A program made the translations under genes and the position numbers. From the NCBI GenBank assembly GCA_017622555.1, contig JAGAQV010000028.1:1-39101 (forward strand): DNA of 39,101 nucleotides, in the 5' to 3' direction. Origin of the DNA: Clostridia bacterium. Lineage in GTDB: Bacteria; Bacillota; Clostridia; Oscillospirales; Acutalibacteraceae. Below, piece after piece: positions 1-39,101 of this stretch (positions within the stretch are counted from its first letter, which is position 1; each line of letters starts with the position of its first letter). Below the pieces are notes generated by a model. It was not told the DNA's origin. It searched no databases and saw only the letters and a program-made list of their open reading frames with translations.

Positions 1-2
1 AT

Positions 3-146
3 GTAATCGGTTTGACTGAATTACAACAATATTTCCCGAACCTATTGAAAAACGAAAATCAGAATGGTATAATCACAACCGTTGGTAAGTGTGGTAAAAA
101 GTCATCCCTTGATGCTATACTGCACAGGCTGCTATCAAGGATATGA
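3..146 (+). CDS. 3' end of an unrecognised gene cut by the window edge
   Basis: An open frame enters from the left edge and runs 47 codons to a TGA at 144-146. No start codon in this frame has a ribosome-binding site, so it is read as the C-terminal part of a longer protein. The visible part ends in a basic stretch (TVGKCGKKSSLDAILHRLL). I do not recognise the family. A strong hairpin terminator follows 26 nt after the stop, which supports a real gene end here. It could be chance coding, because only 47 codons can be read. Confidence 0.4.
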   Translation, partial: VIGLTELQQYFPNLLKNENQNGIITTVGKCGKKSSLDAILHRLLSRI

Positions 147-171
147 AATAAGAATTATCCTAAATAAAATT

Positions 172-201
172 ATCCCCACCGAGAAATCGGTGGGGATTTT
201 T
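172..201. terminator. Bidirectional intrinsic terminator
   Basis: A perfect 9-bp GC-rich stem (CCCCACCGA / TCGGTGGGG, 174-182 and 187-195) with a GAAA loop is followed by a T run on the plus strand. On the minus strand it is followed by ATAATTTTA. It sits between two convergent genes and probably serves both. Confidence 0.85.
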
Positions 202-204
202 GTG

Positions 205-408
205 CTATTTTTGTTCTTCAAGCACGTTATCGAGCACGTGCTTGTACAGGCCCTTAAACTGTGTATGCGCCCTTTCCAACGCTTCAGGTGAAAGCTTACC
301 CTGTTCATAAAGTTTGCGAAGACGTTTTGCTTTTTTAACCTGTTTTAAAAATTCGCGATTGATATTTCCTAATGCTCTTTCAGCAGTAGGATCTGAATAA
401 TAACCCAT
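205..408 (-). CDS. Small conserved-looking hypothetical protein (67 aa)
   Basis: A 67-residue protein with a basic, probably helical centre (FLKQVKKAKRLRKLYEQGK) and a second predicted helix up to the C terminus. It has no membrane segment or known motif, and I do not recognise the family. The ATG at 408 is chosen because AGGAGGA lies 6-7 nt upstream; an in-frame start further upstream would fall inside the structured leader. The gene has its own sigma-A promoter (535-563) and a leader of about 120 nt that can fold into alternative hairpins, one pairing with the Shine-Dalgarno. It shares the terminator at 172-201 with the gene on its left. The helical, charged composition would suit a nucleic-acid- or ribosome-binding role, but that is a guess. 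Confidence 0.7.
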   Translation of the reverse strand: MGYYSDPTAERALGNINREFLKQVKKAKRLRKLYEQGKLSPEALERAHTQFKGLYKHVLDNVLEEQK

Positions 409-414
409 AATTTT

Positions 415-505
415 TCCTCCTGTATTCTTTTTTGTACAGGATGGCAATAAAAAAAGCCTATCCTGCAAATGGGTAGAATTTCCCTAATAGAAATTCAATC
501 CATTT
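415..505 (-). promoter_or_regulatory. Structured 5' leader with two hairpins and a possible SD-sequestering switch
   Basis: Read on the minus strand, a long hairpin (505-490 with 482-467; one A-A mismatch, one G-T wobble, 7-nt loop) is followed by a second (465-456 with 445-437, CAGGAT/ATCCTG plus GGC/GCC). The 3' arm of the second hairpin, TCCTGTA (441-435), is also complementary to TACAGGA (424-418), which overlaps the Shine-Dalgarno AGGAGGA (421-415) of the downstream gene. The two pairings exclude each other, the usual layout of a translational on/off switch. No known riboswitch class is recognised. Confidence 0.5.
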
Positions 506-534
506 ACAAAATAAGCGAAGTTATCTTTTGCCTC

Positions 535-563
535 ATAATAACACATATAAACAGTTTTGTCAA
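535..563 (-). promoter_or_regulatory. Sigma-A promoter of the 67-aa gene
   Basis: On the minus strand TTGACA (563-558), a 17-nt spacer and TATTAT (540-535). This predicts a leader of about 120 nt before the ATG at 408. Confidence 0.75.
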
Positions 564-625
564 TATTTTAATAAGTACTTTTCTTTTTTGAAATATATGC
601 TATACTATTTACAGGGGGCGACGAA

Positions 626-1054
626 ATGATATATACCGAAAACACCAAAAAGGCATTAAAGCTATGTTTTGAAGCACATAAAAATCAAACCGATAAAAGC
701 GGTATGCCGTATGTGTTTCATCCTTTCCATTTAGCAGAGCAAATGCAAACCGAAGAAACAACGGTTGTTGCATTGCTGCACGATTTGGTAGAAGATACAG
801 ACTACACAATTGAAGATTTAACAAGTATGGGGTTCGATAAGAATATTACAGATGCAATTGCATTAATGACCCACGCAGACGATGTGGCATATATGGACTA
901 TGTACGTGAAATAAAAAATAACCCCATTGCGAAAGCGGTAAAGCTTGCAGACTTAAAACATAATTCTGATTTAACAAGATTAGATGCCATTGACGAAAAA
1001 GCGTTGAGCAGAAGAGAAAAATATTTAAAAGCAATCGCAATATTAGAAGAATAA
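626..1054 (+). CDS. Small HD-domain alarmone hydrolase (MESH1/SpoT-type, hydrolase only)
   Basis: A 142-residue stand-alone HD protein of the RelA/SpoT hydrolase type, predicted to hydrolyse (p)ppGpp to GDP/GTP and pyrophosphate with Mn2+. The metal and catalytic residues of the family are present: H32, the H52-D53 pair, E56-D57 (HDLVED) and D109 (KLADLKHN). No synthetase, TGS or ACT domain follows, and the length fits small alarmone hydrolases rather than long Rel proteins. AGGGGG lies 8-9 nt before the ATG. The gene is monocistronic and diverges from the 67-aa gene. Members of this group can act on other nucleotides (for example NADPH in animals), so the substrate is inferred. Confidence 0.85.
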   Translation: MIYTENTKKALKLCFEAHKNQTDKSGMPYVFHPFHLAEQMQTEETTVVALLHDLVEDTDYTIEDLTSMGFDKNITDAIALMTHADDVAYMDYVREIKNNPIAKAVKLADLKHNSDLTRLDAIDEKALSRREKYLKAIAILEE

Positions 1055-1064
1055 TTTTTTCCTC

Positions 1065-1099
1065 TTTTACATTAAATTAAACACTTACGTAATGTAAAA
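1065..1099. terminator. AT-rich inverted repeat between convergent genes
   Basis: TTTTACATTA (1065-1074) and TAATGTAAAA (1090-1099) form a perfect 10-bp stem with a 15-nt loop. It lies between the 3' ends of two convergent genes, so a weak bidirectional terminator is likely. The low GC content makes this less certain than the other terminators. Confidence 0.45.
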
Positions 1100-1108
1100 A
1101 CAATTTCT

Positions 1109-1954
1109 TTAGCAATATCGGTTCACCTTACCCAGAATAGCATCTGACATTCTATCTGCTAATTCGTATTGAGGGGAACAATTCGCAATATTTACCGTTT
1201 TAAAAATTGCTACAAAAACATTGTCTATTGTGATAAAGCAAATAATCATTGCTATGGCACCGAAAACAAGCCCAAACCCTTCACAAAAAGCAAGTGTGGT
1301 ATTTAAACCATTTACTAAACCGTTAAATACAGTGCCGAACTCACATCCGAAAATCCACGTTATAACGCTTATAATAAGTATTAATAAGGCACTAAGCAAC
1401 ATTGTAAGTAAAACTAAAATGGTCTCAGCAATTGGATATACTGTGACAACAAAGAAAATTGCCAATCTGATTATACCCCAAATGGTCAAAGCAATATTTT
1501 GCAAACCAATTAAAAACGTCTTGGAAGAAAAAATATCTAAAAAACTTGTCCACGTAGTGCGAATATCACATATATAATTGATGGCACTGTCAATGAACGG
1601 AATATTTAAAAACAGCGATATTAGTATTGAAACAACGACGGTTGGCAAAAGCATGGATACATTAAACGTAAAGTTTTTAAAGCCACTTTCTGAGTAATTA
1701 CCACTTTTTAAAATAAGCATATTAAATAATTGAATGCCGAAAAGAAGTATGCCTGTTTTAAAATAAATCGGCATAAGCTCCAATAGGGTGTTTGATGCAA
1801 TACTTGATATAGTAGAAATAGCTGCTGCATTATCAATGATTAATGATACATAATTATCACCCGAAATGGTCTGAGAAAGTATCCAAAACAATATTGGGCA
1901 TATTAAATTACCGGCAATGATTACCAATAATGCTGGCTTGATTTTGTGTCGCAA
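1109..1954 (-). CDS. Polytopic membrane protein of unknown function
   Basis: A 281-residue, very hydrophobic protein with about six or seven membrane segments, near residues 8-27, 65-84, 96-117, 148-172, 173-200 and 222-252, and a short hydrophilic tail. I do not recognise a transporter or enzyme motif. Translation starts at TTG (1954), with GGAGAG about 8 nt upstream. It lies 31 nt after the stop of the 159-aa gene and has no promoter of its own, so the two are probably co-transcribed. The composition does not resemble ABC permeases or MFS proteins. It may work with its soluble partner, but nothing in the sequence names the job. Confidence 0.7.
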   Translation of the reverse strand: MRHKIKPALLVIIAGNLICPILFWILSQTISGDNYVSLIIDNAAAISTISSIASNTLLELMPIYFKTGILLFGIQLFNMLILKSGNYSESGFKNFTFNVSMLLPTVVVSILISLFLNIPFIDSAINYICDIRTTWTSFLDIFSSKTFLIGLQNIALTIWGIIRLAIFFVVTVYPIAETILVLLTMLLSALLILIISVITWIFGCEFGTVFNGLVNGLNTTLAFCEGFGLVFGAIAMIICFITIDNVFVAIFKTVNIANCSPQYELADRMSDAILGKVNRYC

Positions 1955-1985
1955 AATATCTCTCCTAAAACAAAGATTTCTTAAA

Positions 1986-2465
1986 TCATTTTTCTTTACG
2001 GGAAACGTAGATGAATGCGCAACCGAATTTGCTTTTTAACAAGATATATTTCGGTTTACTTTCAGGCGTTATAGTTAAAACCGCATCTGGAAAAACTTTT
2101 AGCCATCCAAGAAGTAAGGCAACGCTTATATGCCCATCAACAAAAGGACAATAATATAGTCTTTGTCCTTTTGTTATTAATTGTTCCAGCTCTTCATTTG
2201 AAGGTCTGTCGATAATAGTGTCGTATATTTCAGTTGTATCAAATTGACGGCCAAAACCATATTTTGTATGGTTGGTATTGCTTACTTTAAATTCTTGTGG
2301 GAGATTAATATTCAAAAAAACTTTGCCTCTTGAAGAATTAATACGTATAGAAAGAATACCATTTTTATCTTTAAACCAAAATGATCCTACTTTTTTGAGA
2401 TTAAACATATCGAGAAGTGCATTTTTAATTTGCCTTTTTGTCTTTAAATTCCCAAATTTCAGCAT
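1986..2465 (-). CDS. Basic soluble protein of unknown function, operon partner of the membrane protein
   Basis: A 159-residue protein with a lysine-rich N terminus (LKTKRQIKNALLDMFNLKK) and mixed alpha/beta-looking remainder; no signal peptide or membrane segment. The family is not recognised. An in-frame GTG lies 9 nt upstream, but the ATG at 2465 is preferred because AGGGTGG sits 5-6 nt before it and would overlap the GTG. A near-consensus promoter lies directly upstream. It is followed by the polytopic membrane protein after a 20-nt gap plus that gene's start region. The basic N terminus could bind nucleic acid; this is only suggested by charge. Confidence 0.65.
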   Translation of the reverse strand: MLKFGNLKTKRQIKNALLDMFNLKKVGSFWFKDKNGILSIRINSSRGKVFLNINLPQEFKVSNTNHTKYGFGRQFDTTEIYDTIIDRPSNEELEQLITKGQRLYYCPFVDGHISVALLLGWLKVFPDAVLTITPESKPKYILLKSKFGCAFIYVSRKEK

Positions 2466-2494
2466 TGTACCCACCCTGCGAAAAATATATATTT

Positions 2495-2523
2495 ATTATA
2501 TTGTAATTAAAATTTTTAGTCAA
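2495..2523 (-). promoter_or_regulatory. Sigma-A promoter of the two-gene unknown operon
   Basis: Minus strand TTGACT (2523-2518), 17-nt spacer, TATAAT (2500-2495), about 30 nt upstream of the ATG at 2465. Confidence 0.75.
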
Positions 2524-2621
2524 TAGTTAAATATTGATGTAATTGAATAAATCCCCCTTTTGCGTATTTGACCACGGGCGGATATCAAAGAATCTAAACA
2601 ATTAGATTTATAATATAAAAG

Positions 2622-2656
2622 CTCCCCTTAGATTGCTCCAAGGGGAGTTTTGTTTT
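2622..2656. terminator. Intrinsic terminator downstream of yfcE
   Basis: CTCCCCTT (2622-2629) and AAGGGGAG (2640-2647) form an 8-bp stem with a 10-nt loop. The plus side is followed by TTTTGTTTTT; the minus side by CTTTTATATT. It lies just after yfcE on the minus strand, which it most plausibly ends. Confidence 0.7.
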
Positions 2657-2678
2657 TAAAAATCATAAAACAATTCAT

Positions 2679-3224
2679 TTAAATTTTAAATTGCTTATAA
2701 ACCTCGCCGGTTTCAAGGTTTTTCCACAAAAATTCACCATTTTCATAAATCATATAGCTATGGGGTGAATTATCTTTCGGAATAGATACCGAACCGCAGT
2801 TCATATAAATTTTACCTTCAAGGTCTACTATTTCGGGCACGTGGGTGTGACCGCCAAGCAAAATATCGCCCTTTGCCATTTCGGGCAGGTTATCCTTTCC
2901 ATAAATATGGCCGTGGCTTAGATAAAGAGTTTCATCTTCAAGCGGTAGGGTTTTATAATCGGCCATTATGGGAAACTGAAGCACCATTTGGTCAACCTCG
3001 GCATCGCAGTTGCCCCTTACGCACAAAAGCATATCCTTTAATGGATTAAGCATTGCAATAACCTCTTTAGGTGCGTAGCCTTTGGGTAAATCATTTCGGG
3101 GACCGTGGTACAAAATATCACCGAGAATCAGCACCTTTTCGGGCTTTTCGGCTTCAATTGCCTTTAAAAGCAAATCACAATAATATGCACTGCCGTGAAT
3201 GTCAGACGCTATTAAAAATTTCAT
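2679..3224 (-). CDS. yfcE: YfcE-type metallophosphodiesterase
   Basis: A 181-residue calcineurin-like phosphoesterase. The metal-binding motifs of the family appear in order: D8 and H10 (SDIHG), GD (LGDILYHG), GNCD (RGNCD), the SHGH motif and GGHTHVP near the C terminus. Length and motif layout match the YfcE/MJ0936 phosphodiesterases, cytosolic enzymes that hydrolyse phosphodiesters with Mn2+; the natural substrate is not settled. The start ATG overlaps the stop of the flavin-reductase-like gene (ATGA at 3221-3224), so the two are translationally coupled. A terminator follows. Confidence 0.9.
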   Translation of the reverse strand: MKFLIASDIHGSAYYCDLLLKAIEAEKPEKVLILGDILYHGPRNDLPKGYAPKEVIAMLNPLKDMLLCVRGNCDAEVDQMVLQFPIMADYKTLPLEDETLYLSHGHIYGKDNLPEMAKGDILLGGHTHVPEIVDLEGKIYMNCGSVSIPKDNSPHSYMIYENGEFLWKNLETGEVYKQFKI

Positions 3225-3718
3225 TCCTTAACCAACACCTTTTCAATTTTTCCAAAAATCATTTTGTGGTAATCCTTATCACCATACCATTTAAGCGGGG
3301 CCTTATCGGTAAAGCATTCCTCTTTCATTTCCTGCACATACTGCTTTTTGCAAATTATTACAAGGCGCGCTTCCTCAAAATAAACCGTATTATCGGCAAA
3401 AACAGGTGTTAAACCTGTCATTTCGGTTTTATTGACTTCCCTACCGCTTAACTTACCGCAAATTTTGTGAATGTCCTTGTTATCACCGTAAAAAGAAAGG
3501 GCATAATAATCACAGTCATTAACAAACTGCATAGTGTATCTTTGTGGGCGAATAACCGCAACTGCAGTATCAGCGCCCCACATTTCGCCCAAAAATCCCC
3601 AAGAGGCTGTCATCATATTGTGGCTGTTTTCATCCCCTGCGGAAATTAGCATCCATTCGTTTGAAATTAAATCAACAATATTTTCTTTGATTTCCCTTGC
3701 GCTTATTTCTTTAAACAT
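3221..3718 (-). CDS. Flavin reductase-like / FMN-binding domain protein
   Basis: A 165-residue protein with the split-barrel flavin reductase-like fold: the N-terminal substrate- and FMN-contact region (SHNMMTASWGFLGEMWG), the following VIRPQRYTMQFV segment typical of this family, and a C-terminal GDKDYHKMIFGKI strand. Such proteins bind FMN and reduce flavin or, in some members, nitro compounds with NAD(P)H; the specific role cannot be read from the sequence. The ATG at 3718 is chosen over an in-frame start 10 codons upstream because GGTGG lies 6-7 nt before it. It has its own promoter and is coupled to yfcE by a 4-nt overlap. Confidence 0.82.
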   Translation of the reverse strand: MFKEISAREIKENIVDLISNEWMLISAGDENSHNMMTASWGFLGEMWGADTAVAVIRPQRYTMQFVNDCDYYALSFYGDNKDIHKICGKLSGREVNKTEMTGLTPVFADNTVYFEEARLVIICKKQYVQEMKEECFTDKAPLKWYGDKDYHKMIFGKIEKVLVKE

Positions 3719-3747
3719 AAAAAACCACCGTTTCATAAGATATTTCA

Positions 3748-3776
3748 ATTATACTATATGTTTTTTTAGTTTGCAA
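3748..3776 (-). promoter_or_regulatory. Sigma-A promoter of the flavin reductase-yfcE operon
   Basis: Minus strand TTGCAA (3776-3771), 17-nt spacer, TATAAT (3753-3748). It is back to back with the plus-strand promoter at 3780-3808, so the two could interfere. Confidence 0.75.
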
Positions 3777-3779
3777 TAT

Positions 3780-3808
3780 TTGACTTTAATTACATAATGT
3801 GTTATTCT
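3780..3808 (+). promoter_or_regulatory. Sigma-A promoter of the large membrane-anchored protein
   Basis: TTGACT (3780-3785), 17-nt spacer, TATTCT (3803-3808), 28 nt before the ATG at 3837. An AGGAGTG ribosome-binding site follows. Confidence 0.75.
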
Positions 3809-3836
3809 TAATTTACAAATTTTAGGAGTGGTATAA

Positions 3837-5471
3837 ATGAAAAATAACATTTTAAAGGTCATTATTAAGTGGCTTGTTTCACTTGTAATAATTGCTTTGT
3901 CCTATTGGTTTATGCTACCGCCAATTAACTGGCGCAGTCGTGAATTTTGGACGTTTTTAATTTGGTCGTTTATTGTTTGTGTAGCGATTAACGCCTTTAC
4001 CCAAATTTTCGATTTTATAAAAGCAAACGTGGGCAAAAAAATTAAAATTGACAGCAAAACCCACCTTAACTTAAGTGCTTTGGGTGCGCCTATTAAATTT
4101 GCAGTAATTTTTATTGTGGCAATTATTGTTTTAAGCGGTGTGGTTTCAATTATTGGTGCTGAAATTTTTAACGCTAAGGCTTACAATAACCTTATAAAAA
4201 TGTCAGACGGTGATTTTACAAAGGACGTTGCCGAAATTAATATGGACCAAATCCCCATTGTTGACCGTGATACTGCTTCACGCTTGGCACAAAGAAAATT
4301 AGGTGAAATGTCAGATTTAGTTTCGCAGTTTGAAATTGAGGACATTTACACCCAAATTAACTACCGTGGCAAGCCCGTGCGTGTAACCCCATTAATTTAC
4401 GGTGACATTATTAAATGGCTTAACAACCAAAAACAAGGTATTCCTGCATATATCACCATTGATATGACCACTCAGGAAACTTCTCTTGTAAGGCTTGAAA
4501 ACGGCATAAAATATTCTGAAAGCGAATACTTTATGCGTGACCTTAACCGTGCGCTTCGCTTTAAGTACCCCACCAAAATTTTTGGTGATATTTCCTTTGA
4601 AATTGATGATGACGGCACACCCTATTGGGTAGCATCAACCGTTACCTACCGCATTGGTGTGTGGAACGGTCAGGACATTAACGGCGCCGTGCTTTTAAAT
4701 GCTGTAACAGGTGAAAGCAAGTATTACGCTTTGAAGGACATTCCTACTTGGGTTGACCAGGTGTTTGAATCGGATATGGTTATTCAGCAGCTTGTATATA
4801 ACGGCAAATATCGTTCAGGCTTTTGGAATTCGGTATTTGGTCAGCGCGGTGTGCTACAGCCAACCGATGGCTACAATTATTTAGCAATTGATGATGACGT
4901 TTATTTATACACTGGTATGACTTCGGTTACAAGTGACGAATCGAACGTGGGCTTTGTGCTTACAAATCTTCGTACAAAGGAAACCAAGTTTTATGCAATA
5001 CCTGGCGCTGAGGAATATTCAGCAATGTCATCAGCCGAAGGTCAGGTACAGCATCTAAATTACACCTCAACCTTTCCCCTGCTTTTAAACGTTTCCAATA
5101 GACCGACATATTTTATGTCACTTAAAGATGCGGCAGGACTTGTTAAAATGTACGCTTTTGTTGACGTTAACCAATACCAAATTGTAGGTACAGGCAACAG
5201 CGTTGAGGCCGCGCAAAGCGATTATATTTCAAAGCTTAAGAATGAAAACGTAAGCGAGGATATTAAACCCGAAACGACAAGCGGTATAATTGAAAAAATT
5301 AACGCTGTAGTAATTGACGGTAACACGGTTTATTATATAAAGCTTCAGGGTAACGACGCAATTTATACCGCAAAGGTAACTATGTCGGATAAGCTTCCCT
5401 TTACTGAAATCGGCACCGAAATAACCCTTACCTTAAACGGTACAACAATTACAAAAATCGAATATAAATAA
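3837..5471 (+). CDS. Large membrane-anchored protein with CvpA-like N terminus, function unknown
   Basis: A 544-residue protein with three predicted membrane helices near residues 8-28, 37-56 and 86-110, followed by about 430 mainly polar residues expected on the outer face. The extracytoplasmic part is rich in beta-strand-like segments and contains two similar stretches (YWVASTVTYRIG..., TAVTGESKYYALKDIP-like and TNLRTKETKFYAIPG) that look like repeats. Proteins of this design are common in clostridia, sometimes under the names CvpA-like or cell-shape protein; I cannot confirm that homology. It has its own promoter and terminator and no operon partner. The outer domain might sense or bind something at the cell surface (inference). 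Confidence 0.75.
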   Translation: MKNNILKVIIKWLVSLVIIALSYWFMLPPINWRSREFWTFLIWSFIVCVAINAFTQIFDFIKANVGKKIKIDSKTHLNLSALGAPIKFAVIFIVAIIVLSGVVSIIGAEIFNAKAYNNLIKMSDGDFTKDVAEINMDQIPIVDRDTASRLAQRKLGEMSDLVSQFEIEDIYTQINYRGKPVRVTPLIYGDIIKWLNNQKQGIPAYITIDMTTQETSLVRLENGIKYSESEYFMRDLNRALRFKYPTKIFGDISFEIDDDGTPYWVASTVTYRIGVWNGQDINGAVLLNAVTGESKYYALKDIPTWVDQVFESDMVIQQLVYNGKYRSGFWNSVFGQRGVLQPTDGYNYLAIDDDVYLYTGMTSVTSDESNVGFVLTNLRTKETKFYAIPGAEEYSAMSSAEGQVQHLNYTSTFPLLLNVSNRPTYFMSLKDAAGLVKMYAFVDVNQYQIVGTGNSVEAAQSDYISKLKNENVSEDIKPETTSGIIEKINAVVIDGNTVYYIKLQGNDAIYTAKVTMSDKLPFTEIGTEITLTLNGTTITKIEYK

Positions 5472-5476
5472 TAAAT

Positions 5477-5508
5477 AACGGTGAGCAAATGCTCACCGTT
5501 TTAATTTT
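5477..5508. terminator. Bidirectional terminator between the membrane protein and recG
   Basis: A perfect 10-bp stem AACGGTGAGC (5477-5486) / GCTCACCGTT (5491-5500) with an AAAT loop. T-rich tracts follow on both strands. The recG stop codon abuts it. Confidence 0.85.
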
Positions 5509-7522
5509 GATTAAGCCGTTTGTAAAGGTCTATTACCTCTTGTCGCAATTCCTTATTTTCGGGGAATTTAAGGCGAGGGTCGTATTGAAGTAATAGCTCG
5601 GCTTCCTTTTTGGCCTTAAACAAAACCTCTTTATCGGCAAAAATGTCGGCAATTTTCATTTGTGGAATGCCGTGCTGTCGGTTGCCGAGAAAATCACCCG
5701 GACCACGAAGTTCAAAGTCCTTGTCGGCTATTTTAAAGCCATCTGACGAGGATTTAATAACGTTAAGGCGGTAAAGAGTTTCTTCATTTTGGCTGTCACT
5801 TATTAAAATGCAGTCACTTTTTGCGTTACCACGACCGATTCTGCCCCTTAACTGATGCAACTGAGAAAGACCGAAACGGTCGGCATCCTCAATAAGCATT
5901 ACAACAGCATTAGGCACGTCAATGCCAACTTCAATTACCGTTGTGGCAACAAGCAGCTGAATTTCACCCTCGGCAAAACGGCGCATAACCTTTTCCTTGT
6001 CCTTCGCATTCATTTTGCCGTGCAAAAGCCCAAGCGAATAATCCTTAAATTCGTTTTCGCAAAGAGCATTATAATATTCCTTAGCCGATTTAAGACCGCT
6101 TTCTTCCCCATCTTCTACCAACGGGCAGACAATATACCCTTGCTGACCGTTATTTAAAAACTTCTTAATGTAGTTATAAATTCGGTTACGGTAGGTTGAA
6201 TCAACACAGTAGGTGTCAATTTTTTGCCTGCCTTTTGGGTATTCATCAATAATGCTTATATCAAGGTCACCGTACAAAATAAGACCCAAGGTTTGCGGAA
6301 TAGGTGTTGCCGACATTACAAGTGTATGTGGGTTTTCACCCTTTTTAGTAAGCTTTTCACGCTGTGCAACACCAAAACGGTGCTGTTCGTCGGTGATAAC
6401 AAGCCCCAAATTGTTAAACTGTACGTCATCAACAATTAAAGCGTGAGTGCCTATAATAACGTCAATTTCGCCGTCGGCAAGCTGTTTTTTTACCACCAAT
6501 TTTTGTTTTGCGGTAAGTGAACCTGTCAGCAGACCGCATTTTATACCGCTGCATTCATTTATATTTGATAGCGTTTTAAAATGCTGTTCGGCCAAAATTT
6601 CGGTGGGTGCCATAAGCGCTGACTGATAACCGTTTTCCGCCGCAACAGAACAAAGGGCGGCGGCAACCATTGTTTTACCACTGCCAACATCACCCTGAAT
6701 AAGCCTGGTCATTGGTCTGCCCGACTGCATGTCCTTTATACATTCGTTAATAACACGGCTCTGAGCAGAAGTCAGTTCAAAAGGCAAGCCTTGTTTAAAT
6801 GCTTCAACCGAGTTATTTTTTATTATGCAACCACTTTTTTGGTGGGTTTTAAGCTTAATTATTGAAAGTGCAACCTGCAACACAAACAGTTCTTCAAAAA
6901 CCAAACGCTCCTTTGCTTTTTTAAAGGCTTCGGGCGACAACGGAAAATGTATATTCTCAATTGCAAATTTTAAACTGCACAAATTATTTCTTTCAAGAAT
7001 TATTTGAGGCAAAGTTTCCTCAAGCTCAAGCGAATTTACCGCAGTTTTCACAAGACGCGAAAGCTGAGCGGACGACATATCACGGCTTGCGGGATATATC
7101 GGCTCTATAACGTTATAATCAGCAGGCTTTATAATGGGCGAGTTCATTTGCCGCGCGCCAAAATTACCGTCAAGCTTGCCGTAAAACAAATATTCACGGT
7201 CCATTTTTAACTTTTCCGCCAAAAAGCGCTGATTAAACAGGCTGACAAACATTCGGCCGCTTTCATCCTCGACAATAAATTTATAAATTACAACTGAGCT
7301 TTTGGTTTTAAATTCTTCAATTGGGGTTACAATTTTTGCCCTAACACACACATTTTCAAAAAACGGGGCACGGCTTATGGGGTAGGTTTTAGTCCAGTCA
7401 AGGTATTTTCTTGGATAAAAACGCAAAAGGGCACCGACAGTGTCGATGCCCTTTGATTTGAGAATTTCAGCCCTTTTAGCACCGACACCTTTTAAATATT
7501 GAATATCAGTGAAAGCTGTCAT
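5501..7522 (-). CDS. recG: ATP-dependent DNA helicase RecG
   Basis: A 673-residue superfamily 2 helicase that reverses stalled replication forks and branch-migrates Holliday junctions. The N terminus holds the helix-hairpin-like region (YLKGVGAKRAEIL) and the wedge/OB domain. The motor domains carry Walker A GDVGSGKT (277-284), the DEQH box (378-381), SATPIPQTL, and motif VI QLRGRIGRG. A TRG-like GDFLGNRQHG follows near the end. Length is normal. The ATG at 7522 has AGGAGA about 7 nt upstream. It is the last gene of the ymdB operon, 10 nt behind fakA; the yloU-yloV-recG order is common in Firmicutes. Confidence 0.97.
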   Translation of the reverse strand: MTAFTDIQYLKGVGAKRAEILKSKGIDTVGALLRFYPRKYLDWTKTYPISRAPFFENVCVRAKIVTPIEEFKTKSSVVIYKFIVEDESGRMFVSLFNQRFLAEKLKMDREYLFYGKLDGNFGARQMNSPIIKPADYNVIEPIYPASRDMSSAQLSRLVKTAVNSLELEETLPQIILERNNLCSLKFAIENIHFPLSPEAFKKAKERLVFEELFVLQVALSIIKLKTHQKSGCIIKNNSVEAFKQGLPFELTSAQSRVINECIKDMQSGRPMTRLIQGDVGSGKTMVAAALCSVAAENGYQSALMAPTEILAEQHFKTLSNINECSGIKCGLLTGSLTAKQKLVVKKQLADGEIDVIIGTHALIVDDVQFNNLGLVITDEQHRFGVAQREKLTKKGENPHTLVMSATPIPQTLGLILYGDLDISIIDEYPKGRQKIDTYCVDSTYRNRIYNYIKKFLNNGQQGYIVCPLVEDGEESGLKSAKEYYNALCENEFKDYSLGLLHGKMNAKDKEKVMRRFAEGEIQLLVATTVIEVGIDVPNAVVMLIEDADRFGLSQLHQLRGRIGRGNAKSDCILISDSQNEETLYRLNVIKSSSDGFKIADKDFELRGPGDFLGNRQHGIPQMKIADIFADKEVLFKAKKEAELLLQYDPRLKFPENKELRQEVIDLYKRLNQN

Positions 7523-7532
7523 AAAATTTCTC

Positions 7533-9215
7533 CTATTCTACAGAAAGGATATAGTAATAAATCGGTTGTCCGCCGTTTATCATAGTAATTTCATACTTAG
7601 AACCGAATTTTGCCTGAATTTTAGCTTCAATTTCAGCCGCCTGACTGCTTGTTACGTCACTGCCGTAAATAACAGTAATAAATTCGCTGTCGGGCTTAAC
7701 CATCTTCTTAAGAAGCTTTAAAACGCTCTTTTCAAGGTCGGTATCAACAAAGTTAATCTTACCGCCAAGCATTGCCATTAATTCGCCTTGCTTAATTTTA
7801 AAGCCGTCAAAATCAGCATCTCTTGCTGCAAAAGTGATTTGACCGGTTGTAATGCGCTGAATTGCATTTTGCATTTCAATTGCGTTGCCGTTATCATCAG
7901 CATCTGGGTCAAAAGCAAGCATTGCGCCAATGCCCTGCGGAATTGTTCTTGTATGAATAACAATAACCTTGCGGGTGCTTATCGGGATAGCCTGTTCAGC
8001 CGCCATAATAATATTTTTATTATTAGGCAAAACAAAAACAGTTTCAGCGGGAGTAGATTCAATAGCTTTTAAGATATCATCGGTGCTGGGGTTCATTGTC
8101 TGACCTCCCGAAACGATGGTATCAACGCCTAAATCCTTAAACAATTCAGCCAAACCATCACCTGCGCAAACCGAAACAAAACCAACCGGCTTTGTGGGCT
8201 TAACAGGGGTAAAGGTTTCGGTACGATCGGCATTTTTAACAGGTTTTTTCTTTGCAATTTCAGCGTCGTGCTTTGCCTTTTCGTGCTGGTCACGCATATT
8301 TTCTATTTTAAGGTGAACAAGCGAACCAAAGGTTAAAGCGTTTTCAATTGCATTACCGGGATGGTCGGTGTGAACGTGAACCTTAATGATTTCTTCATCA
8401 TCAACCACAACAACACAGTCACCAATGGTTTCAAGATACGCTCTAAGATCCTGAGGTTCTTTTTCACATTTCTCTGCCCTGTTTACTATAAATTCAGTAC
8501 AGTAGGTAAAAGTAATTTCGGTTTCAAATTCGCCTGCGGCATTACGTGAGGTTTCTTCCTCTCCCTCATCATCAGCTACAGCAGCTGATGAATTCGCCTT
8601 AATAATAACGCCATCCTTAAATACCGAAAGCATACCTTCCAAAATCAGAACGAAGCCTTGACCGCCTGCGTCAACAACGCCTGCTTTTTTAAGTGCGGGT
8701 AATAATTCAGGTGTTTGGGCAAGCGCTGCCTTTGCGCCTTCAATTGCATCCTCAAAAACGCCAACCTCGTCCTTACCCGACTTATACGACCTTGCGGCAT
8801 ATTCACTGGCAACACGGGCAACGGTTAAAATTGTACCTTCAGTTGGCTTCATAACAGCCTTATAAGCAGCCTCTACACCAAGGGCAAAAGCATCCTTAAA
8901 GTTTTCGGACGAAACGGTTTCAGCATCTCCTATACCTTTAGCAAAGCCACGGAATAAAAGAGACGTAATAACACCCGAGTTACCTCTTGCACCACGAAGT
9001 AAAGCAGAAGCATTAACCGACGCTACCTTACCTGCAGTTGCGCCGCTTAATTTTTCCAATTCACGTACGGCATTGCCAACTGTCATAGACATATTAGTAC
9101 CTGTGTCACCATCGGGCACGGGGAAAACGTTTAAATCATCAACCGCTTTGCGATTGTTACTTAAATTATTTGCTGCTGATATTATAGCATCGCGCAATAT
9201 ATCACCGGTAATCAA
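7533..9215 (-). CDS. fakA: Fatty acid kinase catalytic subunit FakA (DAK2 / YloV)
   Basis: A 560-residue protein with an N-terminal DhaL-like ATP-binding domain (VPDGDTGTNMS with D35 and D37, RGARGNSGVITS) and a C-terminal YloV/DegV-type domain. FakA transfers phosphate from ATP to fatty acids held by FakB, giving acyl phosphate that PlsY uses to acylate glycerol-3-phosphate; plsY lies elsewhere in this window (20494-21150). No fakB is seen here. The start is TTG at 9215, with AAAGGAG about 11 nt upstream. It sits 33 nt behind yloU and 10 nt before recG. The annotation as fatty acid kinase rests on the DAK2-YloV architecture. Confidence 0.9.
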   Translation of the reverse strand: MITGDILRDAIISAANNLSNNRKAVDDLNVFPVPDGDTGTNMSMTVGNAVRELEKLSGATAGKVASVNASALLRGARGNSGVITSLLFRGFAKGIGDAETVSSENFKDAFALGVEAAYKAVMKPTEGTILTVARVASEYAARSYKSGKDEVGVFEDAIEGAKAALAQTPELLPALKKAGVVDAGGQGFVLILEGMLSVFKDGVIIKANSSAAVADDEGEEETSRNAAGEFETEITFTYCTEFIVNRAEKCEKEPQDLRAYLETIGDCVVVVDDEEIIKVHVHTDHPGNAIENALTFGSLVHLKIENMRDQHEKAKHDAEIAKKKPVKNADRTETFTPVKPTKPVGFVSVCAGDGLAELFKDLGVDTIVSGGQTMNPSTDDILKAIESTPAETVFVLPNNKNIIMAAEQAIPISTRKVIVIHTRTIPQGIGAMLAFDPDADDNGNAIEMQNAIQRITTGQITFAARDADFDGFKIKQGELMAMLGGKINFVDTDLEKSVLKLLKKMVKPDSEFITVIYGSDVTSSQAAEIEAKIQAKFGSKYEITMINGGQPIYYYILSVE

Positions 9216-9248
9216 AATTTAATACACTCCTTTTAACTAACGGAAAAA

Positions 9249-9599
9249 TTATTCCTTAATGCCGTCAATCTTAACGGTCACCTTTTCAACTTCAAGACCT
9301 GTATTTTCCAAAACAATGTGCTTTACCTTTTCAGTAATGCTTACAGCGATAGCATTTATGTTAATACCGTAGGTAACAACAATATGAATTTCAACCGAAA
9401 GAGTGTCACCCTTACCGGTTACAATAACACCGGTATCAGCCATATCAGACTTTGAAAAACGGTTATAAATTTTTTGTTTAACCCTGCGTGGAACCATACC
9501 AACCACACCAAAGCAGGATGTAACCTCGTGACCGATAAGCTTTTCTAGGTATTCCTCGCTAATTTCAACCTTACCTAATCTTGTTTCGTAAGCAATCAT
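9249..9599 (-). CDS. yloU: Asp23/Gls24 family protein (YloU-like)
   Basis: A 116-residue Asp23-family protein: conserved LGKVEISEEYLEKLIG start, the CFGVVGM segment, and EIHIVVTYGININAIA. Such proteins sit at the cell membrane in staphylococci and are linked to envelope stress; the yloU member is almost always upstream of the fakA-type gene. The ATG at 9599 is chosen because AGGAGG lies 8 nt before it; an in-frame TTG two codons upstream is too close to that site. It follows the solute-binding lipoprotein by 16 nt in the same operon. Confidence 0.9.
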   Translation of the reverse strand: MIAYETRLGKVEISEEYLEKLIGHEVTSCFGVVGMVPRRVKQKIYNRFSKSDMADTGVIVTGKGDTLSVEIHIVVTYGININAIAVSITEKVKHIVLENTGLEVEKVTVKIDGIKE

Positions 9600-9615
9600 A
9601 TTCAATGCCTCCTGT

Positions 9616-11175
9616 TTATTTGAGCTTATAAGAATGAATATTTAAAAATATATCGTTTTGAGAAGCGCCGTTTACGTTCATAATGCCGTCCTCACAGAAC
9701 AAAACGCCTGTGCGATAGCAAACTGGAATAACCGGCATTTCGGTTTGAAGGGCCGACACCACGTCGGTAATTTCAGCCTGACCCTTATAAAAGGAATTAA
9801 CAATATCAGCCGCAGTTGCAGGTGGGGTTTCACCCTCAGCCACCTCAGGCACAGTGCTATTCACACCGTATGCCGCAGAGCCGCCCGGAACAACCAGACT
9901 TGAAATATCCATATTTTCGGTGATATTTACTTCACCTAAATACAGCTGAAATTCGCCGTTTTGTAGGCGTTTCTGATATTGCTGGAAGCTAACCTTAACC
10001 ACAGTCAGCTTAATACCTAAGGGTAAAAGCTGTTCAGCTATAAGCTCAGCCGCAGCAACACGGGAACGGTTTTCCTCGTTAACCAAAAGGTTGAATCTTA
10101 AGGAACGACCGCCTTTATAACGCACGCCCTCTCCATCTAAACTATTATAACCTATTTCTTCTAAATTCTCAATAGTTATTTGCGAATTTTGGGAAGTTTG
10201 TATATTTTGAACCGATTTGGTTACATCCCAAACGGGAATAAAAAAGCCTTTTGCCGAAAGTGCATTATTATAATAAGCATTAGCGCAAATTGAATTTCTG
10301 TCAATTCCGCTGGATATTGCTTGACGCAATAATGCTTGTGATAAATCACCCACCGAATGATTAACCCCAATATAAACCAAGTTATTAAGGTTAATATCAA
10401 ACTTTTGACCACTCATTCGTATAATTTCGCCGTCAGAAATATCGTTAAAATAAATATCTGCGGCACCAATTTCAACGTAATGTGCAACCGATTCCCTATC
10501 AGGTGCGTTTATAAGCCTTATCACATTAATATTGCCTTGTTTGCCGTAATATTTTTTATTTTGCAGTAATTCGGTTTTATCATCATTAAATACGTATCTT
10601 CCGCAACCAATTGGCACAAGCTTCACGCTGTCTTCATTTGTCAGCTTATCGCTACCCGCTTTAAAAATTGGAAAATATAAAACGTTTTGAAAATAAGGGT
10701 CAACCTTTTTAAGCTCAAACACAACCGTCTTGCTGTCAGCCGCCGTAACACTTTTAACCTCGTAAAGCTTGGAAGCATAAAGCCCGTTGGCTGCAACTGC
10801 CGCTTTGTAGGAATAAACCACGTCATCAGCAGTAAGCATTGTTCCGTCCGAAAAGCTAACTGTTTTAAGCGTAACCGTACAGGTGGTGCCTTCGTTTTTA
10901 ATGTCTTGCGCAAGGCACATAACGGTGTTAAATTCATTATCAATTTTAACAAGCGGTTCAAATAACAGCTTAGCGATTTGTCGGTTTTGGTCTGTAATGG
11001 ATTCATAAGGGTTAAATGAGTCAGAGGTGGAATAAAGAAGTGTTATGGTTTTTACTTCTTGCGGTTTTGAACCGTTTTCACCTTTTTGTGACGAGCCGCC
11101 ACCCTCATTCTTAGCGCAAGCACCAAGAATTATCACCAAAACGAACACCAATAAAATGGAAAGGATTTTTTTCAT
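9616..11175 (-). CDS. ABC transporter substrate-binding lipoprotein, family 5 (peptide/nickel type), orphan
   Basis: A 519-residue family-5 solute-binding protein. The signal peptide ends in a lipobox (IILGAC) with the lipidated cysteine at residue 20, followed by a Gly/Ser/Lys-rich linker. The domain shows the usual family features: YESITDQNRQIAKLLFEPLV, FSDGTMLTADDVVYSYK and the LLRQAISSGIDRN segment. These proteins deliver oligopeptides or metal chelates to an ABC permease. No permease or ATPase gene is nearby; it lies 11 nt after ymdB and 16 nt before yloU. The ligand cannot be predicted, and it must share a distant transporter or act in sensing. Confidence 0.9.
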   Translation of the reverse strand: MKKILSILLVFVLVIILGACAKNEGGGSSQKGENGSKPQEVKTITLLYSTSDSFNPYESITDQNRQIAKLLFEPLVKIDNEFNTVMCLAQDIKNEGTTCTVTLKTVSFSDGTMLTADDVVYSYKAAVAANGLYASKLYEVKSVTAADSKTVVFELKKVDPYFQNVLYFPIFKAGSDKLTNEDSVKLVPIGCGRYVFNDDKTELLQNKKYYGKQGNINVIRLINAPDRESVAHYVEIGAADIYFNDISDGEIIRMSGQKFDINLNNLVYIGVNHSVGDLSQALLRQAISSGIDRNSICANAYYNNALSAKGFFIPVWDVTKSVQNIQTSQNSQITIENLEEIGYNSLDGEGVRYKGGRSLRFNLLVNEENRSRVAAAELIAEQLLPLGIKLTVVKVSFQQYQKRLQNGEFQLYLGEVNITENMDISSLVVPGGSAAYGVNSTVPEVAEGETPPATAADIVNSFYKGQAEITDVVSALQTEMPVIPVCYRTGVLFCEDGIMNVNGASQNDIFLNIHSYKLK

Positions 11176-11186
11176 TTGTTTCTCCG

Positions 11187-11966
11187 TTAAACAGAAATTC
11201 TTTCAACACTAACGGTCTTACCCGTTTTAATATCAATTTCAAAAACACAGCCGTTTAAACTGCACTTACCATCAGCTAACTGGAATTTTGACATATCGTT
11301 AGACTTTAGGCGGTTTATAATAATTTCCTTCCTAACACCAAGCACTGAATCAATAGGTCCTGTCATTCCAAGATCAGTTATATAACCCGTACCGCCCTGC
11401 AAAATTTGTTCGTCAGCCGTTTGCACGTGGGTGTGTGTACCAAAAAATGCCGACACCTTGCCATCAAGATACAGCCCCAAGGCACGTTTTTCGCTTGTGG
11501 CTTCGGCGTGAAAGTCAACCACAATTATTTTCGCACCGTCAGCCCTTGCTTTTTCAATAAGCTCGTCAGCAGTAGCAAACGGACAAGTAGGTCCGTTTTT
11601 TTCAAGATAAATTTTACCGCTTAAATTGATTACTGCAACACTATAGCTGCCACAGTCTATAAGGCAATAGCCTTTGCCAAATGGTGCTTCACTTAGGTTG
11701 TGCGGACGAAGCACGTTGTCCTTTTCTTCCAAGTAATCGAGCACCTCTGCACGTCTAAAGGAATGGTTTCCACCCGTAAGCACATCGGCGCCGACGTTTA
11801 GAAGACTATCGGCACTTTTGGGTGTAACACCGTTACCGTCAGCCGAATTTTCAGCATTTATTATCACAAAATCAATTTTCTTTTCACGCTTTAGGGCGGG
11901 TAAAACCTTGCGAACATATTCACAGCCGATGCTTCCGCAAACGTCCCCCACAGCTAAAATCTTCAT
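11187..11966 (-). CDS. ymdB: YmdB-family metallophosphoesterase
   Basis: A 259-residue protein of the YmdB/TIGR00282 family, metallophosphodiesterases (2',3'-cAMP in Bacillus) tied to biofilm and motility choices. Metal-site motifs are in place: D8 (VGDVCG), NAENSADG, GGNHSF, DFHAEATSEK and GTHTHVQTAD. The usual Trp after GNH(T) is Phe here. The ATG at 11966 is preferred over an upstream in-frame TTG because GGTGA lies 7 nt before it and the known family starts here. It is the first gene of the operon reaching recG, with its own promoter. Confidence 0.92.
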   Translation of the reverse strand: MKILAVGDVCGSIGCEYVRKVLPALKREKKIDFVIINAENSADGNGVTPKSADSLLNVGADVLTGGNHSFRRAEVLDYLEEKDNVLRPHNLSEAPFGKGYCLIDCGSYSVAVINLSGKIYLEKNGPTCPFATADELIEKARADGAKIIVVDFHAEATSEKRALGLYLDGKVSAFFGTHTHVQTADEQILQGGTGYITDLGMTGPIDSVLGVRKEIIINRLKSNDMSKFQLADGKCSLNGCVFEIDIKTGKTVSVERISV

Positions 11967-11995
11967 AAAATTCACCAAGTATACATATTTATTTT

Positions 11996-12024
11996 ATTAT
12001 ATCATATAGAGGTAAAAATTACAA
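11996..12024 (-). promoter_or_regulatory. Sigma-A promoter of the ymdB-recG operon
   Basis: Minus strand TTGTAA (12024-12019), 17-nt spacer, TATAAT (12001-11996). It abuts the terminator of the gap gene. Confidence 0.75.
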
Positions 12025-12056
12025 CAAAAAAACTCCCATCCCAAAGGATAGGAGTT
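12022..12056 (-). terminator. Terminator of gap
   Basis: Minus strand AACTCCTATCC (12056-12046), a short TTTG loop, GGATGGGAGTT (12041-12031) with one mismatch, then a run of seven or more T. It separates gap from ymdB. Confidence 0.85.
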
Positions 12057-12076
12057 TTAAAGATTAAAACCTTAAA

Positions 12077-13108
12077 TTAGATTTCAGCAAAGTACTTAAT
12101 AGTACGAACCATCTGGCTGGTGTAGCTGTTTTCGTTGTCATACCAAGAAACAACCTGTACTTCATAAAGGTCATCAGCAATCTTAGCTACCATTGTCTGA
12201 GTAGCATCGAAGAGAGAACCGTAACGCATACCGATAACGTCAGAAGAAACGATTTGATCTTCGTTGTAACCGAATGATTCAGAAGCAGCAGCCTTCATAG
12301 CAGCGTTGATGCCTTCCTTAGTTACGTCAGCACCCTTAACAACAGCGGTAAGAATGGTGGTAGAACCGGTAGCAACAGGAACACGCTGAGCAGAACCGAT
12401 AAGCTTGCCGTTGAGTTCAGGAATTACAAGACCGATAGCCTTAGCAGCACCGGTACTGTTGGGAACGATGTTAGCAGCGCCTGCACGTGCACGACGAAGG
12501 TCACCCTTTCTGTGAGGACCGTCAAGAATCATCTGGTCGCCGGTGTAAGCGTGGATGGTGCTCATGATACCGCTTTGAATAGCAGCATAGTCGTTAAGAG
12601 CCTTAGCCATAGGAGCAAGGCAGTTAGTGGTGCAAGAAGCAGCAGAAATGATGGTGTCTTCTTTAGTGAGAATACCTTCGTTTACGCTGAATACAACTGT
12701 GGGAAGATCGTTGCCTGCGGGAGCAGAAATAACAACCTTCTTAGCGCCTGCATCAATGTGAGCCTGGCTCTTTTCCTTTGAGCAGTAGAAACCGGTGCAT
12801 TCGAGAACTACGTCAACACCGAGTTCGCCCCAAGGAAGATCCTTAGCATCTTTTTCAGCATAGATTTTGAGGGTTTTGCCGTCAACAGTGATGGTGCCTG
12901 CTTCGTCATCAGCAGCTACAGTGTGAAGATTTTCACCGATGTAACCACAGTAACCGCCCTGTGCAGTATCATACTTAAGAAGATTTGCGAGCATTGAGGG
13001 CTTTGTAAGGTCGTTGATAGCTACTACATCGTAACCTTCAGCGCCAAACATTTGACGGAATGCGAGACGACCGATGCGGCCGAAACCGTTAATTGCAACT
13101 TTAACCAT
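12077..13108 (-). CDS. gap: Glyceraldehyde-3-phosphate dehydrogenase, type I
   Basis: A 343-residue NAD-dependent enzyme of glycolysis converting glyceraldehyde-3-phosphate to 1,3-bisphosphoglycerate. The Rossmann motif INGFGRIGR is at 7-15, with D33 in AINDLT pointing to NAD. The catalytic cysteine is C159 (SAASCTTNC), the active-site histidine follows in IHAYTGDQ, and WYDNE closes the fold. The ATG at 13108 has AGGAGGT about 8 nt upstream. It is monocistronic with a good promoter and terminator, and its coding strand is richer in optimal codons than its neighbours, as expected for a highly expressed gene. Confidence 0.98.
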
Positions 13109-13140
13109 TGGAATATACCTCCTAATATTTTTACTTATAT

Positions 13141-13169
13141 ATTTTACATTATCTCGTCGATTATTTCAA
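13141..13169 (-). promoter_or_regulatory. Sigma-A promoter of gap
   Basis: Minus strand TTGAAA (13169-13164), 17-nt spacer, TAAAAT (13146-13141), 33 nt before the start codon. Confidence 0.75.
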
Positions 13170-13247
13170 GTGGTTTGTTTATTTTTTAACAATTTTTTTA
13201 AAATTTAGATAATTTGGCATAATATAAAAGTATCAGGGGGCCTTTAT

Positions 13248-13784
13248 TTGATAGTTTTGCCAAATAGATTTGAATGTTATCTCAATAATTTGCGTATGTA
13301 CACTTCCCTTTCGGTTTTAAAACGGGGTCTTATGCCCCGTCATTTGTCAAATTTACGTAAAATTTACCTTGCCGAAGCTTTTTTATATAAGAATATTAAA
13401 GAAAGTATAAATATTGAGCTTTTAAGTTTTAATTTGCTTTGTTGTGTTAAAGCTACAAAAAAATTTTGCTTTTCTATAAATGTAAATGAAAATGCTTTAA
13501 TAAACCAAAGACTTTACACTGCACTTGTTTTATTATTGGCATCACACTCGCCCTTTTTAACAATAAGCTTTAAAAACGGAATTGTAATTAAAGGAAATGG
13601 CGAAATTAAGCAAACCAAAAAAGTAATTTCTTATTTATGCGGTCAAATATTTTTTGATGTTAAAACCAAAAATTATTTAATTCATATTCCTTGTAAAAAA
13701 ACCGATACCCCCACCCTGCCCACCATCAGCCAATGGGAACTTTTATTTGATAAATTTTCGGTGTTTAATTTGTTTGAAAAATAA
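13248..13784 (+). CDS. Hypothetical protein, possibly a degenerate histidine-kinase-like fold
   Basis: A 178-residue protein with no signal peptide, starting at TTG (13248) behind AGGGGG. I do not recognise it by motif. The order of features, however, recalls a histidine kinase core: a helical N-terminal half with one conserved-looking histidine (MPRHLSNLRK), then NENALINQRLYTALVLLLAS, which resembles the N-box helix, then a strand and glycine (FKNGIVIKGNGE) and GQIFFDVKTKNYLIHIP, which resembles the last strands of an ATPase domain. The N-box Asn and G-boxes are missing, so ATP binding is unlikely. Spo0B-like degenerate proteins have this design; the match is only by eye. Confidence 0.6.
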   Translation: MIVLPNRFECYLNNLRMYTSLSVLKRGLMPRHLSNLRKIYLAEAFLYKNIKESINIELLSFNLLCCVKATKKFCFSINVNENALINQRLYTALVLLLASHSPFLTISFKNGIVIKGNGEIKQTKKVISYLCGQIFFDVKTKNYLIHIPCKKTDTPTLPTISQWELLFDKFSVFNLFEK

Positions 13785-13809
13785 AACCCGACCAAACGGT
13801 CGGGTTTTT
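13783..13809. terminator. Bidirectional terminator
   Basis: A perfect 11-bp stem AAAACCCGACC (13783-13793) / GGTCGGGTTTT (13798-13808) with an AAAC loop, followed by T on the plus strand; it lies between convergent genes. Confidence 0.9.
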
Positions 13810-13813
13810 AAAA

Positions 13814-14395
13814 TTAAAGTTGACTTGCAAATTCAATCGGATATGCTAAATCGCTGTAAAGAATGTTAAAGCCAAAGGGTGATTCTTCATTTTCGATAAA
13901 GAAGGTTGTGCTTATAGCGTTAACCTTTTCACCAAAATGATAATCAATTACGACATCGCTTATAACGGTATAGCTTCCGTCTTGGTTGTCAATAACCGAT
14001 GTGATTTTATGCTCGAATAAATCATAACCACGTGGAATAACGTAGAAAAGACCTTCAGACTTTGGCGCATCTGGGTTATATGCCGAAAAATCATCATATA
14101 TTTTACCGTACATATTGAAGATATAGTCCTTAAGCTGAGCTTCTTCAATAAAACCGTCATTTACTAGGTGTAAAAGAGCTAAAGCCGAATCATTAACCAA
14201 TGCTTCATCATTATGAAAAATCTCGCCATAAACAAAGTTATGATTAAGCATATTTGAAAACCTAGCTTCTAAAACCTTGGCTTCATCAAATGCCACAACA
14301 TCGTTATTAGCCTCAACCGATTTAACAGGTGTAAAGCTGCAAAGTGACAGTAATACGATACTGCAAACCAAAACTGCTGTTATAATTTTTTTCAT
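13814..14395 (-). CDS. Secreted protein of unknown function
   Basis: A 193-residue protein with an N-terminal signal peptide (MKKIITAVLVCSIVLLS... cleaved probably near KSVEA). The cysteine before the signal end is in LSLC, which does not fit a lipobox, so it is probably released or wall-associated. The remaining ~165 residues contain paired strands around DNQDGSYTVISDVVIDYHFG, which could be a small NTF2-like or cystatin-like fold; I do not recognise the family. The ATG at 14395 is chosen because GGAGGCGG lies 5 nt upstream. It has its own promoter and shares a terminator with the convergent gene. Confidence 0.7.
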   Translation of the reverse strand: MKKIITAVLVCSIVLLSLCSFTPVKSVEANNDVVAFDEAKVLEARFSNMLNHNFVYGEIFHNDEALVNDSALALLHLVNDGFIEEAQLKDYIFNMYGKIYDDFSAYNPDAPKSEGLFYVIPRGYDLFEHKITSVIDNQDGSYTVISDVVIDYHFGEKVNAISTTFFIENEESPFGFNILYSDLAYPIEFASQL

Positions 14396-14425
14396 ATTAC
14401 CGCCTCCTTCAAATTTGATAATATA

Positions 14426-14455
14426 ATTATATACAAAAACAAAGTAAAATACCAA
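14426..14455 (-). promoter_or_regulatory. Probable promoter of the secreted-protein gene
   Basis: Minus strand TTGGTA (14455-14450), 18-nt spacer, TATAAT (14431-14426), about 30 nt before the start codon. Confidence 0.55.
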
Positions 14456-14463
14456 AAACAATT

Positions 14464-14494
14464 CAGTTACAAAATAGTTTCATTTTTGTTACTG
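14464..14494. repeat. Imperfect inverted repeat, possible operator
   Basis: CAGTTACAAAA (14464-14474) and TTTTGTTACTG (14484-14494) are inverted copies with one mismatch and a 9-bp spacer. It lies just upstream of the -35 of the minus-strand promoter, where an activator or repressor site would be expected. Confidence 0.4.
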
Positions 14495-14518
14495 TTTTGG
14501 GTAAATTTGGCGTATTAT

Positions 14519-14535
14519 AATTACATTTTGTAATT
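14519..14535. repeat. Short palindrome in the divergent region
   Basis: AATTACA (14519-14525) and TGTAATT (14529-14535) with a 3-bp centre. It could be a dimeric regulator site, but an AT-rich palindrome of this size may also be chance. Confidence 0.3.
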
Positions 14536-14646
14536 AATAAATGTGCATTGTATAAATTTGTATAAAACTTTACTTACTGTTTACTGCAATATGCCCAATT
14601 TTATTGAAATTTAATAAATTCTTTACACACTTTTTAAAAAAATTGG

Positions 14647-14675
14647 TTGTATTTGCTAAAAGAATGTGTTATAAT
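14647..14675 (+). promoter_or_regulatory. Sigma-A promoter of the EF-G-like gene
   Basis: TTGTAT (14647-14652), 17-nt spacer, TATAAT (14670-14675), 40 nt before the TTG start. Confidence 0.75.
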
Positions 14676-14714
14676 TCCATTATTAACATATAAACCCCAA
14701 AGGAGTGCATCAAA

Positions 14715-16748
14715 TTGAAACAGTATTCTGAAACACAAATTCGCAACATTGCCCTGCTAGGTCACGGCGGTTCGGGTAAAACCACCCTTGCCGACGCTAT
14801 TCTTTTCTACGGAAAAGCTACCGAACGTATAGGCAAGATTAGCGACAGTACTACCGTTATGGACTTTGATGCGGAAGAAAAGAAGCGCAAGACTTCAGTC
14901 TCCACAGCAGTTTACGCTTTGGAAATTGCCGACAACAAGCTTAATATAATTGACGCCCCCGGCCTTTTTGACTTTGCCGCAGGTGTTAGCGAGGCTTTGG
15001 CCGCTGCTGACAGCGCAATTATTGCTATTTCGGGTAAATCCGGTCTTACAGTTGGCGCAAAGCAATGCTTTGAAAAGGCCCGTGCCCTTAAAAAGAGCGT
15101 TGGCTTCTTCGTTGGTAAGCTTGATTCTACCCATGCCCATTTCTACCGTGTACTGTCAGCATTAGCAGGTCAGTACGGTGCAGTTATTTGTCCTATCGTT
15201 GTTCCCTATATTGAGGGTGAAGAGGTTAAATGCTACATAAACCTTATTGAAAACAAGGCTTACGGCTGCAACGGTCTTGAAATTAAAGAAATGCGTATGC
15301 CCGTCAGTGAAGAAATTGACAATATGCGCAGTATGCTTTTAGAAGCAGTTGCTACAACTGACGAAGCTTTAATGGAAAAATATTTCGGCGGCGAAGAATT
15401 TACAACCGAAGAAATTATAAACGGTCTTGCCATTGGTGTTAAAGCCGGTGACATTTGCCCCGTTTACAGCGGTGTTCAGCAAAGCGGTAACGCTGTGCCG
15501 TTAATGGTTGACAACATTTTAAAGATTATGCCCTCTGCTGCTGACTGCAGTTATGTAAATGCTGACAGTGAAGCGGTTAAGTTTGATAAAAACGGTGAAG
15601 CTGCGCTTACAGTATTTAAAACCATTGCTGACCCGTTTGTTGGCAAGCTTTCTTACTTTAAGGTGCTTTCGGGCGCTATAAAGGGCGATGCACGCCTTAT
15701 CAACAACCGCACAGGTAATGAGGAACGTCTTTCAAAGGTTATGTGGCTTAAGGCCGGCAAACAGGAAGATGCTGACATTATTACAGCCGGTGATATTGGT
15801 GCCGTTGCAAAGCTTGGCGACGTTTTGACAGGTGATACCCTTTCAGTTAAGGGTGCTATTGCCGCCAAGAAGCCTGACTTCCCCAACCCCAACCTTACCG
15901 TTGCTGTTTATCCGAAGTCAAAGGGTGATGAAGAAAAAATTGCTTCTGCTTTAGCAAGAATTACCGAAGAAGACCCCACCATTAAGGTTTATAACGATAA
16001 AGAAACACACGAGCTTATTCTTTCGGCATTAGGCGAACAACACATTGACGTTGTTATTTCACGCCTTAAGTCAAAGTTTGGCGCCGAGGTTGAGCTTAAA
16101 GCTCCTAAGATTGCATACCGTGAAACTATCCGTAAGGAAGTCAAGGTTCAAGGCCGTCATAAGAAGCAGTCAGGCGGTCACGGTCAGTTTGGTGATGTTT
16201 GGATTAAGTTTGAGCCTTGTGACGAGGAAGAGCTTGTATTCCAAGAAGAAGTTTTCGGTGGTGCAGTTCCCAAGAACTTCTTCCCCGCTGTTGAAAAGGG
16301 TCTGAAAGAAGCTGCTTTAAAGGGTGTGCTTGCAGGCTATCCAATGGTTGGTATTAAGGCAACACTTTACGATGGCTCTTACCACCCTGTTGACTCTTCC
16401 GAAATGGCATTTAAGATGGCTGCCGCTATTGCTTATAAGGACGGTATTCCACAGGCTTCTCCCGTACTTTTAGAGCCAATTGGCACACTTAAGGTTCTCG
16501 TTCCCGACGAAATGCTTGGTGACGTAATTGGTGATATCAATAAGCGTCGTGGCCGCATTATCGGTATGAACCCTGCCGAAAACAAGCTTCAGGAAATTAT
16601 CGGTGAGGTTCCTATGGCTGAAATGTCTGACTTCTCTACCGCAATGCGTTCTATTACACAGGGTACCGCAACCTTCACACTTGAGCCCACACGCTATGAA
16701 GAAGTTCCCGCAATGATAACCCAAAAGATTATTGACGCTAACAAATAA
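14715..16748 (+). CDS. Elongation factor G-like GTPase (EF-G2 group)
   Basis: A 677-residue protein with the full EF-G domain order: G domain, beta barrel (domain II), domain III, domain IV (HKKQSGGHGQFGDV, as in EF-G's YAKQSGGRGQYGHV) and domain V. It belongs with the EF-G-like/EF-G2 group rather than the canonical FusA. Walker A is GHGGSGKT (17-24). The G3 motif is DAPGLFDF: the catalytic His of EF-G's DTPGHVDF is Leu. G4 is GKLD rather than NKxD, and the switch I region (KRKTSVSTA) lacks the RGITI sequence. The role in translation of this group is not settled. It starts at TTG (14715) behind AGGAG and is monocistronic. Confidence 0.9.
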   Translation: MKQYSETQIRNIALLGHGGSGKTTLADAILFYGKATERIGKISDSTTVMDFDAEEKKRKTSVSTAVYALEIADNKLNIIDAPGLFDFAAGVSEALAAADSAIIAISGKSGLTVGAKQCFEKARALKKSVGFFVGKLDSTHAHFYRVLSALAGQYGAVICPIVVPYIEGEEVKCYINLIENKAYGCNGLEIKEMRMPVSEEIDNMRSMLLEAVATTDEALMEKYFGGEEFTTEEIINGLAIGVKAGDICPVYSGVQQSGNAVPLMVDNILKIMPSAADCSYVNADSEAVKFDKNGEAALTVFKTIADPFVGKLSYFKVLSGAIKGDARLINNRTGNEERLSKVMWLKAGKQEDADIITAGDIGAVAKLGDVLTGDTLSVKGAIAAKKPDFPNPNLTVAVYPKSKGDEEKIASALARITEEDPTIKVYNDKETHELILSALGEQHIDVVISRLKSKFGAEVELKAPKIAYRETIRKEVKVQGRHKKQSGGHGQFGDVWIKFEPCDEEELVFQEEVFGGAVPKNFFPAVEKGLKEAALKGVLAGYPMVGIKATLYDGSYHPVDSSEMAFKMAAAIAYKDGIPQASPVLLEPIGTLKVLVPDEMLGDVIGDINKRRGRIIGMNPAENKLQEIIGEVPMAEMSDFSTAMRSITQGTATFTLEPTRYEEVPAMITQKIIDANK

Positions 16749-16760
16749 TTAAAATAACAA

Positions 16761-16796
16761 AACCGCCAAGGTGCAAAACCTTGGCGGTTGTTTTTT
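16761..16796. terminator. Bidirectional terminator after the EF-G-like gene
   Basis: A perfect 11-bp stem AACCGCCAAGG (16761-16771) / CCTTGGCGGTT (16779-16789) with a 7-nt loop, then GTTTTTT on the plus strand. The convergent dCMP deaminase gene probably uses it too. Confidence 0.9.
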
Positions 16797-16801
16797 GTTT
16801 A

Positions 16802-17281
16802 TTAAAGCTCAAGCACAATTTTTTTATCGCTTAAGGCATAGGGGCGGTAAAGCACACCCGCAGCATCAAACATACGCTTTGAAGCAATAACGCTATCAGT
16901 ATCGGCATATTTATCCATCATATAAACAACTTCCCTTATACCCGACTGAATAATTGCCTTTGCGCATTCGTTACAAGGGAAAAGTGTAACATAAACCGTA
17001 CAGCCACGCAAATTACCACGTTCGCAATTAAGAATTGCATTAAATTCAGCATGGCAAACGTATAAATATTTTGAATTCAAGGGGTCGTCATCCCTACCCC
17101 ACGGAAATTCGTCATCATTACAGTTTCTTGGCATACCGTTATAGCCCATTGACATAATACGCTTGTCCTGATTAACAATGCAAGCACCAACCTGAGTTGA
17201 GGGGTCCTTACTACGCATTGCCGCCAAGGTGGCAATACCCATAAAGTATTCGTCCCAGCTTAAATAATCTTTGCGTTTCAT
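16802..17281 (-). CDS. comEB: dCMP deaminase (ComEB type)
   Basis: A 159-residue zinc deaminase that converts dCMP to dUMP for thymidylate synthesis. Zinc and catalytic residues are H77-A-E79 (CHAEFNAI) and C103/C106 (PCNECAKAI). The long insert NGMPRNCNDDEFPWGRDDDP is typical of allosteric dCMP deaminases and separates it from cytidine or tRNA adenosine deaminases. The ATG at 17281 has AAGGTGA 6 nt upstream; an in-frame GTG three codons earlier overlaps that site. It is last in the gph-MFS-comEB operon, 24 nt behind the transporter. Confidence 0.92.
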   Translation of the reverse strand: MKRKDYLSWDEYFMGIATLAAMRSKDPSTQVGACIVNQDKRIMSMGYNGMPRNCNDDEFPWGRDDDPLNSKYLYVCHAEFNAILNCERGNLRGCTVYVTLFPCNECAKAIIQSGIREVVYMMDKYADTDSVIASKRMFDAAGVLYRPYALSDKKIVLEL

Positions 17282-17305
17282 AATTATCACCTTACGTATA
17301 TGATA

Positions 17306-18502
17306 CTATGTGTTTTTAGTTTTTGCAACATTATTTTTTAAAATTAAAAGCGAGCATATAACCATTGCAAACGGAAATATTGCCGCCGCAAGAAAACCTA
17401 CGTTTAAATTTGTATATTCAGCAACCAAGCCCACAAGACCTGGACCTAACGTACAACCAGTATCACCGCACATTGCGAATGCGCTGAACATAACCGCACC
17501 GCCATTTTTAAAGGTTCGCGCTCCTGCCGAATAAATACCCGGCCAAGAAATGCTGACCGAAAGACCGCACAGCGCACAAAACAATAAGGATATTGCCGCA
17601 ATTTTGCAAAGCGCAACGGTTACGTAACACACAAAGCACAAAATATTAAGCCAAATTAAAAGCCTTGTAAATGACACCTTTTTGGAATATTTTGCATAAA
17701 TTACACGCCCTAAGGCCATAAACAAGGCAAAAAGACAAGGACCTGTAATATCACCTATAGCCTTTGAAACGCCCAATGCTTCTTCCACAAAAAGTGATGC
17801 CCACTGCGACATTGCAATTTCACTTGCGCCTGCGCAAAACATCATAAGCATATAAATAATAAACTTGGGAGTTTTTAAAAGTTCTAAAAATGTGGCTTGT
17901 TTTTCTTCCTTGCCCGGCTCAACAATTGGCACAAATAAAAATGCAAACATATTTATAAAAGGCACAATTGCCCATACAAGCGGTATATAAGACCAGTTTT
18001 TAGCACCAAAAATAAACACCATTGCAGTAGTTAATGGCACAACGATGGTTTGACCCCAGCAATAGAACGAATGAAGAACCGCCATATTAGCCGATTTATT
18101 GCCCGTGGGCAGCATTTCTATCATTGGGCTTAAAATAACCTCCATAAGACCGCTACCCGTAGCATAGACAGTTATAGACAGTATTATTGCAAGGTAGGTG
18201 TTTGTCATAATATGCGGTAAAACCGCCATTAAGCAAAGACCTAAGCACGCCGTAAACTGACACAAAAATGCCGCACGTCGATAGCCGATTTTATGTAATA
18301 TTTTAGGGGTTAGAAAGTCGATTACCATTTGGGTGGCAAAGTTAAAAACAATAAGTCTGCCCAGTTTTTCATAGCCAAGACCATAAATGTCCTGAAAAAC
18401 TATAAAAAGAATTGGCAAAAAGTTATTAACTATTGCCTGAACGGTAAAGCCCACACAGCCCGCAAGCTTTGTGGGCAAATATTTTCTGTTTTGCTCAGTC
18501 AT
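17306..18502 (-). CDS. Major facilitator superfamily transporter
   Basis: A 398-residue protein with 12 predicted membrane helices in two six-helix halves, separated by a cytoplasmic loop near residues 195-210 (VEPGKEEKQATFLELLKTP). Loop 2-3 has the usual basic turn (PKILHKIGYRRA), and EIAMSQWASLFVEEALG in the second half resembles FucP-like sugar transporters. The substrate is not predictable. Its start overlaps the 3' end of the HAD phosphatase gene by 8 nt and it lies 24 nt before the dCMP deaminase, so the three are one operon. Confidence 0.88.
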   Translation of the reverse strand: MTEQNRKYLPTKLAGCVGFTVQAIVNNFLPILFIVFQDIYGLGYEKLGRLIVFNFATQMVIDFLTPKILHKIGYRRAAFLCQFTACLGLCLMAVLPHIMTNTYLAIILSITVYATGSGLMEVILSPMIEMLPTGNKSANMAVLHSFYCWGQTIVVPLTTAMVFIFGAKNWSYIPLVWAIVPFINMFAFLFVPIVEPGKEEKQATFLELLKTPKFIIYMLMMFCAGASEIAMSQWASLFVEEALGVSKAIGDITGPCLFALFMALGRVIYAKYSKKVSFTRLLIWLNILCFVCYVTVALCKIAAISLLFCALCGLSVSISWPGIYSAGARTFKNGGAVMFSAFAMCGDTGCTLGPGLVGLVAEYTNLNVGFLAAAIFPFAMVICSLLILKNNVAKTKNT

Positions 18503-19157
18503 TTAACATTTCCTTTACAACGGGTACAATTTCATTTGGGTTGCTTATAAGTGTTTTAGCGCCATTTAAAAGTAGTTCTTCCCTTTTACGAAAGCCCCAA
18601 AGCACACCTAACGGATAACAGCCGCTGTTAACCGCTGTTGCGCAGTCCATGCCGCTATCACCAACAAAAATACATTCCTGTGGCTTTAAATCCATTTCAC
18701 CTATAATTTTAAGTGTCAAGGTGGGGTCAGGCTTTGTGGGGTAACCCTCGCGCTTGCCTGTAACCTTTGTAAAAATATCACCAAAAAATTCTTTAACTAT
18801 AATTTTTGTCATATCATCAGCCTTATTTGAAACCACCGCAAGCTTTAACCCCATTGCTTTAAGCTTGTTTACAGCTTCAATAATGCCATCATAGGCTTTT
18901 GTGTGCACAAGATAATGACCACGGTAATAATTCATAAAGCAGTCAAAAACCGATTTAAAGGTTTCATCCGACAGCTTATCATCAGGAATTGCCCTTTCAA
19001 TAAGCTTCACCATACCGTCACCCACAAGATATTTATAATCTTCAACGGGATAAATATTAAACCCGTGTTGTTCTAAAGCGTAATTAGTAGCCACCGCCAA
19101 ATCATCAAGCGAATTAACAAGCGTACCATCCAAGTCAAAAATTACTGCCTTATACAT
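18495..19157 (-). CDS. gph: HAD phosphatase, phosphoglycolate phosphatase-like
   Basis: A 220-residue HAD superfamily (subfamily IA) hydrolase. Motif I is FDLDGTL with nucleophile D8 and acid D10, motif II is VVSNKAD, motif III lysine lies in GYPTKPDP, and motif IV is VGDSGMD. The helical cap lies between motif I and II. The closest functional label is phosphoglycolate phosphatase, which salvages 2-phosphoglycolate from DNA repair; other phosphorylated metabolites are possible. The ATG at 19157 has GGAGGAA about 9 nt upstream. It heads the operon with the MFS transporter and dCMP deaminase, behind the rpmB terminator. Confidence 0.85.
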   Translation of the reverse strand: MYKAVIFDLDGTLVNSLDDLAVATNYALEQHGFNIYPVEDYKYLVGDGMVKLIERAIPDDKLSDETFKSVFDCFMNYYRGHYLVHTKAYDGIIEAVNKLKAMGLKLAVVSNKADDMTKIIVKEFFGDIFTKVTGKREGYPTKPDPTLTLKIIGEMDLKPQECIFVGDSGMDCATAVNSGCYPLGVLWGFRKREELLLNGAKTLISNPNEIVPVVKEMLND

Positions 19158-19181
19158 ATGTTAAAATTCCTCCATAAACAC

Positions 19182-19211
19182 AAAAAACCCCTGAGTGAAA
19201 ACCCAGGGTTT
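19182..19211 (-). terminator. Terminator of rpmB
   Basis: Minus strand ACCCTGGG (19209-19202) pairs with CTCAGGGG (19195-19188, one wobble), then six T. It lies between rpmB and the HAD phosphatase gene, which may receive read-through. Confidence 0.8.
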
Positions 19212-19226
19212 GTTTGTAAGAAATTA

Positions 19227-19415
19227 TTAGATAGCTCTGGTAACTTTACCCGAACGTAAGCAGCGGGTGCAAACATTGATACGACGGGGAGAACCGTTAA
19301 CGATTGCCTTTACCTTCTTAACGTTGGGCTTCCAAGTTCTGTTTGAACGTCTGTGTGAGTGAGAAACCTTAATACCGAAAGCAATTTCTTTATTGCAGAT
19401 ATCACATTTAGCCAT
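19227..19415 (-). CDS. rpmB: 50S ribosomal protein L28
   Basis: A 62-residue L28, part of the large ribosomal subunit. The family core is clear: MAKCDICNKEIAFG, VSHSHRRSNRTWKPN and GSPRRINVCTRCLRSG. It is the zinc-binding (C+) form, with C4/C7 and a second CxxC near the C terminus. The ATG at 19415 has AAGGAGGTG at the right distance; an in-frame start three codons earlier would overlap it. The gene is monocistronic with promoter and terminator. Confidence 0.97.
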   Translation of the reverse strand: MAKCDICNKEIAFGIKVSHSHRRSNRTWKPNVKKVKAIVNGSPRRINVCTRCLRSGKVTRAI

Positions 19416-19472
19416 GGTCTGCACCTCCTTCTTAAATAGCCGATAACTGTTACCGACCGCATAGCAAATAAT

Positions 19473-19501
19473 ATATTAACACAAAGCGACAAAAAAATCA
19501 A
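19473..19501 (-). promoter_or_regulatory. Sigma-A promoter of rpmB
   Basis: Minus strand TTGATT (19501-19496), 17-nt spacer, TAATAT (19478-19473), 57 nt before the start. Confidence 0.65.
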
Positions 19502-19517
19502 GTGTTTTTTTACGAAT

Positions 19518-20501
19518 TTAATGTTCACTTTTTTGGGGTCTGTTCATAAGACTTTTAACAACATCATTAACAGGCTTGCCATTATATAAAAGCTGATAGC
19601 ATTCATTAATTATTGGAAGCTCAAGCCCGTACCTTTCGGCAAGCTGGTATGCCATTTCAGCTGCATAATAGCCTTCAACCGTGCCAACCTCTTTCAAAGC
19701 GGTTTCAATATCTACCCCACTACCAACCATATAACCAAAGCGATTATTGCGGCTGTGGCGAGAGGTACAAGTAACTACAAGGTCGCCAATGCCCGTAAGA
19801 CCCGAAAAGGTAAATTCCTTAGCACCCAAACAAACACCAAGTCGTGTCATTTCAGAAAGACCACGGGTTATAAGCGCCGCTTTTGTGTTATCACCAAGAC
19901 CAAGTCCATCACAGCAGCCTGCCGCAATTGCAATAACGTTTTTAAGTGCGCCGCCAAGCTCAACGCCAACCAAATCAGTAGAGGTATAAACACGCAAACA
20001 TTCGCCCGACATAATGTTTTGTACTGCCTGAGCAGCTGCAAGAGATGTAGACGTAGCAACAATTGAAGTGGGAATACCACGGGCAACCTCTTCAGCGTGG
20101 GAAGGACCTGAAAGTGCAACAACCTTAGCAGTCGGAAGTTCTTCTGAAATAACCTCGGTCAAAAACTTAAGGCTTTCCCTTTCAAATCCCTTTGAAACAT
20201 TTACAACCATACCTATATTTTTATAGCTTGACAGCTGTTTTGCAATGCTTCTTACTACAGTTGAAGGGGTAGCAATAATTGTAATGGTATCACCCTCGAC
20301 AACAGATAAATCGTTAGTGATTTTAATACCAAGCGGCAATACAACTCCACGAAGAAGCTTTTCATTGGTGCGCTTTTCTAATAAAAGGTCAACCTCTTCC
20401 TTAAAGGGTGACCAAAGTGTAACGTCGTTACGGCAATTATAGGCGGAAATTGCAAGGGCCATTCCCCAACCGCCGCTGCCTAAAATTGTAATTTTAGCCA
20501 T
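19518..20501 (-). CDS. gpsA: Glycerol-3-phosphate dehydrogenase [NAD(P)+]
   Basis: A 327-residue cytosolic enzyme reducing dihydroxyacetone phosphate to sn-glycerol-3-phosphate, the backbone for phospholipids. The nucleotide-binding glycines are in LGSGGWGMALA, the catalytic lysine in GALKNVIAIAAG, and GNNTKAALITRG and SRHSRN are family motifs. The ATG at 20501 has GGAGG 8 nt upstream. Its start overlaps the end of plsY by 8 nt. The pairing fits: GpsA makes the acceptor that PlsY acylates. Confidence 0.97.
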   Translation of the reverse strand: MAKITILGSGGWGMALAISAYNCRNDVTLWSPFKEEVDLLLEKRTNEKLLRGVVLPLGIKITNDLSVVEGDTITIIATPSTVVRSIAKQLSSYKNIGMVVNVSKGFERESLKFLTEVISEELPTAKVVALSGPSHAEEVARGIPTSIVATSTSLAAAQAVQNIMSGECLRVYTSTDLVGVELGGALKNVIAIAAGCCDGLGLGDNTKAALITRGLSEMTRLGVCLGAKEFTFSGLTGIGDLVVTCTSRHSRNNRFGYMVGSGVDIETALKEVGTVEGYYAAEMAYQLAERYGLELPIINECYQLLYNGKPVNDVVKSLMNRPQKSEH

Positions 20502-21150
20502 TCTTCTTGCCTCCAATTTTAACCTTGGATTCGGTACCGTTTAAAAGGCGCTTTATGTTATCCTTATGCTTACCGATAACCATTGCTCCCATTGCAAGAG
20601 ACAAAATTATTTGAGGTAATATGCCTGCGGTGTCATTATGGAAAATGATTGAAAGAACAACAACCGTCATTGCGGCTAAAACCGAGCCAAGAGACACATA
20701 CCTTGTAATAATTACACAAACAGCAAAAACAATTAAACCTACAATAATTGCTATGGGACAGCATACTGCAAAAATGCCCACACTTGTAGCAACACCCTTG
20801 CCGCCCTTAAAATCAAAAAACAACGGCAAAATGTGACCAAGCATACAAGCCGCACCACAAAGATAAGCGCCATAAATTGCATAAGACCATTCACTGCCTG
20901 TTTGGGTGTGAATATATTCAAAGATAGCTTTACCCATAAATGCGGCTGCAAAGCCCTTAAGTGCATCAAAAACAAAGGTTAAAGCACCCGGAACAAAGCC
21001 CGCATTACGCATAACATTCGTCGTTCCTGCGTTACCGCTGCCAAGTTCCCTAACATCTTTTTTCATGAAAGCCTTAGCAAAAATAACCGCAAAGCTTATA
21101 CTACCTATTAAATATGCTGCAACAACCGTAACTAAAGCGGTAATTACCAT
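20494..21150 (-). CDS. plsY: Acyl-phosphate:glycerol-3-phosphate acyltransferase PlsY
   Basis: A 218-residue membrane enzyme with five to seven helices that moves an acyl group from acyl phosphate to position 1 of glycerol-3-phosphate. Signature motifs are IGSISFAVIFAK, RELGSGNAGTTNVMRN and FKGGKGVATSVG. The acyl phosphate can come from FakA, coded at 7533-9215. Its ATG at 21150 abuts the stop of der and its stop overlaps gpsA, so translation is coupled. The family match is strong. Confidence 0.96.
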   Translation of the reverse strand: MVITALVTVVAAYLIGSISFAVIFAKAFMKKDVRELGSGNAGTTNVMRNAGFVPGALTFVFDALKGFAAAFMGKAIFEYIHTQTGSEWSYAIYGAYLCGAACMLGHILPLFFDFKGGKGVATSVGIFAVCCPIAIIVGLIVFAVCVIITRYVSLGSVLAAMTVVVLSIIFHNDTAGILPQIILSLAMGAMVIGKHKDNIKRLLNGTESKVKIGGKKNG

Positions 21151-22473
21151 TTACTTGTCGCCCCTTTCGCGAATCACAAACCTGACGGGTGTACCTTCAA
21201 GTCCAAAGGTGGAACGAATTTGGTTTTCCAAATAACGTTGATAAGAAAAATGGAACAATTCGGCATTATTACAAAAACACACAAATGTTGGCGGTTTTGT
21301 AGATGCCTGTGTCATATAATAAATTTTAAGGCGCTTGCCCTTATCCGACGGGGGCTGAACACGGGCGGTTGCATCCGCCAAAATGTCGTTAAGCTTACCT
21401 GTAGATATGCGCATTGTATTTTGTTCGTTTACATATTTTATAAGTTCGAAAAGGCGTTCAACCCTTTGACCTGTTTTAGCAGAAATAAAAATAATGGGTG
21501 CGTAAGGCATAAACGAAAAATCCTTCATAAGCTGTTTGCGGTAAGAATCCATCGTTTTGCCGTCCTTTTCAACGGCATCCCACTTGTTAACGGCAATAAT
21601 ACAAGCCTTACCCTGTTCCATTGCAAGACCCGCAACCTTTGAATCCTGTTCGGTAAATCCGTCAACACCATCTATCATAATAACGCAAACATCGGCGCGT
21701 TCAATTGCCATTTTAGCCCTGAGAACACTGTATTTTTCAATTTTGTCCTCAACCTTGCTTTTACGGCGAAGACCTGCAGTATCAATAAAATTATATTTGG
21801 TGCCATCAACGTCAACCCTAAGGTCAATGGCGTCACGTGTTGTACCTGCAACGTTAGAAACAATTGACCTTTCTTCACCTGCAATTTGGTTTATAAGTGA
21901 GGATTTACCCGCATTTGGCTTACCGATAACAGCAACGTTTATAATGTCATCGTCTTCATCCTCAAATTCCTCAGGCGCAATGTGTGAAATTACTGCATCC
22001 AAAAGGTCGCCCGTACCGTGACCATGTACCGAAGAAACAGCAATTGGGTCGCCAAGTCCTAAATTATAAAATTCGTAAAATTCCATTGGTGTGTCGCCAA
22101 TGTTATCGCACTTGTTAACACAAAGAACTATCGGCTTGCCGCTTTTTTGAAGCATTGCGGCAACGTCCATATCAGCAGCGGTAACACCCGATTTTAAATC
22201 AGTTACGAAAATAATTACTGCGGCAGTTTCAATAGCCAAATTTGCTTGGGCACGCATACTTGATAAAATAATATCGTCAGTCTTAGGCTCAATACCGCCT
22301 GTGTCAACAAACATCATTTTTCTGCCAAGCCATTCACCGTCACCGTAAATACGGTCACGGGTAACACCGGGGGTGTCGTCCACAATAGAAAGGCGCTTGC
22401 CTATAATTTTATTAAATAGTGTAGATTTTCCGACATTCGGACGGCCTACAACCGCAACTATAGGTTTTGCCAT
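21151..22473 (-). CDS. der: Ribosome-assembly GTPase Der (EngA)
   Basis: A 440-residue protein with two GTPase domains in tandem and a C-terminal KH-like domain, the unique layout of Der, which is needed for 50S subunit assembly. The first P-loop is GRPNVGKST (residues 9-17) and the second GKPNAGKSS near 185. G3 is DTGG and DTAG, and both NKxD boxes (NKCD, NKWD) are intact. It overlaps the 3' end of the radical-SAM gene by 16 nt and is immediately followed by plsY and gpsA, a common Firmicutes order. Confidence 0.97.
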   Translation of the reverse strand: MAKPIVAVVGRPNVGKSTLFNKIIGKRLSIVDDTPGVTRDRIYGDGEWLGRKMMFVDTGGIEPKTDDIILSSMRAQANLAIETAAVIIFVTDLKSGVTAADMDVAAMLQKSGKPIVLCVNKCDNIGDTPMEFYEFYNLGLGDPIAVSSVHGHGTGDLLDAVISHIAPEEFEDEDDDIINVAVIGKPNAGKSSLINQIAGEERSIVSNVAGTTRDAIDLRVDVDGTKYNFIDTAGLRRKSKVEDKIEKYSVLRAKMAIERADVCVIMIDGVDGFTEQDSKVAGLAMEQGKACIIAVNKWDAVEKDGKTMDSYRKQLMKDFSFMPYAPIIFISAKTGQRVERLFELIKYVNEQNTMRISTGKLNDILADATARVQPPSDKGKRLKIYYMTQASTKPPTFVCFCNNAELFHFSYQRYLENQIRSTFGLEGTPVRFVIRERGDK

Positions 22474-23780
22474 ACTGCACCTCCCAAAATATTATCTACC
22501 ATATCATAACCGTCAACTGCTGTAACTGTAATTTTTACACCAAGTTTACGAGATAGTTCACTAACGGTTATACTATCTAAAAACATATCCTTTTCAGAAC
22601 GAAGCATAACGTCGGGAATGATAACCTCGTCCCCTAGGTCTTGGTTTTCAAGCTGATTTATAATATCGGTTGCGGTAACGAGTCCCGCAACAGTTATTAA
22701 AGGGCCGAAAAAGTCGTTTTTAATTTTATATACTTTACAATTTAAATTATCCCATTTTTTACCCATTTTGTCAACAATTTGTGTAATTAAGGGATAGGCG
22801 GCCTCGCCTGTGATTAATGACACTTTACGTGCCTTTTCCAATTTATAATCACAGTCGTTAATTGCGTCGTCAGCTTCCTTTTCTAAAAGAGACCACATAC
22901 CAACGCCGTTATCGAGCTGTAAAAAGTCGCCGTAATAATCCGCCTTGGGCATTTCCCGTTCGGCCAGTAAATAAAATTCATCACTTGCATAAACCCTGCG
23001 GCTTCCGTACTTTTCCATACATTTATCGCCAAAGCGGTTAATTATATCAATAGTTTCGCTTGCAGTTTGCTTATTAAACGGTGTAAGCTTTGCAAGGCCG
23101 TCACGGTACTTTGTAAGGCCAACAGGCACCGCCGCAATACATTCGGCATTTTTAAGGTTTGTTAAATCCTCAAGAGTTCTCATCAGCTCTTTCCCGTCAT
23201 TATAACCAGGGCAAAGCACCATTTGACAGTTGATTTTTATACCCGCATCGTTAAAACGATTAATAACTCCCAAAACGTTACCCGCATTTTTATTGGTCAT
23301 CATTTTAACACGCAAATCGGGATTAGTTGTGTGTACCGAAATATTTATGGGGCTTATGTGCATTTTAATAATGCGCTCGACCTCATGCTCGGTAATATTC
23401 GTAAGGGTAATATAATTGCCGAATAAGAAAGATAAGCGTGAATCGTCGTCCTTAAAATAAAGGCTGTCACGCATACCCCTTGGCAACTGGTCAATAAAAC
23501 AAAAAACACATTTATTAAGGCAGGAATGCTTATTATCCATTAAGTAGGTAGCAAAATTAAGGCCCAATTCGTCATATTCGCTCTTTTTAATGCGCACCGT
23601 TTTAATTTTGCCCTTTTCGTTTATAAATGAAACATTAAGCTTTTGATTATTTTGATAAAAACGGTAATCCAAAACATCCATAATTTCGTTACCGTTAATG
23701 CTTAATAAAGTATAGCCGCCCTTTATACCTGCTTTATCAGCAGGGCTGCGCTTTTCAACCGCTTCAATTATAACAGACAT
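22458..23780 (-). CDS. PDZ / radical SAM / DUF512 protein
   Basis: A 440-residue protein with an N-terminal PDZ-like domain (residues about 5-70: SPADKAGIKGGYTLLSINGN), a radical-SAM core with the cluster cysteines in CLNKCVFCFIDQLP (CX3CX2C near residues 87-94), and a C-terminal DUF512 domain. The family is widespread in clostridia and cyanobacteria and conserved next to der, but its reaction is unknown. The FeS cluster and SAM binding are inferred from the cysteine motif. It starts the der-plsY-gpsA unit and overlaps der by 16 nt. Confidence 0.9.
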   Translation of the reverse strand: MSVIIEAVEKRSPADKAGIKGGYTLLSINGNEIMDVLDYRFYQNNQKLNVSFINEKGKIKTVRIKKSEYDELGLNFATYLMDNKHSCLNKCVFCFIDQLPRGMRDSLYFKDDDSRLSFLFGNYITLTNITEHEVERIIKMHISPINISVHTTNPDLRVKMMTNKNAGNVLGVINRFNDAGIKINCQMVLCPGYNDGKELMRTLEDLTNLKNAECIAAVPVGLTKYRDGLAKLTPFNKQTASETIDIINRFGDKCMEKYGSRRVYASDEFYLLAEREMPKADYYGDFLQLDNGVGMWSLLEKEADDAINDCDYKLEKARKVSLITGEAAYPLITQIVDKMGKKWDNLNCKVYKIKNDFFGPLITVAGLVTATDIINQLENQDLGDEVIIPDVMLRSEKDMFLDSITVSELSRKLGVKITVTAVDGYDMVDNILGGAVWQNL

Positions 23781-23802
23781 TTTTTTACATTCCCTCCTTC
23801 AC

Positions 23803-23839
23803 AAAAAAACAGCGAGAGAAATTTCTTTTCCCCCGCTGT
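23803..23839 (-). terminator. Terminator of yceD-rpmF
   Basis: Minus strand ACAGCGGGGG (23839-23830) pairs with CTCTCGCTGT (23818-23809, two wobbles), followed by seven T. Confidence 0.85.
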
Positions 23840-23848
23840 CAATTTGAA

Positions 23849-24028
23849 TTATTCGCCAACCTTAACAACTTCACGGCCGTCATACTGACCGCAAGCAGCG
23901 CAAAGTCTGTGAGGACGCTTATAAGCGCCACATGAGCACTTTACTAAAGTGGGAGCGCTTAACTTCCAAACGTTATTTCTTCTTTTATCTCTTCTAGCTT
24001 TTGAATGCTTTCTCTTTGGTACTGCCAT
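23849..24028 (-). CDS. rpmF: 50S ribosomal protein L32
   Basis: A 59-residue L32 of the large subunit: MAVPKRKHSKARRDKRRNN start and a zinc-binding KCSCGAYKRPHRLCAACG (two CxC/CxxC pairs). The ATG at 24028 has AAGGAGGTG upstream. It is co-transcribed with yceD just upstream, as in nearly all bacteria. Confidence 0.97.
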   Translation of the reverse strand: MAVPKRKHSKARRDKRRNNVWKLSAPTLVKCSCGAYKRPHRLCAACGQYDGREVVKVGE

Positions 24029-24059
24029 TTTCAGCACCTCCTTAAATTGATTAAAAAGT

Positions 24060-24557
24060 TTAATTATTTAACAGTTCAGCCAGCTTTGCAAGGCGTGGGT
24101 CAATTTCCCTTGTATCGCAAGAGCAGGCGCCTTCGTTAAGGTTTTTACCACATTTGTAGCAAATGCCCTTACAGTCCTCACTGCACAGGTGCTTAAGCGG
24201 AAGGTTTACGATTACTTCAGTATAAAGAAAATCATCAACGTCAAGCTTCATATCAGGTACTAAAAGGATTGTGTCGCTGTCGTCCCCTTCTATTGAAGTG
24301 GCAAGCGATTTTGAAACCTCTACCTTATATGTTTTTGAAGTTTCCTTACCGCAACGGTCGCACAAAGCGTCAAACTGAAAGCTTATTTCAGCCTGAAACC
24401 TTATAAGGCTGGATGTGTTGGAAACAGTGCCGATTAAAGTAACGGGCTTTTTGAGTGGAAAAACACCGCCGTGTTCAACCTGGCTTAAATCCAACGAATA
24501 CTCAATAGGTAAAGAAGAATTTTCATTGACAAAAATGTGTTTTAAATCAATAACCAT
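24060..24557 (-). CDS. yceD: YceD/DUF177 family protein
   Basis: A 165-residue YceD-family protein, always linked to rpmF and proposed to act in 23S rRNA or ribosome assembly. Its signature is a first cysteine pair (CDRCGKE near residue 67) and a C-terminal group CSEDCKGICYKCGKNL followed by CSCD, likely metal-binding. Normal length for Firmicutes. It starts at ATG 24557, with GAGGTGG 5-6 nt upstream, behind a fully consensus promoter, and rpmF follows after 31 nt. Confidence 0.93.
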   Translation of the reverse strand: MVIDLKHIFVNENSSLPIEYSLDLSQVEHGGVFPLKKPVTLIGTVSNTSSLIRFQAEISFQFDALCDRCGKETSKTYKVEVSKSLATSIEGDDSDTILLVPDMKLDVDDFLYTEVIVNLPLKHLCSEDCKGICYKCGKNLNEGACSCDTREIDPRLAKLAELLNN

Positions 24558-24584
24558 ACTTCCACCTCTATCGTCGCAAAGACT

Positions 24585-24613
24585 ATTATATATATTTATA
24601 ACGGTTTTGTCAA
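24585..24613 (-). promoter_or_regulatory. Consensus sigma-A promoter of yceD-rpmF
   Basis: Minus strand TTGACA (24613-24608), exactly 17 nt, TATAAT (24590-24585): both hexamers match the consensus perfectly. Confidence 0.9.
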
Positions 24614-24640
24614 GGTTTTATTTGCAAAAAAATTGCTAAA

Positions 24641-24691
24641 AAACAAGCAAAACGCACCTTGAATTTAGGTAATTTAAACCCAAGGCGCGTT
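24641..24691 (-). terminator. Terminator of the pgi / P-loop operon
   Basis: Minus strand AACGCGCCTTG (24691-24681) pairs with CAAGGTGCGTT (24661-24651, one wobble), followed by TTGCTTGTTTTTTA. Confidence 0.8.
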
Positions 24692-24709
24692 TATTAACTT
24701 AACTTTATT

Positions 24710-25120
24710 TTAGTTTAAAACTTCTGCAATATCAAAAATCTTCTTAGGAAGTTCTTCCTTGTCAGCAGAAACGGTGAAAATAAATTCAACATCGCTGATT
24801 TTAGAAAGTCTTTCAAAGAAATCAGCAAGCTTTTCAAAATCTCTTCCGCCGATGCGAAGTGTTGCATCACCGAAAATGTGAGTAATGTCGTGGTTACCTG
24901 CCTTAATGCCTGCGATCATGCCGTAATATTCGTCATAGCCGTTAATTGCATAGGTGTCGGTATCGATAAGTCTTGCTTTATATTTTATGGAATAGATAAG
25001 GGCGTCACTCTTTTCAATGCATACTACGTTGCCAAGACTGGTATCAGCAGCGGCGTTAACCATTTCAGCCAATAACTTAGTTTTGCCCGAACCTTTTTTT
25101 CCTATAATGATTTTAATCAT
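24710..25120 (-). CDS. Small P-loop NTPase of unknown function
   Basis: A 136-residue protein with a Walker A motif near the N terminus (GKKGSGKT, residues 7-14) and a second hydrophobic strand ending in acid at THIFGDATLRIGG, which may be the Walker B position. The rest looks like a small alpha/beta fold closing with VEFIFTVSADKEELP. Similar short ATPases are found in many clostridia without known role. The ATG at 25120 has AAAGGAG upstream. It follows pgi by 48 nt and ends at a terminator, so it is probably in the pgi transcript; no functional link to glycolysis is visible. Confidence 0.75.
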   Translation of the reverse strand: MIKIIIGKKGSGKTKLLAEMVNAAADTSLGNVVCIEKSDALIYSIKYKARLIDTDTYAINGYDEYYGMIAGIKAGNHDITHIFGDATLRIGGRDFEKLADFFERLSKISDVEFIFTVSADKEELPKKIFDIAEVLN

Positions 25121-25168
25121 TTATAACAACTCCTTTTTTATAACACTGCAAAAGCAGTAATGTCTAAA

Positions 25169-26509
25169 TTATTTTGAAAGCCTTGCTTCAAGCTCAGCCT
25201 TTTGTGCTTCGTAACCGGGTTTGCCGAGAAGCGCAAACATATTCTTTTTATAGCTTTCAACACCGGGTTGGTCAAACGGGTTAACGCCCAACATATAGCC
25301 CGAAATTGCACAAGCCTTTTCGAAGAAGTAAATAAGCTCGCCAAGGTTTTCTTCATCAGCTTTAGCAACGTTGATTACAAGGTTGGGAACACCGCCGTCA
25401 GTATGAGCCAGAACCGTACCTTCAAATGCCTTTTGGTTTACAAACGACATTGTTTTACCTGCTAAGAAGTTAAGACCGTCGCCATCGTTTTCTTCCTTTT
25501 CAATTACAACGTCAGCTGTGCTTTCCGAGAAAGTAACAACTGTTTCGAACATCAAACGGGCACCGTCCTGAACGTATTGACCCATTGAGTGAAGGTCGGT
25601 TGAAAAGGTAACGGATGCTGGGAAAAGACCCTTATTGTCTTTACCTTCGCTTTCACCGAAAAGCTGCTTAAACCATTCAGCCATCATTGTAAAGCGAGGC
25701 TCGTAGCTTACAAGCAATTCGACCGATTTACCTTTACGGTAAAATGCGTTACGAAGTGCTGCATAAAGATAACAGTCATTTTCGTAAAGATTTTCGTTGC
25801 TATATTTATCTGCAGCCTTAGCAGCACCAGCCATTAAAGCGTCAATATCAGCGCCGGCAGCGGCGATGGGTAAAAGACCAACTGCTGTTAAAACCGAGAA
25901 ACGACCGCCAACATCATCGGGTACTACAAAGCATTCGTAACCCTTTTCGTCAGCAAGCTTTTTAAGTGTACCACGGACCTTGTCAGTAGTGCAGTAAATG
26001 CGCTTTGCGGCTTCCTCTTCACCGTAGCGTTCCTCCAAAAGCTTTCTAAATACACGGAAAGCAATGGCGGGTTCGGTTGTAGTGCCTGATTTTGAAATTA
26101 TGTTTACCGAAACACGCTTGCCTTCGCAAAGCTTAAGCATATCATCAAGATAAGCGCCGCTTATGTTGTTACCCGCGAAGTAAATTTCGGGTGCGTCACC
26201 ACGAAGATTGTTATAATACGGACCCTTTAAAAATTCAATAGCGGCACGGGCGCCGAGGTAGGAGCCGCCGATACCGATAACGATTAAAACGTCAGTATCG
26301 TTCTTAATTTTTTCAGCAGCAAGCTTTATACGTTTGAATTCTTCCTTATCATAATCAAAGGGAAGATTTACCCAACCCAAAAAGTCGTTACCGAGACCGC
26401 TTTTATCGTTAACAGCCTTGTGTGCGGCTGTAACCTGAGTTTCAAGACCTTTAAGGTCGTTTTCGTGCAAAAAATCATTTGCGTAAGACATATTAAATTT
26501 TATGGACAT
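25169..26509 (-). CDS. pgi: Glucose-6-phosphate isomerase
   Basis: A 446-residue isomerase interconverting glucose-6-phosphate and fructose-6-phosphate. Active-site and signature segments: [30 protein letters not shown], the conserved [14 protein letters not shown] and the C-terminal [12 protein letters not shown]. It is the shorter bacterial form common in Firmicutes. The ATG at 26509 is preferred to the in-frame GTG four codons upstream, because AAAGGTG lies about 8 nt before it and includes that GTG. It has its own promoter and precedes the P-loop gene. Confidence 0.97.
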
Positions 26510-26544
26510 TGCTATTTTCACCTTTAAAGTATTTCTTTTTTATC

Positions 26545-26573
26545 ATTTTACTATATCTTGTATTTATTTGCAA
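26545..26573 (-). promoter_or_regulatory. Sigma-A promoter of pgi
   Basis: Minus strand TTGCAA (26573-26568), 17-nt spacer, TAAAAT (26550-26545), just downstream of the dac stop codon. Confidence 0.7.
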
Positions 26574-26602
26574 GAGTAAATCGTTAATTATTAACAAAAA
26601 AA

Positions 26603-27817
26603 TCATAAAATTAACAGTCCGTACACTATCCATTTAAACGTTATCCACAAATTTAGACGATTTACTTGGTTATTAGACACAATTTTTATACTGCCGACCG
26701 ATTTATCGCCCACATAAACATCGGCATTACCTACAACCTGACCCTTTTTAATCGGCGCAGTAAGGTCGCTTTTAATATTAATTTTTTGTGTAATTTCCTT
26801 AGCTTCATTTTTAGGCAAAAGTAAATTAAGCTTCCCGTCGGCTGAAACCTTTATTTCTTTAGCAACGCCCTTTTTTATAGGTACGGCTTTAACACCGTTT
26901 AAATCGGCCTCAATTTCAAAAAAGCTGTAATTTGCAAAGCCGTAATCTAAAAGCTTTTTTGCACCGTTAAAACGGTCATTACTTGTATCGCCCGACATTA
27001 CCACCGCAACAAGCTCCATTCCATCTCTTTGTGCTGTTGCGGAAAGGCAATAGCCTGCAGTGCTTGTTGTACCCGTTTTAAGACCTGTTGTTCCCTTATA
27101 AAACCGCACAAGCTTATTAGTATTTACAAGCTCGCTTTCACCGTTTCTAAGGCTATCCATCCAAACGGTTGAATAATCCTTAATAAGCTCGTGCTTAATA
27201 AGCTCACTTGACATTATTGCAACATCGTAGGCAGTTGTTAGATGTCCCTCGGCATCGAGACCAGTACAGTTTTTAAAGGTTGTGTTGTTCATACCAAGCT
27301 CTTTCGCACGGTAATTCATTAAAGCGACAAAGCCCTCCTCACTGCCTGATATAAGCTCGCCCAAAGCGACACAAGCATCGTTTGCTGAGGCTATAACCGT
27401 TGCCTTTAATAAATCGTGCACTGTCATTGCTTCATTGGGTTCAAGCCAAATTTGTGACCCACCCATACTGCAAGCGTGCTCACTTGCGTTAACCACAGTT
27501 TCAAGGGTGAAATCGCCCCTGTCAATCGCTTCCATAACAAGCAAAAGTGACATTATTTTTGTGATAGATGCTGGTGATAATTTTTCATCCGCATTATTTT
27601 CGTAAAGCACGGTTTGAGTGATAGGCTCCATTAAAATTACCGACTTTGCTTTAATGTCAAGCGTTTGTCCTATTGCCGCATTAGTTGTTGCGGTATCAAT
27701 AGGTACGTTTATATCACTTAAATCACATTCGCTTGAAACCGTAGCGGCAAATATATTTGTTGTAAGCAAAACCGATAAAAGCGCTAAGGATAAGAATTTT
27801 TTAAAAAATTTAGCCAA
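26603..27817 (-). CDS. Penicillin-binding D-alanyl-D-alanine carboxypeptidase
   Basis: A 404-residue low-molecular-weight penicillin-binding protein (DacA/DacF type, peptidase S11) that trims the terminal D-Ala of peptidoglycan stem peptides. Order: signal peptide (residues 1-24), SITK (84-87) with the nucleophile serine, SAN (144-146), KTGT in GLKTGTT, then a C-terminal beta domain and a hydrophobic tail (LWITFKWIVYGLLIL) that would anchor it in the membrane. The start is uncertain: TTG at 27817 is chosen because AGGGTG lies 8 nt upstream; a GTG at 27826 is inside that site. It follows mnmA by 49 nt. Confidence 0.92.
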   Translation of the reverse strand: MAKFFKKFLSLALLSVLLTTNIFAATVSSECDLSDINVPIDTATTNAAIGQTLDIKAKSVILMEPITQTVLYENNADEKLSPASITKIMSLLLVMEAIDRGDFTLETVVNASEHACSMGGSQIWLEPNEAMTVHDLLKATVIASANDACVALGELISGSEEGFVALMNYRAKELGMNNTTFKNCTGLDAEGHLTTAYDVAIMSSELIKHELIKDYSTVWMDSLRNGESELVNTNKLVRFYKGTTGLKTGTTSTAGYCLSATAQRDGMELVAVVMSGDTSNDRFNGAKKLLDYGFANYSFFEIEADLNGVKAVPIKKGVAKEIKVSADGKLNLLLPKNEAKEITQKINIKSDLTAPIKKGQVVGNADVYVGDKSVGSIKIVSNNQVNRLNLWITFKWIVYGLLIL

Positions 27818-27828
27818 AAAAAGCACAC

Positions 27829-27851
27829 CCTTTTATATGTTCTATAAAAGG
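27829..27851. repeat. Perfect 9-bp inverted repeat upstream of the dac gene
   Basis: CCTTTTATA (27829-27837) and TATAAAAGG (27843-27851) with a 5-nt loop. On the minus-strand mRNA it folds just upstream of, and partly into, the Shine-Dalgarno AAAAGGGTG of the carboxypeptidase gene, so it could lower initiation. It is not a terminator: no T run follows on the minus strand. Confidence 0.45.
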
Positions 27852-27866
27852 ATATGCCTTTAAAAT

Positions 27867-28907
27867 TCATTCTATTCCGCAAACGATAGTGCCACCGCCA
27901 ACAACAATATCACCATCATAAAAAACCGCCGCCTGTCCAGGACTTGGCGCACGCTGAGGGTCGTTAAATTCCACTAAAACACCGTTTTTATAAGGCTTAA
28001 TAACTGCAGACTGTTCGGTATGGCGGTAACGTAGCTTACATTCTACCTTCATTTCGTTTTTTAGTTCATCAAATGGTATAAAATTAAGGTTTTCAACGTA
28101 CACCTTTTTATAAAAAAGATGCTCTTCATCCCCTATTATAACCTCGTTAGTAACGGGGTTTTTATCAATTACAAAGGCAGGTTTACCAAGGGCTATGCCA
28201 AGACCCTTCCGTTGCCCTATTGTGTAGCGAATAACACCCTTATGTTGACCTAAAACATTACCATTAACGTCAATATAGTTGCCCACCTCAGCCACAAAAT
28301 TTCCCGTTTTTTCAATAAAAGCGGCATAGTCGCCATCGGGCACGAAGCAAATGTCCTGACTGTCCTTTTTATTAGCATTTACAAGGTTAAATTTCTCAGC
28401 GGTTTTGCGCACATCCTCCTTAGAATGACAGCTAAGCGGTAAAACCGTGCGGGACAGCTGTTCTTGGTTTAAGCAATAAAGCACGTAGCTTTGGTCCTTT
28501 GCTTTATCTTCGGCACGACAAAGCAAAAACCGACCATTCTTTTCAATTATTTTTGCATAATGCCCCGTTGCAATTTTTTGACAACCAAGCTTATCAGCAA
28601 TTTTAAGCATTTCGCCAAACTTAATTGTTCTGTTACAAACAAGACAAGGGTTTGGGGTGCGTCCTACAATATATTCGTTTATGAAATCGTCGATAACAAG
28701 CCGTTTAAATTCGTTTCGTAAATTAAAAACGACGTGGGAAATGCCAAGTGTTTCACACACAGCCTTGGCATCGTTTTGTGCTGTAGACGTATCGCCAAAC
28801 AAATCAAGCGTTACACCCACAACCTCATACCCGTCGTTTTGTAAAAGTGCGGCACAGACAGAAGAATCTACTCCCCCGCTCATACCGACTAAAACCTTTT
28901 GCTTCAA
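27867..28907 (-). CDS. mnmA: tRNA 2-thiouridine(34) synthase MnmA
   Basis: A 346-residue PP-loop enzyme that thiolates U34 of Lys, Glu and Gln tRNAs. The ATP pyrophosphatase loop is MSGGVDSS (9-16). The two catalytic cysteines are C88 (NPCLVCN) and C187 (DICFVPDGDY), and the C-terminal beta domains follow. Start is TTG at 28907 with GAGGAA about 7 nt upstream. It lies behind the pfkA terminator, perhaps as an attenuated continuation of that operon, and before the carboxypeptidase gene. Confidence 0.96.
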   Translation of the reverse strand: MKQKVLVGMSGGVDSSVCAALLQNDGYEVVGVTLDLFGDTSTAQNDAKAVCETLGISHVVFNLRNEFKRLVIDDFINEYIVGRTPNPCLVCNRTIKFGEMLKIADKLGCQKIATGHYAKIIEKNGRFLLCRAEDKAKDQSYVLYCLNQEQLSRTVLPLSCHSKEDVRKTAEKFNLVNANKKDSQDICFVPDGDYAAFIEKTGNFVAEVGNYIDVNGNVLGQHKGVIRYTIGQRKGLGIALGKPAFVIDKNPVTNEVIIGDEEHLFYKKVYVENLNFIPFDELKNEMKVECKLRYRHTEQSAVIKPYKNGVLVEFNDPQRAPSPGQAAVFYDGDIVVGGGTIVCGIE

Positions 28908-28926
28908 AAAAATTCCTCACTTACTG

Positions 28927-28955
28927 AAAAAGGGCCGAATTTAACGGCCCTTTTT
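28927..28955 (-). terminator. Terminator between pfkA and mnmA
   Basis: Stem AGGGCCG / CGGCCCT (28931-28937, 28945-28951) extended by A/T pairs, 7-nt loop, then TTTTT on the minus strand (28930-28927 and beyond). The downstream mnmA has no clear promoter, so partial read-through is possible. Confidence 0.85.
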
Positions 28956-28959
28956 AATA

Positions 28960-29919
28960 TTAAATGGATGTTGTATCAGCAACGAGATACATATATTCGT
29001 CAAACGGTTTGTGCATATTAAGCGCTTCATAAATATCGTAATTAACAATTTTACCAAACTTATAAGCAACAACACGGTTGCCAATACCCTCTTTAAGAAG
29101 ATTAACAGCCTCAAAGCCCATTTGAGATGCAATTACACGGTCACGAACTGTAGGTGCACCACCACGCTGAACGTGGCCAAGAATAGTGCCACGAGTTTCA
29201 ATGCCAGTAACGGCTTCAATCTTTTTAGCCATTTCATCAACACCGCCAACACCTTCAGCAACCATAACGATAAAGTGCTTTTTGCCAAGAGCTCGTGTGC
29301 GTTCAATTTTTTCAATTACCTCGTCAACGCTTGTGTCACGTTCGGGCACTAAAATTGCAACAGCGCCAACCGAAAGACCTGTACGAAGCGCAATGTGACC
29401 TGCTCTTCTTCCCATAACCTCAACAACACTGCAGCGAGCGTGTGAGTCGCAGGTGTCACGTAAACGGTCAACCATTTGAATAACAGTATTCATTGCGGTG
29501 TCAAAGCCGATGGTATATTCGGTTGAAGAAATATCATTATCAATTGTGGCGGGAATACCAACACAGGGAATTCCACGAAGAGATAAGTCACGAGCACCAC
29601 GGAAGGAGCCGTCACCACCGATAACAACAATGCCTTCAATACCGTGCTTTTTGCAGGTTGCTATTGCTTCGGCAATACCCTCTTCGGTTTTAAAGCGGCT
29701 ACTGCGCGCACTGTAAAGCATTGTACCGCCGAGTTGAATAATATCAGATACGTCACGTGCACCAAGATCAATAACATCGTCTTCCATAAGACCATTATAG
29801 CCACGGCGGATACCCTTAACGGTCATACCGTTTGAAATAGCAGTTCTGACAACAGCACGAACTGCCGCATTCATACCCGGAGCGTCGCCGCCGCTGGTAA
29901 GTACACCTATTGTTTTCAT
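28960..29919 (-). CDS. pfkA: ATP-dependent 6-phosphofructokinase
   Basis: A 319-residue enzyme phosphorylating fructose-6-phosphate, the committed step of glycolysis. GGDAPGMNA and GGDGS (101-105) are present; the Gly in GGDGS marks the ATP-using type rather than the pyrophosphate type. The catalytic TIDND is at 125-129, and MGRRAGHIA and the effector region follow. The ATG at 29919 has GGAGATG about 8 nt upstream. It follows dnaE by 83 nt; dnaE-pfkA adjacency is common in Firmicutes. Confidence 0.97.
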   Translation of the reverse strand: MKTIGVLTSGGDAPGMNAAVRAVVRTAISNGMTVKGIRRGYNGLMEDDVIDLGARDVSDIIQLGGTMLYSARSSRFKTEEGIAEAIATCKKHGIEGIVVIGGDGSFRGARDLSLRGIPCVGIPATIDNDISSTEYTIGFDTAMNTVIQMVDRLRDTCDSHARCSVVEVMGRRAGHIALRTGLSVGAVAILVPERDTSVDEVIEKIERTRALGKKHFIVMVAEGVGGVDEMAKKIEAVTGIETRGTILGHVQRGGAPTVRDRVIASQMGFEAVNLLKEGIGNRVVAYKFGKIVNYDIYEALNMHKPFDEYMYLVADTTSI

Positions 29920-30002
29920 TATATATCATCTCCACAGAAAATAACTTTTAAAACAAGCATTATATAGTATATACCATAAAATTATTTTTTTCAACAAAAA
30001 TT

Positions 30003-33000
30003 TTAAGGCACAAATTTTACGTTATTATCCCCTAAAATTTCACACAATTTTTGGTTTAGTTCATCACATTTTTTAACGTAAAGACTTTGCGGTGCCGAAA
30101 GCCTTTTACCGCTGTCAATACAAACAATGTAAACGGGGGTTTCACCCTTATAACAACCTAAAATTTCTCTAATTTGTGAAAATTCGGGGCTTTGCTGACT
30201 TTTAACCCTTAAATAAAGGCCATCTTTAATATTGGGCTTTTTATCAACTGCGGCGCCTTTAAGGCTTTCGGGTATAATTTCAAGCTTTTCAAGTATAAGC
30301 TCAACGTCCCTGTCCTCCCTTTCAGACACTCGTCCTGTTAAAATAACGGGTTTAGCGTCGGTTAAAAGGGGTTTATAGGTGGCATAAGCATTAGCAAACA
30401 CCGTAACACTTACAGATGCCGAAACATCCTCAATTAAAGCGGTACATAAAAGATTGTTATTTTTAAGCTGACGCACCTTTACACCGCTTATTATACCCGC
30501 AACGGTAACACGCTTGCCGTCGGGATATTTACCTGTTGCAATATCAGCAAGTACTTCATACTTTGCATTCTTTAAAAAGCCCGCATAATCATCCATTGGG
30601 TGACCCGACAGATACAGCCCCGTTGCTTCCTTTTCTAGTGACAAAAGCATCTCCCTTGACATTTCGGGCACCTTTACAGGCTCGAACACGTTAGGCGAGC
30701 CCATTTCTTCAAATAAATTAAGCTGACCCTGTCCCGAAAAACGACGTTCGTTTTCAACTGCTGACAGCACCGCATCAATGTTGTAAAGCATTTCACGGCG
30801 GTTATTGCATACACAGTCCAAAGCACCGCTTTTTATAAGACCTTCAAGGGCCTTGCGGTTAAATTCACGGGAATAATTGCGAAGGCAAAAATCGTAAAAC
30901 GATTCATATTTACCGTTTTGTTCACGCTCGTTTATAAGCCTTTCAATAAGCACGAGCCCTAAATTTTTAATTGCCAAAAGCCCAAAGCGAATGTTATCAC
31001 CCTCAGGTGAAAAATAAGGATAGCTGTGATTAACCGACGGTGGCAAAATTTTAATGGCTGATTTTAGGCATTCGGCAGTGTACTGTGAAATTTTTAAGGG
31101 GCTATCCATCATACTTGTCATTAAAGCCGCAAAATATTTTGACGGGTAATGACACTTAAGGTAAGCCGTGCGGTAAGCCACAAAGGAATATGCGCAGGCG
31201 TGCGCTTTATTAAACGCATAAGAAGAAAAACTTGACATTTGGTCAAAAATTTTGTTAGCCGCTTCTTCACTTATACCAAAGGCTAAGGCGCCGTGGCTTA
31301 TAACGTTGCCGTTTTGGTCCTTTTCACCGTTAAGAAAAAATTCCTTTTCGCGCTTCATGACCTCGTGCTTCTTTTTGGCCATTGCACGACGAACAATATC
31401 TGCACGACCAAGCGAATAACCAGCCAAGGTTCTGAACACCTGCATTACCTGTTCCTGATAAACAATACAGCCGTAAGTTACACCCAGAATAGATTCAAGG
31501 GCAGGTATATCATATTTAATTTTATCGGGATTATGACGGTTTTCAATATAACGTGGAATAGAATCCATAGGTCCCGGGCGGTAAAGTGATAAAACCGCAG
31601 TTAAATCCTCAATACTTTCGGGATTTAACTGGCGAAGCACGTTCTTCATTCCGTCAGATTCAAACTGAAATACGCCAAGGGTTTTTCCCTTTGCCATCAT
31701 ATTATATGTTGCTTTATCATCAAGCGGTATTTTTTCAATATCAAAGCTTGGATCTTCAAGACGAATGTATTTTTGGGTATCATCAATAATTGTTAAATTT
31801 CGAAGTCCCAAAAAGTCCATTTTTAAAAGACCCAATTCCTCAAGGGATGTCATTGTAAACTGCGTAACAGTCGCTTCATCGTTAACAGCAAGGGGCACGT
31901 ATTCGGCAACAGGCTTATCCGAAATAACAACGCCTGCCGCATGGGTTGAGGCGTGTCGAGGCATACCCTCAAGCTTCATTGCCATATCAATAAGCTCTTT
32001 AACTGCCGCGTCATTTTCATAAAGCTCACGCAGCTCGCGCCCACCCTCAAGCGCACGGGCAATTGTCATACCAACCGCTTGTGGAATAAGCTTTGCAACC
32101 TTGTCACAAATGGCATAAGGTACATCCATTGCCCTGCCGACATCCCTTACTGCCGCACGGGCAGCAAGCGTACCAAAGGTTACAATTTGGGAAACGTGAT
32201 CTTCACCGTATTTCTGGATTACATAGTCAATAACCTTTTGGCGATTAACATAGCAAAAGTCAATGTCAAAGTCAGGCATTGAAACACGTTCGGGGTTTAA
32301 AAAGCGTTCAAAATACAAATCATATTTAATGGGATCAATGCCTGTAATGCCAATGCACTGCGCCGCAAGTGAAGCTGCACCAGAGCCACGACCGGGCCCG
32401 ACGGGAATGTCGTGCGTTTTGGCGTAGTTTACAAAGTCGGCCACTATTAAAAAGTAGTCAACATAGCCCATTTTATTTATAACCGAAAGCTCATAATTCA
32501 GTCGGTCAACATATTCCTTTTTGGCATTTTCACCGTAAATTTTATAAAGTCCATCAAAGCATTTTTCCTTAAAATACTCAAAGTGGTCACGCTCCCCTAT
32601 ATCAAAATGTGGCAGCTTAATTTTACCAAATTCAAATGTAACATTACACTTTTCAGCAATTTTGTTTGCATTCTCAAGTGCTTCGGGCACATTCGGGAAA
32701 AGCGCCGCCATTTGCTCGTAGCTTTTTAAATAAAATTCGTTAGTTTTAAATTCTAAAATATTATCGTCAGTAATTTTGGTTGCAGTTTGAATACAAACTA
32801 AAACCTTGTGCATTTTATAGTCACTATCATTTATATAATGTACGTCATTTGTAGCAACAAGGGGTATATTACACTCGTTGGCAATACGGATAATTTGCGG
32901 GTTTACAAGCTTTTGTTCCTGTATGCCATGGTCCTGAATTTCAAGGTAAAAATCTTCCCCAAAAACCGATTTGTACCAAAGCGCAGTTGCCTTTGCCTTA

Positions 33001-33452
33001 TCATAATCCCCATCCATTAAAGCACGGGGAATTTCACCCGCCAAGCAAGCAGAAAGACACACTAAGCCCTTGGAATATTTCTTTATAAGCTCACGGTCAA
33101 CACGGGGCTTTGAATAAAAGCCTTCGGTAAAGCCTGCAGACACTAATTTAATTAAATTTTGATACCCCTCATTATCCTTACATAAAAGCACTAAATGGGT
33201 ATAACCGTCAAGTCCCTTTTGCTTATCAAAACGGCCACGGGTTGAAACGTAAACCTCACACCCAATAATCGGCTTTACACCCTTTTTAATGGCGTATTTA
33301 TAAAAATCTATCACGCCGTACATAACGCCGTGGTCGGTGATGGCAATGCTTTTTTGACCTATTTCAGCCGCACGGTCGATAAGTTGTTTTATACGGGCAC
33401 AGCCGTCTAACAAGCTATATTCGGTATGCACGTGCAAATGCGTAAAATCCAT
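30003..33452 (-). CDS. dnaE: DNA polymerase III alpha subunit DnaE
   Basis: A 1149-residue replicative polymerase of the DnaE type. It opens with the PHP domain (FTHLHVHTEYSLLDGC), then the palm with GPGRGSGAASLAAQ and the catalytic aspartates of MPDFDIDF, fingers, the tandem HhH region, and a C-terminal OB-fold (VTVAGIISGVKV). Firmicutes use DnaE for lagging-strand priming next to PolC. The ATG at 33452 is chosen because AAAGGAG lies 9 nt upstream; an ATG three codons earlier directly abuts that site. Originally it probably followed whiA by 15 nt, but an inserted repeat element now separates them. Confidence 0.97.
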   Translation of the reverse strand: MDFTHLHVHTEYSLLDGCARIKQLIDRAAEIGQKSIAITDHGVMYGVIDFYKYAIKKGVKPIIGCEVYVSTRGRFDKQKGLDGYTHLVLLCKDNEGYQNLIKLVSAGFTEGFYSKPRVDRELIKKYSKGLVCLSACLAGEIPRALMDGDYDKAKATALWYKSVFGEDFYLEIQDHGIQEQKLVNPQIIRIANECNIPLVATNDVHYINDSDYKMHKVLVCIQTATKITDDNILEFKTNEFYLKSYEQMAALFPNVPEALENANKIAEKCNVTFEFGKIKLPHFDIGERDHFEYFKEKCFDGLYKIYGENAKKEYVDRLNYELSVINKMGYVDYFLIVADFVNYAKTHDIPVGPGRGSGAASLAAQCIGITGIDPIKYDLYFERFLNPERVSMPDFDIDFCYVNRQKVIDYVIQKYGEDHVSQIVTFGTLAARAAVRDVGRAMDVPYAICDKVAKLIPQAVGMTIARALEGGRELRELYENDAAVKELIDMAMKLEGMPRHASTHAAGVVISDKPVAEYVPLAVNDEATVTQFTMTSLEELGLLKMDFLGLRNLTIIDDTQKYIRLEDPSFDIEKIPLDDKATYNMMAKGKTLGVFQFESDGMKNVLRQLNPESIEDLTAVLSLYRPGPMDSIPRYIENRHNPDKIKYDIPALESILGVTYGCIVYQEQVMQVFRTLAGYSLGRADIVRRAMAKKKHEVMKREKEFFLNGEKDQNGNVISHGALAFGISEEAANKIFDQMSSFSSYAFNKAHACAYSFVAYRTAYLKCHYPSKYFAALMTSMMDSPLKISQYTAECLKSAIKILPPSVNHSYPYFSPEGDNIRFGLLAIKNLGLVLIERLINEREQNGKYESFYDFCLRNYSREFNRKALEGLIKSGALDCVCNNRREMLYNIDAVLSAVENERRFSGQGQLNLFEEMGSPNVFEPVKVPEMSREMLLSLEKEATGLYLSGHPMDDYAGFLKNAKYEVLADIATGKYPDGKRVTVAGIISGVKVRQLKNNNLLCTALIEDVSASVSVTVFANAYATYKPLLTDAKPVILTGRVSEREDRDVELILEKLEIIPESLKGAAVDKKPNIKDGLYLRVKSQQSPEFSQIREILGCYKGETPVYIVCIDSGKRLSAPQSLYVKKCDELNQKLCEILGDNNVKFVP

Positions 33453-33467
33453 AATTGCCATCTCCTT

Positions 33468-33866
33468 TCAAATTATGCCTTCCCCTTGAGGGGAAGGGGG
33501 ACCGCTTGCGGTGGATGAGGTGGAAATATACCTTAATATTTCCTCGCAAACACCTCTGAAATTATTATCAATATCATAGTTTGAATATCTCAAAATCGTT
33601 AAACCAAGATTTTTAAAATATTCATCTCTTGCCTTATCATTTTCTATCCCAAGCGGTTCGAAATGTTGCGAACCGTCAAGTTCGATTATCAACTTTGCCT
33701 AAGCGCAATAAAAATCAGCAATATAACACCCTATGACCTTTTGACGATTAAAATTTACTGTTAATCCTTTCAAAAAGTCATACCATAAATGCCTTTCGTG
33801 TCTTGTCATGTTTCGGCGAAGTGTTTGCGAATTATGAGTTAATTTGGGATTACTAGTTGTGTTCAT
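33468..33866 (-). pseudogene. DUF559 (Vsr-like) endonuclease gene with an in-frame amber stop
   Basis: A 132-codon frame encoding a DUF559-family protein: LRRNMTRHERHLWYDFL, RQKVIGCYIADFYC, a break, then AKLIIELDGSQH and GLTILRYSNYDIDNN. These are PD-(D/E)XK/Vsr-like nuclease motifs. Codon 56 is TAG (33701-33699) where a sense codon is expected, and the frame stays open on both sides, so a single substitution broke it. The ATG at 33866 is preceded by GAGGTG from the flanking repeat. The last ~15 codons (SGPPSPQGEG...) are translated from the opposite repeat, ending at TGA (33470-33468) in dnaE's leader. A short downstream TTG frame could still express the C-terminal half. Confidence 0.85.
33477..33523 (+). 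repeat. Palindromic repeat copy A (left end of the DUF559 element)
   Basis: Two hairpins and a tail: CCTTCCCC-TTGA-GGGGAAGG, then CCGC-TT-GCGG, then GGATGAGGTGG pointing inward to the DUF559 gene. It is an inverted copy of copy B (33871-33915), with the second hairpin changed in sequence but kept as a hairpin. Confidence 0.9.
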
Positions 33867-33870
33867 TCAA

Positions 33871-33915
33871 CACCTCATCCGTCACTTCGTGACACCTTCC
33901 CCTCAAGGGGAAGGC
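33871..33915 (-). repeat. Palindromic repeat copy B (right end of the DUF559 element)
   Basis: Minus strand: GCCTTCCCC-TTGA-GGGGAAGG, then GTCAC-GAA-GTGAC, then GGATGAGGTG. The final GAGGTG lies 4 nt before the DUF559 ATG and serves as its Shine-Dalgarno. The same bases, read in whiA's frame, code its last 13 residues and its TGA stop. Confidence 0.92.
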
Positions 33916-34798
33916 TTAATTCATATATCTCAATTATCTTATTAAGCCTATGATTAAGCCCCGAAACCGTAATTGGTGTGGGTGAAATTTTGCAAAGCTC
34001 TTTAAGTGTTGCTTCGGGATTATTTTTACGAAGAAGTGCCACGTCCAAAAGTTCTTGAGGTAAACTTAAAAGCCTGTCCGCCTGTTCTAAATATTCAATA
34101 GCTTTTCGCTGTTTTATGGACGCCTCAACCGTTTTGGTGATATTTGCATTGTCGCAATTACGCTGGCGGTTAATATTATTTTTAACGCTCTTCATAATTT
34201 TAGCATCCATAATTTGAAGTGTGCGGTGAGTATCGCCCATAAGGGTTAAAAGGTCCTCAATCATACTGCTGTCCTTGGTATAAAGTATGATTGCCGTTCC
34301 CCTTTGGGTTTTCTTCATAAATATATCATATTGCTGTAAAAGCTCGTCCAAATCATTAGCAAGTGCTTCATTTTTAACCGAAAATTCGGCGCGGTATTCT
34401 TTTTCAGGGTCATTTATATTACCGCAGGCCAAAAATGCCCCCCTAATAAAACTTAAAGGGCAACATTCACGCACAAAAAGGCTACGGTCAATAACCGTTT
34501 CGCTAATACCAAAATCAATAAGCGCCAAAATTTTAAGGCGGTCAGACGCAGACTCAACCTCGGCCTTGTATGTGGGTCTTTTGCTGCCGCCGCAGGTAAT
34601 TTTAACATTGGCGCCATAATTAAATTTAATTAAATCAGCATAGGCCTTAGCAACGTTTTCGTTACCTGTTTGAAGCGCAATTTTCTTTATTGAAAAAGAC
34701 CTTCCGAAAAGCATAAACCCGTATATATATGACGGCTTACAGCAGGCGGAAGGTCTTATAGCGATAAGTTCATTTTTAACATCACTGCAAAAAGACAT
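33875..34798 (-). CDS. whiA: Sporulation/cell-division regulator WhiA, with a repeat-encoded C-terminal tail
   Basis: A 307-residue WhiA: N-terminal degenerate LAGLIDADG homing-endonuclease-like domains (SFCSDVKNELI, SFIRGAFLACGNINDPEKEYRAEF) and a C-terminal helix-turn-helix (LKELCKISPTPITVSGLNHRLNKI). WhiA binds DNA and affects cell division in Firmicutes. The natural protein should end close to NKIIEIYE; the last 13 residues (SLPLEGKVSRSDG) come from repeat copy B, which also supplies the stop. The HTH is intact, so function is probably kept. The ATG at 34798 has GAGGAT upstream. It is 4 nt from the 94-aa gene. Confidence 0.95.
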   Translation of the reverse strand: MSFCSDVKNELIAIRPSACCKPSYIYGFMLFGRSFSIKKIALQTGNENVAKAYADLIKFNYGANVKITCGGSKRPTYKAEVESASDRLKILALIDFGISETVIDRSLFVRECCPLSFIRGAFLACGNINDPEKEYRAEFSVKNEALANDLDELLQQYDIFMKKTQRGTAIILYTKDSSMIEDLLTLMGDTHRTLQIMDAKIMKSVKNNINRQRNCDNANITKTVEASIKQRKAIEYLEQADRLLSLPQELLDVALLRKNNPEATLKELCKISPTPITVSGLNHRLNKIIEIYELSLPLEGKVSRSDG

Positions 34799-34802
34799 TA
34801 TT

Positions 34803-35087
34803 TTATATCCTCTTCCAAATCACAAGTACGGCATCCTTACTGTTTTCACCGTATTCGAACACCACAAGCTGTTTTTTATCGGTAACAAGACCAAAACAGC
34901 GGTCACTGTTTTCTTTAGGTAATTCGGCAATATAATACATTTTGTTATCATCTAAAATTTTCGCCGTTTCTCCATTTGGTAATTTACATTCAATGTTAAC
35001 AAAATCACCTTTGTGGCCGTAAAGCTTTTTAAGCTCTGGCATACCTTCAATATTAAGCTCGTTAAATTTATTAATTAAATTTTGCAT
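34803..35087 (-). CDS. Hypothetical 94-aa protein between murB and whiA
   Basis: A 94-residue soluble, slightly basic protein with a likely beta-rich centre (KLPNGETAKILDDNKMYYIAELP, shown in part) and a C-terminal strand pair (KKQLVVFEYGE..., AVLVIWKRI). I do not recognise the family. Its ATG overlaps murB's stop codon (TAATG) and whiA starts 4 nt after its end, so it is tightly embedded in the operon. In many clostridia this position is taken by rapZ and yvcK, which are absent here. Confidence 0.75.
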   Translation of the reverse strand: MQNLINKFNELNIEGMPELKKLYGHKGDFVNIECKLPNGETAKILDDNKMYYIAELPKENSDRCFGLVTDKKQLVVFEYGENSKDAVLVIWKRI

Positions 35088-35983
35088 TATTTTCTTCCCA
35101 CAAAAATTACTTCGGGTTCTAATTCTACCCCGTTATTTTCTTTTATAGTCTTTTGTATTTTTGCTATTAGGTCTTTAACATCGTTTGCGGTGGCATTATT
35201 ATAATTTATAACAAAGCCAGCGTGCTTTTCACTTACCATGGCCCCACCGACAGACGCACCCTTAAGGTTGTTTTGTTCAATAAGCGCGCCTGCAAAATAA
35301 CCAGTTGGACGCTTGAAAGTACTGCCTGCGCTTGGGTATTCAAGCGGCTGTTTGGTTTTTCGGCGATTTAAAAAATCATCCATTTTGGCTTTAATTTCAG
35401 TTTTTTCGCCTTCTTTTAGCTTAAAGGTTACCGACAAAATCACACTGCCGTTTGTTTTAAACACACTTGTGCGGTAGCCAAGCGCCATATCGTTTACACC
35501 AATTTCTTTAATTTGGCCGTCTTTAGTTAAATATTCGGCCTTTATGACCGTGTCAGAAAATTCACCGCCGTAGGCACCCGCATTCATATAAAGACCGCCG
35601 CCCACACTGCCGGGTATGCCATAAGCAAATTCAAGCCCCGAAAGGCCGTGTTCTAAAGCAGTGGTGCAAAGTAAAGCAACACTTACCCCTGCCGATGCAG
35701 TAATTTCATTACCGTTTACAGTAATGCCGTCAAGACTACAAAGTGAAATTACAACACCTTCAATACCACCATCCGACACCAAAAGATTAGACCCCTTGCC
35801 CAAAATAAAGTAAGGTATTCCTTGTTCGTTCGCTTTTTGAATTACAGCTTTAAGCTGTTCGGTATTTTTAGGCACAACGAAATAATCACATTCGCCGCCA
35901 ATTTTAAAGCTGGTGTGATTTTTCATACACTCGTTTTGCTTTACTGTAATACATTGCTCGTTGCAAAATGATAAAAAGGGCAT
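35087..35983 (-). CDS. murB: UDP-N-acetylenolpyruvoylglucosamine reductase MurB
   Basis: A 298-residue FAD enzyme reducing UDP-GlcNAc-enolpyruvate to UDP-MurNAc in peptidoglycan synthesis. Motifs: NHTSFKIGG, FILGKGSNLLVSDGG (FAD site), GIPGSVGGGLYMNAGAYG, YRTS, and the catalytic serine in YPSAGSTFKRP. The size and YRTSVF loop fit the type II MurB of Gram-positives. It follows hprK by 17 nt and overlaps the next gene by 1 nt. Confidence 0.97.
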   Translation of the reverse strand: MPFLSFCNEQCITVKQNECMKNHTSFKIGGECDYFVVPKNTEQLKAVIQKANEQGIPYFILGKGSNLLVSDGGIEGVVISLCSLDGITVNGNEITASAGVSVALLCTTALEHGLSGLEFAYGIPGSVGGGLYMNAGAYGGEFSDTVIKAEYLTKDGQIKEIGVNDMALGYRTSVFKTNGSVILSVTFKLKEGEKTEIKAKMDDFLNRRKTKQPLEYPSAGSTFKRPTGYFAGALIEQNNLKGASVGGAMVSEKHAGFVINYNNATANDVKDLIAKIQKTIKENNGVELEPEVIFVGRK

Positions 35984-36000
35984 AAAAATTGCTCCTAAGA

Positions 36001-36957
36001 TTAAAATGGATCAACAGTTGTATCTTCGGGCTCGTCATCGGTCATACCAAGCTTTTTAAGCAGGTCTTCAGCCGCATTGTAGCCAAGCTTCTTTTGACGG
36101 TTGTTCATAGCGGCAACCTCAATGATAACTGCAAGGTTACGACCTGGCTTTACAGGTATGGTAAGAGACGGAACCTTAAGACCTAGAAGCTCGGTTGTTT
36201 GCTGTTCAAGACCAATTCGGTCATACTGCTTTGAAACGTCCCATTGTTCAATGTTAATAACAAGGTCAATTTTTTCAGTAAGCTTTACTGCACCCGCACC
36301 AAAAATGCGACTGGCGTTAATAATGCCTATGCCGCGAAGCTCAATAAAATGACGGATATTATCAGGCGCTGTGCCCACAAGTGACTTGTCAGAAACACGG
36401 CGAATTTCCACCGCATCGTCCGCAATAAGACGGTGACCACGCTTTACAAGTTCAATTGCGGTTTCACTTTTACCTACACCGCTGTCACCCATAAGTAAAA
36501 TACCTTCACCATAAACCTCAACCAATACACCGTGCTGTGTCATACGAGGCGCTAAGTTAAGATTTAAAAACGCTATAAGAGCAGCTGAAAATGCTGAAGT
36601 GGATTCGCCCGTTTGTAATAGCGGAATGCCACATTCTTTGGCAATTTCGATATATTTATCACCAAATTCAAGGTCACGGCAAACAACTACAGCCGAAGGC
36701 TTTTTTAAAAAAAAGTCCCGAATGCGCTGTTCAGCCTTTTCGGATGTAAAATGTCCAATAAAGCTTTCTTCTGCTTTACCGATAATTTGAATACGACGTT
36801 CATCAAAAAATTCATAATAACCCGCCATTTGAAGACCCGGACGGTTAATTTCGTTTGAAGAAATCATAATTTCCGCAAGGGGTGCCGGAGCATTCAACAC
36901 TTTAAGTGAAAATTCTTTAACAATTTTTTCAAGGGAAACTGTATATTTTGAAGTCAT
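36001..36957 (-). CDS. hprK: HPr kinase/phosphorylase
   Basis: A 318-residue bifunctional enzyme that phosphorylates or dephosphorylates Ser46 of HPr and so controls carbon catabolite repression. The P-loop GDSGVGKS is at 157-164, preceded by the conserved H142 (QHGVLVEVYG) and followed by RLIADDAVEI. ELRGIGIINASRIFG and the C-terminal basic region complete the family. It has its own promoter (36990-37018) and leads the hprK-murB-whiA-dnaE-pfkA operon. Confidence 0.97.
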   Translation of the reverse strand: MTSKYTVSLEKIVKEFSLKVLNAPAPLAEIMISSNEINRPGLQMAGYYEFFDERRIQIIGKAEESFIGHFTSEKAEQRIRDFFLKKPSAVVVCRDLEFGDKYIEIAKECGIPLLQTGESTSAFSAALIAFLNLNLAPRMTQHGVLVEVYGEGILLMGDSGVGKSETAIELVKRGHRLIADDAVEIRRVSDKSLVGTAPDNIRHFIELRGIGIINASRIFGAGAVKLTEKIDLVINIEQWDVSKQYDRIGLEQQTTELLGLKVPSLTIPVKPGRNLAVIIEVAAMNNRQKKLGYNAAEDLLKKLGMTDDEPEDTTVDPF

Positions 36958-36989
36958 AAGCTATCACCTCGTATATTTATTCATAATAC

Positions 36990-37018
36990 ATTATAATATA
37001 TCTTTTGCAAAAAGGCAA
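36990..37018 (-). promoter_or_regulatory. Sigma-A promoter of the hprK operon
   Basis: Minus strand TTGCCT (37018-37013), 17-nt spacer, TATAAT (36995-36990), 32 nt before the hprK start. Confidence 0.7.
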
Positions 37019-37045
37019 AACATTTTATAAAAATTTAACTTTTTC

Positions 37046-37074
37046 TTGATAATAAATCACTTTGGCTGTATAAT
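37046..37074 (+). promoter_or_regulatory. Sigma-A promoter of ychF
   Basis: TTGATA (37046-37051), 17-nt spacer, TATAAT (37069-37074), 36 nt before the ATG. Confidence 0.8.
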
Positions 37075-37110
37075 TAACAGGATAATTTTCTTTTAAAGGA
37101 CGAAAAAATT

Positions 37111-38211
37111 ATGAAACTAGGTATGGTAGGTTTGCCAAACGTTGGTAAATCAACACTTTTTAATGCAATTACAAACGCAGGCGCGCAGTCAGCCAACTAC
37201 CCCTTCTGCACTATTGAGCCAAACGTTGGTATGGTTAGCGTACCCGACGAACGCCTTGAAAAATTGGCCGAAATTTATAACCCAAACAAATTTACCCCTG
37301 CAGTTATTGAATTTGTTGATATTGCAGGTCTTGTAAAGGGCGCTTCTAAGGGTGAAGGTCTTGGCAATAAATTCCTTTCAAATATTCGTGAGGTTGATGC
37401 CATTGTTCACGTTGTTCGTTGCTTTGAAAGCGATGATATTATTCACGTTGAAGGATCGGTTGACCCCGCTCGCGATATTGAAACTATTAATTTAGAGCTT
37501 GTTTTTTCCGATATGGAAATGGTTACCCGCCGTTTAGATAAAGCCACAAAGGCTTTAAAGGGTAACAAAAAAATGCAAGGCGAGGTTGACTTTTTAAAGC
37601 GTCTTTTAGAGCATTTGGAAAATGGACAGCCTGCAAGAAGCATTGAAATTAATGACGAAAACGAACAGGAAATTATTAACACCACTGCGCTTTTATCGGC
37701 AAAGCCTGTTATTTACGCTTGTAATATGAGCGAGGACGATTTTATAAACGGAATTGACAGTAATAAAAATTACCAAACGGTAAAAACTATTGCTGAAAGC
37801 GAAAAAGCTGAAATTTTACCGATTTGCGCAGCCCTTGAAGCCGAAATTTCGGGTCTTTCTGATGAAGAAAAGATAATGTTTTTGGAGGAGCTTGGTTTAG
37901 AGCGCAGCGGTCTTGACCGTATGATTCAAAAATGCTATGCCCTTTTGGGTCTTATTTCCTACCTTACCGCCGGCAAGGATGAGGTTCGTGCCTGGACAAT
38001 TACCGTCGGTACTAAAGCGCCTCAGGCCGCAGGTAAAATTCACACCGACTTTGAACGTGGCTTTATTCGTGCCGAGGTTATTAACTTTACTGAATTTATG
38101 GAATGTAATGGTAATATGGTTACAGCCAAGGAAAAAGGCTTGGTTAGAAGCGAAGGCAAGGAATATATTATGAAGGACGGCGACATAGTTCTTTTCCGCT
38201 TTAATGTTTAA
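37111..38211 (+). CDS. ychF: Ribosome-associated ATPase YchF
   Basis: A 366-residue Obg-family protein that binds the ribosome and prefers ATP. P-loop GLPNVGKST (residues 7-15), G3 [10 protein letters not shown], and NMSE in place of the usual NKxD, the known reason for its ATP preference. The coiled-coil insertion and C-terminal TGS domain ([18 protein letters not shown]) are present. Normal length. AAAGGACG precedes the ATG. It is co-transcribed with the following metallopeptidase gene (13-nt gap). Confidence 0.97.
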
Positions 38212-38224
38212 TTAGGAGAAACTT

Positions 38225-38917
38225 ATGCTATTTTACTACGGTTTAGACTATTACTATTTGGTCTTGGTTTTGCCTGCAATTTTGCTTATGACAATTGCTC
38301 AAATTAAGGTAAAAACCACCTTTTCAAAATATTCAAATGTGTCTTGTAACATAAGCGGTGCCGAAGCCGCCCGTCGCGTGCTTAATACCAACGGTGTAAG
38401 CGGTGTCAAAATTGAACGTGTATCAGGTAATCTAACCGACCACTTTGACCCCAAAACCAACGTTATAAGGCTTTCGGATGCAGTTTATGACAGCCGTACG
38501 GTTGCCGCCGCAGGTGTTGCCGCACACGAAGCAGGTCACGCCGTGCAATACGCTTTAGGCTATGCGCCGATAAAAATTCGCAGCGCAATTTACCCCGTTT
38601 GCAACATTGGTTCAAAATTGGCAATTCCCCTTGTTATGTTTGGCTTTTTGTTTAGCTTTTATTATTTGATTGATTTGGGCATCATATTTTTTGCTGTAGC
38701 GCTTTTATTTCAGCTTGTTACCCTGCCTGTTGAATTTAACGCTTCCCGTAGGGCAATTTCGGCCTTGTCCGAATTTGGAATTTTAGCAAATGAAGATGAA
38801 GTTAAAGGCGCTAAAAAGGTGCTTTTTGCGGCTGCTATGACCTATGTAACCTCATTTTTAGTGTCTTTAGCACAGCTTTTAAGACTTTTGGCACTTGCCA
38901 ACCGCAGAAGAAGATAA
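38225..38917 (+). CDS. yugP: Zinc-dependent membrane metallopeptidase (YugP type)
   Basis: A 230-residue membrane protein with the zinc motif HEAGH (in GVAAHEAGHAVQYALGYAP), preceded by a membrane helix at residues 8-25 and followed by two or three helices from about 125 to 225. The family (PF04298-type neutral zinc peptidases) is common in Firmicutes; the substrate is unknown. A third zinc ligand is expected downstream, perhaps E171 in PVEFNASRRA. AGGAGAA precedes the ATG. It ends ychF's operon at a terminator. Confidence 0.88.
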   Translation: MLFYYGLDYYYLVLVLPAILLMTIAQIKVKTTFSKYSNVSCNISGAEAARRVLNTNGVSGVKIERVSGNLTDHFDPKTNVIRLSDAVYDSRTVAAAGVAAHEAGHAVQYALGYAPIKIRSAIYPVCNIGSKLAIPLVMFGFLFSFYYLIDLGIIFFAVALLFQLVTLPVEFNASRRAISALSEFGILANEDEVKGAKKVLFAAAMTYVTSFLVSLAQLLRLLALANRRRR

Positions 38918-38921
38918 AATT

Positions 38922-38957
38922 AAAGTGTGACGGTTTTCCGCCACACTTTTTTTGTTT
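38922..38957 (+). terminator. Terminator of ychF-yugP
   Basis: AGTGTGACGG (38924-38933) pairs with CCGCCACACT (38938-38947, one A-C mismatch), TTTT loop, then a run of T. Confidence 0.9.
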
Positions 38958-38986
38958 ACCGTTTCAAATTATAGTTTATCGGGCAA

Positions 38987-39031
38987 GGCTTCCCCTTGAG
39001 GGGAAGCTGTCACGTAGTGACTGATGAGGTG
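38987..39031 (+). repeat. Palindromic repeat copy C
   Basis: GGCTTCCCC-TTGA-GGGGAAGC, then GTCAC-GTA-GTGAC, then TGATGAGGTG. The stem base pair C-G of copy A has become G-C here, a compensated change that keeps the hairpin. Confidence 0.88.
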
Positions 39032-39056
39032 TAATTTTCAGTAATTAAATAGTTTT

Positions 39057-39101
39057 CCACCTCATCCGCCTCGTATACTCAGCACCTTCCCCTCAAGGGG
39101 A
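39057..39101 (-). repeat. Palindromic repeat copy D (incomplete)
   Basis: Minus strand: TCCCC-TTGA-GGGGAAGG, a divergent middle with GTATAC at its centre, then GGCGGATGAGGTGG. The outer end is beyond the window. Confidence 0.8.

Follow-up and report, generated by a model that had tools for sequence, protein, structure and literature searches.

In RAYT systems, short inverted pairs of palindromic repeats are non-autonomous copies, and the repeat family follows the clade of the enzyme. The complete REP/RAYT arrangement, or REPtron, consists of a gene between inverted palindromic repeats that are also found without it (PMC3733652, in part), and the same organization was found at the DUF559 loci of this study. 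However, REP/RAYT uses an HUH tyrosine transposase and has a GTAG tag, whereas the DUF559 element has a probable Vsr-like PD-(D/E)XK nuclease and arms that have no GTAG and carry a triplex code. MITEs with DDE transposases are short inverted-repeat elements without a gene, like the short arm pairs described below, but the DUF559 unit differs from them in having no known transposase class and no target duplication visible by eye.

The arms also have a described counterpart in TM_ECO, alias BoxC or PIT, which is an intrastrand triplex motif made of a stem, a purine stem and a second purine strand (Holder et al. 2015, PMC4666352). According to the available parts of that paper, the recognition of triplex-type palindromes in E. 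coli goes back to the 1990s, with one type present in 3610 copies in 262 proteobacterial genomes and 23 TM_ECO repeats in K-12 MG1655; these parts name neither an enzyme nor a way of spreading for TM_ECO and have the authors stating that mobility functions were never found nearby (PMC4666352). Like the window arms, TM_ECO has an H1 stem with a mirrored purine tail and forms inverted pairs of two arm types, and like DUF559 arms it is intergenic and shows presence/absence polymorphism. The Y stem, R stem and second R strand with triplex pairing that a triplex motif requires are found in DUF559 arms in general and, with 7 of 8 positions fitting, in the window arms. However, the second loop of TM_ECO is 3 nt long whereas the window arms have the hairpin H2 there; with its linker this loop measures 14-15 nt, outside the loop range of 1-6 nt given for the ITxF search rule in the available text (PMC4666352).

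The DUF559, YcjD and VsrA nucleases are of the same Pfam family as the window gene and until now have been predicted repair or restriction-type nucleases. As far as the available parts of the respective papers go, the DUF559 gene ycjD is present in E. coli K-12 (PMC12817139), a YcjD profile finds Vsr (PMC1189080), and VsrA of Caulobacter contains a DUF559 domain (PMC12907096). In the open-access literature naming DUF559, titles and abstract beginnings gave no tie to repeats or mobility.

The window, meaning the whole stretch of DNA analyzed, is 39,101 nt of a Clostridia bacterium (contig JAGAQV010000028.1). The initial annotation had described ~46-bp inverted two-hairpin repeats around a DUF559 gene alone, and this layout was recovered (Table 1): in both arms the order from the outside inward is H1, linker, H2 and tail GGATGAGGTG, and the DUF559 gene is the sole content between them. 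Together with 6-7 nt of flank, the outer hairpins make up an inverted repeat of 27 nt with 96% complementarity. As single-stranded DNA both arms are predicted to fold into two hairpins (z of -4.27 and -2.78), with 0/200 and 4/200 shuffles equally stable. By eye, the GTAG tetranucleotide was absent from the repeat ends of the window arms and of the arms listed from other loci. An Rfam family identity was considered and rejected, as the only two matches (E 0.78 and 0.96) were under the gathering scores.

Table 1. Positions of the element, its parts and its neighbors in the window.
Feature	Positions	Strand	Remarks
Whole element	33477..33915	.	439 nt, from the outer G of one arm to the outer C of the other
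Arm D, downstream of DUF559 gene	33477..33522	+	H1 CCTTCCCCTTGAGGGGAAGG, linker GGG, H2 ACCGCTTGCGGT, tail GGATGAGGTG inward
Arm U, upstream of DUF559 gene	33871..33915	-	H1 CCTTCCCCTTGAGGGGAAGG, linker T, H2 GTCACGAAGTGAC, tail GGATGAGGTG inward
DUF559 reading frame	33468..33866	-	ATG at 33866, one internal TAG; stop at 33468-33470, just outside the element
DUF559 (PF04480) domain	33525..33845	-	102.1 bits, positions 2-108 of 109
In-frame TAG of DUF559 gene	33699..33701	-	
whiA frame	33875..34798	-	last codons come from arm U
dnaE, downstream neighbor	30003..33461	-	first ATG 15 nt beyond the element
Short pair without DUF559 (H1-H2-tail ... tail'-H2'-H1')	38988..39101	.	cut by contig end

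The DUF559 frame of the window traverses the left arm before it stops, and because of its in-frame TAG this copy is either a pseudogene or contains a sequence error. PF04480, which the window copy also matches, was the sole family over the cut-off for four proteins of the DUF559 loci, and none of these four matched an HUH tyrosine transposase of the IS200/IS605 type. Residues E17, D44, E55, D57 and H61 are invariant in 15 aligned DUF559 rows and are presumably catalytic, and the nearest solved structure by sequence is 3hrl (1.6e-13). By the 3hrl match and the YcjD profile that finds Vsr, DUF559 is a probable Vsr-like nuclease of the PD-(D/E)XK superfamily. The median dN/dS over 115 DUF559 pairs was 0.089, and the protein is under purifying selection. 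Two loci carry DUF559 in frame within a much longer reading frame, namely a long annotated protein of Pseudanabaena (L347, 385 to beyond 3291) and a 799-aa open frame (L098, genome G069).

Enclosure was scored as the best local alignment between the 300 nt upstream and the reverse complement of the 300 nt downstream, with a threshold of at least 30. When four sets were pooled, inverted flanking repeats over the threshold were found at 147/214 DUF559 loci compared to 11/1693 control placements, though not all rows are independent: genes and flanks are identical within L094/L148 and within L034/L196, each of which amounts to a single locus, the counted rows include the orthologous pairs L019/L021, L099/L100 and L002/L023, and L118 looks like a false domain match. 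The genus/order set gave 53/70 enclosed rows vs 2/397 random placements, the 70 rows coming from 68 locus ids (L062 was counted twice, L004 is two real loci) with four rows near contig ends dropped and five ids without a new match. Named-species loci were enclosed in 48/78 cases (two of 80 dropped) vs 5/924 placements and 2/130 other genes, and fresh loci in 33/45 (six of 51 dropped, three of 54 ids without a new match) vs 0/264 placements. Loci mostly of other phyla, a non-random sample of 21 of 35 plasmid-collection records with a match, some of them chromosomes, were enclosed in 13/21 cases vs 4/108 placements using 350-nt flanks. Phages were considered as a source of clean empty sites and set aside: two phage records matched DUF559 and were scored; of 79 viral-contig loci, L201-L205 were the only ones scored. 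Enclosure is thus a general property of DUF559 genes and not peculiar to the window locus.

A scored inverted pair was lacking at 24 to 38% of loci in the three Clostridia sets, and many had one-sided arms. A motif detector found at least one triplex-type arm within 300 nt of 192/213 DUF559 loci vs 13/407 placements, and its other controls gave 11/158 for other genes and 1/24 for whiA loci. This detector gave 174/193 under a mirror rule vs 140/193 under a direct rule; these counts are so close that they do not separate the two rules sharply, and only the covariation test described below does. DUF559 matches, weak ones included, occurred in 28/98 genomes of the order sample and 35/118 of the class sample, and a match was found in 30/61 genomes of the genus sample. 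The window genome has four, all beside or within same-layout repeats of at least three H1 families, although at one of these loci (L003) the arms are, by eye, on one side only. The initial annotation had held that DUF559 genes lacking these repeats elsewhere in the genome would count against it. Such genes do exist with regard to the window's own repeat, but they are flanked by families of the same layout.

A search for the repeat in related genomes, which had also been suggested, found 38 occurrences of the H1 sequence CTTCCCCTNNAGGGGAAG (1 mismatch allowed) in 61 genus genomes compared to 0 for the reversed control, which is far above chance, and inverted pairs around DUF559 genes were recurrent; in two genomes (G016 and G049) the sole two copies are the pair around the DUF559 gene. 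Repeats in genomes with no DUF559 gene had likewise been held to speak against the proposal. They do occur, at low copy, and are more common with the gene: H1 CTTCCCC was present in 4/31 genomes without detected DUF559, many of which are incomplete assemblies, vs 10/30 with the gene, CTCCCTCTGANGAGGGAG was present in 11/31 vs 16/30, and its copies numbered 25 in the 31 genomes without vs 131 in the 30 with DUF559. The spacing of the H1 type CTCCCTCTGANGAGGGAG was bimodal. Among 150 listed of 156 sites there were 37 neighboring inverted pairs, of which 15 were 420-433 nt apart, all 15 with a DUF559 match, while 21 were 95-117 nt apart and one was at 162, none with DUF559. The long and short pairs look like autonomous and non-autonomous forms. 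With a flanked gene, gene-less short pairs and PF04480 as the only family, the likeness to REP/RAYT with a Vsr-like nuclease replacing the transposase, as initially proposed, is supported as a likeness.

Some genomes hold up to 28 sites of one H1 type. The window genome (G000) has six short-pair copies of the window's H1 type, identical over the available part, and all six, on contigs C10, C11, C14, C22 and C23, are at contig ends. Because of this position, the short-pair repeat seems to break the assembly, and there may be more copies than were counted. Short arm pairs, along with other repeats, also occur nested within a larger stretch bounded by AAATTATAGTTTATCGGG and AAACCCCAATTT (window positions 38988-39101; positions 2990-3270 of L001), which is possibly a separate MITE family.

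What is new here is that tail and H1 covary as mirror images by an antiparallel-triplex code. In antiparallel purine-motif triplexes, the third strand places G over G:C, A or T over A:T, and T over C:G. Comparison between families shows a tail that mirrors the H1 3' strand, in which A is answered by A or T and C by T, as in the H1/tail combinations GAGGGAGC with TGAGGGAG, AGGAGAGG with GGAGAGGT and GGAGAAGG with GGATGAGG. In 51 distinct H1/tail pairs, G in the H1 3' strand corresponded to G in the tail in 249/281 cells, A to A or T in 113/119 and C to T in 20/24. Over 20 families the mean fit to the triplex code was 0.930 compared to 0.612 for shuffled tails (0/10000 shuffles as good). The pooled plain mirror identity was 0.798 vs 0.567 (0/10000 as good), and because it too beats all shuffles, it is the cell counts that carry the A to T and C to T refinement. 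The code, selected on the first data, was tested unchanged on fresh loci, where 0/5000 shuffles were as good; for the seven H1 types new to the fresh set the figure was 4/5000, with plain mirror identity equally good (4/5000). The pooled test uses both data sets with the tail offset fixed by the linker; 200/247 parsed arms passed the purine-strand filter (160/197 in the first data, 40/50 fresh), and 28/200 arms with odd linkers were dropped. In the window arms the tail GGATGAGG fits its own H1 (GGGGAAGG) at 7/8 positions and the sister type CTTCTCC at 8/8.

Watson-Crick pairing of the tail with the H1 5' arm was considered as well and rejected, because same-direction identity in the pooled families was no better than shuffles (0.454 vs 0.491; 9477/10000 as good, and 1409/5000 in the first data). 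It was slightly better than shuffles in the fresh set (222/5000; 755/5000 for the new H1 types alone). The arms look as if they could take up a triple-helical DNA fold, in which H2 would act as the hinge. A G-rich arm could also form a quadruplex, which the available parts of Holder et al. name as a competitor, and the same parts report that DMS footprinting revealed no stable triplex inside cells (PMC4666352).

Gene and arms go together. On a FastTree tree of 107 DUF559 proteins, from which three proteins with unique H1 were left out, H1 type required 19 changes compared to a shuffled mean of 58.8 and minimum of 51 (300 shuffles), so the H1 family follows the nuclease tree, and the same H1 core was on both arms in 49/54 loci. 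Unit length was 429-461 nt in 44/56 units, and G was just outside H1 at 52/56 left ends and 52/56 right ends, but beyond these constant ends the flanking sequences of units differ. Many near-identical DUF559 genes have no matching flanks. Two loci from different bacterial families (L056 and L113) have DUF559 genes 97.5% identical. Their sequences are also alike for ~100 nt on the upstream side of the arms and ~50 nt on the downstream side, and past 130 nt the flanks gave no match of at least 60 nt; we read the alike near-flanks as a common repeated target or carrier sequence. These two and L038, L041, L037, L036 and L193 belong to one DUF559 subclade and share a repeated outer context, GTTGTTATGCGGAA... 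and ...CTAATTTGTCCCTAATTTGACACAAGCATATAA, with different genes after it, and our reading of this context is a preferred target or a larger carrier. In one assembly (isolate SIG675), two DUF559 genes are 100% identical (L172 and L175), ~700 nt are alike (95%), and a short arm pair lies downstream of DUF559 with no enclosure.

The insertion site itself was compared using 30 loci, WhiA being present in 57/61 genus genomes and junctions being taken where whiA and dnaE motifs were located. The block, described earlier as sitting inside an otherwise compact whiA-dnaE operon, is inserted in the 3' end of whiA, whose frame now stops within the arm; two close relatives have a plain junction. In G016, the closest relative (WhiA 90% identical), this insertion occupies the identical position and its DUF559 frame is open. 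Empty whiA-dnaE junctions, proposed as something to look for, are present in G022 and G055 (WhiA 80% and 78%) as plain short junctions, and the distance between the whiA and dnaE motifs is 89-157 nt in 15 loci, G055 included. In G003 (WhiA 79%) a different reading frame occupies the junction. In G013 (WhiA 79%) there is likewise a DUF559 gene in the junction, but it begins only once whiA has ended at its own stop; a short arm pair follows it downstream, and the left arm is decayed at best. Its protein is closer to that of L047 (0.76), at another site in another genome, than to the DUF559 proteins of G000 and G016, which are absent from its best eight, the eighth being 0.69. Because the G013 insertion differs from that of G000 and G016 in position and protein affinity, the junction seems to have been hit twice. 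The target duplications that had been suggested as something to look for were not seen by eye in the flank pairs of 56 elements, and for any DUF559-bearing element no precise empty site with target duplication, transposition event or excision product was seen. In G018 (L070) the same junction holds a small reading frame, which we take to encode a four-helix-bundle protein, framed by inverted arrays of AATTCGGAATGCGTA-type repeats; this is perhaps another gene-plus-repeat element.

DUF559 genes within or beside such repeats were also found in Deinococcus, cyanobacteria, alphaproteobacteria and E. coli (ycjD). The 13 plasmid-collection loci scoring at least 30 were from Deinococcus, Azospirillum, Sphingomonas, Novosphingobium, Pseudanabaena, Sinorhizobium meliloti and Neisseria gonorrhoeae; the eight remaining, E. 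coli included, were below 30, most with the motif on one side. The window's own tail GGATGAGG is found on one arm in Shinella, the Clostridia linker pattern TGG-H2-ACGGAGG recurs in Novosphingobium, and insertions lie inside operons (paaD-paaZ, sufB-sufC, and between transhydrogenase genes). The layout is not uniform across phyla, because in part of the other phyla, as in Deinococcus L339 and L340, the tails point outward.

In E. coli, ycjD adjoins such motifs and is not enclosed by them (SW 20). A decayed TM lies directly after the gene, and a copy identical to TM_ECO no. 19 and 22 lies at 167 and 182 nt in two strains; by our own estimate, based on 23 copies in 4.6 Mb, about 0.005 such cases would be expected by chance. 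At least 80% of the ycjD stretch is held by 3364/5426 E. coli genomes. Strains free of ycjD were considered as clean empty sites and rejected, since the two strains examined carry other genes there (see also PMC12817139). At hrpB-mrcB, MG1655 has the TM_ECO 1+2 pair, KE40 lacks it and is 102 nt shorter, and EH2252, which is 64 nt shorter, has a single hybrid hairpin in its place; this polymorphism cannot tell gain from loss.

Taken as a whole, the gene and its arms very likely form one mobile unit. The reading that we prefer, and consider likely, is an autonomous mobile element made of a DUF559 nuclease gene and two inverted terminal triplex arms, with the short pairs as its non-autonomous offspring. 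We infer that DUF559 moves the repeats; that the nuclease acts in the mobility of the unit is probable, if a little less so, and the suggestion that the triplex fold is what the nuclease recognizes is close to evenly balanced, with the balance slightly against it. Under the proposed mechanism, a strand exposed by replication or transcription would allow an arm to fold, the tail lying over the H1 stem as a third strand and the turn being provided by H2 or a short loop. The nuclease of that family would then recognize its cognate fold and cut at or near the arms, and host replication and repair would finish copying or moving the unit to a new site, mostly between genes, without a recognizable target duplication. 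Movement of the short pairs would take place in trans, much as RAYTs mobilize REPINs. We know of no PD-(D/E)XK nuclease that joins DNA, and for that reason a host partner must be assumed.

Other explanations share parts of this evidence. The arms could be the selfish repeats, mobilized by some other enzyme or through replication slippage, with DUF559 as a passenger or as a structure-clearing nuclease that trims triplex-prone repeats and thereby became fixed inside. Arms do exist without the gene, slippage is sufficient for the single hybrid hairpin of EH2252, and the PD-(D/E)XK superfamily includes enzymes cutting branched DNA (PMC1189080, in part). However, the gene lies between the arms in most loci, cognate H1 is found on both sides and along the tree, and no long CTCCCTCTGANGAGGGAG pair among the listed sites lacks DUF559, all of which makes this explanation unlikely. 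Hairpins selected for expression, serving a small gene between them as bidirectional terminators or as signals for mRNA processing, would account for arms that are intergenic and form stable hairpins, but the tail is G-rich and in mirror code with H1, and the PIT/BoxC motifs showed no terminator activity in the earlier tests mentioned in the available parts of Holder et al. (PMC4666352). The terminator reading was rejected on the lack of a T-run and on the 147/158 other genes in the same loci that have no such arms, and we consider it very improbable.

The EDxHD family of homing endonucleases is Vsr-like. Such a family, named in the abstract of an earlier paper (PMC6083498), lends some plausibility to DUF559 cutting the element-free allele and being copied in by homologous recombination, with the arms as cut or recognition sites and no transposon ends. 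The orthologous occupied sites of G000 and G016 would fit this, but dispersed copies at unrelated sites and between families would not, and neither a strict internal arm code nor short non-autonomous pairs would be expected; we regard homing as quite unlikely. Chance nesting of one gene in a repeat-rich region could be entertained for the genomes that are rich in such repeats, but it is contradicted by all placement and other-gene controls and its probability is negligible.

The preferred reading, that of a mobile element with its own nuclease, can be extended beyond the Clostridia. DUF559 nucleases would then be the missing mobility enzymes of triplex-forming palindromic repeats throughout bacteria, the repeat would be recognized by the third-strand code, and BoxC/PIT/TM_ECO together with the CCCTCACCC...CCTCTCCC-type repeats of cyanobacteria, Deinococcus and rhizobia would be non-autonomous offspring; this extension is tentative and somewhat more doubtful than probable. 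To our knowledge, the only gene of the unit belongs to no known transposase class. If DUF559 had no part in mobility, what is left would be a further, new form of gene-plus-palindrome arrangement. The idea is directly testable in E. coli, as the TM_ECO repeats and ycjD are both present in K-12. If it is true, an uncharacterized Pfam family would become a new class of DNA-mobility enzyme, the DNA triplex would gain a biological reader, and a large share of bacterial intergenic repeats would have a single origin.
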